Source: Liolophura sinensis (taxonomy: Eukaryota; Mollusca; Polyplacophora; Chitonida; Chitonidae). Taken from it: a stretch of DNA of 64,000 nucleotides. Shown here in pieces: positions 1-64,000 of this stretch (position 1 is its first letter; each line of letters begins with the position of its first letter). Made by a program: the position numbers and the translations under genes. The stretch covers positions 9,746,017 to 9,810,016 of the forward strand of contig NC_088307.1 in the NCBI RefSeq assembly GCF_032854445.1. Direction: 5' to 3'. Under the pieces are notes generated by a model. It was not told where the DNA came from, searched no databases, and was given only the letters and a program-made list of their open reading frames with translations.

Positions 1-471
1 TAGCTGTATGGGGTTCCAGCCAGGGGGCATTGGCTGTCTGGTAATGAGCATGGTAATGGGCCGTCTCCCACTACCTTACTTCTCCTGTTGGTTGGGGCAG
101 TTGCAGGGACAGCACTAGTGCTTGTGGTGGTGTTTTTTGTATGTATGAATGTATGTATCTTCACTTGGCAAACTACAAGATGCTTTATCTTGTTTTATAT
201 GTATATTGATGTATTTTTCGATTGGACTCTGAAGTATATGTTTCCTATATATTGTTTTCTTTGTGAAGGCATTGGAGAAGAACAGTTTCATTGTAAATTG
301 ACCCAAGCTACCTTCAATGAATAAAAGATATTATTATTATTATTACTAATAATTGTTAAATACAAGTGTGAGATAATACTTCAGTTCTACAAAGTGTAAG
401 TTATGATTTTTCATCTATTTTAATTGTAACTAATGAGTAATAATTATGTCTTCAATTTTTATGCTTGACAG

Positions 472-3400
472 AATCATATCAAGTTATTTCCGAAGTGTAC
501 TGAAAGTGTTTGGGATCACTATGGAAGTGAGAGGCAAGGAAAACCTTAAGTCAGAGAAGTCGTGTATTTTAGTCTGTAATCATCAAAGCTCACTGGATTT
601 GCTAGGTATGGAACATATCTTTTTGATTTGTTAAAATGTATCAGTTTTTCTATGCTGACAGTTGGTTACCAGGTTTATGGCTAATGGAAACCAGGTTTAG
701 CAAGGAAATCCAAAAAAGACAAATGTATAAAAGGTTGCATTTATCATATTTGGATGGCTCGAAAACTAACCTCATGTTATGTCATAGCTGCTTCCATGTG
801 ACAAGGGAAATAATTCAGATGAGACCTATTGGTATGCTATCTTAAAAGACGGAAAGATCAGCTTTAATGTTTTACATAACCGTTGGGTTTCCTCCTGTAA
901 GAAATGTCTGAAAGTCATTTGATTGGTCAGATACGAAACCAATCAGATTTTCAATGTGTAGTAAAATGGGGGCTGTCTCCCCCTCCCCCCCCTTTTTTTT
1001 TATCGTTCATTTTTCTCTTTACAAGGCCAGAAAAAGTTAGACTGAATTTGTGGACATTGGAAGTATCAGAAGAAATGTCGCTGTATTGATTCATCATGTT
1101 GAACATTCCAACTACAAAAAATATGTATTAAATGGTAACCAAAACAGAGCATCGTTGGGACACGACCCTGTCACCAATGTGGTCGCTGTGAGTTTATGAC
1201 CACCTCATACCGTCTTCTTCTCCGGTTGTACTTTGGATGGTTTGACAACTGCAGATGGTTCTGGGTGCCATGCCCCCCCCCCCCTCTTCCCACCACAGGC
1301 CACCATTGTGTCGTTGAAATATTTTTCTGGAAAAAGTATGGCAAGAAACACCAATCAGATAAGTGAATAAATAAGTAATTTAACCTTTGCTTAACCATTT
1401 GTTTTTTCCTGTTAGGCATGATGGAAATCTGGCCAGATCGCTGTACAAGTTTGGCCAAAATGGAACTGAAATATGCCGGCCCGTTTGGCCTGGCGGCTTG
1501 GCTGGCAGGCACGGTCTTTATCGACAGACTTAACAGAGAAAGGGCTAAAGACACCATGGACAAGACAGTTAAACTTCTCAAGGAAAAAAATGTAAATCCT
1601 CTCTGATGTTCCTAATATATCAGTTTGTGTGTTAAAAACAAATATATTTTTCTTGTTTTTTTTTTATTTTTATTATTTTGATCTAGCATATTGAAACCCA
1701 CAACTATTTTCTTTTTGATCATTTTTGCTTGCGTCAAAACAGAACAGCAAATTTTTTGTATATCTTGAGAATCTTTTTGTTAAATAAACATTGTGATCTG
1801 AGATGACTGAAAAAAAAGAAAATCTAAGTATTAATATTAGTTTTTAAGTTCATGTCAAAATTTATACTGTAATTTAATACTTTGCATCCTAGAAGTTCAA
1901 CAATATTTTTCAGATTTGAAAATTTTTATCTAAATTCTGAAATCGTTGTAATGAACCAAGAAAAGTCTAATATCTGCACAAGAAGACAGTATCTTGTGTT
2001 CATGATGTTTTTAATTTCTGTGTGATCTCACACGTGATAGGCCCTTGGTTTAAGTAGTGACCCTTGTTAAAAGGTAGGATTATAAAAAAAACCTGAGGAT
2101 TCTAAAACTGCTTTTTACAGCTAAAACATGTAAAAGTGAAGTAATTCCATATGTATTTTGTTGCAGATAAAACTGTGGGTATTTCCAGAAGGAACACGCA
2201 ACCATGGCGGCGCCATGCTGCCCTTTAAGAAAGGTGCTTTTCATTTAGCAGTTCAGGCCCAGGTGTGTTATATTCTTCTGATAATACATGCGCTTCTTGA
2301 AGAACGTATCAAAATTCATGAGTATGGCACTAAACAAGGCTCAGATAAAATCATTCATGATGGATCATGTTATGATGAGGCATTCTTTATTATTCCGTAA
2401 ACAAATCAACAGATCCGCGTCACTCAGAGGTTTTAAAGGAAAAGGCCTCTGAAAATCAAAGTAGGCGTCACTAAATTTAACACTTAAAACTATGCGTTAA
2501 TATACTTTATTTTTTTTTAGATTTTTGGGAAAAGAGGTAAAAGCATTTTAGGGGCCTCCGTGTCTCAGTTGGTTAGCGCGCTAGTGCAGCATAATGACCC
2601 AGGAGACTCTCACCAATGGGGTCGCTGTGAGTTCAAGTCCAGCTCATGCTGGCTTTCTCTCCAGCCGTACGTGTGAAGGTCTGCCAGTAACCTGCGGATG
2701 ATCATGGGTTTCCCCCGGGCTCTGCCCTGTTTCGTCCCACCATAATGTTGACCGCCTCAGTATAAGTGAAATATTCTTGAGTACGGCGTAAAACACCAAT
2801 CAAATAAATAAATAAATAAAAGCATTCAAACGCTTGAATTCTGAAGTAGGCTTTGTACTATCAGAGTTTAGGAACTCTGATCACGACACAATGTTGGAAT
2901 AACTCTTTTTACCCATGAGTAAAAGGTTACTGAAATAATGTTCCCAAAACTTCCTTTCTTCTGATGAACAAATTCTTTTTTCTGGAAAAAAAAAGGTGAG
3001 GTGACATCATAGTTCCTAGATACTGTCAGTATGTCTCATAAAGCTCACCATAGTATTCAAATATTTCAGTGCCTTTCAACACTTAAAATGAAAGTAGTTT
3101 TATGTATAGTTTTGAGTTGTCTGTATGATGAACCTTATTTCATATTTCAGCTTTCTTTTACTTTAATCTTGAGGTATTTTATATCACCTAAAGTGTGTTA
3201 TGTAGAAACTTTTTTTTCCTGATAATCAAACTTCAGGAAAAGCTTTTTCAGTGTCCCAGTAAGGTGGACAAATCAGCCTGAATTAAGGGATTCATGAAAG
3301 GGAAACCTAAAAGGAAGGTTATGGTTTTATGAAAAATGGAAAAAAGTGATGTTGAAAATAAAATATGAATCAAAATCATTTCGAGACATATTTTATATCT

Positions 3401-6103
3401 CTTAATAGACCCTGTAAGTTGTGCATATTTTTCCATTAGTGGTCGGAAGTATTCGGACATAACGTCATCAATGAACTTATTGGGAATCCGGGACCTGTTT
3501 AGTGGGCGTCAATTCAGGCTCTCCCCCAACAAGGTTATTTTGACGGATATCACCATTGACATCTCCACAGGAAGCTACGTAATATCTGGACTGACCACTG
3601 GGTCTTGAGGGAAACTGTAGTTTAAAGCCATTTTACTTCCCAAGAAAGCTGAGAAGTTTTTTTGATACTTTTACATCTTAGGCCACATCATATACTCCAT
3701 ACTGTAATTCTTCGACCTTTTCGCAGGTTTGCAAGGTGTTTGTTCAAGTATATTCTGAAGGCATTATTCTGTGCTGACTGCTAAAATTGTACTTTTTGTG
3801 AAGCCTTAAAATTGGCCAATCCAACCAATGTAGTTTTGTCTCAAAAATCAGATTGAAAAATGTACATAAATTGCACTGAATGTTTCTCTGTCACTTGTGG
3901 AAAGGTTGCAGGAGTAGGGTATTAAGAAAATAATTAATCAAAACATTTTATGTATCCATTCGTGTATCAGTTAATGATAAACTTCATGGTGGTGAAATAC
4001 GGTACTGGTGTACCTACCACTGGCTTAAAAAACTGGAACTAGTTTCAGTCTTCTCAGGTGTGTATTCTTCCAGGACTGTCAGATTGATTTACTGATGATG
4101 CTTTTTGATTAACAGGTTCCTGTAGTCCCAATTGTGTTCTCATCGTACTCTGAATTTTACAGCAAAAGAGAGCATCGATTTGGCACAGGTAAAAAATCTT
4201 TAGGATTTGCATTGTTTTTCTCAGAACGTTATGCTTTTACAGTTAAGCTGACACCAAAAGATGTTAAAATGGAGTAATAATAAAACTGGAAATCCACCTT
4301 TTTAGTTCGGCTTCAAAAACAGAAAGCAGTCTTAAACTACATGTTAGGGGTGGTTTAAATAAATAGAGAAATAACTACAGAAAGGTTTTTAATTAATTCT
4401 TTCACTGAAAGCCACCTGTAAATGTAATGTAGGACACTGTTAGCATTTTGGGGATTCAAGGTCTACTTTTAATTTCTTGTTTTTTCCTGCCCAACTTGTA
4501 AATGTAATTGGCATGCCATCACTCAGTTTTTATCAGGAAAACTCTTAATTTCTGTTCTTCTTAAAAGCAGTTAACAAGGGAAACTGTGCAGTAAATATTT
4601 ATAGAAATATAACTAAAACTACCCTACACAATAAAAGATGAAATTTGCCTTGGTTTGTGAAAAAAAGTCAATTCAGTCTAGACTATCCAACATCGTTCAA
4701 CTTTGTTGATTCAGTAAGTACAATGCTACTGAGGTAATTTTGGTCCTACAGATAAGATAAGTCAACATTGTCCAACACTGTTGTTGTGTGTTGAACTGTG
4801 TTGAGGTGTGTTTTTTTTTACCAAACTTTCGATAAATGCATGAGACACAATGACGAGATGAGGATCATTGAATGGAATCCGGCGTAAAACACCAATCAAA
4901 TAAATAAATAAATTCTAGGAGGCATTGCCTGGACGCTCATCCTTGGCTGCAGGCAGATGTTCCGCGGGTAATAAAATCAGTCCAAAGAAAGATATGGACT
5001 GGAGTTGCTGTCTGATATTTATATGTATCATCCCCGTTCATATAACAAACTGTCTCATCATGAGACCAGTATCTCTCTTTTGCCTTTAGCGCCACAATTT
5101 TGCTCAGGTCACGTGCCTTAATACGGTCACATTATTTTTACACACCCGCTGATTGGCTACATTCACTCAACTTGACTCATCTTGTTGGCAAAAAATACAA
5201 ATGCACATTTCAGATGCAGCAAAGTTGGATGGTGTTGAGTGTTGTTGAATGGAGTTGAAGACCCTGTCCAGACTACTCAACACGGCTCAACTCGTGGACA
5301 CATGTTGAGTCAACAAGAGTTGAGTCAACAAGAGTTGAGTTACGTTGGGTAGTCTGGATGGGGTCTTTAGTGTATTGTGTAATATGGTAAATGTTAAACA
5401 AAATGTTAGGGGTGATATCTCAAATAGTATGAAATGTATTGATGTGAAGCTTTACATGCATACAAAGTACATTGACACAAAGTCGGGGTAGGGGTGGTGT
5501 TCCATTGCTGATGCTCCGTGTTTATACTAATTACTGTAAATTATCAAATTCACTAGTTCAGTACGTCACGTATTGAGCTCAAGTTTTGCACTCATGTGTC
5601 TCCCGCAGTCAAGCTCTTTGGTGGCCTTGCTACCAAGTCTAAGTTATTTTGTCTGATTTTGAGGGTTTTTATGAATTACTTGCTTTTCAAGGCTTTCTGA
5701 TCACATAAATATGTCCGCAAAAGGAAAAATTGTTGCAATAATCCAAATTTTCTACCAGTTAGACAATTTAAAGTTTTTTTTTTATACCTTCCACTGAAAA
5801 AAGATTCATTCTACTCGTAAAACAACAGTTTATATTGTTGTGGCCTTACCCTGGAAGTGTTGATGGTTATATATGTATTCCTTGTGTCTAAGGCTTAAAA
5901 TTGACAAGCTTGATATTTGCCTGTCTCTTCCTTTTACAGGAAAATTCATCATTACTGTCTTACCTCCCCTTTCTACACAAGGACTCCAAGAGGGAGATGT
6001 CATTGAATTAACAGAGAGAATTCGATCTCAAATGCTGTCTGTCTTCAACCAAAGTTCACTAGAAACCACACAAGTGAAACTAACCAATGGCATAAGGAAC
6101 TAG
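472..6103 (+). CDS. AGPAT1/2-like: 1-acyl-sn-glycerol-3-phosphate acyltransferase, AGPAT1/2 type (3' five exons)
   Basis: Transfers an acyl chain to lysophosphatidic acid to make phosphatidic acid at the ER membrane, in glycerolipid synthesis. Exons 472-605, 1416-1591, 2167-2262, 4116-4188 and 5940-6103 (stop TAG) all have AG/GT borders and join in one frame, giving about 213 residues. Visible family motifs in order: NHQSSLD (the NHX4D catalytic motif) at the end of the first exon; [11 protein letters not shown] and FIDR in the second; FPEGTRN (EGTR, phosphate binding) in the third; VPVVPIV in the fourth. Human AGPAT1 is 283 aa, so about 70 N-terminal residues with the first membrane span are missing; the first exon starts two bases into a codon, so at least one exon lies upstream. 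The hydrophobic stretch coded at 76-138 ends at a GTATGT, but its phase does not fit, so I did not join it. Introns hold SINEs and a MITE-like element. An AATAAA lies at 6692. Confidence 0.92.
1150..1378 (+). repeat. Degenerate SINE-1 copy in AGPAT intron
   Basis: Matches the tRNA-derived SINE described at 2551, from the caccaatgtggtcgctgtgag head region to the caccaatcagataa tail, but with many substitutions and a poly-C run. It ends about 38 bases before the 1416 exon, so it sits close to a splice acceptor. Confidence 0.7.
2551..2816 (+). repeat. SINE-1, full-length tRNA-derived SINE
   Basis: The head has pol III promoter boxes: box A in tgtctcagttggttagcgcg and a box B-like gagttcaagtcc. 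A conserved core follows (cctgcggatg..catgggttt; ataagtgaaatattcttgag) and the copy ends in aataaataaa. The direct repeat taaaagcatt (2538-2547 and 2817-2826) is a target-site duplication, so this is a retrotransposed copy. I treat it as the reference for SINE-1 here. Confidence 0.93.
4677..5358. mobile_element. Probable MITE/foldback element with GTTGAG-rich termini
   Basis: The left end reads tctagactatccaacatcg; the right end reads gttgggtagtctgga, its imperfect inverse. Both ends continue inward into repeated gttgag/ctcaac units (cluster 5205-5345). There is no ORF. A SINE-1 tail (4862-4914) is embedded. This may be a non-autonomous DNA element; no clear target duplication was seen. Confidence 0.45.
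4862..4914 (+). repeat. SINE-1 tail fragment
   Basis: Only the 3' end is present (ggcgtaaaacaccaatcaaa followed by taaataaataaa), a strongly 5'-truncated copy inside the element at 4677-5358. Confidence 0.75.
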
Positions 6104-8875
6104 TGCTTTGAAAACTGTTCATTGGATGGTGATCCGACAGCAGTGAGAGCTGGAAGACGTTTTGACCCTTCAGGACGATGACAGTGACATGAAAGAAAAA
6201 AAAACCTCCACACAACAGAAGCCATTTTGGTTTTTTGTTGTTTTGAAACAAGACTTGTGTGTATATACATGTACATTGTAATTATAAAACTTATAAAGTG
6301 ATGTCTGGTTCCAACAGTGTATAATTTTGAGAATCAATGAGAAATCTATAAAGCTATTGGCTGTTTCTAGTATATTAGATCTGTTACGGTCAATGCGTAT
6401 AAAGCTGGCTATATAGCATCTGTGATAGTTGTGCTGTTCACTTGCTGTACAGCAGGCATGCTGTTTTTTTCCTCCTTTTTCTAACCAGCAGGTATGCTAA
6501 GTAGGAGATAAACTATTAAACGTTTTACCTGCTACATGTATGAATGAACGGATGAAACCTTATATTTGTTTTACTGTTTATTGTTTTGCTGTTTTTTTTT
6601 TTGGTTTTTTTTTTTGCTACATGGCAGATGATTGTGTTCTGCTGTTTTCTATCCGAGTAGCTTACTAGCAGACATACATATCTTGTTGATAAATAAACAG
6701 GATTTTGGGACTTGTTCATTTGCAGCAATGGCACTGTTTTATTTCTTATTTGTTTTTTGTTTTTGATGGTTATGTCACATTAGAAAATATTTTTTCTTTA
6801 TTATTTTCTTCCTTGCTGTGCTGCTAATGTGCAAATTGGTGAATAGGTTTGTTTTGCTGTTTAAATACCAAATTCCAAATTAATGCCCTTTTTGTTGTTG
6901 AGTGTAAAATGAAATAGTAAGCTTTTTTCATTGATTTTGTAGATAAGAGATTGTGTTTTAGGACCTCATGATTTTTTGATTTGATTTTAGGTAGGAATTA
7001 CCCATTTTCTTCTTATTTGTTTTATTTTTTGTTGTGGATCATGTTGGATGTGTCAAAGGAATGGGCACATCCAGGCAAAGCTTTGGATAAACTGAATTTT
7101 AGGTCCAGTACATGTATTCAAGCGTGGTCTTACTCCTCTGTCAGCCAGTCAACAGTAGTTACGTGCTCCTTTAAGGTTAACTTACTGGTTACTCATTGGC
7201 TGACTGTGGATATAGGATCCAGCAGGTTAAAGCAGCTGTATTGACTAGATTTTGACTGCACAAACCTCTCACTGCGCAATATCCAGGCTTATTATCTTGC
7301 ATCACAGCAAGCAGTGAACATTTTGCATCCTTTCTGATCTGTAATAAACATTTGAATATTCATTTTGTTTATCCTGACGTATACGGGATTGTAATTTGGG
7401 AGCTTTTCAGTAAAGCTTTCCAGTATTGTTAAAAATATGTTCATTGAGTGTACTGTATTTTAGCAATCTTTTCTCAAGCTGCGGACAGTGAAACTTCCAG
7501 AGAAGTCAGTGTTAAATCCAAGGTTTGCAAATGGGGAGGTTAGGGTAACCCTTTGATACCAGTTAGATTTAGGGGCCTACACTGCATGTCTATAGCCTTG
7601 TCAGCATTGTCCATACCCATAAGTGCTCGGTGGTGTGAAAATAAGTTAATCCCCCTGCGCTTTTATGTTCTGATAGCTCGGGACAAATGTGGTAGAGTTA
7701 TGAGGTATTGCAGCAAAATGTACTGGTCTCGGCACTTTGCGAAAAGATGGCAGAATCACTGTAACTCTACTAATGCTCCATAAAAGGCCCCTACTTTAAA
7801 GGTGTTTTTGGAGATTTTTTTGGAATTTTTTTTATTATTTTTTTTCTCTAAATGTCAATTTTCTAAAAAAATCCAAATCTTTTTCTTTTAGCCAGAATGA
7901 AATATGAAAATTCCCAACCGACCTGCACTAATCTTGATATATTGGGTCAAATTTTTTAGAGGATCTTTTTTTCTTTTTGGGGGGCGGCTTTCTTTTGGCC
8001 ATGCTCTTTTCTTTTTTGCTAAACCAAAATTCGGGATTTGTTTGGCTTTGTATATTTAATTATTCTAATATCATTTACCAGTATACTGAAATGTGAATAT
8101 AGATCAGACCATATTCAATCCAGAGGTCAAGAAATGTTTTATTTTATGCCTTAACCTTTAGGAAGGTATTAATGTGGGTGCTTTTTACTTTGCATTGGTC
8201 AAATTTGAGTTTAATATGGACACTGTTTAGGATTTACGTTTATGCAATGGCGGGGAAAACGTCTGCTCCACAGGTCTTTTTAATTATTCATTTATTTAAA
8301 GCGCACGCTAATAAATTGAAGTTTTTCAGGAAAACTTTTGTGTTTAGTTTGCAGAAAATGCATGCTGAAGTGTGTGTTTTTTAAAATCAAATCTTTGTTG
8401 CCCACAATAGAAAGGTGTCTCGTTTTTCACAAACGTTGTTTGTCTTATTCTCTCTTTAGACAAGGTGGTTCATTTTTTTGAAAGGTTTTTCTTCGCAAGG
8501 TTCAGGATCAATTCAACAAAGCCAAATTGACTGAAATCAAAATTGATAGCGTTACTTTTAGAATGCTCAGTTTGCTCTTAAAATTTTGGTAGAATTTTTT
8601 TAATTGGCTTGCTATTAACTAATGTCTTTATTTTTGCTCTTAGGGTCCAAGTTGAAAAAGTGAAAGAAGACTTTAACGTGAAGTATACGTTACATGAAAG
8701 ACCATTGTACATATTTTTTTTTCAAATTTTTAAAACTTATAGCCTATTCTAATGTTTTAAAACCATTTTACTCGGTTGGAAACATTGAACTAATGTCCTG
8801 GGCAGTGTTTAATGGTCATTCATGATATATAAATCATTTTATTGTTTTCATTGCCTTTAAGTGACATTTAAGCTG
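6104..8875. other. AGPAT 3' UTR and gene-free sequence
   Basis: After the AGPAT stop the sequence is T-rich, with an AATAAA at 6692-6697 that could end the transcript. Beyond that I see only short unconserved ORFs and T-runs, with no recognisable exon or repeat family. Confidence 0.6.
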
Positions 8876-9110
8876 GCTTGGTTGACTACAGCGTTGTTAC
8901 GTCTTGCCGCAAGCGATCGCGGCATGACTCATGAGGTCGCAGGTTCGAAACTTGCTTGCCACGTTTTGTTTCAAGTGGGTTAAGTCCGGAGGTTTGTCAG
9001 CCACCTGTCGACGGTCGGTGGTTTACTCCGGGCACTCTGCACTGACCTGGTTTTCGCTGTACAAGTGTAACCTCCTTTAGTACAAGCAGCATTGGACACA
9101 ACCCTAATTC
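8876..9110 (+). repeat. tRNA-derived SINE, divergent family
   Basis: It has a box B-like aggtcgcaggttcgaaac followed by a molluscan-type core (tcggtggtttactccgggc). It differs from SINE-1 in the head and lacks the AATA tail, so it looks like an older or separate family. Confidence 0.55.
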
Positions 9111-10018
9111 CTTTTCGCATATGAAAGAGCAGCTTTAAGTGCATTTTATGCATGTTTTTAAAAAAACTACATTGTGGAACTGGCCGTTGTCAGGGCTTCA
9201 CAAAAAGTATAATATTAGCAGGATATTACACAGAATTTACTCGAATAAGCCCCTCGCAAACATGTGAAATGGTTGAAGAAATTACAATAATTAAATACTG
9301 AAATGGCTTTACGGAAGTGGTGACTTATATAGTCAAGCAGACTTATATCCCTGATACATTGGGGGTAATATCACACACAGTCATAACATATATTATGTAT
9401 GTTCTTAAGGTATCATAACATGTCATGGCAGGAGAAATAATATTCTGGTGTTTCCTAGACAGTAGTTAAAGGAAAAGAAAGGAAAAATACAACTGAGAAA
9501 TGAAAGTTGTTGTCAACCGATGCGCCACGGAAAGTTGTATTTAAAAACACCTTTGTTTTGAATAGAATTGGATGCATTTAGACATTTGAGTTACAAGGTG
9601 CGTTTATGCTGGCTTGTGGACAGTGCTACTGTATTAACGGACAGAAAAGCTCTTCATCTGTATTGATGCTCGATGCGTGGGAGCTGCAGAAATTTTGTCG
9701 CACCTAGCAGGCGATAGGAATATCAATAAGAAATCCAAACTAGTTCTCTGGTGATGATATCACATCACCAGACCTAGTTTGGCTTTCTTTTTGATATTCA
9801 TCGAAGCTCGGTGCGACATGTTAAAGTTGACCAATATTAAGGCCTTTGGCATGTGGGAAGGTCTGCAGCAACCTATGAATGGTCGTGGGTTACCCACGGG
9901 CTCTGCCCCAGTGTCCTCCCGCCAATGATTCTGGTCGCGATCGTATAAATGAAATTATTCTGGAGTACGGCGTATAACACCAATAAAATACAGGAAACAG
10001 TAATGTCCTTTTGATCAC
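9111..10018. other. Gene-free stretch with a SINE-1 3' half at 9848-9992
   Basis: No coding signal was found. The right part contains a SINE-1 core and tail (gtgggaaggtctgcagcaac to ggcgtataacaccaataaaa). A short inverted repeat, ctggtgatgat..atcacatcaccag, is present near 9750. Confidence 0.6.
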
Positions 10019-10616
10019 ACAAAGGTTTGTCTGGCAGAGTATAGATGAGGTAGTTGTAGAATGGGATCAGTTATGTATTTGCAATTAGCCTCTGTCAGAT
10101 CGTCGTTGTTGTTGCTGACGATACCAAGGTATTGTTACGACCCAAACTGTCTGTATTATAAAGAGATGGCTTGTTCGAAATACACGACAGTTTTAGCCGC
10201 ACCAAAACGAGCAGATTTTATTTTTTCACCAATTTATTAGGTTTAACAAGAACGGATAACAAGACTTATACAGCTACTAAAGTACTTAAGTTTTACAAGA
10301 AAGGATAGCAGTATCTATACAAATACTAAAGTCCTTACAGTGTACAACGGTGTCAAGTCCAAACGTACGCATATACTCCACAATGCTTAAAAATGCACAG
10401 AGGGTAATATTCACAAGAGGGGAGAAGTCCACAGTATTAACTGAGTGTATGACGAAATATACACAAAATTCCACAGACAGGGTCCGTGTACTAATAAGCA
10501 CTGTGTACACAAGAGCCAAATTAAATATACAAGTTCAGACTGAACAAGTGCTCGGTGGAGGTATCACAAAGCCAGAGGCTATAAAGACACTAATATTCAG
10601 CATAAAAGGCCTACTA
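10019..10616. repeat. Left copy of gap-flanking ~600 bp duplication
   Basis: Nearly identical to 10817-11410, with scattered substitutions and small indels (for example tttgtctggcagagt versus tttatctggcggagt). It runs exactly up to the N gap. See the finding on a probable unmerged contig overlap. Confidence 0.85.
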
Positions 10617-10816
10617 NNNNNNNNNNNNNNNNNNNNNNNNNNNNNNNNNNNNNNNNNNNNNNNNNNNNNNNNNNNNNNNNNNNNNNNNNNNNNNNNNNNN
10701 NNNNNNNNNNNNNNNNNNNNNNNNNNNNNNNNNNNNNNNNNNNNNNNNNNNNNNNNNNNNNNNNNNNNNNNNNNNNNNNNNNNNNNNNNNNNNNNNNNNN
10801 NNNNNNNNNNNNNNNN
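10617..10816. other. Assembly gap (200 N)
   Basis: A run of exactly 200 N, a conventional scaffold gap size, so the true distance is unknown. Confidence 1.
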
Positions 10817-11410
10817 AGGTTTATCTGGCGGAGTATAGATGAGGTTGTAGAATGGGATCAGTTATATATTTGCAATTAGCCTCTGTCAGATCGTCGTTGT
10901 TGTTGCTGACGATACCAAGGTATTGTTACGACCCAAACTGTCTGTATTATAAAGAGATGGCTTGTTCGAAATACACGACAGTTTAGCCGCACAAGAAAAG
11001 TAACCAAAGCCAGCAGATTTTATTTTTCAACAATTTATTAGGTTTAACAAGAACGGATAACAAGACTTATACAACTACTAAAGTACTTAAGTTTAACAAG
11101 AAAGGATAGCAGTATCTATACAAATTTTAAAGTACTTACATGTACAACGGTGTCAAGTCCAAACGCACGCATATACTCCACAATGCTTAAAAATGCACAG
11201 AGGCAATATTCACAAGGGGAAAGTCCACGGTATAACTGAGTGTATGACGAAATATACACAAAATTCCACAGACAGGGTCCGTGTACTAATAAGCACTGTG
11301 TACACAAGAGCACAAATTAAATATACAAGTTCAGACTGAACAAGTGATCGGTGGAGATATCACAAGCCAGAGGCTATAAAGACACTAAAATTCAGCATAA
11401 AAGGCTACTA
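10817..11410. repeat. Right copy of gap-flanking ~600 bp duplication
   Basis: Begins exactly at the gap edge and repeats 10021-10616, then continues into unique sequence containing the promoter-like region at 11487-11580. Confidence 0.85.
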
Positions 11411-11486
11411 AAGTAACACACAGCGAAAGCATCCAAAACGCTCAATAATTCTCCTTTCTCCTCCATTGACCTGCTTTCATAGGTCT

Positions 11487-11580
11487 TATATAGACTGGTG
11501 GAATTTTCTAGAAAAAGAAAATTCTTGAACACTTGTTGTAAACAAACAGGCCCCCGAACTGAGCGTATTCTGGAACATTC
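11487..11580 (-). promoter_or_regulatory. Heat-shock-type promoter: TATA box with clustered heat-shock elements
   Basis: On the minus strand a TATATAA (11487-11493) is preceded by three heat-shock-element-like blocks of alternating GAA/TTC at two-base spacing: 11501-11513 (gaattttctagaa), 11517-11529 (gaaaattcttgaa) and 11568-11580 (ttctggaacattc). This is the order and spacing known for heat-inducible animal promoters. Transcription would run towards the N gap. No protein was recognised downstream: the first minus-strand ATG gives only about 15 codons. It could drive a heat-shock gene whose body lies in the gap, a noncoding first exon, or a retroelement LTR. Confidence 0.5.
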
Positions 11581-11589
11581 TAAGGCAGA

Positions 11590-12339
11590 GGCAGACAGCA
11601 GGCCCTGAACTCAGCATATAAAACAGAGGCAAAGCTAAATTTAGAAGCTGACGGCAGTTGTCCACATAACAGTATGCACAAAAATAATAGGGACTTAAGG
11701 AATCGTATGACATGAAAAAGTTTTTTAAAATTATTTTTTGTATTAGAACACTGAACGAAATTGTTCAGATTTCAAAGCGTTGATGTCAATCTGATTAAAG
11801 TCCGATAACAGCTCCAAATACTTACTTATTCACTATGTTGATCTGAAGTAACATCTTATTTTCAGTCGGTCCGCGCCATGTTGCATGCCGTATTTCGGAA
11901 GACGAAGTCGGGCGAGGCTGACTTGATTTGTTCCAGAAAAAAGTCTTCTGTCTTCACGAATTCAGCTGTTCCGCTTCCAGAAGCTCATTCCAAGCTGGAA
12001 AAAGAGTCTATATAAATCGAATCTTGTTGATTTTACTGGGTGCTTTGAAAACGACGCTACTGATTTGCTGGACGAACAGGTCGTGCATCAAATTACTGGA
12101 TGACCCGTGCTTACACCATGCTATACTTTACACGTCGGCAGTATAAAAAGGAAAGGTTGGAAACGCCAACCCACCTTACTCTACCTCATCTACGGTGAAT
12201 GGACTAGTCGAAATTAAGCATTAATAAGCCGCCAATTCTCGGCACACTTTTCCTCCACTAATCTTATCCAACACATTCGAGCTGCCATTCTCAATGCTAT
12301 AATAATACAGAGCTTTTACAATGGGCAAATTAGTTTCAT
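11590..12339. other. Gene-free stretch
   Basis: Only short ORFs without recognisable domains; no repeat family was identified. Confidence 0.5.
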
Positions 12340-12845
12340 GAACTGTAAGTGAGTCAGTACGACGTGAAACCCCAAGCACTCACTCACTCACTCACTATAA
12401 CTGAGTCAGTACGACGTTAAACCCCAAGCACTCTCTCCACTCACTCGCTATACTGAGTCAGTACGACGTTAAACCCCAAGCACTCCTCACTCACTATAAC
12501 TGTCAGTTCGACATTAAACGCCAAGCACTCACTCACTTCGCTATACTGAGTCAGTACGACGTTAAACCCAAATACTCTCTCACTCACTATAACAGAGTCA
12601 GTACGACTTTAAACCCCAAGCACTCTCTCACTCACTCACTATAACTGAGTCAAGTACGACGTTAAACCCCAAATACTCTCTTCACTCAACTATAACTGAG
12701 TGAGCTCAACATTAACGCCAAGCACTCACTCACTCACACACTATAACTGAGTCAGTACGACGTTAAACCCCAAGCACTCTCCACTCACTATAACTGTCAG
12801 TTCGACATTAAACGCCAAGCACTCACTTTCTCACTATAACTGAGT
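12340..12845. repeat. Minisatellite built from a SINE-2 tail
   Basis: About ten imperfect units of 45-55 bp, each containing gagtcagtacgacgttaaac, then cccaagcactc and a run of cact. The same words form the 3' tail of SINE-2 (compare 51475-51525), so the array seems to be an expanded SINE tail. Confidence 0.85.
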
Positions 12846-12877
12846 CAAATTTTGAGATTAGGCTTGTAAGTTGATAG

Positions 12878-13080
12878 GGTGCCTCCTTGGTCGAGGCTGT
12901 TAGCCTCCAGTGCAGCGCAATGACCCACGAATCTCTCACCAATACGGTCTCTCTCTCACCAATGCGTTTGCTGGAAGGGAAGCCTGCCAGCAACCTGTGG
13001 ATGGTCGTGGGTTTCCCCCTTTTTCTCTACCCGGTTTCCTCCCATCACAATACTGGCTGTCGTCTTACTTAAGAATGGTT
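12878..13080 (+). repeat. Degenerate SINE-1 copy
   Basis: Contains the head (gcctccttggtcgaggctgttag), a partly duplicated ctctcaccaat segment and the core cctgtggatggtcgtgggtt. The AATA tail has been lost. Confidence 0.75.
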
Positions 13081-13516
13081 GGTTCGACTAAGTTCTTTGG
13101 TATGCTATACAGGTGAAAACTAAAGTTAGAACCCAACAAAAAACTAATGTATATCTGTTTCTCGCTGCACAAAGTTCTTCGACCTTCAGCCACGCGCACA
13201 CACAGTCTATAGACCACTAAAGCGGATCGTCACTGGCGTGCACTGTGCTTTCGGCAATGTTGATTCTTCCCGATCCATACCACCAGAGGGCCGTTAAGGT
13301 CGAACGAGAGCCACCTTACGGCCGCGAGAGTATCTAAGGCCAACACTAACGGTTAGATTTCACACCTTTTCCAGCGGCATTTAGTGCTTACCCATGCAGT
13401 AGCAATCAAATATTTTGGATGATGTTGCATATATAGGTTCCACAGAGAACCAATTATGAGAGCAAAGAACCACGCGGTTCTCTGAAGAATCATGAAGAAC
13501 CAAGATTTCTGAGAGT

Positions 13517-13578
13517 GTATAAATGAAATATTCTTGAGTGTGGCATAAAACACCAATCAAATAAATAAATAAATAAAT
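13517..13578 (+). repeat. SINE-1 tail fragment
   Basis: Contains gtataaatgaaatattcttg through caccaatcaaataaataaat; a severely 5'-truncated copy. Confidence 0.8.
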
Positions 13579-14425
13579 ATAAGTTGATAATATTTTCCCA
13601 ATAAACAAAAACCACTCTGGTATGTACAAGTGAAATATCCTATGGCGTTAAGATCCATTGAATTGAATGGGGGTCAGATAACAAACACAACTTTTTCGAC
13701 CCGCAGGTGGATCTGATCAGCTGGATTTCTCAGACGTGCTGAAGTGTTAAGTGCGAAGATCTCGCACGAAGCGAGTTTCGACAAGTGACCGCGGATTTTT
13801 TGTCCTTACCCAAAACATTTGCGAACGATGGAGAGTGAAAACGACCGTATGCTACCGATCGGGAAAGCCCTGGCTCTCTAGCAGAAACTCGTTTCGTATC
13901 AGACCTGCTTTAGGTTATTGGAGATGACAACAACACCAGCAACAACAACAATTATGAAGTCCTATCGAGACACTCCACTTAATCTGTATCCACTTATCCT
14001 CATTTTTCAAAACCTTCGTAAATGGAATCAATCACATTTAATTATTTGAATTTTATCGTGTCATTTAATTAGAAATATTTATACTGTATGGTGTCACTGA
14101 CGTCTCTGTGACTTATTCTATCTTTCATGTGGATATTAACAAAATTTCAGTGTATTATGCACTACCAGTTATTAAGAGTCATTCTAACTGTAAAAGTATA
14201 GTTTACAGTCTGTAATAAGGACAATGCTCTGACGTCTTGTGTCCCCAACATAGCCATGATCGTATATGATCTATGAAGCCCATGTAAGAAGTCAGCTCTT
14301 TTCCGTTTAATGTGGTTTTAGTCTCCGCTTTTCTCTAGCTATGCACTGCATATATTTCATATTGCCGAATCGTGTACATATAAGACTATGACGTCATCTG
14401 TGCACAACATTGTCAGTTTCCATAC
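13579..14425. other. Gene-free stretch
   Basis: No ORF or repeat recognised, apart from a short CAACAACACCAGCAACAACAA-type run near 13930. Confidence 0.5.
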
Positions 14426-14439
14426 AACGTCGATTACGC

Positions 14440-14716
14440 AGGGGCCTCCGTGGCTCAGTCGGTTAGCGCGCTAGCGCAGCGTAATGACCCAGGAGCCTCT
14501 CACCAATGCGGTCGCTGTGAGTTCAAGTCCAGCTCATGCTGGCTTCCTCTCCGGCCGTAAGTGGGAAGGTCTGCCAGCAACCTGCGGATGGTCGTGGGTT
14601 TCCCCCGGGCTCTGCCCGGTTTCCACCCACCATAATGCTGGCCGCCGTCGTATAAGTGAAATATTCTTGAGTACGGCGTAAAACATCAATCAAATAAAAT
14701 AAATAAATAAATAAAT
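14440..14716 (+). repeat. SINE-1, full-length and young
   Basis: Best-preserved plus-strand copy: box A in tggctcagtcggttagcgcg, box B-like gagttcaagtccagc, core and aataaataaa tail. It is flanked by a 14-bp target-site duplication aacgtcgattacgc (14426-14439 and 14717-14730). Confidence 0.95.
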
Positions 14717-14730
14717 AACGTCGATTACGC

Positions 14731-15880
14731 TTTGTTTTCTCTTCTGCTTTGGTCTCCACTTTTGTTCAGGAGTTAATCATATATTTTTGTCATCCGTTTT
14801 GCGGATTAAAAAATAAGAAATACTACAAATCTGTATTTTCGTCTTTTGTAATTTCGGGTTACGTGGTTGAGTTGACGGGAACTATTTAGCGTATTTTTTA
14901 TGCTCGAACTTGAAACAAAGTTGAGTACAATGTAAAACATTTTGACAGCTGTGGAGGATGGAAACCTATTATATATGTTAGACTATATGTTTTTTTCCTT
15001 TAAATGTTAGAAATGAACATTTTGTAAGAATGCTTTGTAAATGTTGTACTTTTTGTAGTATTGTTGTAGTATTTATTTACTTGACTGGTGTTTTACGCCG
15101 TACTTAAGAATGTTTCACTCATATATACCATGGTATCACTGAATATGCATATTTTATGCCCAGCCGACGGTGCTGCAATGATCTCCGTGCAATAACCGAA
15201 TTCGTGATGGCAAAATTTTTGTGCAGGTTGACCTTCATGGATCTTGGCATCAAAGTTGAAATTCTGATCTTTGGTGCATAACATACGCATTGTCAATGAT
15301 GCTCATTGGTCGATGGCTTCTGCACAAAGGCTTCATCCTCCAAACGTAGGTTACATATATATTCCGTCAGTTATACAGCATGTATTTTTGTCTTTACCAT
15401 TCACTGAAATTACGGAACGATCGGAGTTAATGCCACACAGGCATTATTTCATCCTTTCGCTCGTGCAGTGTGTGAAATAACCATTAAACATCAACATTTT
15501 CTGACAATCACTGGGTTCGTCAACCTTACTTACCTGGTGCATCGTTGTCACAGCTGCAGGGATCGATTTCGCCATGTAAGTACAGGTAAGTATGTGGTAA
15601 GCTACTACATGAGGCACAAATATCACCTGGTGTACCAACTGTTAAATATTCTTGAAAAACCTTGAAAAAATAAGACCCACGAGAAAGGTATTAATTTAAT
15701 CAGCTGGATCCTTTAAAATGCTATACTGTTTGGCACGATGTGCATGCGAAGAAGAAATACCTGTAATTGGTTATTGTGGAATCAGCTGTGTCGAGATAGG
15801 CGATATTGACGTAAGAATACACAGATGGTCAAACAGGACGACAGCTAATTGAGAATTTAAGAAATCTTTAAATTACTCAG
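14731..15880. other. Upstream region of the tyrosine-rich gene
   Basis: Contains a SINE-1 tail in minus orientation at 15066-15128 and otherwise unique sequence with no recognisable exon. A weak TATA-like gatataaca lies near 15889, about 40 bases before the ATG at 15930; with no transcript data the promoter is a guess. Confidence 0.45.
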
Positions 15881-15929
15881 AAAATAGAGATATAACACTC
15901 AGTTCTGGAGGGTCGTCCAGTCTGGCAAC

Positions 15930-18900
15930 ATGAAGTCGTTTCTGCTTTTCCTTCTGGTGACCGTTCTTTGTAGAAGCCAAGCTGAGGTAAGTAGGTTTGT
16001 GAGAAATTTTGAATTATGGGCTATTATCACAAAACAACGTCGTTTTGAACAATAAAGCATTTTTGCACAGAATAAGAACATGTCTGTTAAAGGGAAGTAA
16101 TCTATAAAGCTAATAAATAAATCTTTTGTTGAAAATAGCTGTAAAATTTCTTTCCTCATTTCTGACCATTTGTGTTCTGTTTGGACAGTTTTAACCGTGT
16201 TTGTTTTAATTTGGATGTATTTGAGTTTTACGCCACCCACATAAAGTTCAAATTTTTCTTTGATCACTATCTTGTACACCTTATACGCACATTTCAAAAT
16301 TCGTTGATCAGTATGTTTTACACAACACGCACATTTCAAACTTTTCTTTCAACAGTATTTTACACAACATGCTCATTTCAAACTTTTCTTTCAACAATAT
16401 TTTACACAACAAACTAATTTCAAACTTTTCCGTTAACATTATCTTACACAACACGCGCATTCCAAACTTTTTCTTTTAACATTATCTTGCACTACGTGCA
16501 CATTTCAAACTTTTTCTTTCAACAGTATTTTATGTCATCCATCTATAAAAATTTTCCTGTGACCAATGCCATACACCACACGCTCATTTCAAGTTTTTGT
16601 TTAATCAGTGTTTCACACCAGACGCGTATTTCAAACATTTCTTTGAACAGTATCATACACAGCACGCTCATTTCAAACTCTTGTTTTAATATTATCTTGT
16701 ACAACATTCTCATTTCAAACTTTTCCTGTAACATTGTCTTACACAACCCGTGCATTTCAAACTTTTCTTTCAACAGTATCAGATTTCTTACACAATACAT
16801 GCATTTCAAAATTCTGAACAAGGACTGTTTCCCGCCACAATGCAGGCCACCGTGGTGTATTAAGTGAAACATACTATCCAAAAAAAGAAACGCATAGGTG
16901 TTTTGTTTTAGTTTAAAATGAAATAAATACATTTTGTCTTCATTTCATGAGCAAAATGTGTTTTAATATTGTTAATAGTCACAGTTAGCACACATTTTAG
17001 TCCTCAAAACATTTCTTGGTTGAAAATGTTGAGTTTGGAGGCCGTTTTTGGAAGAAGTAAAAAATACAGCACCACACTGCATCACGTGCAGTCTTACACG
17101 CCGAACTTACGCATGGAAAGCATGCAGTGTGTGACTATAAAACCGCAACTTCGGGCCGGAAATCGGCGTCTTTCAAGTGGTGTTTTCAAGCTGATTCAAC
17201 ATGCCGTCTTGACACTGTCACAAGAAATATTGCCATTGGAAGACTGCAAGCTGGAGAGTCCCAATCGTCCATTTCTAGGCGTCTACACGTCAGCCAGAGC
17301 GGCTTGCTGCCCGCTACAACAATACTGGGACAACAAATGACCGCCGGCGTTCAGGTCGACCACGTGTCACTACAGCAGCCCAAGATCGCTACATAAAGGT
17401 CCTCCATTTGCGTGATCGTTGTGCTACAGCTGAAAGCACAGCAGCCAGCATACCGGGAGTGAGGAGGATATCTGGTCAGACAGTGCGGAACAGGCTGAGG
17501 GAACATGGACTGAGAGCCAGGAGGCCCTATGTTGGGATCGTGCTGCGTCCTCACCATCGCGCCAATCGCCTCCGATGGTGTAACAACGTGACTGCATGGA
17601 ATCTACGCAACTGGCGACGCATTTGGTTCAGTGATGAGTCCAGATTCCTATTGCAGAGACGTGATGGTAGAAACCGGGTTTACAGACGTGCTCACGAACG
17701 TTATGCCCCTAACTGCGTACGCCAAGTGGACAGATTTGGTGGAGGGAGTGTGATGATGTGGGCAGCAATATCGTATACTGGTCGTACAAATCTTGTCCAC
17801 GTTCAGGGAAATCTTACGGCCGTACGCTACCGAGACACCATCCTGCAGTCACACCTCTTACCTGTCATTGACGTTCAGCGGGAGTTGTTCCAGCAGGACA
17901 ACGCCAGACCGCACACGGCACGTGTCACAAGGGACTTCCTCGCCGAAAACAATGTAAATGTGCTACCCTGGCCGTCCCGTTCCCCGGATCTTAACCCAAT
18001 TGAGCATCTGTCGGATGAACTTGATCGACGTCTACGCCAACGTCAACCTCAACCCCAAACGCTTCAAGAGCAAGTTGCATGTTTGCAGGAGGAGTGGCAG
18101 AACATTCCCCAGGCCTCTATCCAGCGTCTCATCCAGTCCATGACAAGGCGTGTCAGAACTGTTATTCGTGCCCGTGGTGGTCACAACAGATACTGACATT
18201 CCACTCAAGTGGGAGACTCATTGTGAGTGTCTTACCTCAAGTTGATGGCCTTGTTGTCTAGATATGGACCCTTCCTTAATCTGTGTAAAAAAATATTTGC
18301 AGAATAGCAATTCTTATTTAGTTATGCATAATTGAAAAGACTGCATCACCTCCGCAAAAAACCGGGCTATGCGTTTCTTTTTTTGGATAGTATATTCTTG
18401 AGTCCCGCGTAAAACCAACAATCAAATAAATAAATGGTAATCTGATCCCCACTGTCGTGTTTTGATTACAGGCAGCTGCTCTCAGCAGGGACGTCCGCCA
18501 AACGGGCACAGGTTAGTAACCCGGCCTTCCATCATACAGACTGTTTGTTGGGCCTTGGAGACAGTAAGCGGTCGTACGACTGTTTGTGCTCTCCGACGGT
18601 ATTTATTTAGTTATTTGATTGGTTTATTACGCCACATTCAAGAATATTTCACTTATACGTCGGCGGCCAACATTATGATGGGAGGAAACCGGGCAGAACC
18701 CGGGGAAACCCACGACCATCCGCTGGTTGCCAGAAGACCTCCCCACTTGCATCTGGAGAGGAAGCCAGCATGAGCTGGACTTGAACTCACAGCTACAGCA
18801 TTGGTGAGGGCTCCTAGGACGTTACGCTGCGCTAGTGCGCTAACCGACTGAGCCACGGAGACCCCCCTGTCATGGGGGGTCGAACATGGCGCATAACAAC

Positions 18901-21900
18901 AACAATCATGTTCATAAACAGCAATCACTATACTTTTGGGGGCTTTTTGCTAAAGAAGTCAATGTGTAATCGAAAATCCCGTTGATGTTGAAGTTGAAGT
19001 GGACCTTACTCAAATGCGGGTATTTCAAAGATACTTCTTTACCCATTCTTTCTTAATCAGAAAAAAAAGATAGGCTATTTACAACCAGTCAACCAGTCAC
19101 TGCGTTAAGACCTTCATGTTGAACGCCAAACGAGGAAGTTACAACTTCCTCTTTTAGAGTCTTAGGTGTGACTCGACCCAGGATACATCCTGGATGTATT
19201 TACCAACTGTGCTATCCGGGCTAGTGTAACAAGAATTGAAGCTTATTCTTTATTGATTATATTGATTATTAATATTCCCTTTTTCTAATTTATAATATAT
19301 AACTCCACGTAAATTATAAAACTTTGCTGCCACATTTTCTTCAGATGTGGAAGACCTCATCGATGTTTACCATCGTGCAAAATCGCTGAACGAAGATGCT
19401 CAAAACAAAGAATCACAAGCCGTGGATGACCTGATAAAATATATACAAACCAGTGTCTCGTCATACCATGGTAGCCCGTACTACTACAGCAGTCCGTACT
19501 ATTATAGCAGCCCATACTACTACAGCAGCCAGTACTACTACAGCAGCCGGTACTACTACAACAGCCCATACTACTACAGCAGCTCATATTACCATAGCGA
19601 CCGGCACTATTACAGCAGCTCGTACTACTACAGCAGCCCGCACTACTACAGCAGCTCATATTACCATAGCGACCGGCACTATTACAGCAGCTCGTACTAC
19701 TACAGCAGCCCGCACTACTACAGCAGCTCATATTACCATAGCGACCGGTACTATTACAGCAGCCCGTACTACTACACCAGCCCGCACTACTACAGCAGCC
19801 CATATTACTACAGCAGTCCGTACTACTACAGCAGTCCATACTACTGCAGAAGTCCCCAGTACTACAGCAGTCCATATTACTACAGCAGTCCGTATTACTA
19901 TAGCAGCCAGTATTACTACAGCAGCAGGTACTACTACAACAGCCCGTACTATTACAGCAGCCCGTACTACGACAGAAGTCCATACTACTACAGCAGCCAG
20001 TACTACGCTAGCAGTCCGTATTACTACAGCAGCAGGTACTACTACAGCAGCCCGTATTACTATAGCAGCCCGTATTACTACAGCAGCCCTAACTATTACA
20101 GCAACAGGTACTACTACAGCAGCAGGTACTATTACAGCAGCCCATACTACTACAGCAGCTCGTACTACTACAGCAGCCCTAACTACTACAGCAACAGGTA
20201 CTACTACAGCAGCAGGTACTATTACAGCAGCCCGTACTACTACAGCAGCTCGTACTATTACAACAGCCCGTATTACTACAGCAGCCCGTACTATTACAGC
20301 AGCAGGTACTACTATAGCAGCCCGTATTACAGCAGCAGTCCGTATTACAGCAGCAGTCCGTACTACTACAGTAGTCCATACTACTACAGCAGCCAGTACT
20401 ACTATAGCAGCCCGTATTACTACAGCACCTCATATTACCATAGCGACCGGTACTATTACAGCAGCCCGTACTATTACAGCAGCCCATACTACTACAGCAG
20501 CCGGTACTACTATAGCAGTCCGTATTACTACAGCAGTCTGTACTATTACAGCAGCCCTAACTACTACAGCAACAGGTACTACCACAGCAGCCCATATTAC
20601 TACAGCAGCAGGTACTACTACAGCAGTTCGTATTACTACAGCAGCCCGTACTATTACAGCAGCCCTAACTACTACAGCAGCAGGTACTACTACAGCAACT
20701 CCTACTATTACAACAGCCCGTATTACTACAGCAGCCCGTATTATTACAGCAGCAGGTACTACTACAGCAGCCCGTATTACTACAGCAGCCCGTACTATTA
20801 CAGCAGCCCATACTACTACAGCAGCCCGTATTACTACAGCAGCAGGTACTACTACAGCAACTCATATTACTATAGCAGCCCGTACTACTACAGCAACCCG
20901 TCCTACTACAGCAGTCCATACTACTACAGCAGCCAGTACTACTATAGCAGCCCGTATTACTACAGCAGCCCGTACTACTACAGCAGTTCGTATTACTACA
21001 GCAGCCCGTACTATTACAGCAGCCCTAACTACTACAGCAGCCCGTACTATTACAGCAGCCCTAACTACTACAGCAGCAGGTACTACTACAGCAGTCCGTA
21101 CTATTACAGCAGCCCGTATTACTACAGCAGCCCGTATTATTACAGCAGCAGGTACTACTACAGCAGTCCGTACTATTACAGCAGCCCTAACTACTACAGC
21201 AGCAGGTACTACTACAGCAGTCCGTACTATTACAGCAGCCCGTATTACTACAGCAGCCCGTATTATTACAGCAGCAGGTACTACTACAGCAGTTCATATT
21301 ACTACAGCAGCCCGTACTATTACAGCAGCCCGTACTACTACAGCAGCTCGTACTATTACAACAGCCCGTATTACTACAGCAGCCCGTATTATTACAGCAG
21401 CAGGTACTACTACAGCAGCCCGTATTACTACAACAGCCCATACTATTACAGCAGCCCATACTACTACAGCAGCCCGTATTACTACAGCAGCAGGTACTAC
21501 TACAGCAACTCATATTACTATAGCAGCCAGCACTACTATAGCAGCCCGTACTACGACAGAAGTCCATACTACTACAGCAGCCAGTACTACTATAGCAGCC
21601 CGTATTACTACAGCAGCCCGTACTACTACAGCAGTTCGTATTACTACAGCAGCCCGTACTATTACAGCAGCCCTAACTACTACAGCAGCAGGTACTACTA
21701 CAGCAGTCCGTACTATTACAGCAGCCCATACCACAACAGCAGCCCGTATTATTACAGCAGCCCGCACTACTACAGCAGCCCGTATTACTACAGCAGTCCG
21801 TACTACTACAGCAGTCAGTATTACTACAGCAGCCCGTACTACTACAGCAGCCCTAACTACTACAGCAGCTCGTACTACTACAGCAGCCCGTATTACTACA

Positions 21901-22865
21901 GCAGCCCGTATTACTACAGCAGCCCGTACTACTACAGCAGTTCGTATTACTACAGCAGCCCGTACTATTACAGCAGCCCTAACTACTACAGCAGCAGGTA
22001 CTACTACAGCAGTCCGTACTATTACAGCAGCCCATACTACAACAGCAGCCCGTATTATTACAGCAGTCCGTACTATTACAGCAGCCCATACTACAACAGC
22101 AGCCCGTATTATTACAGCAGCAGATACTACTACAGCAGCCCGTATTACTACAGCAGTCCGTACTACTACAGCAGTCAGTATTACTACAGCAGCCCGTACT
22201 ACTACAGCAGCCCTAACTACTACAGCAGCCCTAACTACTACAGCAGCAAGTACTACTACAGCAGCCCGTATTACTACAGCAGCCCGTATTACTACAGCAG
22301 CAGGTACTACTACAGCAGTTCGTATTACTACAGCAGCCCGTACTATTACAGCAGCCCTAACTACTACAGCAGCAGGTACTACTACAGCAGCCCGTATTAC
22401 TACAGCAGCCCGTATTACTACAGCAGCAGGTACTACTACAGCAGTTCGTATTACTACAGCAGCCCGTACTATTACAGCAGCCCTAACTACTACAGCAGTC
22501 CGTACTACTACAGCAGCCCTAACTACTACAGCAGCAGGTACTACTACAGCAGCCCGTATTACTACAGCAGCACATATTACTACAGCAGCAGGTACTACTA
22601 CAGCAGTTCGTATTACTACAGCAGCCCGTACTATTACAGCAGCCCTAACTACTACAGCAGCACGTATTATTACAGCAGCAGATACTACTACAGCAGCCCG
22701 TATTACTACAGCAGCCCGTACTACTACAGCAGTTCGTATTACTACAGCAGCCCGTACTACTACAGCAGCCCATACTACTACAGCAGCCCGTACTATTACA
22801 GCAGCCCGTACTACTACACCAGCGCGGATTACTACAACAGCCCGTTCGACTACAGCAGCTCTTAA
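15930..22865 (+). CDS. Secreted tyrosine-rich hexapeptide-repeat protein (three exons, ~1,205 aa)
   Basis: Exon 1 (15930-15986) encodes a classic signal peptide, MKSFLLFLLVTVLCRSQAE, and ends at GTAAGT. Exon 2 (18472-18511, 40 nt, acceptor ttgattacag, donor GTTAGT) adds AAALSRDVRQTGT plus one base. Exon 3 (19345-22865, acceptor ttttcttcag) continues in the matching phase with a short acidic, helix-like segment (VEDLIDVYHRAKSLNEDAQ) and then about 188 hexapeptides X-Y-Y-Y-S-S, where X is mostly P, also R, S or Q, and the first Y is sometimes N or H. It ends near SPFDYSSS and TAA. The 3,618 coding bases are divisible by three. I recognise no named family. The composition recalls proteins crosslinked through DOPA or dityrosine (byssal, cement, periostracal or eggshell proteins; plant extensins also have YYYSS-like runs). 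A structural extracellular role is inference. ATTAAA motifs lie at 22903 and 22917. Confidence 0.75.
16258..16822. repeat. 42-bp minisatellite in intron 1 of the tyrosine-rich gene
   Basis: About 13 imperfect units of 42 bp containing catttcaaacttttctttc followed by acagtattttacacaacac. The unit length is a multiple of three, so both strands show spurious open frames with 14-residue repeats. Confidence 0.9.
16824..16873 (+). repeat. SINE-1 fragment, left part, split by Tc1 element
   Basis: tttcccgccacaatgcaggc to aagtgaaacata is the SINE-1 core. It resumes at 18391 with tatattcttgagtcccgcgt, so one SINE was interrupted. Confidence 0.85.
16874..18390 (+). mobile_element. Tc1-type DNA transposon, 1.5 kb, with intact terminal inverted repeats
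   Basis: A perfect 24-bp inverted repeat starts CTATCCAAAAAAAG at 16874-16897 and ends at 18367-18390. A TA dinucleotide flanks each side (16872-16873 and 18391-18392), the target duplication of Tc1/mariner elements. It carries one transposase gene and lies inside a SINE-1 copy within intron 1 of the tyrosine-rich gene. Confidence 0.95.
17127..18196 (+). pseudogene. Tc1 transposase, DD34E, with one frameshift
   Basis: Cut-and-paste transposase. The N-terminal helix-turn-helix (AIGRLQAGESQSSISRRLHV) is read in the 17127 frame. From about 17290 the frame changes to that of the rest of the protein: GRPRV hook-like motif, second DNA-binding region (ISGQTVRNRLREHGL), catalytic core and stop at 18196. 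The catalytic triad is D in WFSDESRF, D in FQQDNARPHTA and E in SPDLNPIEH, with 34 residues between the last two, which fits Tc1 DD34E. The break falls right after SQS of the first helix-turn-helix, where a small deletion seems to have removed a few codons and shifted the frame. The catalytic core is otherwise open, so the copy is probably recent but dead. Confidence 0.92.
18391..18434 (+). repeat. SINE-1 fragment, right part
   Basis: tatattcttgagtcccgcgt then aaaccaacaatcaaataaataaa; the tail of the SINE interrupted by the Tc1 element. It lies about 38 bases before the 18472 splice acceptor. Confidence 0.85.
18599..18868 (-). repeat. SINE-1, near full length, in intron 2 of the tyrosine-rich gene
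   Basis: On the plus strand it runs from the tttatttagttatttgattg tail to the tRNA head (gcgctaaccgactgagccac). Minus-strand reading gives boxes A and B. Confidence 0.92.
19085..19222 (-). repeat. SINE-2 fragment with tRNA-like end
   Basis: Contains acgaggaagttacaacttcc, taggtgtgactcgacc and accaactgtgctatccgggc. Reading the minus strand, the last is a tRNA-like box A (gatagcacagttggta). It is a second tRNA-derived SINE family, unrelated in body to SINE-1. Confidence 0.85.
19473..22862 (+). repeat. 18-bp coding tandem array (~188 units)
   Basis: Unit close to ccgtactactacagcagc. T/C differences between units fall mainly at the third base of tyrosine codons (TAC/TAT), so they are silent in the Y-Y-Y-S-S frame but change T to I in the next frame. 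The array is also open in a second plus frame (T/A/R-rich) and over long minus-strand stretches (V/A/R-rich). I treat those as shadows. Confidence 0.95.
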
Positions 22866-23202
22866 CACTACAACAGTCCGTTCGACTACAGCGGCCCGCA
22901 CCATTAAAGATCCAACATTAAAAATACGACATGGGGTCTTCGTGACGTTTTACTTGAGAAGTTAGCAAAGCAGCAAATAACATACTATTCAATATTTCTC
23001 TGATTTGAACATTTATGCAATTTATTAATTTTGTTCAGTTTGTTATGTGGTTTTATCGATTTAATTAAGAATTTTCACCTAGAGGAGGGCTGTCAGACTT
23101 TATTCCTCAAGAAGGAAGTACCCAGGGTAAATAAATCGAATAAATGAATACATAAATCAATAAATAAAGAAATAAAAACTTGAGATCTTTGAATTTATTT
23201 AA

Positions 23203-23475
23203 CCCGTACTACTACAGCAGCTCATATTACTATAGCAGCTCGTACTATTACAGCAGCCCTAACTACTACAGCAGCAGGTAGTACTACAGCAGTCCGTACT
23301 ATTACAGCAGCCCGTATTACTACAGCAGCCCGTATTATTACAGCAGCAGGTACTACTACAGCAGTCCGTACTATTACAGCAGCCCGTACTATTACAGCAG
23401 CCCGTACTCTTGCAGCGGACCGTATTACTACAGCAGCAGTACGTATTATTACAGCAGCCATACCATAACCAGTGG
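23203..23475 (+). pseudogene. Detached relic of the tyrosine-rich repeat, broken by an in-frame TAG
   Basis: About 340 bp after the stop of the tyrosine-rich gene, another ~15 units of the same 18-bp repeat appear. The frame starting at 23204 gives PYYYSS units but contains TAG at 23279-23281, where other units have TAC in AGG-TAC-TAC. After it the frame continues through several units into SGAEIW. No splice acceptor was seen in front. It is probably a duplicated and decaying segment; it could be a second exon only if the TAG is a sequencing error. Confidence 0.7.
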
Positions 23476-23835
23476 AGCTGAGATATGGTTTACATCGATA
23501 CCTGTCACTTAACTCTGCATACAGAACATAACCTGTGGATCTGAGATATGATTTACATCGGTACCTGTCACTTAACGCTACATACAGAACATAACGTGTG
23601 GATCTGAGATATGGTTTACATCGGTACCTGTCACTTAACTCTGCATACATAACATAACCTGTGGATCTGAGATATGATTTACATCAGTACCTGTCACTTA
23701 ACTCTGCATACAGAACATAACCTGTGAATCTGAGATATGGTTTACATCAGTACCTGTCACTTAACGCTACATACAGAATATAACCTGTGGATCTGAGATG
23801 TGGTTTACATTGGCACCTTTCATTTGATGCTACAT
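23462..23835. repeat. 63-bp tandem repeat, six units
   Basis: Units contain aacctgtggatctgagatat then ggtttacatcggtacctgtc and acttaactctgcatacagaac. Successive ctgag words are exactly 63 bases apart (23478, 23541, 23604). The array directly abuts the relic repeat. Confidence 0.95.
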
Positions 23836-24523
23836 TAACATAACTTCTCCCCTATCAAGAGCTAAATGCGTTAGTTTTTGACTTGATTATGGCCAGCAAG
23901 TAAACGCAACAACGACGGAATCCGTCTTTTTGTTTTGTAGCGTGACAGATGTTCGGCGAGTGAACGATTCTATATATAGGGCGAAGACTTAATGCACACC
24001 TTCAATATCCAATCAAGAACAGATGAAAAAAAAGAACATCTAAGCTTCCATTTAATATTTATTGTTTACCAAACAAGAACAAAATCGCAAAAAAAAAAAC
24101 AAAACAAAAAACAAAACCAGTTACAATAACAACAAACAAGCAAAAAAAATGTTAACAAATCCTGTACGTTGTCTCTAACAGATGATCTGTGAGAAGATTC
24201 ACGTATTTCACAAAGTGTTACAAACTCTTGATGGTTTGAATGATACCAGCTTGTCCACATGTTTAATTTATTGATTTATTTGATTGGTGTTTTACGCTGT
24301 ACTCAAGACCATTCACGTATTCTATAACGACCTAAACACTGGACCAACTGGTTAAAAACTTCACTCTTTTTTGTGCAAAATCTGAATCTGTGTACAGTGT
24401 TTAGTTACCAAGACTTACAAAAAGTACGTAGTATGAGAGGAACTGATATTTACAAATCGCAACGTTGAATGATGTCGATACAGTCTCGCTGCGGTATTGT
24501 ATTTTAGTTTTAGTTATATTTTT
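23836..24523. other. Gene-free stretch with a SINE-1 tail
   Basis: A SINE-1 tail in minus orientation lies at 24264-24318. A-rich runs occur at 24085-24150. No exon was recognised. Confidence 0.5.
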
Positions 24524-25060
24524 TTAAAGGAGAAGAAAACATAAAAATGGTGCCAAAATCAGATGAAACAGCGTCAAAACTTATTTGCAAATATGATCTT
24601 TAATACTTTTGTGAATTTTTGTTTTCAAAAGAAAAGGGAAACATTTTTGTATGGTGGGTATTTGGGACCAACTTTTGGTATTTATAGTTGTTGCATAACA
24701 ATGTTTTAAATAAGGATGTGATGCTTGTCTAATAAATTTATTTAAATGTAAATTTGTTGTTTATATCGAAACATTTGCAGCAAACCTAAATTAATACTAA
24801 ATTAATACATTTGTTACCTGAAAAGAACAAATTCTAGTGCAAAAATATTTATTAAACCTGTGTTACATCCTCATTTATGACATTATTAAACCTAGACTAT
24901 AAATACCAAAAGGTGGTCCAAAATACCCACCATACAAATATTATTTTGAAGTGTCTTTTTCTCCTTAAGGAAAAATCGGAAAAAATATTGACGACCATAT
25001 TTAGCAATAACTTTGCGCAGTCTTGCATCTGAAGTTAATGTCATTTTTCTCCACCTTTAA
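24524..25060. mobile_element. Foldback MITE, copy A
   Basis: The element is an imperfect palindrome over most of its length: atggtgggtatttgggacca and tttggtatttatagt on the left recur inverted as actataaataccaaaagg and tacccaccat on the right. The ends read TTAAAGG and CCTTTAA, and TTAA bounds both sides. A second copy lies at 48310-48893. There is no coding capacity, so it is a non-autonomous DNA element. Confidence 0.85.
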
Positions 25061-25804
25061 GTTCATCGCAGTATGAATACCCCCAAAATGGCCAATCAGA
25101 TTGCTCATTATTGGTTGAACAAAAGCGGAACTGAATTATTACTGCAAAAACTGTTGTGTCAAGGTAATACTCCATCAACGGCCAATCAAATTTTCTTGAA
25201 AGTAATTATGAACAGAACGTTCAGAATCTCTGTCACTCTGCTTCATAAGTGAATCAAATTCCCTCGCATAACTTAAACCAGGGCTACAATTAAATAGTAA
25301 ATGACATACGCATATTGCTTATCGACAACTTGAATACTAGCATGGTGCATGATTTAAATACCGGTATTGATTTCATTCATTCGCCCAGAAAATTCCTTGT
25401 TTCTTTCTAACCTCACTGAAAGCTATTGACTGCTTTTGTTTACGCTATTCTGTTCTAATTTCGTACTTTATACTCTTTTAGTTCTGTTGTAGTTTGCGCT
25501 AAACATCCTTTAAAGAAATTGCCTTGCGATTATTAATCCGGACCATCCATTTTGGTTAACGGCTCTTATACGACTGTCTGTTTCGGCTCATCTCCTTCTT
25601 CTGTGTTCTAACTCATAAATCTGGCATGGAGTTCACCAAAGCAAAACGACGCCAATAGTGGTTTTAGTTAAGCTTAATTGTTCTCTTCTGACCATTGAAT
25701 ACTACCTGTTTAATGTGATGGCTTCAGATCAAACCGAATTCCGTTTTTCTTTAAATAATTAATTAATCCTTGACCGTTTTCATGAAGCAGCGTCTACGGT
25801 GAAT
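25061..25804. other. Gene-free stretch upstream of the lectin-like gene
   Basis: No recognised repeats or exons. It resembles 27480-27760 in parts (tctagcatgctacatgattt, gccttgcgattattaa and similar words), so an old duplication is likely. Confidence 0.45.
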
Positions 25805-26481
25805 ATGGCTCTGTCTCTCGTGTTGGTAATGTCCGTTAGCCTGATTCCTCTATATCAGATGAAAATGTGCGACAACTTCATCCACAGATTTTGGCAGCGA
25901 CGTTTCGGCCAATCCATAAAAAGTTGTGTCGAACACAAGGAGCTTCCTGACTTCCTTGAGACACTGTCTTAGCGACCTGAAATGTTTATCCGTGTCTTAC
26001 AGTTCCGAGAGACAGGAAGCCCGACTGTTTGACAACTGGAATGAGGACGCAGGTGGCGAGTTTGAGCTGAAAACGAGATGTCCACGGAAACCAAAGCATC
26101 ACCACAGCCGAACTTTAGATCTGTGCTTCTCACTGGATGAGCTCGTCTGACGCTTCCACGTGGTGTCAAGACAATGGCAGGTCTCGTCTGCTGGTTCTCG
26201 ACACTCGCGAGATGTTGGACTTTCTGTTACAGTCAGGCCCAGGAAATCGGGGGTGGTTTAACGTTAATGGTGAGATCTATTACTGGGTCGGTGCGACATA
26301 CAACGGCACTAACTACATGTGGGTAAACGGTGCCGAACTTCTTTCCAATTCAGATTTGTGGCAGCATGGAAGACCGATACACATGATTGACTACACCGCC
26401 ATAGTTTTGAGCCTCGATACCCCCGACGGTATTGCAGACGAATACCGTTTGCAGGTTTACTACTTTTTATGTGAATACTGA
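25805..26481 (+). pseudogene. C-type lectin-like protein, frame-broken
   Basis: Starts with a signal-peptide-like MALSLVLVMSVSLIPLYQ. A Cys-containing region follows (RHCLSDLKCLSVSY), reminiscent of PAN/apple modules, then a C-type lectin-like domain. The parts lie in three frames: 25805 to about 25920, about 25926 to 26143, and 26137 to the stop at 26481. Lectin-domain landmarks are LCFSLDE, then DASTWCQDNG, a leucine-rich stretch with E, YYWVGATYNG, MWVNG and a final FLCEY. The first and last domain cysteines (WC, FLCE) are present; the middle pair expected near DYTAIV and DEYRLQV is absent. There may be introns (a good acceptor gtgtcttacag ends at 26002), but none explains the 26143 shift. 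A decayed lectin gene or uncorrected indels both fit. Confidence 0.6.
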
Positions 26482-26966
26482 GCGGACGGCATAGAAAGTA
26501 CAACTATTTAACCTCGGACTGCCGCGATGTTGATCTAATAATTTACAGGTTGGACAAGCTCAAACCAAGAGTCTCACAGGAAATGTTTGTTTATTAGTGA
26601 ACCCGAGAGTGAACAATTTAACTCCTTTCCTGGGGTTTATTTTCTATTACTGAGATAAAAATTTCCGAAACTAACCGACAGATTCGAATCTGCAATTTTG
26701 GCAGCATTATTCTGAAAGTGTTGTCGTTACTATGGACTTGGCCATTTGTTTGACGGCTGTATATTTTGACACATATATTTAGCGTCCACTAACTTGTTAT
26801 TCCAGACGTGAAAGATGAGACAGCATTTATGCACAGATCTGATCTTTTCAACTAAACGTTATTGACATGAACATTTGAAACTATTACAAAGCCAGTTCAA
26901 GAGCCGCACAAGCCACCAGTCACTTACGTATTGAAAGAAGCTGTCAATGTGAGACCCGAAAATGGC
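26482..26966. other. Gene-free stretch after the lectin-like gene
   Basis: No ORF or repeat family recognised. Confidence 0.4.
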
Positions 26967-27268
26967 TGAGTGAGTGAGTGCTTGGGGTTTAACGTCGTAC
27001 TAAATAATTTTTCAGTCATATGAAAACGAAGGAATCTTTAGAGTGCATGTAATGTGCCTCCTTGTTGCAACCGGATTTTCAGCGTTCTTTTCTCTAGTGC
27101 TGCTTCACTGAAACGCGTTACCGAAGGCAAGCTTCGCCCGAGCCATTATACTGATACGGATCAACCAGACTTTATGCTGAACGCCAAGCGAAGAAGTTAC
27201 AACTTCCTCTTTTAAAGTCTTGGGTGTGACTCGACCCAGGATTGACCCTGGATCTACTGCTCCCGAAG
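26967..27268 (-). repeat. SINE-2 copy
   Basis: Begins gagtgagtgagtgcttgggg, contains ttaacgtcgtac, atgtgcctccttgttgcaac, gaagttacaacttcctc and aggattgaccctggatctac. It lacks the last tRNA-like part. The tRNA-like promoter end would be at the right, so the element reads on the minus strand. Confidence 0.9.
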
Positions 27269-27913
27269 CTATCGGAGCCGGGACGAAAATGGCTGATGAA
27301 ATGACATCGCAATTGACATTCAAAGTAAGATTGTACCAAGTTAAAACCAAGTTCTGTACACATATGCCTCCTCTGGCGCTCTGCTTCATAATTGTGTCTA
27401 CTTCCGCTTAGGGCAATGGGCTGCCTATTCATCGTGTTGAATTAGATAACCACGGTGGATATATGAACAGTTGCAATCAAAGCGCGGCATATTTTGTTAT
27501 CAACAACGGATATTCTAGCATGCTACATGATTTGAACACTGATTTCCTCAGTCGCCTAGAACATACACTGAGTCTTTCATCATTGAAAACTGTTGACTTC
27601 TTCATATATTTTCTAAGTTCTTTGGTGGTTTGTGTTATACGTCGTTTGGGGAATTGGCCTTGCGATTATTAACCTGGAACATCCTTATTGGTTGACGGCT
27701 TGTATACGAATGTCTGATTCGACATAGATCCTTCATGCTTACATGCAGGCGGCTTCGAACCACATTAGCGAACAACTGTCTTCTGAAACGATGAACTAAC
27801 ACTACTGCTGTCATTCGGCCTTGGTCGTTGGGGTCGATGAAGGCCAACAACAGCGCCTGTTTGGTTTTGGCTTTGAGAAAGTCGCGTGATACTGGGGGTA
27901 AGACAACCAAAGT

Positions 27914-28255
27914 ATTTATGCTTGGGGTTTAACGTCGGACTTAAAAGCTTTTCACTCATATGACGACCAGGAGGCAATAGGTGTGGTATCTTTTTGTGGC
28001 AGGGCTAGTCTATGCCGCCAAAGTGGTGCCGCCAAAGCAGTATTATGCCGAAGGCACCAGACATGACACCTCACCCAGTCACATTATACTGACAAAGGAC
28101 CAATCAGTCATGTTTTCTTCGCACTGCCCTTTCAGTGCTGAGCGCCAAGCGCGGTAGCAGCATGTCACATTTTTAAAGTCTTTAGTACGACACGACCCGG
28201 GTTTGATCCTTACTTCGAGGAGGACGCTCTAACCATTTGTCCACCGAAGCGGTCA
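27914..28255 (-). repeat. SINE-2 copy, diverged, with tRNA-like end
   Basis: Starts tgcttggggtttaacgtcgg and ends gacgctctaaccatttgtcc then accgaagcgg. The middle contains a short gccgccaaag duplication. Confidence 0.8.
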
Positions 28256-28635
28256 CATCGTTTGTATACATTTGAGAGCCAATCAAATGGCTCTCACCGT
28301 TATTGTCCGAAAAGGATATAAGATATTTAGACCACCTACTTTATCCCATGTTCTGTTCACATTTATTGAACAAAAATGGATGTTCAACTATACATCATAA
28401 AATTCCTTTTTCTTATGCGGATTACACAACCAATAAGCATCAAAGTATTTACTTTATTTATTATGTTCACCGGCATAAATATAACATAACAACAGGCTGC
28501 TCTTGTACAAAACATGTATATTATTTATATGAAAATATCTAAATATGAAACTTTCAGTATAAAAACAAAATAACCACAGCAACAACAGCACATTGCGCTA
28601 ACAAAATGTAATCTTTAAAAATGAAACACTGATCG

Positions 28636-31600
28636 CTACCCAATATTTAACATGGTGGAGAGAAGCTGGGTTATATCTACTGATTCTCCTGTTATAATGC
28701 GAGCCGAGGCAGACTTCACCATACAAAACCCGACGGCAGGAATAAGGACCTCTGCACTAAACTTCAGGTCAATGAATTTGTAGATTAGTTGATTGTTAGC
28801 ACGGTCTAATACGGTCAGTGACCCATCGTGACAATTCAGACAGAGACCCAAGTGATGAGGTACTTGGTGAGGACTCCACTGCTGATACGCGGATTGGACC
28901 TCACCTCCACACGGGCTGTAGTACCGGACTTCGTCCTCACGGTACTCGATGACAACGTACCAGCTGTTAGTACCAGGCTTACTGCCCAAGTCACAACCTT
29001 GCTGCACGGCGCCTACGCAAGAGTAGCAATAGGAGTGTGGGGATGACGGAAGGACGGAGATGTCAAACTCCCAGTAGAGCCTGCCGGTCTGGTAACGACC
29101 GTCTGTCAGAGCTGTAGACCAACCCGCACGGGACAAGTCCTCGCACTCTATCATGGAACCGTTATGTGTGATTGTTAAAAGTTCGTCATCTGTCTCCGTG
29201 AACTTCAGCTCTGCTTCTGTAACATGCAAATAACAGACGTACACACAAGCTCAGGCTACCTAACATGCAAGTAAAAGACAAAAACAAGATGAAGATACTT
29301 CTCCTAGCTCCGGGTTAAGCCGAATTAGGCACAATTATAATGCTGAGCGCTCTGGCCATATTTTTTGACAGAAAATTTTACTCATTGTAAAACTTAAGAA
29401 ACTGAGAGTGAAGGCCTTTGATGGAATAACCTTGACACACAAGTTTTTGCAGTAATAACTGGTGACTGACTGAACACCAGCTCAGTTTCTGTAACGCACA
29501 AGAAGCACACACCTAACACCAGCTCCCTTTCTGTAGCACACAAGTAGCACACGCCTAACACCAGCTCTGTTTTTTTAGCACACAAGTAGCACACACCTAA
29601 CACCAGCTCCCTTTCTGTAGCGCACAAGTAGCACACACCTAACACCAGCTCCCTTTCTGTAGCGCACGAGTAGCACACCCTTAACACCAGCTCTCTTTTA
29701 TGTAGCGCACAAGTAGCACACACCTAACACCAGCTCTCTTTCTGTAGCGCATAAGTAGCACACACCTAACATCAACTCTCTTTCTGTAACGCACAAGTAG
29801 CACACACCTAACACCAGCTCTCTTTCTGTAGCGCACAAGTAGCACACACCTAACACCAGCTCTCTTTCTGTAATGCAAAAGTGACTAGATATGTAACACA
29901 AACGAATACTGACTCTGCAGTGTAGTACAGTTAATGTATTACACTCGGTAAATGAAAACATATACGGACAGCAATAGATGTACACAACATTCGAAAACTA
30001 GATGTAACAGATATAAATACATATGTTTCCTTGAACAGATAACGGGTGATGTGACACATGTGGAGGGTGACATACTTGTGACATCACCAATATGCGTTTT
30101 CCTTACCCAGAGAAAGACGATGTGACACAAGCCGATGGTGATACACAGTACTTGTGACATGAGCATGGATGTTAGCTACATCAGACAAAAAATGATGCGA
30201 TACAAGTCGACTTTGACGTACTTGACATATGAGCAATGGATGCACTCCTCAATCACGTGATGGAAGTCGACTGCGATACTTGTGTGAAATGGGCAGTGGA
30301 GGTTAAAACGTGAGTAATGGACCCTTACACAGAAATGGATGATTTGAAACGAATGTGCGATGCAAGTCAAAGGTGACATGAGCAATGGATGTTTTTTTCC
30401 TTAAACAGAGAAATGATCATATGATAAACGCCGAGGCTACATTACTTGACATGAGCAATAGGCGTTTCCCTCAAGGATTACGTGACGAGGCCGATGGCAA
30501 CATACTTGTGACATGAGCAATAGGCGTTTTCCTCAAGGATTGCGTGATGGGGCCGATGGCAACATTCTTGTGACATGAGCAATGGCGTTTTCTTAAAGGA
30601 TTACGTGATGAGGGCCGATGGCAACATTCTTGTGACAAGAGCAATAGGTGTTTTCCTCAAGGATTACGTGATGGAGCAATAAGCGTTTTCCTCAAGGATT
30701 ACGTGATGAGGGCCGATGGCAACATTCTTGTGACATGAGCAATAGACGTTTTTCTCAAGGATTACGTGATGGGGGCCGATGCCAACATTCTTGTGACATG
30801 AGCAATAGGCGTCTTCCTCAAGGATTACGTGATGGGGGCCGATGGCAACATTCTTGTGACATGAGCAATAGGCGTTTTCCTCAAGGATTACGTGATGGGG
30901 CCGATGCCAACATCCTTGTGACATGAGCAATAGGCGTTTTCCTCAAGGATTACGTGATGAGGGCCGATGGCAACATTCTTGTGACATGAGCAATGGTCAT
31001 TTTCTTCAAAGGATCATGGGACAGAAGTGGATGACGACATACTTGTGACTTGCAGAGGTGAGATTTGTTCTTCGTCTCCTCCTACATTACGATGTTCCTC
31101 AGCTGTCTCTTTTACAACCACATGTCGACGAACAACGCAATCACGGCTTAGTGACTGCACTAACTGTTCTTTGATGCCTTCATGCTTCTCCAATGAACGC
31201 GTAACTTCACTGAACTGGTCATCAATCCTTGAATGCAAACAGAATTTAGAAGGCAATTTAATGAAGTGAGTACCCCAAATGCAATGACTGAGTTATTGAT
31301 TGGTGTTAAAACTGGTTCTCAATAAAACATGTCGTTCATATGACGGGAATCAGGGCTTTGGGTGGAAGAATTCAGTGCCCGGATTAATCCACCGACCTCC
31401 AGAAGTCACATACAAGGAGTATACGATTAACTCCCCTCAGCAAATCCTGCTAGGTTTGCTTCTATCCCATTTTACACGATAAAGGCTTATGACACAGAGA
31501 GTAAAATCGTATCAGCGAACATGTGAAAACAGTGAAATTTGCCAAAATATATCATTACTACATTCGATAATTAATTCCAATTGCTGCTGTAGTTGTGATG

Positions 31601-31656
31601 AAGGTGATGCTAAAACAGAGTCTTTGGATAGCCAAATTTATTCATTCATTCAACTG

Positions 31657-31754
<98 letters not shown>

Positions 31755-34700
31755 GATATGCAGATATTTCAGTTATACGACTATCAGTTTCATACGTGGA
31801 AGAAACCGGGGGGTCTGAGTAAAATAATAACAGCTGGGCGATCTCGACCTGTGAGTCATTGTTGCATGGCACGTGATCTCCATGGAGACCTAATGGGTTG
31901 TACTGGTTTTGTCGAAGGCTTGGTTAAAAAGTGACAGTGGCAGAAAATAACTAAATGACAACACATACCTTTCAGTCAAAACTTTGGAACCCTGTGAATA
32001 AACAGAACAGGTACATATTTAAGAACAGTATCAAAAATTGAAACGTGCATAGATGCTATCCAGCTTATCACAGAATGATATGTGGAGAGACTTGGTATGC
32101 CCCATAAGCAGCACAACAGCTGTTCTCATGTATTATCTGTCCTGAGCGTCCTTGACGCAGACGGATAGGTTAGATTTCAACTATGCATCTCCCAAGTGCA
32201 CTCGATGTCTGTGTCCGGAAAGTCATTGTTTGAATATTTTGTTGTTTCAAAAGACAGATCTTTGTTAACTTTCCTCATCTCCTAAGCATTTACCTGTAAA
32301 AATTTCACGTCTGTTGAGGATAATAAATCCTTAGAGGCCTGCTGCATCCTCTCAAGCTCCTCTTCCAGAATTGATAGATGCTTGACGCTGGCACCACATT
32401 GCACACTCCAGTCTGAATGTCGGGTTTTCACAGTCTCAAGCGCGCTTGTCTTCCAGCTGTTCAGTGCCTCTAAGGCAGCGCTAGAAGCACTCTGAATGGC
32501 CTTTGTGTGAAGGTCGTGGTTTTCCTGAAAACAGTAACATCGTCTTGCTGGATTTGTTCAATTATTTTTTTTAATTGTTGTTCTGCGCCAATTTTCCCAC
32601 CTATATTGGGTTTTAGTAGGGTTTTACTCTGTATCCAAAATGTATTTATTTATTTATTTGATTGGTGTTTTACGCCGTACTCAAGAATATTTCACTTATA
32701 CGACGGCGCCCAGCATTATGGTGGGTGGAAACCAGGCAGAGCACGGGGGAAAACCACGACCATCCGCAGGTTACTGCCAGACCTTCCCACGTACGGCCGG
32801 AGAGGAAGCCAGCATAAGCTGGTCTTGAACCCACAGCGACCGCATTGGTGAGAGGCTTCTGGGTCACTACGCTACGCTAGCGCGCTAACCGACTCTAACG
32901 AGTCCAAAATGTATGTGTCCAAACGGACATTCGTTTACCAGTCATCAACCATTATGGACGTTCCCTGACATGTCATACATTTGTTTGTTTACTTATGATT
33001 GTAAACTTTATTTGATTGGTGTTTTACGTTGTACTCAAGAATATTTCACTTATACGACGCCAGCATTACGGTGGGTGGAAACCGGGCAGAGCCCGGGGGC
33101 AACCCACGACCATCTGCAGGTTGCTGGAAGACAAATTGAGGCATTGGCGTTAAGTTTAAAACCAATAACCGTAACCTCAATGTTATAATAAATCTTGACC
33201 TCGCAACAAACATTTGCATACCAATCGTCAAAGATAACGGACTTTCCAGGACCTCAATGCCAATTTCCAAAATAAAGTTCAACACAAACCACCAAAGAGT
33301 GAGTGAGTGCTTGGGGTTTAACGTCGTACTCTACAATTTTTTAGTCATATGACGACGAAGGAATCCTTAGAGTGCATGTAATGTGCCTCCTTGTTGCAGG
33401 ACAGAGTCCAAGAAACTTAAAGAAAGAGAGGAGGGATTTGATGGAATATCCTTGACACATTTCATTTTCATAGTAAGAACTTGTGACGTTGACTGAAATC
33501 ATTACATAAAACACTCAGGGTGTCACGGATGCCTCAACTGATAAAGGTCGTTTCAGAATATTATAATACATACCGGTAATATATATACACTTCGAGATAA
33601 AGATACACAACGTCCCTACATTAAATTAACACATGACATGATAAATCCCGTACGCACAAACTATATATACATGTATGACAATTTATCCTTAAATCGGATA
33701 TGACGTGACATAATTGTATACTTTTTATACCTAATTTAACAGCTCTATTCTTTGAATACAGAAGGTTCACTGAAAACATTATACTATACACATAATTAAG
33801 AAATAACTAGTTATGCAGAAAGAAAATTAAAGTGAGTATTCGAACGGTGAGTTATTTTTGTTGAAAATACCAACCTGGATATTGTTTTGAATCCCTTTAA
33901 ATCCAGAAAGGCACCTTTTTATTTCTTTAGCGGATTTTTCCAGACCGCCGGTTTTATCCAAAAACGTTGCCTGTAATGTAGAGAAATGAAACAGCGGGAT
34001 CAGGTCAATACGCCCTCTAGCAAGAGCGCCCTTTACCTAAACACCCTCCACCTAAGTACCAGCGGTTCAACGTGTGTTGACGGTCAGTCAGCGAGCGCCA
34101 TGTACGCGTCCCTATAAGCCTAGGGATTTTTGGAAGTACGTGACAACCATCAGTAGACCTAACTGTGTAATCTGTATCAGAAATATCAAGTCCTCAACGG
34201 ATCGCATTTCTTTACACAACACCATATAGAATATATATTCTTCTGTAAGTAAATATACTTATATATATATAACACATATAGAATCTATACAATATGATCA
34301 AAGCCATTGCGGCTAGCTTGAACATTCATTATAATATAGAGGATGGTAAGGTAGAAGGTCTTCTAGCTTAAGGGCGTTCTGACTGTAGTTCGAAACAGTC
34401 ACCAGTACATAAGCTACACAGATTTCTTAAGTGTTGAGGACAAACATAATTTAACCAATGAGGACCGTCTGAAGGAATCTAACTTCAGTTGATAACGACA
34501 GATTTATTTTAGGAATCAAGAAGTAGAAACAGATATTCGGATATCAGGTAACAACCATGATTGATATTCCGGGAGAACATTAGTAAGGCCAGTTTCCAAA
34601 GCAACTCTGAATACAAACCAGCAAACAAATAAGAAAGTTTACAAAGTAAGAAATTATGACGGATTCTTACAAAGACAAGCAGTCAACAGCTTCAATGATG

Positions 34701-35665
34701 ACGGAATGACGCCAGAAATGTTCCTAAATGCGAATTATTTAAACCAGTATTCAAATCGTGTACCATGCAAGTTTACAAAGTTGTCAATTTTCAAAATATG
34801 TATTTTAGCTGCGCTTTGATAACAAATTGTTCATATATGCAACGTGACGATCTAATTCAACACCATGAATATACTCCCACCTAGTCCAGTTATGAAGCAG
34901 AGCGCCCTGAGAGTCTGGAGAGTCCGGGTGTATTTATTCACAGAAGAACTGTACTGATTGTAAAAGTCAAAGAGGAATTTTTTGTATTACCTTTTCTTTC
35001 TCCGTAGCCGAAACAATATCCCTGACTTTATGCTCCGGATGTTCAACCACACATCCCAAACAGAGCAGCATCCGACACGTCACACAGTACAGACTCATCG
35101 CCTGATCGTGTTGGTCACATGTTGACTCTGTGCTTAATTGGGAATTGTTCTTTTCTTGATCCTTCATGTTTCCTTGGGAAAGGTGTTCCTCTGATGTAAT
35201 CAGGCGGTGTTGCTTCAGTGAGCCCTTCATCGGATGATAAGCCGAGAGACAGTCATCACAGTAGAGCAAACGGCAGTAACAGCAATACTTGACGGCTTTT
35301 GACTTGTTGTCTTCTTCGCAGACAGCACAATGCGGGATGATGTTGTCTTCAACCTTTGCATCGGATGAGAACCTTTCCACAATTTCTGCAAGCTGAAAGT
35401 TGAGCGGCAAACCAGCCACACCGTCTGTCCCCAAGCTAATAGGTGCTCGACAAACAGGGCAATGTATCACATGACGAACGTCCTCACCCTCCGGGCTGCA
35501 GGTGGTTTGCTCGCCTGTCACACCAGATTTAGACTTCTCAGCGACGGAACGAATACATTCCTTGCAAAAACTATGTTGACATGATAAAACCACAGGTTCT
35601 CGAAACATTTGGACGCAAACTGAACAGGTGAGAACTTCTTCCAGGTTCTGCTTGTTTTCAGACAT
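28636..35665 (-). CDS. TRIM family E3 ligase: RING, two B-boxes, coiled coil, B30.2/SPRY (six exons, 596 aa)
   Basis: Exons on the minus strand: 35665-34991, 33970-33875, 32524-32294, 31991-31969, 31227-31043 and 29216-28636. Sizes are 675, 96, 231, 23, 185 and 581 nt; phases agree and the total is 1,791 nt. The 96/231/23 series is the one seen in vertebrate SPRY-type TRIM genes. Exon 1 has a C3HC4 RING (residues ~14-77, [17 protein letters not shown]), B-box 1 ([11 protein letters not shown]..) and B-box 2 ([15 protein letters not shown]). The middle exons are a heptad-like coiled coil ([10 protein letters not shown]). The last exon is the SPRY domain ([26 protein letters not shown]). TRIM proteins are ubiquitin ligases in innate immunity or protein turnover; the target cannot be told from sequence. 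The ATG at 35665 is chosen because it starts the RING-proximal segment; a longer open frame upstream is likely 5' UTR. A polyadenylation signal lies near 28455. Confidence 0.93.
29470..29880. repeat. 42-bp minisatellite next to the TRIM SPRY acceptor
   Basis: Ten units, mostly 42 bp. On the minus strand each reads like tgcgctacag|aaagagagctgg followed by tgttag|gtgtgt, i.e. an acceptor-like AG, a short exon-like piece and GT. The piece resembles the true SPRY exon start (gttacag|aagcagagctg), so the array may descend from that junction. Confidence 0.9.
30440..31015. repeat. 62-bp minisatellite next to the TRIM donor
   Basis: About nine units containing acatgagcaataggcgtttt then cctcaaggattacgtgatg and gccgatggcaacattcttgtg. 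Spacing between units is 62 bases, with one deleted unit near 30670. More diverged related units extend left to about 30050. Confidence 0.9.
31658..31757. repeat. (AT)n microsatellite
   Basis: About 95 bases of uninterrupted AT in the TRIM intron between the 23-nt and 185-nt exons. Confidence 0.97.
32642..32894 (-). repeat. SINE-1, near full length, in TRIM intron
   Basis: Tail tttatttatttatttgattg at left, tRNA head gcgctaaccgac at right; minus orientation, same sense as the host gene. Confidence 0.93.
33003..33133 (-). repeat. SINE-1, 5'-truncated
   Basis: Tail and core only, from ttatttgattggtgttttac to accatctgcaggttgctgg. Confidence 0.88.
33297..33403 (-). repeat. SINE-2 tail fragment
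   Basis: gagtgagtgcttggggttta to gtgcctccttgttgcaggac. The tRNA-like part is missing. Confidence 0.85.
33404..33874. other. TRIM intron sequence without identified features
   Basis: AT-rich intron 2 sequence; no repeat family seen. Confidence 0.5.
33971..34990. other. TRIM intron 1
   Basis: AT-rich with short tata runs near 34260; no coding or repeat signal recognised. Confidence 0.5.
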
Positions 35666-35734
35666 TACTGCGTTTCCTGGTAAATAAATTGTAAACTGAA
35701 GCGTAAATTTACTAAAAATTGTCCCTGTTCTCAT

Positions 35735-36357
35735 CTACAAATAATAGAAAAATAAGAATAAAAACATGAAGAAAACAAACTAAAACAACGTTCAAATAAA
35801 GACGAGAACGATTAAACTGGCAAAAACACAACTCAAGTTTTAAGCTAGATGTCTCCAGAGACATGATGTACAATACTATTTATAATTAAGTTGTTAGTTG
35901 CATCAGTTTACTTGTACTGATTTAATATTTTTGACTGTTGTGTAACACCATATTTCAGAATTAAATACAAATTTCAAATCTAACAAATGAATTTCATAAA
36001 GCTTTAAAATGATTTTATAAAGCTTTAAAATTATTTTATCAAGCTTTGAAAAATAATTTGCAAAGCTTTAAAAACTCATTTTCAAGTTTTAAAAATCATT
36101 TTAAAGGCTTTAAATTTACCGAATAAAATGACCAATATTCGTACATTAATAAATGATGCAATAGAGATGATTATTAAAACCATTTTCAAAGTATAAACCA
36201 ATGAGTAATTATCACTTTGTCACGCCGTGTGTTAATATGCATGATACGGTAATAACACAGACCACACGCTTCTAAAGTAGTACATGTGTTTAAAATCAAA
36301 GTTTTGTACTTTCTGTGTTGTCTAACATTTCATTAAACGAGATTGAACCCCAAAATT
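35735..36357. other. Upstream region of the TRIM gene
   Basis: AT-rich, with a cluster of aaagctttaaaa-like words at 35998-36115. No clear promoter. The TRIM 5' UTR may extend here. Confidence 0.4.
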
Positions 36358-36634
36358 GTATTTATTTATTTATTTGTTTGATTGGTGTTTTACGCCGTAC
36401 TCAAGAATATTTCACTTATACGACGGCGGCCAGCATTATGGTGGGAGGAAACCGGGCAGAGCCCGGGGGAAAGCCACGACCATCGTCAGGTTGCTGGCAG
36501 ACTTACCCACGTACGGCCGGAGAGGAAGCCTGCATGAGCTGGACTTGAACTCACAGCGACAACATTGGTGAGAGTCTCCTGGGTCATTACGCTGCGCTAG
36601 CTCGCTAACCGACTGAGTCACGGAGGCCCCCCCA
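36358..36634 (-). repeat. SINE-1, full length
   Basis: Tail, core and head are all present, ending gaccgactgagtcacgg-like and ggcccccc at right. Confidence 0.93.
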
Positions 36635-36667
36635 AAACTGTATAAGTAGTTGTTCTACCAAACATTA

Positions 36668-36808
36668 TGGTCTGTCAGCAACCTGCGGATGGTCGTGGGT
36701 TTCCCTTGGGCTCTGCCCGGTTTCCATCTACCATAATGCTGGCCGCCGTCGTATAAGTAAAATATTCTTGAGTACGCCGTAAAACACCAATCAAATAAAT
36801 AAATAAAT
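36668..36808 (+). repeat. SINE-1, 5'-truncated
   Basis: gtctgtcagcaacctgcgga to caatcaaataaataaataaa. It lies head to head with the previous copy. Confidence 0.9.
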
Positions 36809-36810
36809 AC

Positions 36811-38970
36811 CAAACATTATATGAGAAGACAAATGTTTAGACTGTGTGGGTTTTATACTGGTACACATGCACTGAAGTGTTTTAGTTCAGCTTGGAAGAG
36901 TTTGATTGCAGAAAAAGTATTTATTCAGTGCTTCAGTGCTTTATACATGTATGAAAAACGAAAGCTCGTTAACTTATCAGTGATCCAGGAAAAAGACTTT
37001 GGAAGATGTGATGGATGTTATTTTAAATAAATCTGAAACAGAACTGCAGCCAGTATAGACCCTTGTGTCTCTGTTCGGGGACATGTCCAATACCTTCACA
37101 ATTTACAATTTTTAAGACAAAATATAAAACAATATAGCACAGAGAAAAAAAACAGAGCAGCGATGACAGTGTGATAGCTGGCACATAGTCACACATAACA
37201 GGTGAAATGCGGTCTCTTGTCAATTTACCGCAGAGAGGGCTTTACTCAAACTGTTCATGTAAATGCTTAAATAGTAGCAAATTATACGCCCCCCCCCCCA
37301 CTCCATGGCTTAAACAGATTTAGGTAAAAAAAAATAATTGTAGAGATGAAATAACCAATATCAACGTCTCCCAACAAATTTTAATAAACCCAAATGTTTT
37401 GGGGAAATAAATACTGTAGCTTACGACCTGTCTCCCAGCTAACACCATATCTCATAGATGACAACAACTGATCGAGCTACAAGGTCATACACGTCAGGTC
37501 AAATGAAAACCTTTTCTATGACGTCATTCAAGCTAACAGAAACGCTGTCGAGCAGCAATAACTTACACAACATCGGAAGTGACATCATACACACAACCTT
37601 AGCTCATATCTGTCCAATCACAAGCTGAGATGATGGGGATTGTTCTGCCAACCAACTCCTGGCTTTCCAGGGTAGCCTCCATGGCAGTGTTGGTGTTGAC
37701 GCGCGACGCAACGCACTCGCCACAACTGAACAGGGAGATAACTCAGCACTAGGACCTGGGATAGTTCTACAAGCTGAGAGTATTGCCCCCTTGGCCAGGT
37801 TAGCCGAAACACTCTTACCTAGCTGACTTTATAAAAATTAAAAAAAAAAAAAAACCTCGTTAAAAAAAAAAGTTAAAATCTCGAGCAGATGCTACGTAGG
37901 CTGTTACGCACTTAACAAAAAAAAAAAGGCGCGCCACATCGCAATTTAAATGTGATCTTATGAGAAGGTCTCTTCCTGTGACTGTACAATACGGTACCGG
38001 TAGGCCTATATATGAAAATTCATGAGATGAAGTATTAACGGACGCTGTCCGTTAATCGGTGAAAATCGGTGGAAATCGGTGGAAATCGGTGAACACCCTT
38101 GAACTGCCCCGAGGCCCGGGAACCGTGTTGCTACAAGTGTGGACATGGTGGCAGGTACACAGATACTGCATGGCTTCCTCGGGTCAGCTAAGTGCCCCCT
38201 CCGCACCGTCACACCCGCCCCCATTCGCCCTGTTTTCACACCACCGTCCCGTTCGCTCTGTCCCCCTACAGAGTTCTTTTTAAACAGGGATCATCGTTGA
38301 CGTTACCGCCGCCAGCTACTTAATTTTCGGACTGATCGCTGGGGCCTGACGAAAACTATACCTTGAAAACTATACCCCTCCCCCATGTGAAAGTTGAAAA
38401 ATTTATTTTTTTACTGTTATATGCTATTACACATGATAATCTGCACATAAACAAATAAAAACAAAGTGTTTCATGTATCATTTAACTAAGTAAACCCTTA
38501 ACTACCATACCGATGTATGTTGTAGAGATATAAAGTACACTTAGCCTTGGGCTACTTAACATTTAGTATGCTTCATGAAATTGACCCCTGTTCTCTTTTG
38601 CATTATTTTCATTTGAAATGACTGTACAATACGGTACTGGTATATGTGATAATTCATAAGATGAAGTTTTAATGGACACTGTCCGTGACAATATGTTTTT
38701 GTTGTACAAAGGTTAAACCGGGTTTCTTCTGGTCAACTAAGCAATTCCATGGTCTCTTTTTGCATTATTTTAATGCCATACATGTACTAAAAAGGGCTTG
38801 CAGTGGTATGAGTATGGCCGGTTGCAGAAGGAATGCGCAATCTGCTAATTCTCTTGATCTAAGCCTGAAGCCGAACCAACGAGAGTAGAATTCATAACTG
38901 TCAATCTGTCAACAGCTACTGTGTGAATTTCAACCGGTCGACCATGACGGTATAACAACTAATTTATTTT
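36811..38970. other. Gene-free stretch with small repeats
   Basis: Contains poly-C (37286), poly-A runs (37840-37930), four aatcggtgg units (38060-38095) and a 75-bp direct repeat (37977-38052 and 38619-38690). No exon was recognised. Confidence 0.5.
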
Positions 38971-38974
38971 GAAA

Positions 38975-39342
38975 GAGTGAGTGAGTGAGTGCTTGGGGTT
39001 TAACGTCGTACTCAACAATTTTTCAGTCATAGGACGACGAAGGAATCATTAGGGTGCATGTACGTGTAATGTGCCTCCTTGTTGCAGGACGGATTTCCAC
39101 CGCTCTTTTATTTAGTGCTGCTTCACTGAGACGACTTACCGAAGGCAAGTAAGCCGCCCCGCCCGAGCCATTATACTGATACAGGTCAACCAGTCGTTGC
39201 ACTATCCCCTTCATGCTGAACGCCAAGTGAGGAAGTTACAACTTCCTCTTTTAAAGTCTTAGGTGTGACTCGATTAAGGATTGGCCCTGGATCTACAGGT
39301 CCCGAAGCGGACGCTCTACCAACTGTGCTATCCGGGCCGGTA
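38975..39342 (-). repeat. SINE-2, full length
   Basis: Complete copy from gagtgagtgagtgcttgggg to accaactgtgctatccgggc. The minus strand begins with a tRNA-like head (gatagcacagttggtagagc, box A) and ends in the ctcactcac tail. Confidence 0.93.
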
Positions 39343-40431
39343 TATTTTGAAAGAGGATAGGATTTCCAGCACATGTCATTAATAAATTTAATTGGCGTTA
39401 AACGCTAGTTCTATATGGGTAGATTAAACCGGAGTGCTGGGCATAAACCACCGATCTTTGACAACTTAGTGAAGAGCTTGTCCTCACATGATGCATCGAT
39501 ATGTACAGTATATTGATGGAAGACAAATGATGTACAACAATCACGGGACTGCGCAAATGCATACACAAACGTCATATACCGCTTATTGTCGCTTATTCCA
39601 CTGTGCTAGTCGGCATATCGGAACTTCAAAATCCGTGGAACCTTCTGTGGAGAAACGATTGAAACGTAACAAGTGAGAACACACACAAAAAACATGACAA
39701 TATATATGTAGCTGACGTGTGATATATATACATTTCCAGTCTTAGCCAGTGTTTTTCTTCGTGGGAACATGCTGCAATCCAGACTAATGACGTCTGTTAT
39801 ACTGCGTTTTTAAAAAACTAATTCTGCTGTACGTTACTACGTTTTAAGTATTAAAACGAACTGTCCCAATAAATTGACAGAGGCCGGATTTCGCCGGTTA
39901 TACTAACGTGTGCCCATTTACCAGCTATCGTTGTCGCTCTTCTTTTACTCTCTATGCTGTAAGTCTTTCATTATAGCTCATACTATATGCATGTATGACC
40001 AGACATGTAATGTCAGCCTAATCACAACTTACCTTCAACTTCCATTAGCGTGGCTCGTGTCCTGGGCTGAAACGTGCTCTATATACCGTAGCACATATTT
40101 TAACCTCTATTATAGTTAACAGCGTTACAGTTCCAGCGACACGCATGTGATATTTTCTTTTCAACAACAGTTTATTGAACAAGGAAAAATCAATCGGCGA
40201 GGTCTTGAATTGACTGGTTCTGTATGTGACATTCAGTCTAAAAGACCAACTACTCAGATATTTCTCCAAGCAAGCAAGCCACACTATTATTAACCACGGC
40301 GACAACGTAGGTGTGCCAAGATTTTTATGGGCTTCGTTGTATCACCTACTTATTTCGTGGTCGTCAAGCCACAGAATACGAACGTGCGACTATCCAACTA
40401 TATATGACGGAGTATGAGTATACTTAACATT
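39343..40431. other. Gene-free stretch
   Basis: Holds a divergent SINE-like piece (39380-39475, with accggagtgctgggcataaa) and a fragment of dispersed repeat C (39880-39960). No gene seen. Confidence 0.45.
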
Positions 40432-40598
40432 ATTTATTTATTTATTTATTTATTTGATTGGTGTCTTACGCCGTACTCAAGAATATCTCACTTAGGCGAC
40501 GGCGGCCAGCATTATTGTGGGAAGAAACGGGGCATAACCCGGGGGAAACCCACAACCATCCGCAGGTTGCTGATCCACCTTCCCACCGTACGGCCATA
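40432..40598 (-). repeat. SINE-1, 5'-truncated
   Basis: tttatttatttatttgattg to ccttcccaccgtacggcc. The tandem repeat at 40596 starts immediately after it. Confidence 0.9.
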
Positions 40599-40925
40599 CT
40601 TAACATTAACACTCTGGACATGGATCATAGTGAGAAATCATATATGATATCAGTATAAATAACATTAACAAACTGGACATGGACCATAGTGAGAAATCAT
40701 ATATGATATCAGTATACATAACATTAACACACTGGACATGGATCATAGTGAGAAATCATATATGATATCAGTATAAATAACATTAACAAACTGGACAAGG
40801 ACCATAGTGAGAAATCATATATGATATCAGTATACATAACATTAACACACTGGATATGGATCATAGTGACAAATCATATATGATATCAGTATACATAACA
40901 TTAACACACTGGACATGGATTATAG
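40596..40925. repeat. ~61-bp tandem repeat, five units
   Basis: Units contain ataacattaacacactggac then atggatcatagtgagaaatc and atatatgatatcagtat. Confidence 0.93.
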
Positions 40926-41078
40926 CGAAACCGGCTTTGATTTTACATATAGACTTATCGTTACAGTGAACTCAAATAGTGTCTGGCTAATTGAACTGGA
41001 AAGCACCAATAAAATGGGCACCTAGGCGATGGATGGTTGGGGGAAGTCAATGTCAAATAACTTAATGATTTTCTTATT

Positions 41079-41330
41079 ATTTATTTATTTATTTATTTAT
41101 TTCTTTGATAAGTGTTTACTCCATACTGAAGAATGTTTCATTTATACGAAAGTGACCAGCATTAGGGTAGGAGGAAACCGAGCACAGCCTGGGGAAACCC
41201 ACGACCATCTGCAGGTTGCTGGAAGACATTCTCACGTACTGGCGGAGAGAAAGCCAGTGTGAGCTGGGCTTGAACTCACAGTGACCACATTGGTGAGAGC
41301 TCATTGTGCCTTACTGGTGTGCAAACCTCC
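41079..41330 (-). repeat. SINE-1, degenerate full-length copy
   Basis: Tail tttatttatttatttatttc, core ggaaacccacgaccatctgc and a decayed head are present. Confidence 0.85.
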
Positions 41331-41550
41331 TCCGATCCCTGAAAGTATCAGAGTTTCCCACACAACTGAATATTTGTAATTACTGCCAGTAGGAAGGCAA
41401 ATTTAGTTGTTTCTATCAATTACTCATGATGTGAGCACCAAATCCTCTAGGTGTTTCGCTTATCATCAGTTAGAACAAAAGTACAGAGGCCAGTATGGGA
41501 GATGGTAATCGCCGAATAGTTGTCTATAAATCACTATGACACACGGGTTT

Positions 41551-41630
41551 TCTCCCACCATAACTCTGGCCGCCGTCGTATAAGTGAAATATTCTTGAGT
41601 GCGGCGCAAAACACCAGTCAAATAAATAAA
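41551..41630 (+). repeat. SINE-1 tail fragment
   Basis: tctcccaccataactctggc to agtcaaataaataaa. Confidence 0.85.
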
Positions 41631-41819
41631 TAGCTACGACACACGAGGTATGGGTTCAATCCCAGCATTAGTCAGGCAGGGAATTTGTACATTTTCCTCT
41701 CTCTCAATGTTCGTGAGGCCTTGGTGACAATAAGTGGTTGATGAAGCATGTATGACGGTTTGTCTGGTCTACCTATTGCTGTACGTCATGTACGTGATCA
41801 GTAACCTGGGAAATGTCGG

Positions 41820-42055
41820 TGCAGGTTAGCGCTTGTTACTCACGCCGGTGGAGGTATGCGCTTGTTACTCACGCCGGTGGAGGTATGCGCTTGTCACTCA
41901 CGCTGGTGGAGGTATGCGCTTGTTACTCACGCCGGTGGAGGTATGCGCTTGTCACTCACGCCGGTGCAGGTATGCGCTTGTTACTCACGCCGGTGCAGGT
42001 ATGCGCTTGTCACTCACGCCGGTGCAGGTATGCGCTTGTTACTCACGCCGGTCTC
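41820..42055. repeat. 29-bp minisatellite, eight units
   Basis: Unit close to gttactcacgccggtggagg then tatgcgctt. Because 29 is not a multiple of three, the same peptides recur in all three frames; no coding role is implied. Confidence 0.95.
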
Positions 42056-44404
42056 CTTCACTCATAAACCCGACGGCCATCGTAAAAACGGACAAAAATT
42101 CTTGGACATGGTGTTTAGCCACAATCAAAAAATTAAAAAGAACAAATACTAGTATAGTGACTAGAACTACAAGGGCAGAGCAGTTCTGGTCACTTTTAAG
42201 AATTTTAGAACTTTAAACAATGAAGTATATTCCTACTAAATGGCTGCAGAAATTGGCTAATAAGAGACAGATTACCAAAGGCGGTTTGACCCAAACACAA
42301 TAGGGGTGTTTCCAGTATGAACTTTTTTTATCGCTGAAGGTAAAAAAAGAGTCCTATTGTATAATGTGACCTGTCAAAAAATGTAAGGAATCTATTTTTG
42401 ATCGCATTTACTATAGCATAGAAACTTTCACAAAAAGTACTTTAGAGCTGACGAACGATGAAGTAAACTGAGGAACGGTGTAGCCTCTGGAACACAGTGA
42501 AACAGGTGATGGGTAAATTACTGTAAACAAAGCCTAACAGTTTTCATACGTGACATGGTACATGGCAAAGATTGGTTTTACTTAATATATTAAAGGATAA
42601 AGGAGTTCGAACCCGAGAGTACAGTTATGAACAGAAAGGTAACTTCAGGAGCGATGATACAATTGTTTTGGCGATCAGTTCAACAGTAACACTAGCTATA
42701 GTGCCATGAATTCTGAATCAAAGGAAATCATAAACAAAAGCTACTAAAGGGGGTCATGTTCATTATCTAACGTCTTTAAATTGTTCGGTATTTTTGCTTA
42801 ATGGGGATTTATCCTCATTTTCAACGATTTATCGGCAGTATCACAACTCCGTCGCCTTTAGTAGACTGGATGCAATGCGTATAGTGCTGTATCACTGGAA
42901 TGCCATACTGAAGATACCAGACATGATGCCCCAGCGTCGGTCTTTACCTCTTCTGCTGAGTGCCAAGAGAGACATAGAACCAATGGGGGAGTTAAGCGTT
43001 AGAACACTTTTAAAGGTTAAAAAAAAACTGTTTCATGTGACTTGTTAGGCAACAATTTTGATTACATGCATTATAGCATGGGCGTCTGATTAAAGTTTTA
43101 CAAGAGGTAATTTATAGAGTAAACGAACGAAGGAGAATATCGAGGAGCTGAAGATCAGTAAATTTGAGGAGTTCTCCCAGGATAGAGGTGTCATTTGTAC
43201 CTCTGGATCACGGTGAGACGATCGGTAAATTAATATCAACAAAGCTGGTCTATGATACAGTATTGGTGTTTTTACCTTTGACGACAAAAGAGTTCCAACT
43301 CGAAACTCACCTATAGTAAAATTTTAGGTAACCTCACCGGGACTGAACCCAGGACCTAATATTTACGAAACCTGCCCTTGTCTTCAATATAGCTGCCTTG
43401 TATCTAACACCAAGTGCTGCTATATTACCGACCGCAAACCGTGCCGTAAACTACACACACTCTAATAGAACTCTTTTACCCTTGAAGGTAGAGAAAGGTC
43501 AACTGTATCATGTGACCTGTCAAAAAGTTTTGATCCCATTCATTATAACATGGGCGTCTGTAAAAAGTATCATGAAAACCAATTTAGAGTAGACGAATCA
43601 AAGAGAAGTTGATAATCTGAACGTTTTGCGAACTAGAAAAGTTCCTAAAGAAAGATGTGTCATTTGTGCTTCTGGAAAAGGGGGAGACTTGTGAGGAGTA
43701 AATCATTTTTCAACAATATATTGCCTAATATTTTTCACCATTCACATGGCACAGTAGGACTGTCCTTACCTTCGACGACACAAGAGTTCCAACTCGAAAA
43801 CCCCTTACTGACCACTGATTGCTTCTTGGTAACAGACTTTTGAAAGTTTCAGGATTTGAAAAATCCAGAAAAATTTGCTTTTTTATGGGTCAGTTATCTC
43901 GTGAGCACGACGTATTTTAAAAGAACATAACTGACACTTTGAAAGTTGTGTGTGTGTGTGTTTTTTTTTCTTTTTAAATGTTTTTTTTTCAACCATGTGA
44001 CTTTTGCGGCTCCTTATTTAGAAGTTAAGCCCGGTATTAACTTTAGTCTGGACCAAGTGTCATTAGTTCTGTATTAGACCAAGACTGGTATTAAGACTTA
44101 AGTCAGACTTAACTTATAATACACCTTTGAACAACCGACCCCTGTAGTCTTTCATATTAAAGGATGCATAAAACGCTTGGTTATTATTTATTAGTATGGT
44201 GTGGCCTAAACAAATAAAACTAAAGAAAAAGTTTATGTTTCCTCTTGGGGCGTAAAAATGTCTTTAAGTTTTCGAAAGTCTCCAGCGGTCATAAGGGAAA
44301 TTATGCATCCTGTTAACGGTGATAGCTGTCAAAACAACTTTGTTGAGGGAAGAGCCCGAATTATGGACGCCAAGCTGATCCTGAGTTCCCAGTAGGACGT
44401 CATT
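42056..44404. other. Gene-free stretch with three diverged long repeat units
   Basis: Three related blocks, at about 42300-42740, 42990-43330 and 43490-43830, share words such as atcatgtgacctgtcaaaaa, tatagcatgggcgtctg, tgtcatttgt..cttctgga and gagttccaactcgaaa. No ORF is conserved between them. Confidence 0.55.
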
Positions 44405-44490
44405 TCCGAATATTTCTAGCGTAATGACCCAGGAGTCTCTCACCAATGCGGTGAGAGGAGATAAATAAATAAATAAATAAATAAATAAAA
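44405..44490 (+). repeat. Internally deleted SINE-1
   Basis: Head piece agcgtaatgacccaggagtc joined directly to an ataaataaataaa tail; the core is missing. Confidence 0.65.
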
Positions 44491-44514
44491 TACAGCATTA
44501 TGAGTAATTCTATT

Positions 44515-44716
44515 CATTCATTCATTTATTTGATTGGTGTTTTACACCGTACTCAAAAATATATCACTTATATGACGGCGGCTATCATTATAGTGGGAGA
44601 AAAACGGTCAGAACGTTGGGGAAACCCACAACCATCCGCAGGCAGCTGTCAGACCTTCCCACGTACGACTGGAAAGTAAGCAGGCATGAGCTTGACTTGA
44701 ACCCACAGCGACTAAG
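44515..44716 (-). repeat. SINE-1 copy
   Basis: tcatttatttgattggtgtt to cttgacttgaacccacagcg; head truncated. Confidence 0.9.
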
Positions 44717-44724
44717 TAATTCCA

Positions 44725-44940
44725 GATCAGTGACGTCGTCTAATAAAGTGCAATTAACATCACTGTAATTTTTTTCCCTAATTTTGCTTAAGCCGTGCCG
44801 ATAGGGGGCGTGTAATTTACTACATGAACACTTACAGTAATACTCTGACTGCACTGTCTTGACTAGAGACCGTATTTCACCGGTCACGTGTGATCACTTT
44901 CCTGCTATCATCGGTGCTCTGGTTTTAGTCCTCGTCTTTT
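44725..44940 (+). repeat. Dispersed repeat C, copy 1
   Basis: Words shared with 51222-51450 and 60540-60790: gcaattaacatcac, tgcttaagcc, gggggcgtgt, gaccgtatttcac, cacgtgtgatca, gctctggttttag. The family is unidentified. Confidence 0.75.
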
Positions 44941-45350
44941 TTGGGCATACCTTTCCACATTTTCCCTAAAACCACACTCTTTTTAACACCTTTTGATATA
45001 TGTGTTTAGGTTTTGATTCAGGAGAAGAAAGTTTATACGATCGTTAAGCAGAGGTTAACGCACAGCGGCGAATCGATGGAGCTGGAAAGTGAAAGTGAAA
45101 GCAGGATATGTAATACTGTTACAAAAACTTGCTTAAACATACGACGTATTTGTTAAGTTGAAGGTCACGCATATAAATAAAGGTAAATTACTCCCTCGTG
45201 CTGTCAATTAATGATATTTATTTTATTCTTTCACGATATTTTAATTATATTATTATGCAACGAGACTTACAGTAGTTTGATAGACATATATATGTGCAAA
45301 TTTTAAAACGAAGGGAAGTAATTCATCAGTGGTTCGTTCATTTTTCCGTA

Positions 45351-46358
45351 TTAAACACATAACCACGCTAAAACTCTTCTGGGCGGAACGAATTCTCTTC
45401 GCGCGTGCAGAACTTGGAGATTGTCAATCATCATGACGTCGCCGGATTTCCAGTCCATGTCAGACGCACACTCGCACAGCGTTTCATCCAAAATGTCCAT
45501 TACTTCCGGTTTCATGTAAGTCCCATCACTCAGGTAAACAGATTTTTCCGGAACGTTCCGCGAGTCCACGTAAGCCCTGTAGGCGTTGATAATGGCGTTA
45601 TGCCACATTTTGAGGCCATTGTTAGGGTTGATTCTGACACCAGGCATGATGTCGGTGATGGTTTTAACGGAACCGTCCGGCATCCATTCAAACGTCGTGC
45701 CTAACTCTTTGGCTTTGCTCTCCGCCTCTTCACGCGTCTTGCTGAGGTACGTTGACTGCCACCCTCGGCCAATGGCGGACTCGTTGTCATCGCCATCAGG
45801 TAAAACTCGTAGATAGCGAACACCTTTCTCTTCCAAATCTTTCACGAACTCGGGTTCCCTCTCCAGCATTTTGCGGTAGACCAAGTTCGACGGAGCCACA
45901 GACGTTTGACCGCCCTCTTTGGCGGGATATTCACAGAAGAAGAAGATGTTTTTCGGGTATTTGGGGGACTGCGCAATTTCGTGGTGGAAATCTACCAGTT
46001 TGTCCGGAGGAGACTCATTCGTTGTGAACACATCACCCACGACGGAAGTCCGCGGTGCCGCGCCACCTATGTATGGAAAGGGCTGATAATCCAACGCTTT
46101 CACAAACGCATCGAAGTCGATGGCTTTTTTGACGGGGAAATCGCGAAATACGATAACTCCGTACTTCAGCAGGATCTTTTTCAATTTGTCTCTGTTTTCT
46201 TCCAGCCACATGATGGTGCTAGGAAGATCGGTGAATGTTTTCTGATCGGTAGGGCTCAGAATCAAAGGAAATGGTTTTCCATCGTGGATTTTCTGCTGCG
46301 GTTCTGGCAGTTTAACTGTTTCCACCATTCCTCCCAGGGTGTTGATGTCTTCAAGCAT
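45351..46358 (-). CDS. TauD/TfdA-type Fe(II)/2-oxoglutarate dioxygenase (clavaminate synthase-like), 335 aa
   Basis: Hydroxylases of this fold couple oxidation of 2-oxoglutarate to oxidation of a small substrate, using Fe(II). The whole protein lies in one open frame. Visible landmarks: a TauD-type N-terminal region (KKILLKYGVIVFRDFPV), metal ligands in FHHEIAQ (H-x-E-like, as in plant clavaminate synthase-like proteins) with the distal H in LQVLHARREF, and the 2-oxoglutarate-binding arginine in the PPRRVL region. GQTSVAPSN and IGRGWQSTYLS are also typical of that subfamily. The substrate is unknown. The ATG at 46358 lies 13 bases after a good acceptor (gatattttcag), so a 5' UTR intron is likely. 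The coding part has no intron, which is unusual beside the spliced neighbours. A TTTATT (AATAAA on the minus strand) lies near 45215. Confidence 0.93.
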   Translation of the reverse strand: MLEDINTLGGMVETVKLPEPQQKIHDGKPFPLILSPTDQKTFTDLPSTIMWLEENRDKLKKILLKYGVIVFRDFPVKKAIDFDAFVKALDYQPFPYIGGAAPRTSVVGDVFTTNESPPDKLVDFHHEIAQSPKYPKNIFFFCEYPAKEGGQTSVAPSNLVYRKMLEREPEFVKDLEEKGVRYLRVLPDGDDNESAIGRGWQSTYLSKTREEAESKAKELGTTFEWMPDGSVKTITDIMPGVRINPNNGLKMWHNAIINAYRAYVDSRNVPEKSVYLSDGTYMKPEVMDILDETLCECASDMDWKSGDVMMIDNLQVLHARREFVPPRRVLAWLCV

Positions 46359-46429
46359 GGTTCTGTGTTATCTGAAAATATCGACAGGTATACGAGCGCT
46401 ACACAAGCTAGGCGCATCATTGAAGATTT

Positions 46430-46670
46430 ACAACACACAAAAAACGCTTGTGTTGAAATTTAAGACAACTTGTATTGTTTCATTCAACACTTAAAAGTGT
46501 TACCCAACACAAACATGTGTTAAATAAATGTGAAGTACACATGTTTGTGTTATAAAGTAATACAACATAAACAAGACCGTGTCTTAATTCAACACAAGAT
46601 AGATTTATGCAAATATGACACAAGAATTTTGTTGGAAAGAACACAAGTTTGTGTTCAGTCAACACATCGC
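46430..46670. repeat. Cluster of AACACAAG/CTTGTGTT words upstream of the dioxygenase gene
   Basis: At least ten copies of acacaa or ttgtgtt in both orientations, some as palindromes (aacacaaacatgtgtt). It could be a degenerate repeat or a binding-site cluster; the role is unknown. Confidence 0.45.
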
Positions 46671-46682
46671 TGTGAATTCCAA

Positions 46683-46862
46683 TCCAACTAAGGCTGGCTT
46701 CCTCTCCAGCCGTACGTGGGAAGGTCTTGCAGCAACCTGCGTATGGTCGTGGGTTTTCACCGGGCTCTGCTCGGTTTCCTCCCACCATAATGCTGGTGGC
46801 CGTCGTATAAGTGAAATATTCTTGAGTACTGTGTAAAACACCAATCAAATCAAATAAATCAA
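46683..46862 (+). repeat. SINE-1, 5'-truncated
   Basis: aaggctggcttcctctccag to caccaatcaaatcaaataaa. Confidence 0.9.
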
Positions 46863-47102
46863 TCAACCCAAGTGTTTTTGGTCTGAAACACTGGCATTCA
46901 TTAAGCCACCGATATACATGCATAGCTGTCTGACTTGTTTAAGTGACATTTAGAAGTTGAGTCACGAGGCTATATGGATAATACCTTGTATTTATTTTGT
47001 AAGAAAATAAACAGATAGTCTTGTTATATTATATGTTATAACGAAGTTTCACCAATATCTGTGCTTCACGCATGACAACATTTGTTTTCTGCTTTACATT
47101 TC

Positions 47103-47215
47103 TATTTATTTATTTACTTGATTATTGTTTTACGCCTTACTCAAGAATATTTCACGTATACGACGGCGGTCAGCATTATTGTGGGAGGAAACCTGTCAGA
47201 AACGCAGGGCCATCG
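47103..47215 (-). repeat. SINE-1 tail and core, truncated
   Basis: ttatttatttacttgattat to gtgggaggaaacctgtcag. The SINE-2 copy starts about 10 bases later. Confidence 0.85.
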
Positions 47216-47222
47216 GCCATCG

Positions 47223-47573
47223 CAGTGAGTGAGTGCTTGGGGTTTAACGTCGTACTCAACAATTTTTCAGTCACATGACGACGAAGGAATCATTAGGGTG
47301 CATGTACGTGTAATGTGCCTCCTTGTTGCAGGACGGATTTCCACCGCTCTTTTATTTAGTGCTGCTTCACTGAGACGACTTACCGAAGGCAAGTAAGCCG
47401 CCCCGCCCGAGCCAATATACTGATACGGGTCAACCAGTCGTTGCACTATCCCCTTCATGCTGAACGCCAAGCGAGGAAGTTACAACTTCCTCTTTTAAAG
47501 TCTTAGGTGTGACTCGATCAAGGATTGATCCTGGATCTACCGGCTCCGGAGCGGACGCTCTACTCGGCTCGTT
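47223..47573 (-). repeat. SINE-2, nearly full length
   Basis: Very close to the copy at 38975 over ~330 bp; loses the last tRNA-like bases after gcggacgctctac. Confidence 0.93.
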
Positions 47574-48309
47574 GATGCCAAAAACGTCCCACATTGACAA
47601 GAGAGGATACTTAAGGTTACACATGCTCAATTCATGCAATTTGGTTAAAGAACTGAAGGGCGCTGGGCCACTGATTGGACCACACTGCAACACACTGTAA
47701 TACGATATAAATTTCTGCACCGTTATCTTGCCCCTAGTTAAAATACATCAGAACTTCCTCCGTTTTTGTATAGAACTGAAAACTTTTTGGGGGGTTATCA
47801 AAGGTAACAAAATGCTATGAATTTACTTCCAGCAACCACAGCTCAAAACAGTGATTATGCCAGGTTGAATTTTTGGTCTCTTGTACAGAGAAGAGCTAGC
47901 TACATGTCTTAGGTATGACATGGCACCGTGTAAATGTTATGAGATATATATATTTTTGGAGTAGAAGTTGGTCAATTCACTGCATGAATAGTAAGGAAAG
48001 TCAATGCTCTCATATAACTACTTCAGTTACAAAACCTCTGGGTTTTGGAAAGTAGCGATACTAGTAAATGACAAGGAACGAGATCATCTGAACCGTAGTG
48101 TATTTAAACCCGTATAGAATTACAGTAACAAACGTTTTCTGTCGTTTCTACCTTTGCTTGACTGACCTTCACGTAAGAACGCACGGTGTCACTCATATCT
48201 GACGTGTAAGCCTAAATGATGCTGTGCGTTTAAAGACTCTAAAAATTCGTCATTCCAGCTTTACGCTAAGTCAAGTCTGTTTGATTCAACAGCACAAACC
48301 AAATCGAAT
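47574..48309. other. Gene-free stretch
   Basis: No exon or repeat recognised. Confidence 0.45.
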
Positions 48310-48893
48310 ACTTAGAGAAAAAAATCGTGAAAAGGATGTCAAAATCAAATGAAATAGCGTCAAAACTTAAAAAAATATGACCTACAATGTTTCTTGGATT
48401 TTTTTTAAGAGAAAAGGGTATTTGAAAACATTTTCGTGTGTGGTGGTATCTGTGACCAACTTTTGGTATTTATCGTTGTTGCATAATAATGTTTCTAAAT
48501 AAGGATGTGATGCTTGTGTAATAAATTTATTTGAATGTAACTTTGTTGTTTGTATCGAAAAATATGCATTTAACCTAAATTATGACAATATTTATGAACA
48601 TAATAAAAATATAAATATGATCCAAATTGAGGTTTAATACATTTGTTAGCTGAAAAGAACAAATTCTAGCGCAAAAATATTTATTAAACCTGTGTTACAT
48701 CCTCATTTATGACATTATAAAACAAAGACTATAAATACCAAAAGTGGTCTCAAATACCCACCATACAAAAATTATTTTGTTTCTTCCTCCTTAAGGAAAA
48801 TCGGGGAAAATATTGCAGGCCACATTTAAAAATAACTTTTCGCACTCTTTCATCTTAAGTTAATGTCATTTTTTATGTTTTCTCCACCTTTAA
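48310..48893. mobile_element. Foldback MITE, copy B
   Basis: Same order of words as copy A (24524-25060), including ggatgtgatgcttgtgtaat, acctgtgttacatcctcatt and tctccacctttaa. It has about 50 extra bases in the centre (gacaatatttatgaacataa). Confidence 0.85.
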
Positions 48894-50515
48894 GGAATAT
48901 TGTCACGCCACATTAGGCAAAATTTTTACGGAAACTGAGGAAGATTTATTTGAGTTGTCTTCAGTTGTAAAGCCTAAACAGTGTTATTTATCGTAAATCC
49001 ATTTAAGCCCGGGATCTGGTTTGTATCATGTGATATTGTAATATTTCCTTTTAGTCTATACTGGGAGACAAATTAGCGAAATTTGGGGCAAGTTGGCCTA
49101 CATTTTAATAATCATTCAATTTGTAACCATGGTTTAATCAGGGTGGAGAAAATGAATCAAAATTACTATACAATATACCGTACACATGACTACATCACTG
49201 GAGTCATGGTACGCCATGGCACGTGGGAAAGTTCGTCAGTAACTTGCTAGAGGTAGGTGGTTTAAACCGCGTACTCCGGTTTACCTAAACCCCAAAATCG
49301 ACCGCCATGGTATAAGTGAAAAATACCTGAGCATGACGTTAAAGGACTATAACAATTAAACTATCAATTAATCATTCATTCCATCAATCAATCACTACAG
49401 TTATGGTTCTGTGTCCTTTTAGAGTAAGGTTATGGTTTCTTAGTACAAAAAGCAATAACTAGCGCATACCTGTAAAAGGTGTATATTGATATTGAGAAGA
49501 TTCTCCAGCCGTCAGCGACCCGCTCTCAATCAGGATTCTGGCGGTTACACCAACAATAATGCTTCACTTATAAAATACAAGTGTTACATTTCAGGTAAGA
49601 GTTGACGTTGACGATTCTGCGCATGGCCGATCTACATCTGAGCTGTGTTGAGGTCCACACTGTTCGACATGTAGATAAAGATCTAGAGCAATTTATGATA
49701 GATCGACGATAAGTGTGGTCACTGTTCAGACGTAGACACTTAAAGTTGGTACACTTTGTACGGCACAAGGATTAGCCTTTAATTGCCCAATGTATATAAT
49801 GTAATGTTATAGTATTTGAAAATTCGACACCCTCAAAAGTCATATTGACCTTTCCTTTCGAGATAAGAGCGTTGAACCAAATCTGTCAAACTGTAACCTT
49901 TTTTTTTCAGCCGCAGTAAACAAATGACCCACATAATCAGGTCTATACAAGCAGGCCTATCCGTATGGCGAGCATACTGACAAACAGCCATGTCAAGCTT
50001 TATTATGGCTCGCAATAACGTTAATTGGCACTAATATGGCGTTCTTAGGCCACCTGTACATCACACGCAGAAAAGTTCGTCAGTTCCTTGTCAAAAGTCC
50101 GTGGTTTACTCCGGGTATTCCGGTTTTTGTTACTGTCGTACAATATAATGTAGAATTGTTGCACTTGTTGGTGCTAGCCCTTTTCTTTTGTAATCTCGTT
50201 TGTAACTTTTCCAGCTTGTTATATTAGCCATATTACTGGAGGACAACTTTCCGCCTGGAAACTTCATGTAACACCACGCAAAGGAGATGCATCGACCGTT
50301 CTTTGACACTAAAGCCCCGATAGCAATGGAAGAAAAGGATTTCTGAAAATGGACTGCCTTAGAGTGGGATTCACCGCGATCTCTTCACAAAGCGGAGCAA
50401 GTATTGCGCCTGATGGAACACCAGTGCCTTCTATATTCTTGAATAACGATACCTCTGATTTCAGTAAAAACACAAGTGATGAGGAATAATCATCTCTGCC
50501 ATTTGATCTTAAAAT
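48894..50515. other. Gene-free stretch with a divergent SINE-like piece
   Basis: 49215-49370 contains a core of the type gtgggaaagttcgtcagtaa, ggtggtttaaaccgcgtact and a gcatgacgttaaa tail, a third SINE-like family related to the one at 8876. Otherwise nothing was identified. Confidence 0.5.
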
Positions 50516-50704
50516 ATTGATTTATTTGATTTGTATTTTATGCCGTACTAAAGAATATTTCACTTATAGGACGGTGGCTAGCATTATTGTGAGAGAAAAC
50601 CTTAGAGCCTCGGAGAGCAACCCATGGTCATCCGCAGGTTGCTATAAGACCTTCCCATCTACGGCCGGAGAGGAAGCCAGCATGAGCTGGATTTGATCTC
50701 ACAA
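50516..50704 (-). repeat. SINE-1, head truncated
   Basis: tgatttatttgatttgtatt to agcatgagctggatttgatc. Confidence 0.88.
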
Positions 50705-51221
50705 CTTAATAGAGATCATCGTATATTAATGGTTCTAACCCAAATAACATCCCTGCTACATGACTATTCGTCGTCGTCACACAAATGTGAATTTTACAGC
50801 ACAGTATGTCCACATCTATCGAAAGTTTTAGTATCTGTTACGAATTTTCTTTAAAGTTCAAAGGAGAACGTTGGCACGTGGTTGCTGAACGTTGTACGGA
50901 CGCTAAGTCTAATGACCCAAATAATACGACCTTCACGAACAGTTTCTCGTCTTCGCTGCATGGAGCGATAAGAGTTATCTCCACTTCAAGGCTTCACTCT
51001 GAACTTACATGATGTTTACCTAATATGCCAGCCAACTTTTTTAAGTGGTGCACCAGTACGCATGCTCAGAACGAGTCATTTAGTCTTGTATTATATAGTA
51101 TTATGCATAAACCAGGATTCTGCTGGTGGACTGATCATCCCCGAGGCCTTGTCCCTTTGCAATGTTTTAGTGTGATTGTATGTTAAATGTGATGAAAATA
51201 CAGCATTTTGTGTAATTCTAG

Positions 51222-51450
51222 ACCAGTGACGACTGATAAATTACAATTAACATCACAGCATTTTTTCATCTAATTCTGCTTAAGCCATGGTGCTAGGGGG
51301 GGGTGTGTGTAACTTGCTGCTATTTAAGCATTTGCATGTGCAGTTAGAATAAAACCCTGTTTGAGGTAAATTGAAAAATGGCCGTATTTCATTGGTTACG
51401 TGTGACAATTTTCCAGCTATCACACCGTCGTCGCTGCTCTGGATTTACAC
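51222..51450 (+). repeat. Dispersed repeat C, copy 2
   Basis: Shares aattaacatcaca, gcttaagccatggtgctagg, gccgtatttcattggttacg and ccagctatcacac with copies at 44725 and 60540. It is directly followed by a SINE-2 tail in plus orientation (51468-51525, gacgttaaaccccaagcact). Confidence 0.75.
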
Positions 51451-51525
51451 TTTGCGCTGTTCGTCGTCATATGACTGAAAAATTGTTGAGCACGACGTTA
51501 AACCCCAAGCACTCACTCACTCACT

Positions 51526-52882
51526 CGGCGCTATTATAAGTTTAGGGTAAACAAAAGTACATTACCATTTAAGTCTATGCTCGGTTATAGTTTTTTATCT
51601 GTGTTTTTGTTCTGAGTTTAAAGACTTAAAACTGTGGTTGCACCTATGTAACATTTCAGTTTGCCCTAGATATATTTAAGCTAATTGAATTATCGTATGA
51701 TTTGTCACGACAGCGTTTCCTTGAAGTAGGACGAGCTCAGATTGGCCTATTTCGTGGTATAAAGACACCTCAAGGAGTTCGTATACGTATTGTTAAAGAA
51801 AAACATTTTGTTTGCTGTTTGTCGAAATCATGGTCTCCATATCACCATAAATAGAACTCAAAATCAGGTTGTAAATAATAAGCCTATATACACAAGAGAG
51901 TCGCTTGTAGACAGCCACGTCTTAGTTGATCTCTTAATTTTGACCAATCGTCTTACCTCCATTTTTAATGTTCCGGACAATATAACTATAGTCGGTTGTT
52001 TTCTGCTTTCGGGGTACTTGGGACCAAACCATGTGCAATCAATACCCTATTAGCACTTCCGTTTCTCGGGAAGGAATTCTGTGTATTTTAGGGAGTAAAG
52101 TCTTTTTTCACTGCCAGCCGGCTACTTTTGGTACATACGGGTGCATGTTTGGTATGAAAATGATGAAAATTGACGAAATTGTCTAATGATGAAAGTTTGA
52201 AATTTTAGGCGAGAGAACACAGGGAGACAAGTTTTGATGAGGCTGTTAGTCACGATCGTTTGGTGTTGATAGCCCCCCTCCCCCCCCCCCCCCCCCCAGC
52301 TACCGGCAGAGAAAGATGCAGATTTTGACGGCCAGCATTATGTCAATATTTTTATGGCTACTTTCTCACAGGCATACACCAAAGCTTATTGGCCACAGAA
52401 TGTTTGGGACTGAGTTACAGCATTAAACGATAATATTGTCGCTTATGGAAAAATTAATAGAGGTTTGAGGCCATATTATTTACCTAGAGCATTAGAGAGC
52501 TCAGTTCCATGGGTGATAACACAGTGGCTGCTCTCAGAACGTTAGAAGACTTTTACTTAGATTTTATATAATATTTTTGATTGAGACCAATTGCTTCTAT
52601 TATTTCTATTATTACAGTGAAATGTAGTAAATTTCGTGAGTTCGGGCCAGTACTTTGAACTAATCGTCGTCGTATAGGCCTACGTCACAAATGTGTGCGT
52701 ATTGCGTTAAACACCAGTCAAAAAAGGAATCAAACAGCCTACCATGAAACCACAAACAAACTCCTTTAATCAAGCGAAGCGTAAACATGTGTTGTTGGAA
52801 ATTAGTTTTTGTCACAGGTAGGTCTTAACGAATGAATGGATGCTTATGGCTTCGCGCCACTAAAGCACTATTTCAGCCCTAT
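51526..52882. other. Gene-free stretch
   Basis: A 21-base poly-C-rich tract at 52277-52299. Short ORFs only. Confidence 0.45.
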
Positions 52883-52892
52883 CATGGCGATA

Positions 52893-53392
52893 GTGAGTGA
52901 GTGAGTCCTTGAGGGTTAACGTCCTACTTAAAAATTTTTCAGTCATATGACAACGAAGGAGTCCTTAGTGTGCGTGTACGTGTAATGTGCCTCCTTTTCG
53001 AAGGACGGATTTCCACCGCTCTTTTATCCAGCGCTGCTTTACTCAGACAACTTACCGAAGGCAAGTAAGTTGCCCCGCTTGAGCCATTACACTGATACGG
53101 TCAAACAGTCGTTGCACTATCCCCTCAATGCTGAACGTCATGCTGGCTTCCTCTCCGGCCGTAAGTGAGAAGGTCTTTCAGGAACCTGCGGATGGTCGTG
53201 GTTTCCCCCGGGCTCTGCTCTGTTTCCTCCCACCGTAATGCTGGCCGTTGTCGTATAAGTGAAATATTCTTGAGTACGGCGTAAAAACACCAATCAAATC
53301 AAATCAATGCTGAACGCCAAGCGAAGGAGTTACCTCCTCTTTTTTAAGGTTTTAGGTGTGACCCGGCCCAGGATTGATCTACCGGCTCTGAA
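52893..53392 (-). repeat. SINE-2 interrupted by SINE-1, both with target duplications
   Basis: SINE-2 parts at 52893-53137 and 53317-53392; SINE-1 (plus orientation) at 53138-53303. The 13-bp tcaatgctgaacg on both sides of SINE-1 (53125-53137, 53304-53316) is its target duplication inside SINE-2. The outer catggcgata (52883-52892, 53399-53408) is the target duplication of SINE-2. Confidence 0.93.
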
Positions 53393-53408
53393 GCGTACCA
53401 TGGCGATA

Positions 53409-54737
53409 ATCATGAAGAGTAAATGCTACAGATCGCAATATGCTCTTAACGGAAGTACAATAGATTAAGTCTTCGTAAAATGAAAGGTGTTTTATAAAAC
53501 ACGTAAACTTTTTATTCAGGCTCGAAAAAATGAATCAAATGTTAATGCATCATTGTACACCATTAGGCACAGCTCAATAGATGCCCGCATCTGTCTTTTA
53601 TACACAGATGAAAGTTGTCTCCCCTGACTTGGCTTCTTTCACTAAAATACCGCATAATAATAAGAACGTCCTAAACAAATTTTATTAACAACGACTCCGC
53701 ACCATCGTGTTTAAATATCTGACTAGATTTATTACACACATAAACAGTTACATATGTACACTTAGGTTAACCTTCTTTAAATACTTCTTTCTTGGTGAAT
53801 AGTGAAATAAAATAACAACGTGTCTTTTATTCAATTCTTAGTATGGACGTTGATATTTTATTTAACATCATATCTTTCATTATTCAGTATTAAAAACGAA
53901 AGGGATACATCAAAGGTGAACAATGTCAGTATTAAAAAATATAAATAAACAAAATAAGTTAAAGAATTCAAGTGCTTTACATACATTTGTCCTTTCTTGG
54001 AAGTAACGGGTTATGGAATGTACATACACTTTTGATACACGTTGATTTGGTGTCGCTAAGTTTTCTATAAGTGTACACAGAGGTCTAATACTATTCAGTC
54101 CCATCCACGTCCCAATGACACCCAAGAAACTATGGCACATGTCTCCGCATGAAAAAGAAGTTCTGCCAAAAGAGTGAAGTACCTAACCTCTGCAGCTTTG
54201 GCCTATTCACATTTTTTTACGTGAAATAGACGAAGAATTGCCGTAGAATTGTACAGGTTCCAACAGCAAATATTCCGCACTGCAAAACATATTAGAAAAC
54301 GCTGGACACCCTTACTTACTGGTCAGACGTTTAAAACTACTGACTACAGTTGGCATATTTTAACAGACGTTCTTTTAAGAAGGGCACAGGAGTAAAAATT
54401 CTATAAGATCAAAAAAAAAAAATAAAAAAATAAAATAAAAAAATAAAAAAAGAAATAATGCGAAAAACCAAATTACCATCCCGACTCTCATTATGTCGAT
54501 TTAAGCTATAATAAATATTTTTAAGCTAGTTTTCTCCATTTAGAACTTGATTTCTGCTTTCGAATTTGAAAATGTATTTGAGTGGCACTAATTTACAGTC
54601 AAAAGATACCAGCAGATTTATTCTATCGAACTATTATATCAAATGGTGCATGTGCCACGTGCGTTAAAGATGTGTAAAAGCAATAGGAGCCACCGAGTTG
54701 GCAGTCAGCACGTTAGTTGGTTGTTGTGTAAGGTTTC
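53409..54737. other. Gene-free stretch 3' of the WAP gene
   Basis: AT-rich, with an (A)n/AAATAAA-rich run near 54410-54460. Minus-strand AATAAA at 54738-54743 is a plausible polyadenylation signal for the WAP gene. Confidence 0.5.
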
Positions 54738-54775
54738 TTTATTTTCTGTTTTAGTTTTTTTCTTTTTCTTGGAAT

Positions 54776-57700
54776 TTAAACAGGCGTTATACATTCGGTG
54801 CCTCCGACTGACGAAGCACAGCATTTCAATGTCCCCGGACACTGACCATCGTTACGACAATTCCTGTACCCAAATGTTTCTCTGGATGGGATTTCCTTTG
54901 TTTTGAACCAAAATCTGCCATTAGGAACGACATACAGGGGATTCACGGCTGGCTGACTTGGGCAGCTGCCGTCTTTCTGTGTCGTGGGTGGGAACGGTTG
55001 CGATCTCAAACATCGCATTCCGCAACCGTACTCGCAACACTTCATATCAGTACCGCATTCGGAATCCGCCGTACAGTTGACGGTACAGGGCAGCAGAACA
55101 TGAGGTTCAACGTAAGGGCAGTGTCCAGGATTCAACCTCGGCGCGTCGCTGAACGAAGGCGCAGCGCACTGCGAGCTGCATCCCGCTGCGCAGCACTTCT
55201 GGTTGCCTGGACAATTCGAATCGCTGGAGCAGCGACGGATGCATACCGGAGATGTGCTGGTTAATGCAGGACAAGCTCCATCCTTCATCGCTGAGTCCTG
55301 GGCAGGAGCACTGCACTGAACGGCATTCCCTATACGGCAGCACTTTTCGGCACCGGGACAGGCATAGTCAGATATACACTGGATTGTGTCTGGCCGTCCT
55401 CGGGCATCTTGAGATGACGGACAATCGCCCGTTTTTCTTTGCGCCTGAGGGGCGGCTTCAGGAGCCATACATCTCATCGAACACTGACCGAAGGAGCAGC
55501 ATTTCGTATCTCCAGCACAGGAGTAATCAGACGAACATGTCTGCAGGCACATAGTGGAGACATTAGGGTTGACGAACGGACAGAATCCCAGTTTAACGCC
55601 AGGATGGTTCGCATTTGGGTCCACACAGCTCATTCCACAACTTAGTTGACAGCACTTCTTGTTGCCCGAGCAGGATCCATCGGACGTGCACGGTTCGTCG
55701 CATTGAAGGTTAGTGGTGGAGGCAGGGCAATAACCGTCTTTGGATATCGCCGGTGGCATAGCTACGGGGTTGTAGCATTTCCGACTGCAGCCGTTTTGGC
55801 AACACTTCATGATGCCTGGGCAGGAGTCGTCGAGCTGACAGGATTGTTGACAAGAGGAAGACAGAGAGGTAGGGATGAAGGGACAGAAGCCAGCTTTGTC
55901 TTTTGGCGGGGTTTGGTTTGGCAGGACGCATTTGACGGCACATCCGACGCTGCAACACTTTTGATCTCCAGGGCACGAATCGTCCGAAGTGCAATCAACG
56001 CGGCACACAGAGGAAGCGTTCAACGAAAAGCTCGGGCAAAACCCTTCTTTTGTGGACATAGTGCTTGATTCAGGGTTGATACATCTATTGTTGCAGCCAT
56101 CAAAGCAACACTTAAGTGGTTCGGGACAGGCGTGGTCCGAGTTACAGAACTCTCTAGATGACCGACATCGCTCTGCCGGAAGCTGTGGAACATTGGGGCA
56201 AACGCCGGGTCTTGGGATAGGTGGCGTGGATGTAGGGTTAACGCATTTTTGTGAGCAACTACCTTCAAAGCAGCACTTCAGATTACCACTACAACTGACG
56301 TCTGAGTTGCATGTGCGCTCGCAAGCTCCAAACGATTGTGTAGTCGCTGGACAATATCCTTCTTTCACGGTCGAGCTGGTATGGACTGCTTTCAACACAG
56401 GACGACTTACAACCTTGTCTGCAGCATTTCAGCTCGCCTGGGCAAGAAAAGTCGCTGTTACAGTAATGACCGCAGTCCTGTGCGAGGAAATGGTTGTAGC
56501 TTGTGATTCTTGATGGAGAACTGGCTGGACAGAAACAGGCTTTCTTTGAACAGTACGAACAGCTGGAACACACTCTCGTCTACAGCCGTTAAAGCAGCAT
56601 TTCTCATTCTCAACGCAAGCATAGTCAACGGAGCACTTGACACACAGTTCGTTGTTGGACTGTTGATGTCATTGGCTGGACAGGAGCCCGGTCTGGATGC
56701 TTTGGGTACCGTCTTACGTGGGGACAACACATCTCGCGTTACAGCCGTTTCCACAGCACTTGTGTTTCCAGAACAATCGTTGTCAGTATTACAGGATTTG
56801 AAGCACGTGAAACTTCTGATGCTTGATGGCGTTACAGGGCAATAGCCGGCCTTGACTAGGGGGGTTTTGGTTACTGGGTCCTGGCATTTTGTGGAGCAGC
56901 CATATGGGCAGCATATCTGTCCTCCACTGCATGCGTCATCTGACGAACACATCGGCTCACACGAAGTCAAATTGGACGTTGCCGGCATATCGGGGCACTT
57001 GGATGGCTTTGGGCTGCTCGGAAGGTGTTTGCCGATGGGATTAAACACCGCCTACATGTACCATAGTTGCAGCACTTCCTGGTGCCGTCGCAGTCATCGT
57101 CAGATGTACAGGTAGTGGTGTGCAGCGAATAACTCTGAAACTGCTAGGGAAGTTTGGACACGACCCGGGTTTACTTCCAGAAGACTGAGGCGGAGGGTCC
57201 ATGCATATTTTCCGGCAACCATAGTGCGACACACTTTGTTTCCTTGGCAAGAGTCGTCTGACGTACACGCATCTCGGCCGCAGTCTCGACCAACTCCAGA
57301 TACCCTGACGTTCAGACATCGTTTCCCACAACGGAAGAAGTCAGCACTTCATCGAATTTGGACAATCATCGTCCTCTCTGCACTGGTCTCGACATTTGAA
57401 GCTCGACATAGAGACCGCGGGGCATGTACAGGTCGCTCATTTGCAGCTGCGTCGGTTCGTCTTCTTCTGTGGGTCTGGTGAGAGCAACTCTACCGTCCAG
57501 CCTGTGGAGTGTCGATGATAGGATCTTCACATGTAGACACGCAGCCGTCCTGGCAGCACTTCTGGTCCCCAGGACATGTGGTGGTCAAAGCGACAGTCTT
57601 CCCTGCATGTGAAACTCCGCCTTGCTGGTGCGGGACATTTCCCTTTCTTCTCATGAGCGGCGTCAGAGGATCCACGCAGATCTTGTGACAGGCCGAGCGA

Positions 57701-60700
57701 ACAACACTTCTGTTCTCCTGGGCATCGGCTGTCTAAACTGCAGTTTTTCTTGCACGGCTTCGTCCGGGATGGTCATTGGACAATATCCAGGACGCACATT
57801 AGATCGATCGTCGAAAATCGCCAGTGGGGACCGACATGTCCATGCTGCATCCGCTTAAACAGCATTTCTCTATATTAGGACAGTCGTTGTCTACTCTGCA
57901 GCTGACGGTGCATTCATTGTCCCTTGGATGGGGGAGCCCAGTGGGACAGGAGTCAGCTTTTACTTCCGGTTGTGTCGTGTTGATCTGTTCTATGCAGCGC
58001 ATGCTGCAGCCATATTTGCAGCATTTCTCGTTCGTCCCGCACGAAGCGTCGTCGGAACACTCCGGCGTGCAGTCGGACAAGGGGACTTCGGGAAAGTCCG
58101 GACAAAATCCCATCCGGTCAGATTCAACCTTTTCAGACTGTGGGGCCATGCAGGTCTTTTTGCAGCCTTCCATGCAGCACTTTTGGTTGTCTGGACACTG
58201 GTCATCGCTGGCGCAGTCAGAAGTACAGTCATTCTGCATCCTGGGCACGGACACTGCAGGGCATATCCCGGGCCTCAACACGATTTCTGCAAAAACAACA
58301 CACGTGATCATAAGTTATGCTTTGCATAACTATTTTAACGAAATTCTACTAGTTGTCGAATTAGAAGCATTTTAGCCCAAACTGATGGAGCAGAAGAAAC
58401 GAAAACAACCCTTTAAGATAACATCTGTTTTTCACGCACATCATTTCACTGATATTAGCCAACTTTCACGAAAAAACTAATCTGAAATTGAGATGAATAA
58501 GTATCAAAATAGCTGTCACTTTTAATCACTTAAAGGGTAGTCAGACATAGGAACACTGCATCCATAACGCCCTGTCGTCAGTGTATAGGGCATTGTATAT
58601 TCATTAATACTATTTAATTGAAACAATGACCCAGGAACCTTCCGCCAATGCGGTCGCTGTGAATTCAAATCCAGCTCATGCTGACTTCATCTTAGGCCGT
58701 ACATGGGAAGGCTATCCAGCAACCTAAGGATGGTCAAGGGTTTTCCCCGTGCTGTGTACGGTATAATGCGTAATAATCGTATAAGTGAAATATCCTTGGG
58801 TACGGCGTAAAACACAAATCAAATGAATAAAAAAATAATGCTATTTTACACCTATCAAAAGTCTCACGCCTGAAACCATTTTATTAATATTAAATATAGA
58901 ATTACCCACCAACACACTTTTGATATTAAAAAAACGCTAACGCGATGCCCCATACCCATTATAAGGACTTCATGTGGTCTTATGTTACGACCTAGCGTTA
59001 AATGAATGGCACATGATATCATACAGGGGGATGTGAAGATTTCACCGATCCTCTGACAGACATTATGATCGGCTTAGTCGCATAAATGTAGTTAATAAAT
59101 ACAGGCCTATGTAACTTACTCTTACAAACTGGTAATGGCCGACAGGGCAACGAAATACAGCTTTTCCCGACCATAGCACAATACTCCCCCTCATGACATT
59201 GCTTTGTCTGCAGAAAAGAAAACATACAATCGAATGTTATTTTATGTGTAAGATGATCTGTCAAATGGGGTACCTTTTCCTGCGCAATGGTGACTCGCAA
59301 TCCAGCCCATTTAGACACACAGTCGGTTGCTAGGCTGCTGATTTCATTTCCTGGACAGGAGACCGGTATGGATGCCTCTGGGCACCGTCTTGCGTGGAAC
59401 GACTGTCAAGCTGGACTGACCAGTTTTGCTCTCTTGTAATACAGGAATTCAGCTCTAGCAGTTGCACAATAAAGGTTATTACAAAGGCAGGCATCAACAA
59501 CAAACTTCACAGCTTGGACCCGCATGAAATTAACCTGTGAAAGGTTTCCAATGACAATGCGGAACGTTTGAAGCCTAAAACGTTGGTTCTAGCGCTGTGG
59601 TGTTTCGATCTTTCTATATTGCGTCGCATCAGTTTCAGTATTGTTGTACTTGTAAAGCAAAAAGATAGATCACAATTACTGCATTCATAATTTTACTTCC
59701 ATTTCATTGTTTTCCTCTTATTAATTCTAATCATAACTCTAATTTTCAAAAAAGGCTGCAATTTATGGTCAAAGTTTTTTTCGTTGCCTGGTTTACGGGT
59801 TGAAAAAAAAAAGTATTTCTACTTACAGTGCAATCGACAGCAAAATTTAATCCAGCCACTGATCCTCCAAACTGAAAAGAATTCAAAGAAGACATATGAA
59901 GTCATTTTTCCTTTGACTATGGCTTAATACATTCAAGAATCTAATCTGTTAAAATTTAATATAATATTGTGTCTTCTTACTGCAACACAATATAATTTTA
60001 TACACAGCACACTGTCATATGTTTATTACATATAACGTAATAGTGTGGAGTAATAACACACTGTTCTGCCATCACTCAGAGAACGTACACACACACACCT
60101 GCTCTATATATAGACCCTTACAAGTGAATATACAACATTTTTTAAAAACGTTTGTCGTATTTACAAAAAGTTATTTAGTTAACGCACTGTTTAACATTAA
60201 GGATCTTATTATATGAAAACCAGTAATCGCTGTTTTACATCCGGAAATGTCACATGTGTTTCACAAAACCCATCTCCATGAATAATCATTTATTTATTTA
60301 TTTATTTGATTGGTGTTTTACGCCGTACTCACTTATACTTCACTTATACGACGGCGGCCAGCATTATGGTGGGAGGAAACCGGCCAGAGCCTGGGGGAAC
60401 CCACGACCATCCACAGGCTGCTGGCTGACCTTCCCATGTACGGCCGGAGAGCCAGGAAGGCCCCTCCATGAACAATTATGAACAACAGTATTCTTTTGGG
60501 AAGACGTAACAAAGCATATAACGTAGTAGTGCAATTTATTAGACAAGTGACGTCTAATAAATTGCAATTAACATACTTTCAATTTTTTTTTACCTATTTC
60601 TGTTTAAGCCATGGTGCTAGGGGCGTGTACATTGCGACTATTTATGCATTTAAATGAATTCTTATAACAGAACCCTGACTGAGGTAAACTGACATGAGAC

Positions 60701-63319
60701 CGTATTTCACTGGTTACGTGTGACCATTTGCCAGCTATATCACACTGTGGTCACTACTCTAGTTTTACTCTCTGTGCTGTACGTCTTAATAATTTTATTC
60801 ATTTATATTATTATGTAATAATATACTCTTTTTCTGTCATCACTCTAAGAACATATACACATATTTAGTCACAGAGTGACGAGAAGCGAATATGATCAGT
60901 ACGCCAGCCTAATGCCATTGGAGATCAGTTTTCACTCTAAAGAGTGTATGCCATTGTGTCGCGTTTGCAAATGGTCATGGATTTAACGTATTGTTTAACA
61001 TTAGCGACCTTACTGAAGGAAAACTGGTAATCAACGTTTCGCATCCAAAAAAGTGACTCAGTTTAACAATACCAACCTTCTCGCGATTTTTATATATTGA
61101 GCTATGCCTGCTGTCTTAATTTTGTCAAAAAAATAACCTAGATAATCAGATTTTCAGATTTGAAGGAGCAATGAACCATTTTACAATTTCGTATACAAGT
61201 TGTACGTTTATCTATAAGAGAGCCTCTGAATTTTCATGAAAACAGCAACAACAATAACACCAACAAAATTCGCGCTGAATGGGTGCATGAGACTAAACAA
61301 TGATGAATTTAAATCAGTTAAACATAGATACTGATTCACTGCTTCGGTTGCAGCAGTACGTCAAAACCCTGGAGGAAGTAGTTTGAGAAAGAGGCCGGGT
61401 TTCATTGATAGCGTGTGGCATTTGCCAAAGATATATGTCGTCGCCGCTCTGCTTTTATTGAGCTATGCTCTAGTCTTTTATACATGGCGTTAAGCAATAA
61501 TCAAATAAATAAGTAAATGTAGTGTTTAGGCCTATTATTCTCTTCTGTTTCGTCATGCCAGTGAAATACTTTTTGTTAAAGTGTTATACACCAATAAATA
61601 AATGAATAAATACATAACTACACTTGTACATGTAAATAAATAAATAAATCGACTCACCTGTTGGTTCCGATTCGATCGCGGAGGAGCTGGAGTCGTTGTT
61701 GTTGTGGTCGTTGTTGTTGTGGTCGTTGTTGCTCTTGTTGTTGTTGCTCTTGTTGTTGTGGCTCTTGTTGTTGTGGCTCTTGTTGTTGTGGCTCTTTGCG
61801 TGGCCACTCTGTTCACGGTGCGTGACGCCCCTACAAACAACATCGGATTTACTCATGCAAGGAGGGTACAGGAAAAGTTTACAAATAATTGATGTTAGTC
61901 ATTGCCCGCTAATCAATTTAAATATCGATTCTTAAGGGCTCATGCTGGCTTCCTCGTGGGAAGTTCCGTCGGCAACCTACGGTTGGGCATGGGTTTTCCC
62001 CGGCTCTGTCCGATTTGCTCCCACCATAATGCTTGCCACCGTCGTATAAGTGAATATTCGTGAATAGGGCGTAAAACACCAATCAAATAAAAAATAAATT
62101 CTTAAGGGATATATAACATTTTGGTTTTTCAACATTTTGGTTTTTCTGACAGTAAGATGGATTTCAAAATGAGAATATTCCTTAAGTTCGGTATATACGA
62201 GAGCTTAAGACCCAATTCGATTGTTGTTTCGGGTCCTGTGGGCTCGTGCATGCCAAATTACGACAGGATTCAGTTGTATTTGGTCTCCAGTCGTTACTTG
62301 TATAGCTGTGAATCTTCAACTCCCGCGGTTATCACCTCTAGTGTATGCTAAGCTTTACAGAATGTGATTCCAATAAGTTGTTGATTTTTTTTTATTTGAT
62401 TGATCTTTAAAGCTGTTCTCTTGATTTTCGGAGATCTGCTGAGTAAATCATTCACTCTTCACAAAAGTGTCCGACAAGTTAACGGTCGAACATTTCCACG
62501 TATGTATGATGTAGGCCTACGGATTTGTTCAGTATGGAGAGCATAGAAGTATTATTGTCGCCAGATTCGCTACACGAAAGGCGAGCAGCTTGTGAAGCTA
62601 CAAACTCTGTGCCCAAGGGTGGGATTGAGTTCTCACCCGATCTGCTTCTTAGTTAGGAATGATGTTCAACGAGATCACCGTTATGTTCTCTGAGATCGGA
62701 TGATACTGGCATATGTCTTCCGAGGGCACACAATCTTGATTTTTGATTGGTTAATTAATAGAATGAATGATTGGTTGATTGATTGGCAGATTGATTGTGT
62801 GGACACACAGTTGCACATGTATCTATATATAGATTACACGGTGATTACTTTTGATTGATTGATTAATAGACGGGTTGATCGATTGATTGATTCATTCAAT
62901 CATCCTTTTTTTTGGATCATTAATTGATTTATTGGTTGATTGATTAACTGATCGAATTCTGTTATCACCACTGTACTTAAGTATTCGCAATTTTAAACTC
63001 TTCTCCAGACATATTGGGTTTATTTATTGATTTATTTATTTGATTGGTGTTTTATGTCGTACTCAAGAATATTTCACTTATACGACGGCGGCCAGCATTA
63101 TGGTGGGTGGAAACCGGGCAGAGCCCGGGGGAAACCCACGACCATCCGCAGGTTGCTGCCAGACCTTCCCACTTACGGACATATTGGGAATGTAAAGAAC
63201 AGAGGAATGCACATGAAGATAATTGATGACTTACTGATGCAAAGCTCAAAAGAGCGACATGGCGGATTGTTACAGCGAAGGTGGTAGACGCGGCAGGTCA
63301 GCCCGCGTGAACAGTTTCT
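54776..63319 (-). CDS. Large secreted-type multi-WAP-domain protein (five exons in window, 5' end missing)
   Basis: Minus-strand exons: 63319-63235 (85 nt), 61830-61658 (173), 59871-59827 (45), 59207-59120 (88) and 58286-54776 (3,511). All borders are AG/GT and the first four junction phases agree. Exons 1 and 4 each encode a C-x5-C-x6-C-x4-C-x5-C module (NCSRGLTC.., QCHEGEYC..). Exon 2 encodes a Thr-rich (ATTTR)n linker likely to be O-glycosylated. The last exon encodes about 22 whey-acidic-protein four-disulfide domains (pattern CP..C..C..D..C..KCC..GC..C). The last ten are in one clean frame (56398-54776); the domains between about 57840 and 56395 are split by around ten frame changes. WAP domains act as protease inhibitors or matrix proteins; perlwapin and lustrin A of abalone nacre carry them. 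No signal peptide is seen, because the 5' exons lie beyond the window. Confidence 0.88.
56395..57840 (-). other. Frameshift-rich segment of the WAP exon
   Basis: WAP half-motifs continue across frames. One domain runs GYCPVTPSSIRSF..CSGNT in one frame and KCCGNGCNARC in the next (near 56740). Another starts CPNFPSSFRVIRC and ends TSDDDCDGTRKCC (near 57110). A third has CPGDQKCCQDGCVSTC cut off from its start (near 57560). Either sequencing indels or decay of this part of the gene. Confidence 0.8.
58625..58834 (+). repeat. SINE-1 copy in WAP intron, head partly lost
   Basis: caatgacccaggaaccttcc to cacaaatcaaatgaataaa. Confidence 0.88.
59315..59405 (-). pseudogene. Copied WAP-exon fragment within a WAP-gene intron
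   Basis: Matches 56640-56725 of the large exon over ~85 bp (ggacaggagaccggtatgga versus ggacaggagcccggtctgga; gcaccgtcttgcgtgg versus gtaccgtcttacgtgg). It has no splice signals of its own. Confidence 0.75.
60287..60463 (-). repeat. SINE-1, 5'-truncated, in WAP intron
   Basis: tttatttatttatttgattg to cccatgtacggccggagagc. Confidence 0.9.
60540..60790 (+). repeat. Dispersed repeat C, copy 3
   Basis: gtgacgtctaataaattgca, taagccatggtgctaggggc, gaccgtatttcactggttac and ccagctatatcacact are shared with the other copies. A partial fourth copy lies at 61365-61500. Confidence 0.75.
61939..62097 (+). repeat. SINE-1, 5'-truncated, with target duplication
   Basis: ctcatgctggcttcctcgtg to caccaatcaaataaaaaata, flanked by attcttaaggg at 61928-61938 and 62098-62108. 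Confidence 0.92.
62109..63019. other. WAP intron sequence with (TTGA)n-like repeats
   Basis: ttgattgattgattga-like runs at 62755-62950; no exon was recognised here. Confidence 0.5.
63020..63180 (-). repeat. SINE-1, 5'-truncated, close to a WAP exon
   Basis: tttattgatttatttatttg to ccagaccttcccacttacgg. It ends 55 bases before the exon border at 63235. Confidence 0.9.
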
Positions 63320-64000
63320 CTGTGGGGAGAAAAGTAGACATAATAATCACGTAAGTTACCATATGTATTGTCTTACTTATTTATTTATTTCATTGGTTTG
63401 CAACGCCGTGCTCAAAATTTTTTCACTTATGTAACGTCAATCAGGTTTATAGGTGGAGAAAATCACAAAGTAAACCACCGATCTTCAACTTTTACCAGAA
63501 ATAAAAACAAACAAAACAAAACTAGCCAGAAAGTCGGGGCCAAACCAGCAAGTTCGTAAACGGTTATTTGGGGGCGTTCGGCTGACTGAGACTTCGAGTT
63601 TCGTTATTTGTATTTGCATGTAGGACCGTATAGGTAATAAAGCGGTTGCATTAATTTGTCGATCATTTGCCCTTCAAAATCCGTGTAATGGGGGACGTCC
63701 CCTAAACGCGCAAATTCCATCTGGGGTAACCTCCACTGACAGCATATAGTGAAAAGACCATGACAGTTACACGTGACCAAGAGTCACTCTTGGTTATATA
63801 CGAGTATATGTAGTGGTAAAATCAAAATGGTGGAGACATTTTGGTTGTACACATAGCTTATCGTCAACGGGTATAATCATACCTCAAACATTCAAACAGG
63901 AAACAAAAGCTGTCTTGACCTTAGGAGATTAGAAATCGACGTAACGTTACTGATAAATCAGCAAACTATTTCAGAAGTGTCATTTTTGCGTAAAAAGGCA
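63320..64000. other. WAP gene intron running off the window
   Basis: A SINE-like piece (63370-63480, with aaagtaaaccaccgatcttc) belongs to the divergent family. No further exon with a fitting phase was found. Confidence 0.5.

Follow-up and report, generated by a model that had tools for sequence, protein, structure and literature searches.

Proteins that are rich in tyrosine and become cross-linked are already known. The walls of coccidian oocysts contain tyrosine-rich proteins that form dityrosine and are hardened by peroxidase, and the shematrins possess a tyrosine-containing repetitive domain. In plants, the extensins are described as carrying Tyr-X-Tyr motifs from which peroxidases produce intramolecular isodityrosine and the intermolecular links pulcherosine and di-isodityrosine, the chains being amphiphilic and self-aligning (PMC8160292). 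In the pearl oyster, the Gly/Tyr-rich domains of the KRMPs are thought to cross-link (PMC3120837, PMC3191542). As for chitons, 31 silk-like structural proteins were reported in a chiton genome (granulata), where they were found with SilkSlider (PMC7850002), a class defined by glycine-rich windows (PMC4944945), and the tooth cusps are reported to contain peroxidasins (PMC6351634). A tyrosine-triplet repeat that is nearly free of glycine, as predicted here from a chiton, was not found described in the literature we searched.

The window analysed is a stretch of 64,000 nucleotides (contig NC_088307.1, 9,746,017 to 9,810,016) from Liolophura sinensis, the assembly of which was first published as Liolophura japonica, the name later being corrected (PMC12441733). 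Three exons, all on the forward strand, join in phase into 1,205 codons and a stop, which confirms the joining proposed in the initial annotation. Exon 1 (15930..15986) holds the start codon and the predicted signal peptide MKSFLLFLLVTVLCRSQA, and is based on splice signals and translation. Exon 2 (18472..18511; 40 nt) begins the linker and contains RDVR, which we take to be a furin-like motif; its basis is splice signals and phase only. Exon 3 (19345..22865) encodes the remaining linker and then the hexapeptide array, ending in the stop at 22863-22865. The splice signals are good (GAG/GTAAGT, TTACAG/GC, CAG/GTTAGT and TTCTTCAG/AT, the slash marking the junction). In-phase joining is weak evidence when taken alone, since 16 of the 48 combinations of nearby donor and acceptor sites that were tested keep the frame open. 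The initiator is the sole methionine of the model, and consequently the frame of the array cannot start by itself but needs an upstream exon. Judged from these signals, the predicted gene model is sound. Past the stop the frame continues on the same strand for 13 further codons with repeat-like residues to a second stop (22866..22907), and an earlier form of the protein may have been a little longer. Four AATAAA polyadenylation-like signals, identified by string match only, lie at 23130..23176 (forward strand).

Intron 1 contains a Tc1/mariner-type transposon (16868..18396, forward strand) with 30-nt inverted repeats that are 97% complementary and with the transposase domains DDE_3 and HTH_Tnp_Tc3_2. 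A C-type lectin-like exon at 26119-26478 was considered as part of the same gene and rejected: 3.25 kb separate it from the stop, and it scores 23.2 bits where the cut-off is 22.6. The other genes of the window (WAP-domain, TauD-family, RING/B-box and lectin-like) gave no hint of a shared pathway.

The predicted protein, of about 150 kDa, is laid out as an 18-residue signal-peptide-like start, a 58-residue linker EAAALSRDVRQTGTDVEDLIDVYHRAKSLNEDAQNKESQAVDDLIKYIQTSVSSYHGS, 188 hexapeptide units and a final serine. The signal peptide and its cleavage site were judged by eye and by hydropathy, the hydrophobic core FLLFLLVTVL of exon 1 having a mean Kyte-Doolittle value of 3.23; as far as sequence allows, the secreted-type start claimed earlier holds. 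Nearly half of the residues had been said to be tyrosine, in agreement with our count of 524 of 1,205 (43.5%), or 46.1% in the repeat part. Serine makes up 32.1%, proline 9.9% and glycine 0.2%, and there are two glycines, five lysines, 15 histidines and no tryptophan. The protein contains 147 YYY triplets and 118 Ser-Pro pairs, and the dipeptide PP is absent. The predicted mature chain of 1,187 residues has 19 aspartates and glutamates, and the grand average hydropathy is -1.34.

The array itself (19476..22859, forward strand) consists of 188 tandem 18-bp units with the consensus CCGTACTACTACAGCAGC, encoding PYYYSS, and shows the signature of selection on the YYYSS frame described below. The initial annotation was right about the number of six-residue units and overstated their regularity, insofar as X-YYY-SS is exact in 134 of the 188 and the remainder vary. 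At the X position P is commonest, followed by R, S and Q. At the DNA level the units fall into 60 distinct sequences, and identical blocks of seven successive units recur 7, 17 and 36 units apart. Mean pairwise divergence is 0.213 in the first 47 units versus 0.158 in the last 47, as would be expected if unequal exchange has homogenized the later part more recently. The assembly is described as built on 14X HiFi reads with a mean of 8,347 bp (PMC11068029), and since such reads exceed the array, its length of 3.4 kb would be credible.

Within the assembly (609,464,459 bases, 632 contigs) the N-terminus is unique: the first 76 residues gave two matches at E <= 10, namely their own exons 1 and 3, exon 2 being too short for separate detection in this search. 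Judged by that unique N-terminus, and as far as it shows, the gene is single-copy. With the first 208 residues as the query there were 154 matches, 150 of 1,875 candidates having been scored. Among the matches listed, ten fell inside the array and one was a detached copy 338 bp downstream; the remaining ones listed had 13-40% identity and covered the query from residue 61 on, which is the repeat. Eight of these 13-40% loci were translated, and an array of (PYVDNS)n among them was used as a control for the frame analysis. The detached copy (23203..23459, forward strand) aligns with segments of the main array at 86.6-90.9% identity (8 alignments kept), and has one in-frame stop and an extra codon near its end. 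From its sequence we take it to have been released from the array and to be decaying now.

Conservation was judged by comparing units inside one array of one species. With the consensus unit as reference, pS in the YYYSS frame is 0.426 and pN 0.055 over the 188 units, i.e. a pN/pS of 0.13, or 0.17 when only the 60 distinct units are used. The other forward frames gave 1.40 (Ala-Arg-Thr) and 0.59 (33 stops), and the reverse frames 1.33, 0.30 and 1.07 with 7, 362 and 17 stops, respectively, so that the reverse frame with the value of 0.30 is unreadable. The Ala-Arg-Thr frame is open over 1,175 codons; given its pN/pS it looks like a passenger, and it was rejected as a coding alternative. A low pN/pS can by itself be inherited from a coding source, as illustrated by the detached copy, which looks non-coding and has a value of 0.11 (13 units). 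In the YYY columns, 521 codons begin with TA (410 TAC, 111 TAT), none of them TAA or TAG, and this although each tyrosine codon is one base away from two stops; none occurs among the 188 units. When random mutation was simulated at the observed divergence (400 runs for each of three transition rates), the mean number of stops was 25.9, 17.4 or 10.6 with all units (minimum 13, 6 and 3) and 10.0, 6.9 or 4.2 with the distinct units only (minimum 2, 1 and 0), runs with 0 stops being seen with distinct units at the most transition-biased setting. These figures should be read as guides and not as probabilities, since copying spreads variants and the units are not independent. The control (PYVDNS)n minisatellite, with 95 units of 18 bp on the same contig, favoured no frame, the value being 0.61 for the open frame and ranging over 0.49-1.68 across the remaining five. 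A constraint that is specific to the YYYSS frame disfavours a non-coding satellite. On the evidence of its codons, we conclude that the array evolved as protein and that its frame has been kept by selection.

The earlier statement that no described family has this repeat is borne out as far as the Pfam, PDB, protein and literature searches reach. In Pfam-A, no family scored above its curated cut-off with the first 334 residues, and the first 76 gave four weak matches (E 0.087-0.19), all below cut-off. There was no PDB match at E <= 1 with the first 148 residues and no Rfam match at gathering score. Among the best 7,998 candidates by shared words in a protein database none reached E <= 0.01, a result that extends to animals only as far as that database covers them, and two sets of 22 and 54 candidates yielded none at E <= 1. 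In a local phmmer control, YYYSS proteins with shuffled units scored highly. The Pfam, PDB and protein-database searches found no relative in another species. Open-access papers retrieved with 'YYYSS' included none on structural proteins, judged by title and abstract, and specific terms in open-access full text retrieved no description of a glycine-poor chain with a tyrosine triplet per ~6 residues over ~1,130 residues. In a term search of the eLife chiton genome paper, 'biomineral', 'silk' and 'tyrosin' were absent (PMC12005716).

The closest parallels are partial ones. Like the extensins, as these are described, the predicted protein would be secreted and is repetitive, with Tyr-X-Tyr between Ser/Pro and with amphiphilic blocks (PMC8160292); all 147 of its YYY triplets are Tyr-X-Tyr motifs in which X is tyrosine. 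It differs in that extensins, as defined in the same source, have Ser-Hyp/Pro(3-5) modules, whereas the chiton protein has no PP. The likeness between plant and animal would be one of convergence, i.e. the chiton protein would work like extensins but is not one. With the KRMPs and shematrins of the pearl oyster it shares a molluscan origin, predicted secretion and a tyrosine-containing repetitive domain of the kind thought to cross-link, but the KRMPs are described as having Lys-rich and Gly/Tyr-rich regions (PMC3120837, PMC3191542), and the chiton protein has five lysines and two glycines. Low-complexity repeats, and a signal peptide, which is putative here and was judged by eye and hydropathy, are features of the SilkSlider class, whose glycine-rich window, as described (PMC4944945), is not found in a chain with 2 Gly/1,205. 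RTMP1 is likewise from chitons, repetitive and serine-rich, and is secreted, as the present protein is predicted to be; in the account given it is 539 aa long, with a Gly/Ser repeat and Trp/Phe-rich and His-rich regions (PMC6351634), in contrast to the absence of tryptophan, the two glycines, the 15 histidines and the tyrosine triplets of the present protein. The oocyst wall proteins of coccidians belong to another organism and have another sequence.

Composition makes a cross-linkable structural protein the best inference. We consider it rather probable that the product is a secreted block-polymer protein which tyrosine cross-links turn into an insoluble extracellular layer, likeliest the cuticle of the girdle and the valves. 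In favour of this reading we count the secreted-type start, the frame-specific constraint, the Tyr-X-Tyr spacing in every triplet, and what is reported of the extensins, the KRMPs and the peroxidasins of chiton tooth cusps. The signal peptide, and perhaps also the segment ending in RDVR, would be removed, leaving a chain in which hydrophobic blocks of YYY and hydrophilic ones of SSP, SSR or SSS follow each other in turn. Such chains would associate via the tyrosine blocks, and a peroxidase (dityrosine, isodityrosine), a tyrosinase (DOPA-quinone) or both would couple neighbouring tyrosines, yielding a tough, insoluble layer. Unequal exchange of 18-bp units would alter the length of the array, the peptide being maintained by selection. 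Structural, adhesive and shell or periostracum roles had been suggested for the protein; a cuticle or periostracum-like layer fits best, since the animal is a chiton and, to our knowledge, chitons make no byssus. The cuticle is a guess, with the radula as the second choice, and an adhesive role may also be considered. It is doubtful, yet conceivable, that the resemblance to extensins goes deeper, with an animal protein having independently arrived at their design: 147 tyrosine triplets, internal isodityrosine, pulcherosine or di-isodityrosine links and a glycine-free scaffold of cuticle or radula, perhaps with iron bound by DOPA.

The same composition lends itself to other readings. The 32.1% serine and the 118 Ser-Pro pairs would accord with a matrix protein that is phosphorylated or bears DOPA and serves chiefly to bind mineral or iron in radula teeth, valves or sclerites, rather than to cross-link. 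Moreover, RTMP1 of chiton tooth cusps is described as serine-rich with predicted phosphoserines, phosphoserine is reported from the chiton tooth matrix (PMC6351634), and chiton haemolymph is described as exceptionally iron-rich (PMC7850002). We nevertheless regard this as unlikely, insofar as the mature chain would offer just 19 acidic residues among 1,187 and the tyrosine triplets go beyond the needs of phosphorylation. The chain may also be soluble, glycosylated or phosphorylated instead of cross-linked. Secreted in dissolved form or as a loose gel, in mucus, a foot adhesive or an egg coat, it would use its tyrosines for stacking and adhesion without a covalent network, and its secreted-type start, low-complexity chain and hydropathy of -1.34 are consistent with this; we hold such a role to be quite improbable.

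That the locus is no working gene, but a minisatellite or an array that has recently ceased to code, appears very improbable. The tandem 18-bp DNA, in which blocks were copied recently, a decaying detached copy next to the array, repeat-like codons following the stop at 22863-22865 and a transposon within intron 1 would all suit such an origin. Against it stand the pN/pS of 0.13 with zero stops in 188 units, the clean splice signals with a secreted-type start, and the behaviour of the control (PYVDNS)n minisatellite, which favours no frame (0.61 open, 0.49-1.68 others).

In conclusion, glycine-based screens for silk-like proteins would miss the tyrosine-triplet protein, since it is nearly free of glycine (2 Gly). 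If the gene is expressed, it would be a candidate component of the chiton cuticle or radula and would offer a simple natural repeat in which to study how tyrosine drives assembly and cross-linking. Searches for structural proteins of animals that rely on glycine would then be omitting a class. Should the extensin-like reading be true, the protein would stand for a class of molluscan structural proteins unseen by such screens.

Intron 1 of the predicted tyrosine-rich protein gene holds a Tc1/mariner-type element (window 16868-18396) with inverted repeats (30 nt, 97% complementary) and a transposase frame of 305 codons. On the 3' side of the YYYSS array lies a weak C-type lectin exon (window 26119-26478, + strand), which scored 23.2 bits vs a cut-off of 22.6. 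The minus strand carries a TRIM-like frame of 255 codons with a RING finger and a B-box (window 34967-35734), a TauD/TfdA-family dioxygenase in one frame of 338 codons (window 45351-46367; E 2e-31), and a gene with multiple WAP (four-disulfide core) domains (window 54776-58314), where domain matches mark 10 stretches within a 550-codon frame and further ones in upstream frames. A 29-bp unit is repeated in tandem in ~8 copies (window 41817-42052; 94% matches). The bases at window ~10600-10830 are given as N (X when translated), either an assembly gap or withheld sequence.

An 18-bp minisatellite elsewhere on the contig (G000:C13:29920984-29922684; matches L015, L017 and L019) has an open frame, (PYVDNS)n, of 658 codons. 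Its pN/pS was 0.61 in the open frame vs 0.49-1.68 in the others, and since no one frame is favored, this minisatellite is probably non-coding.
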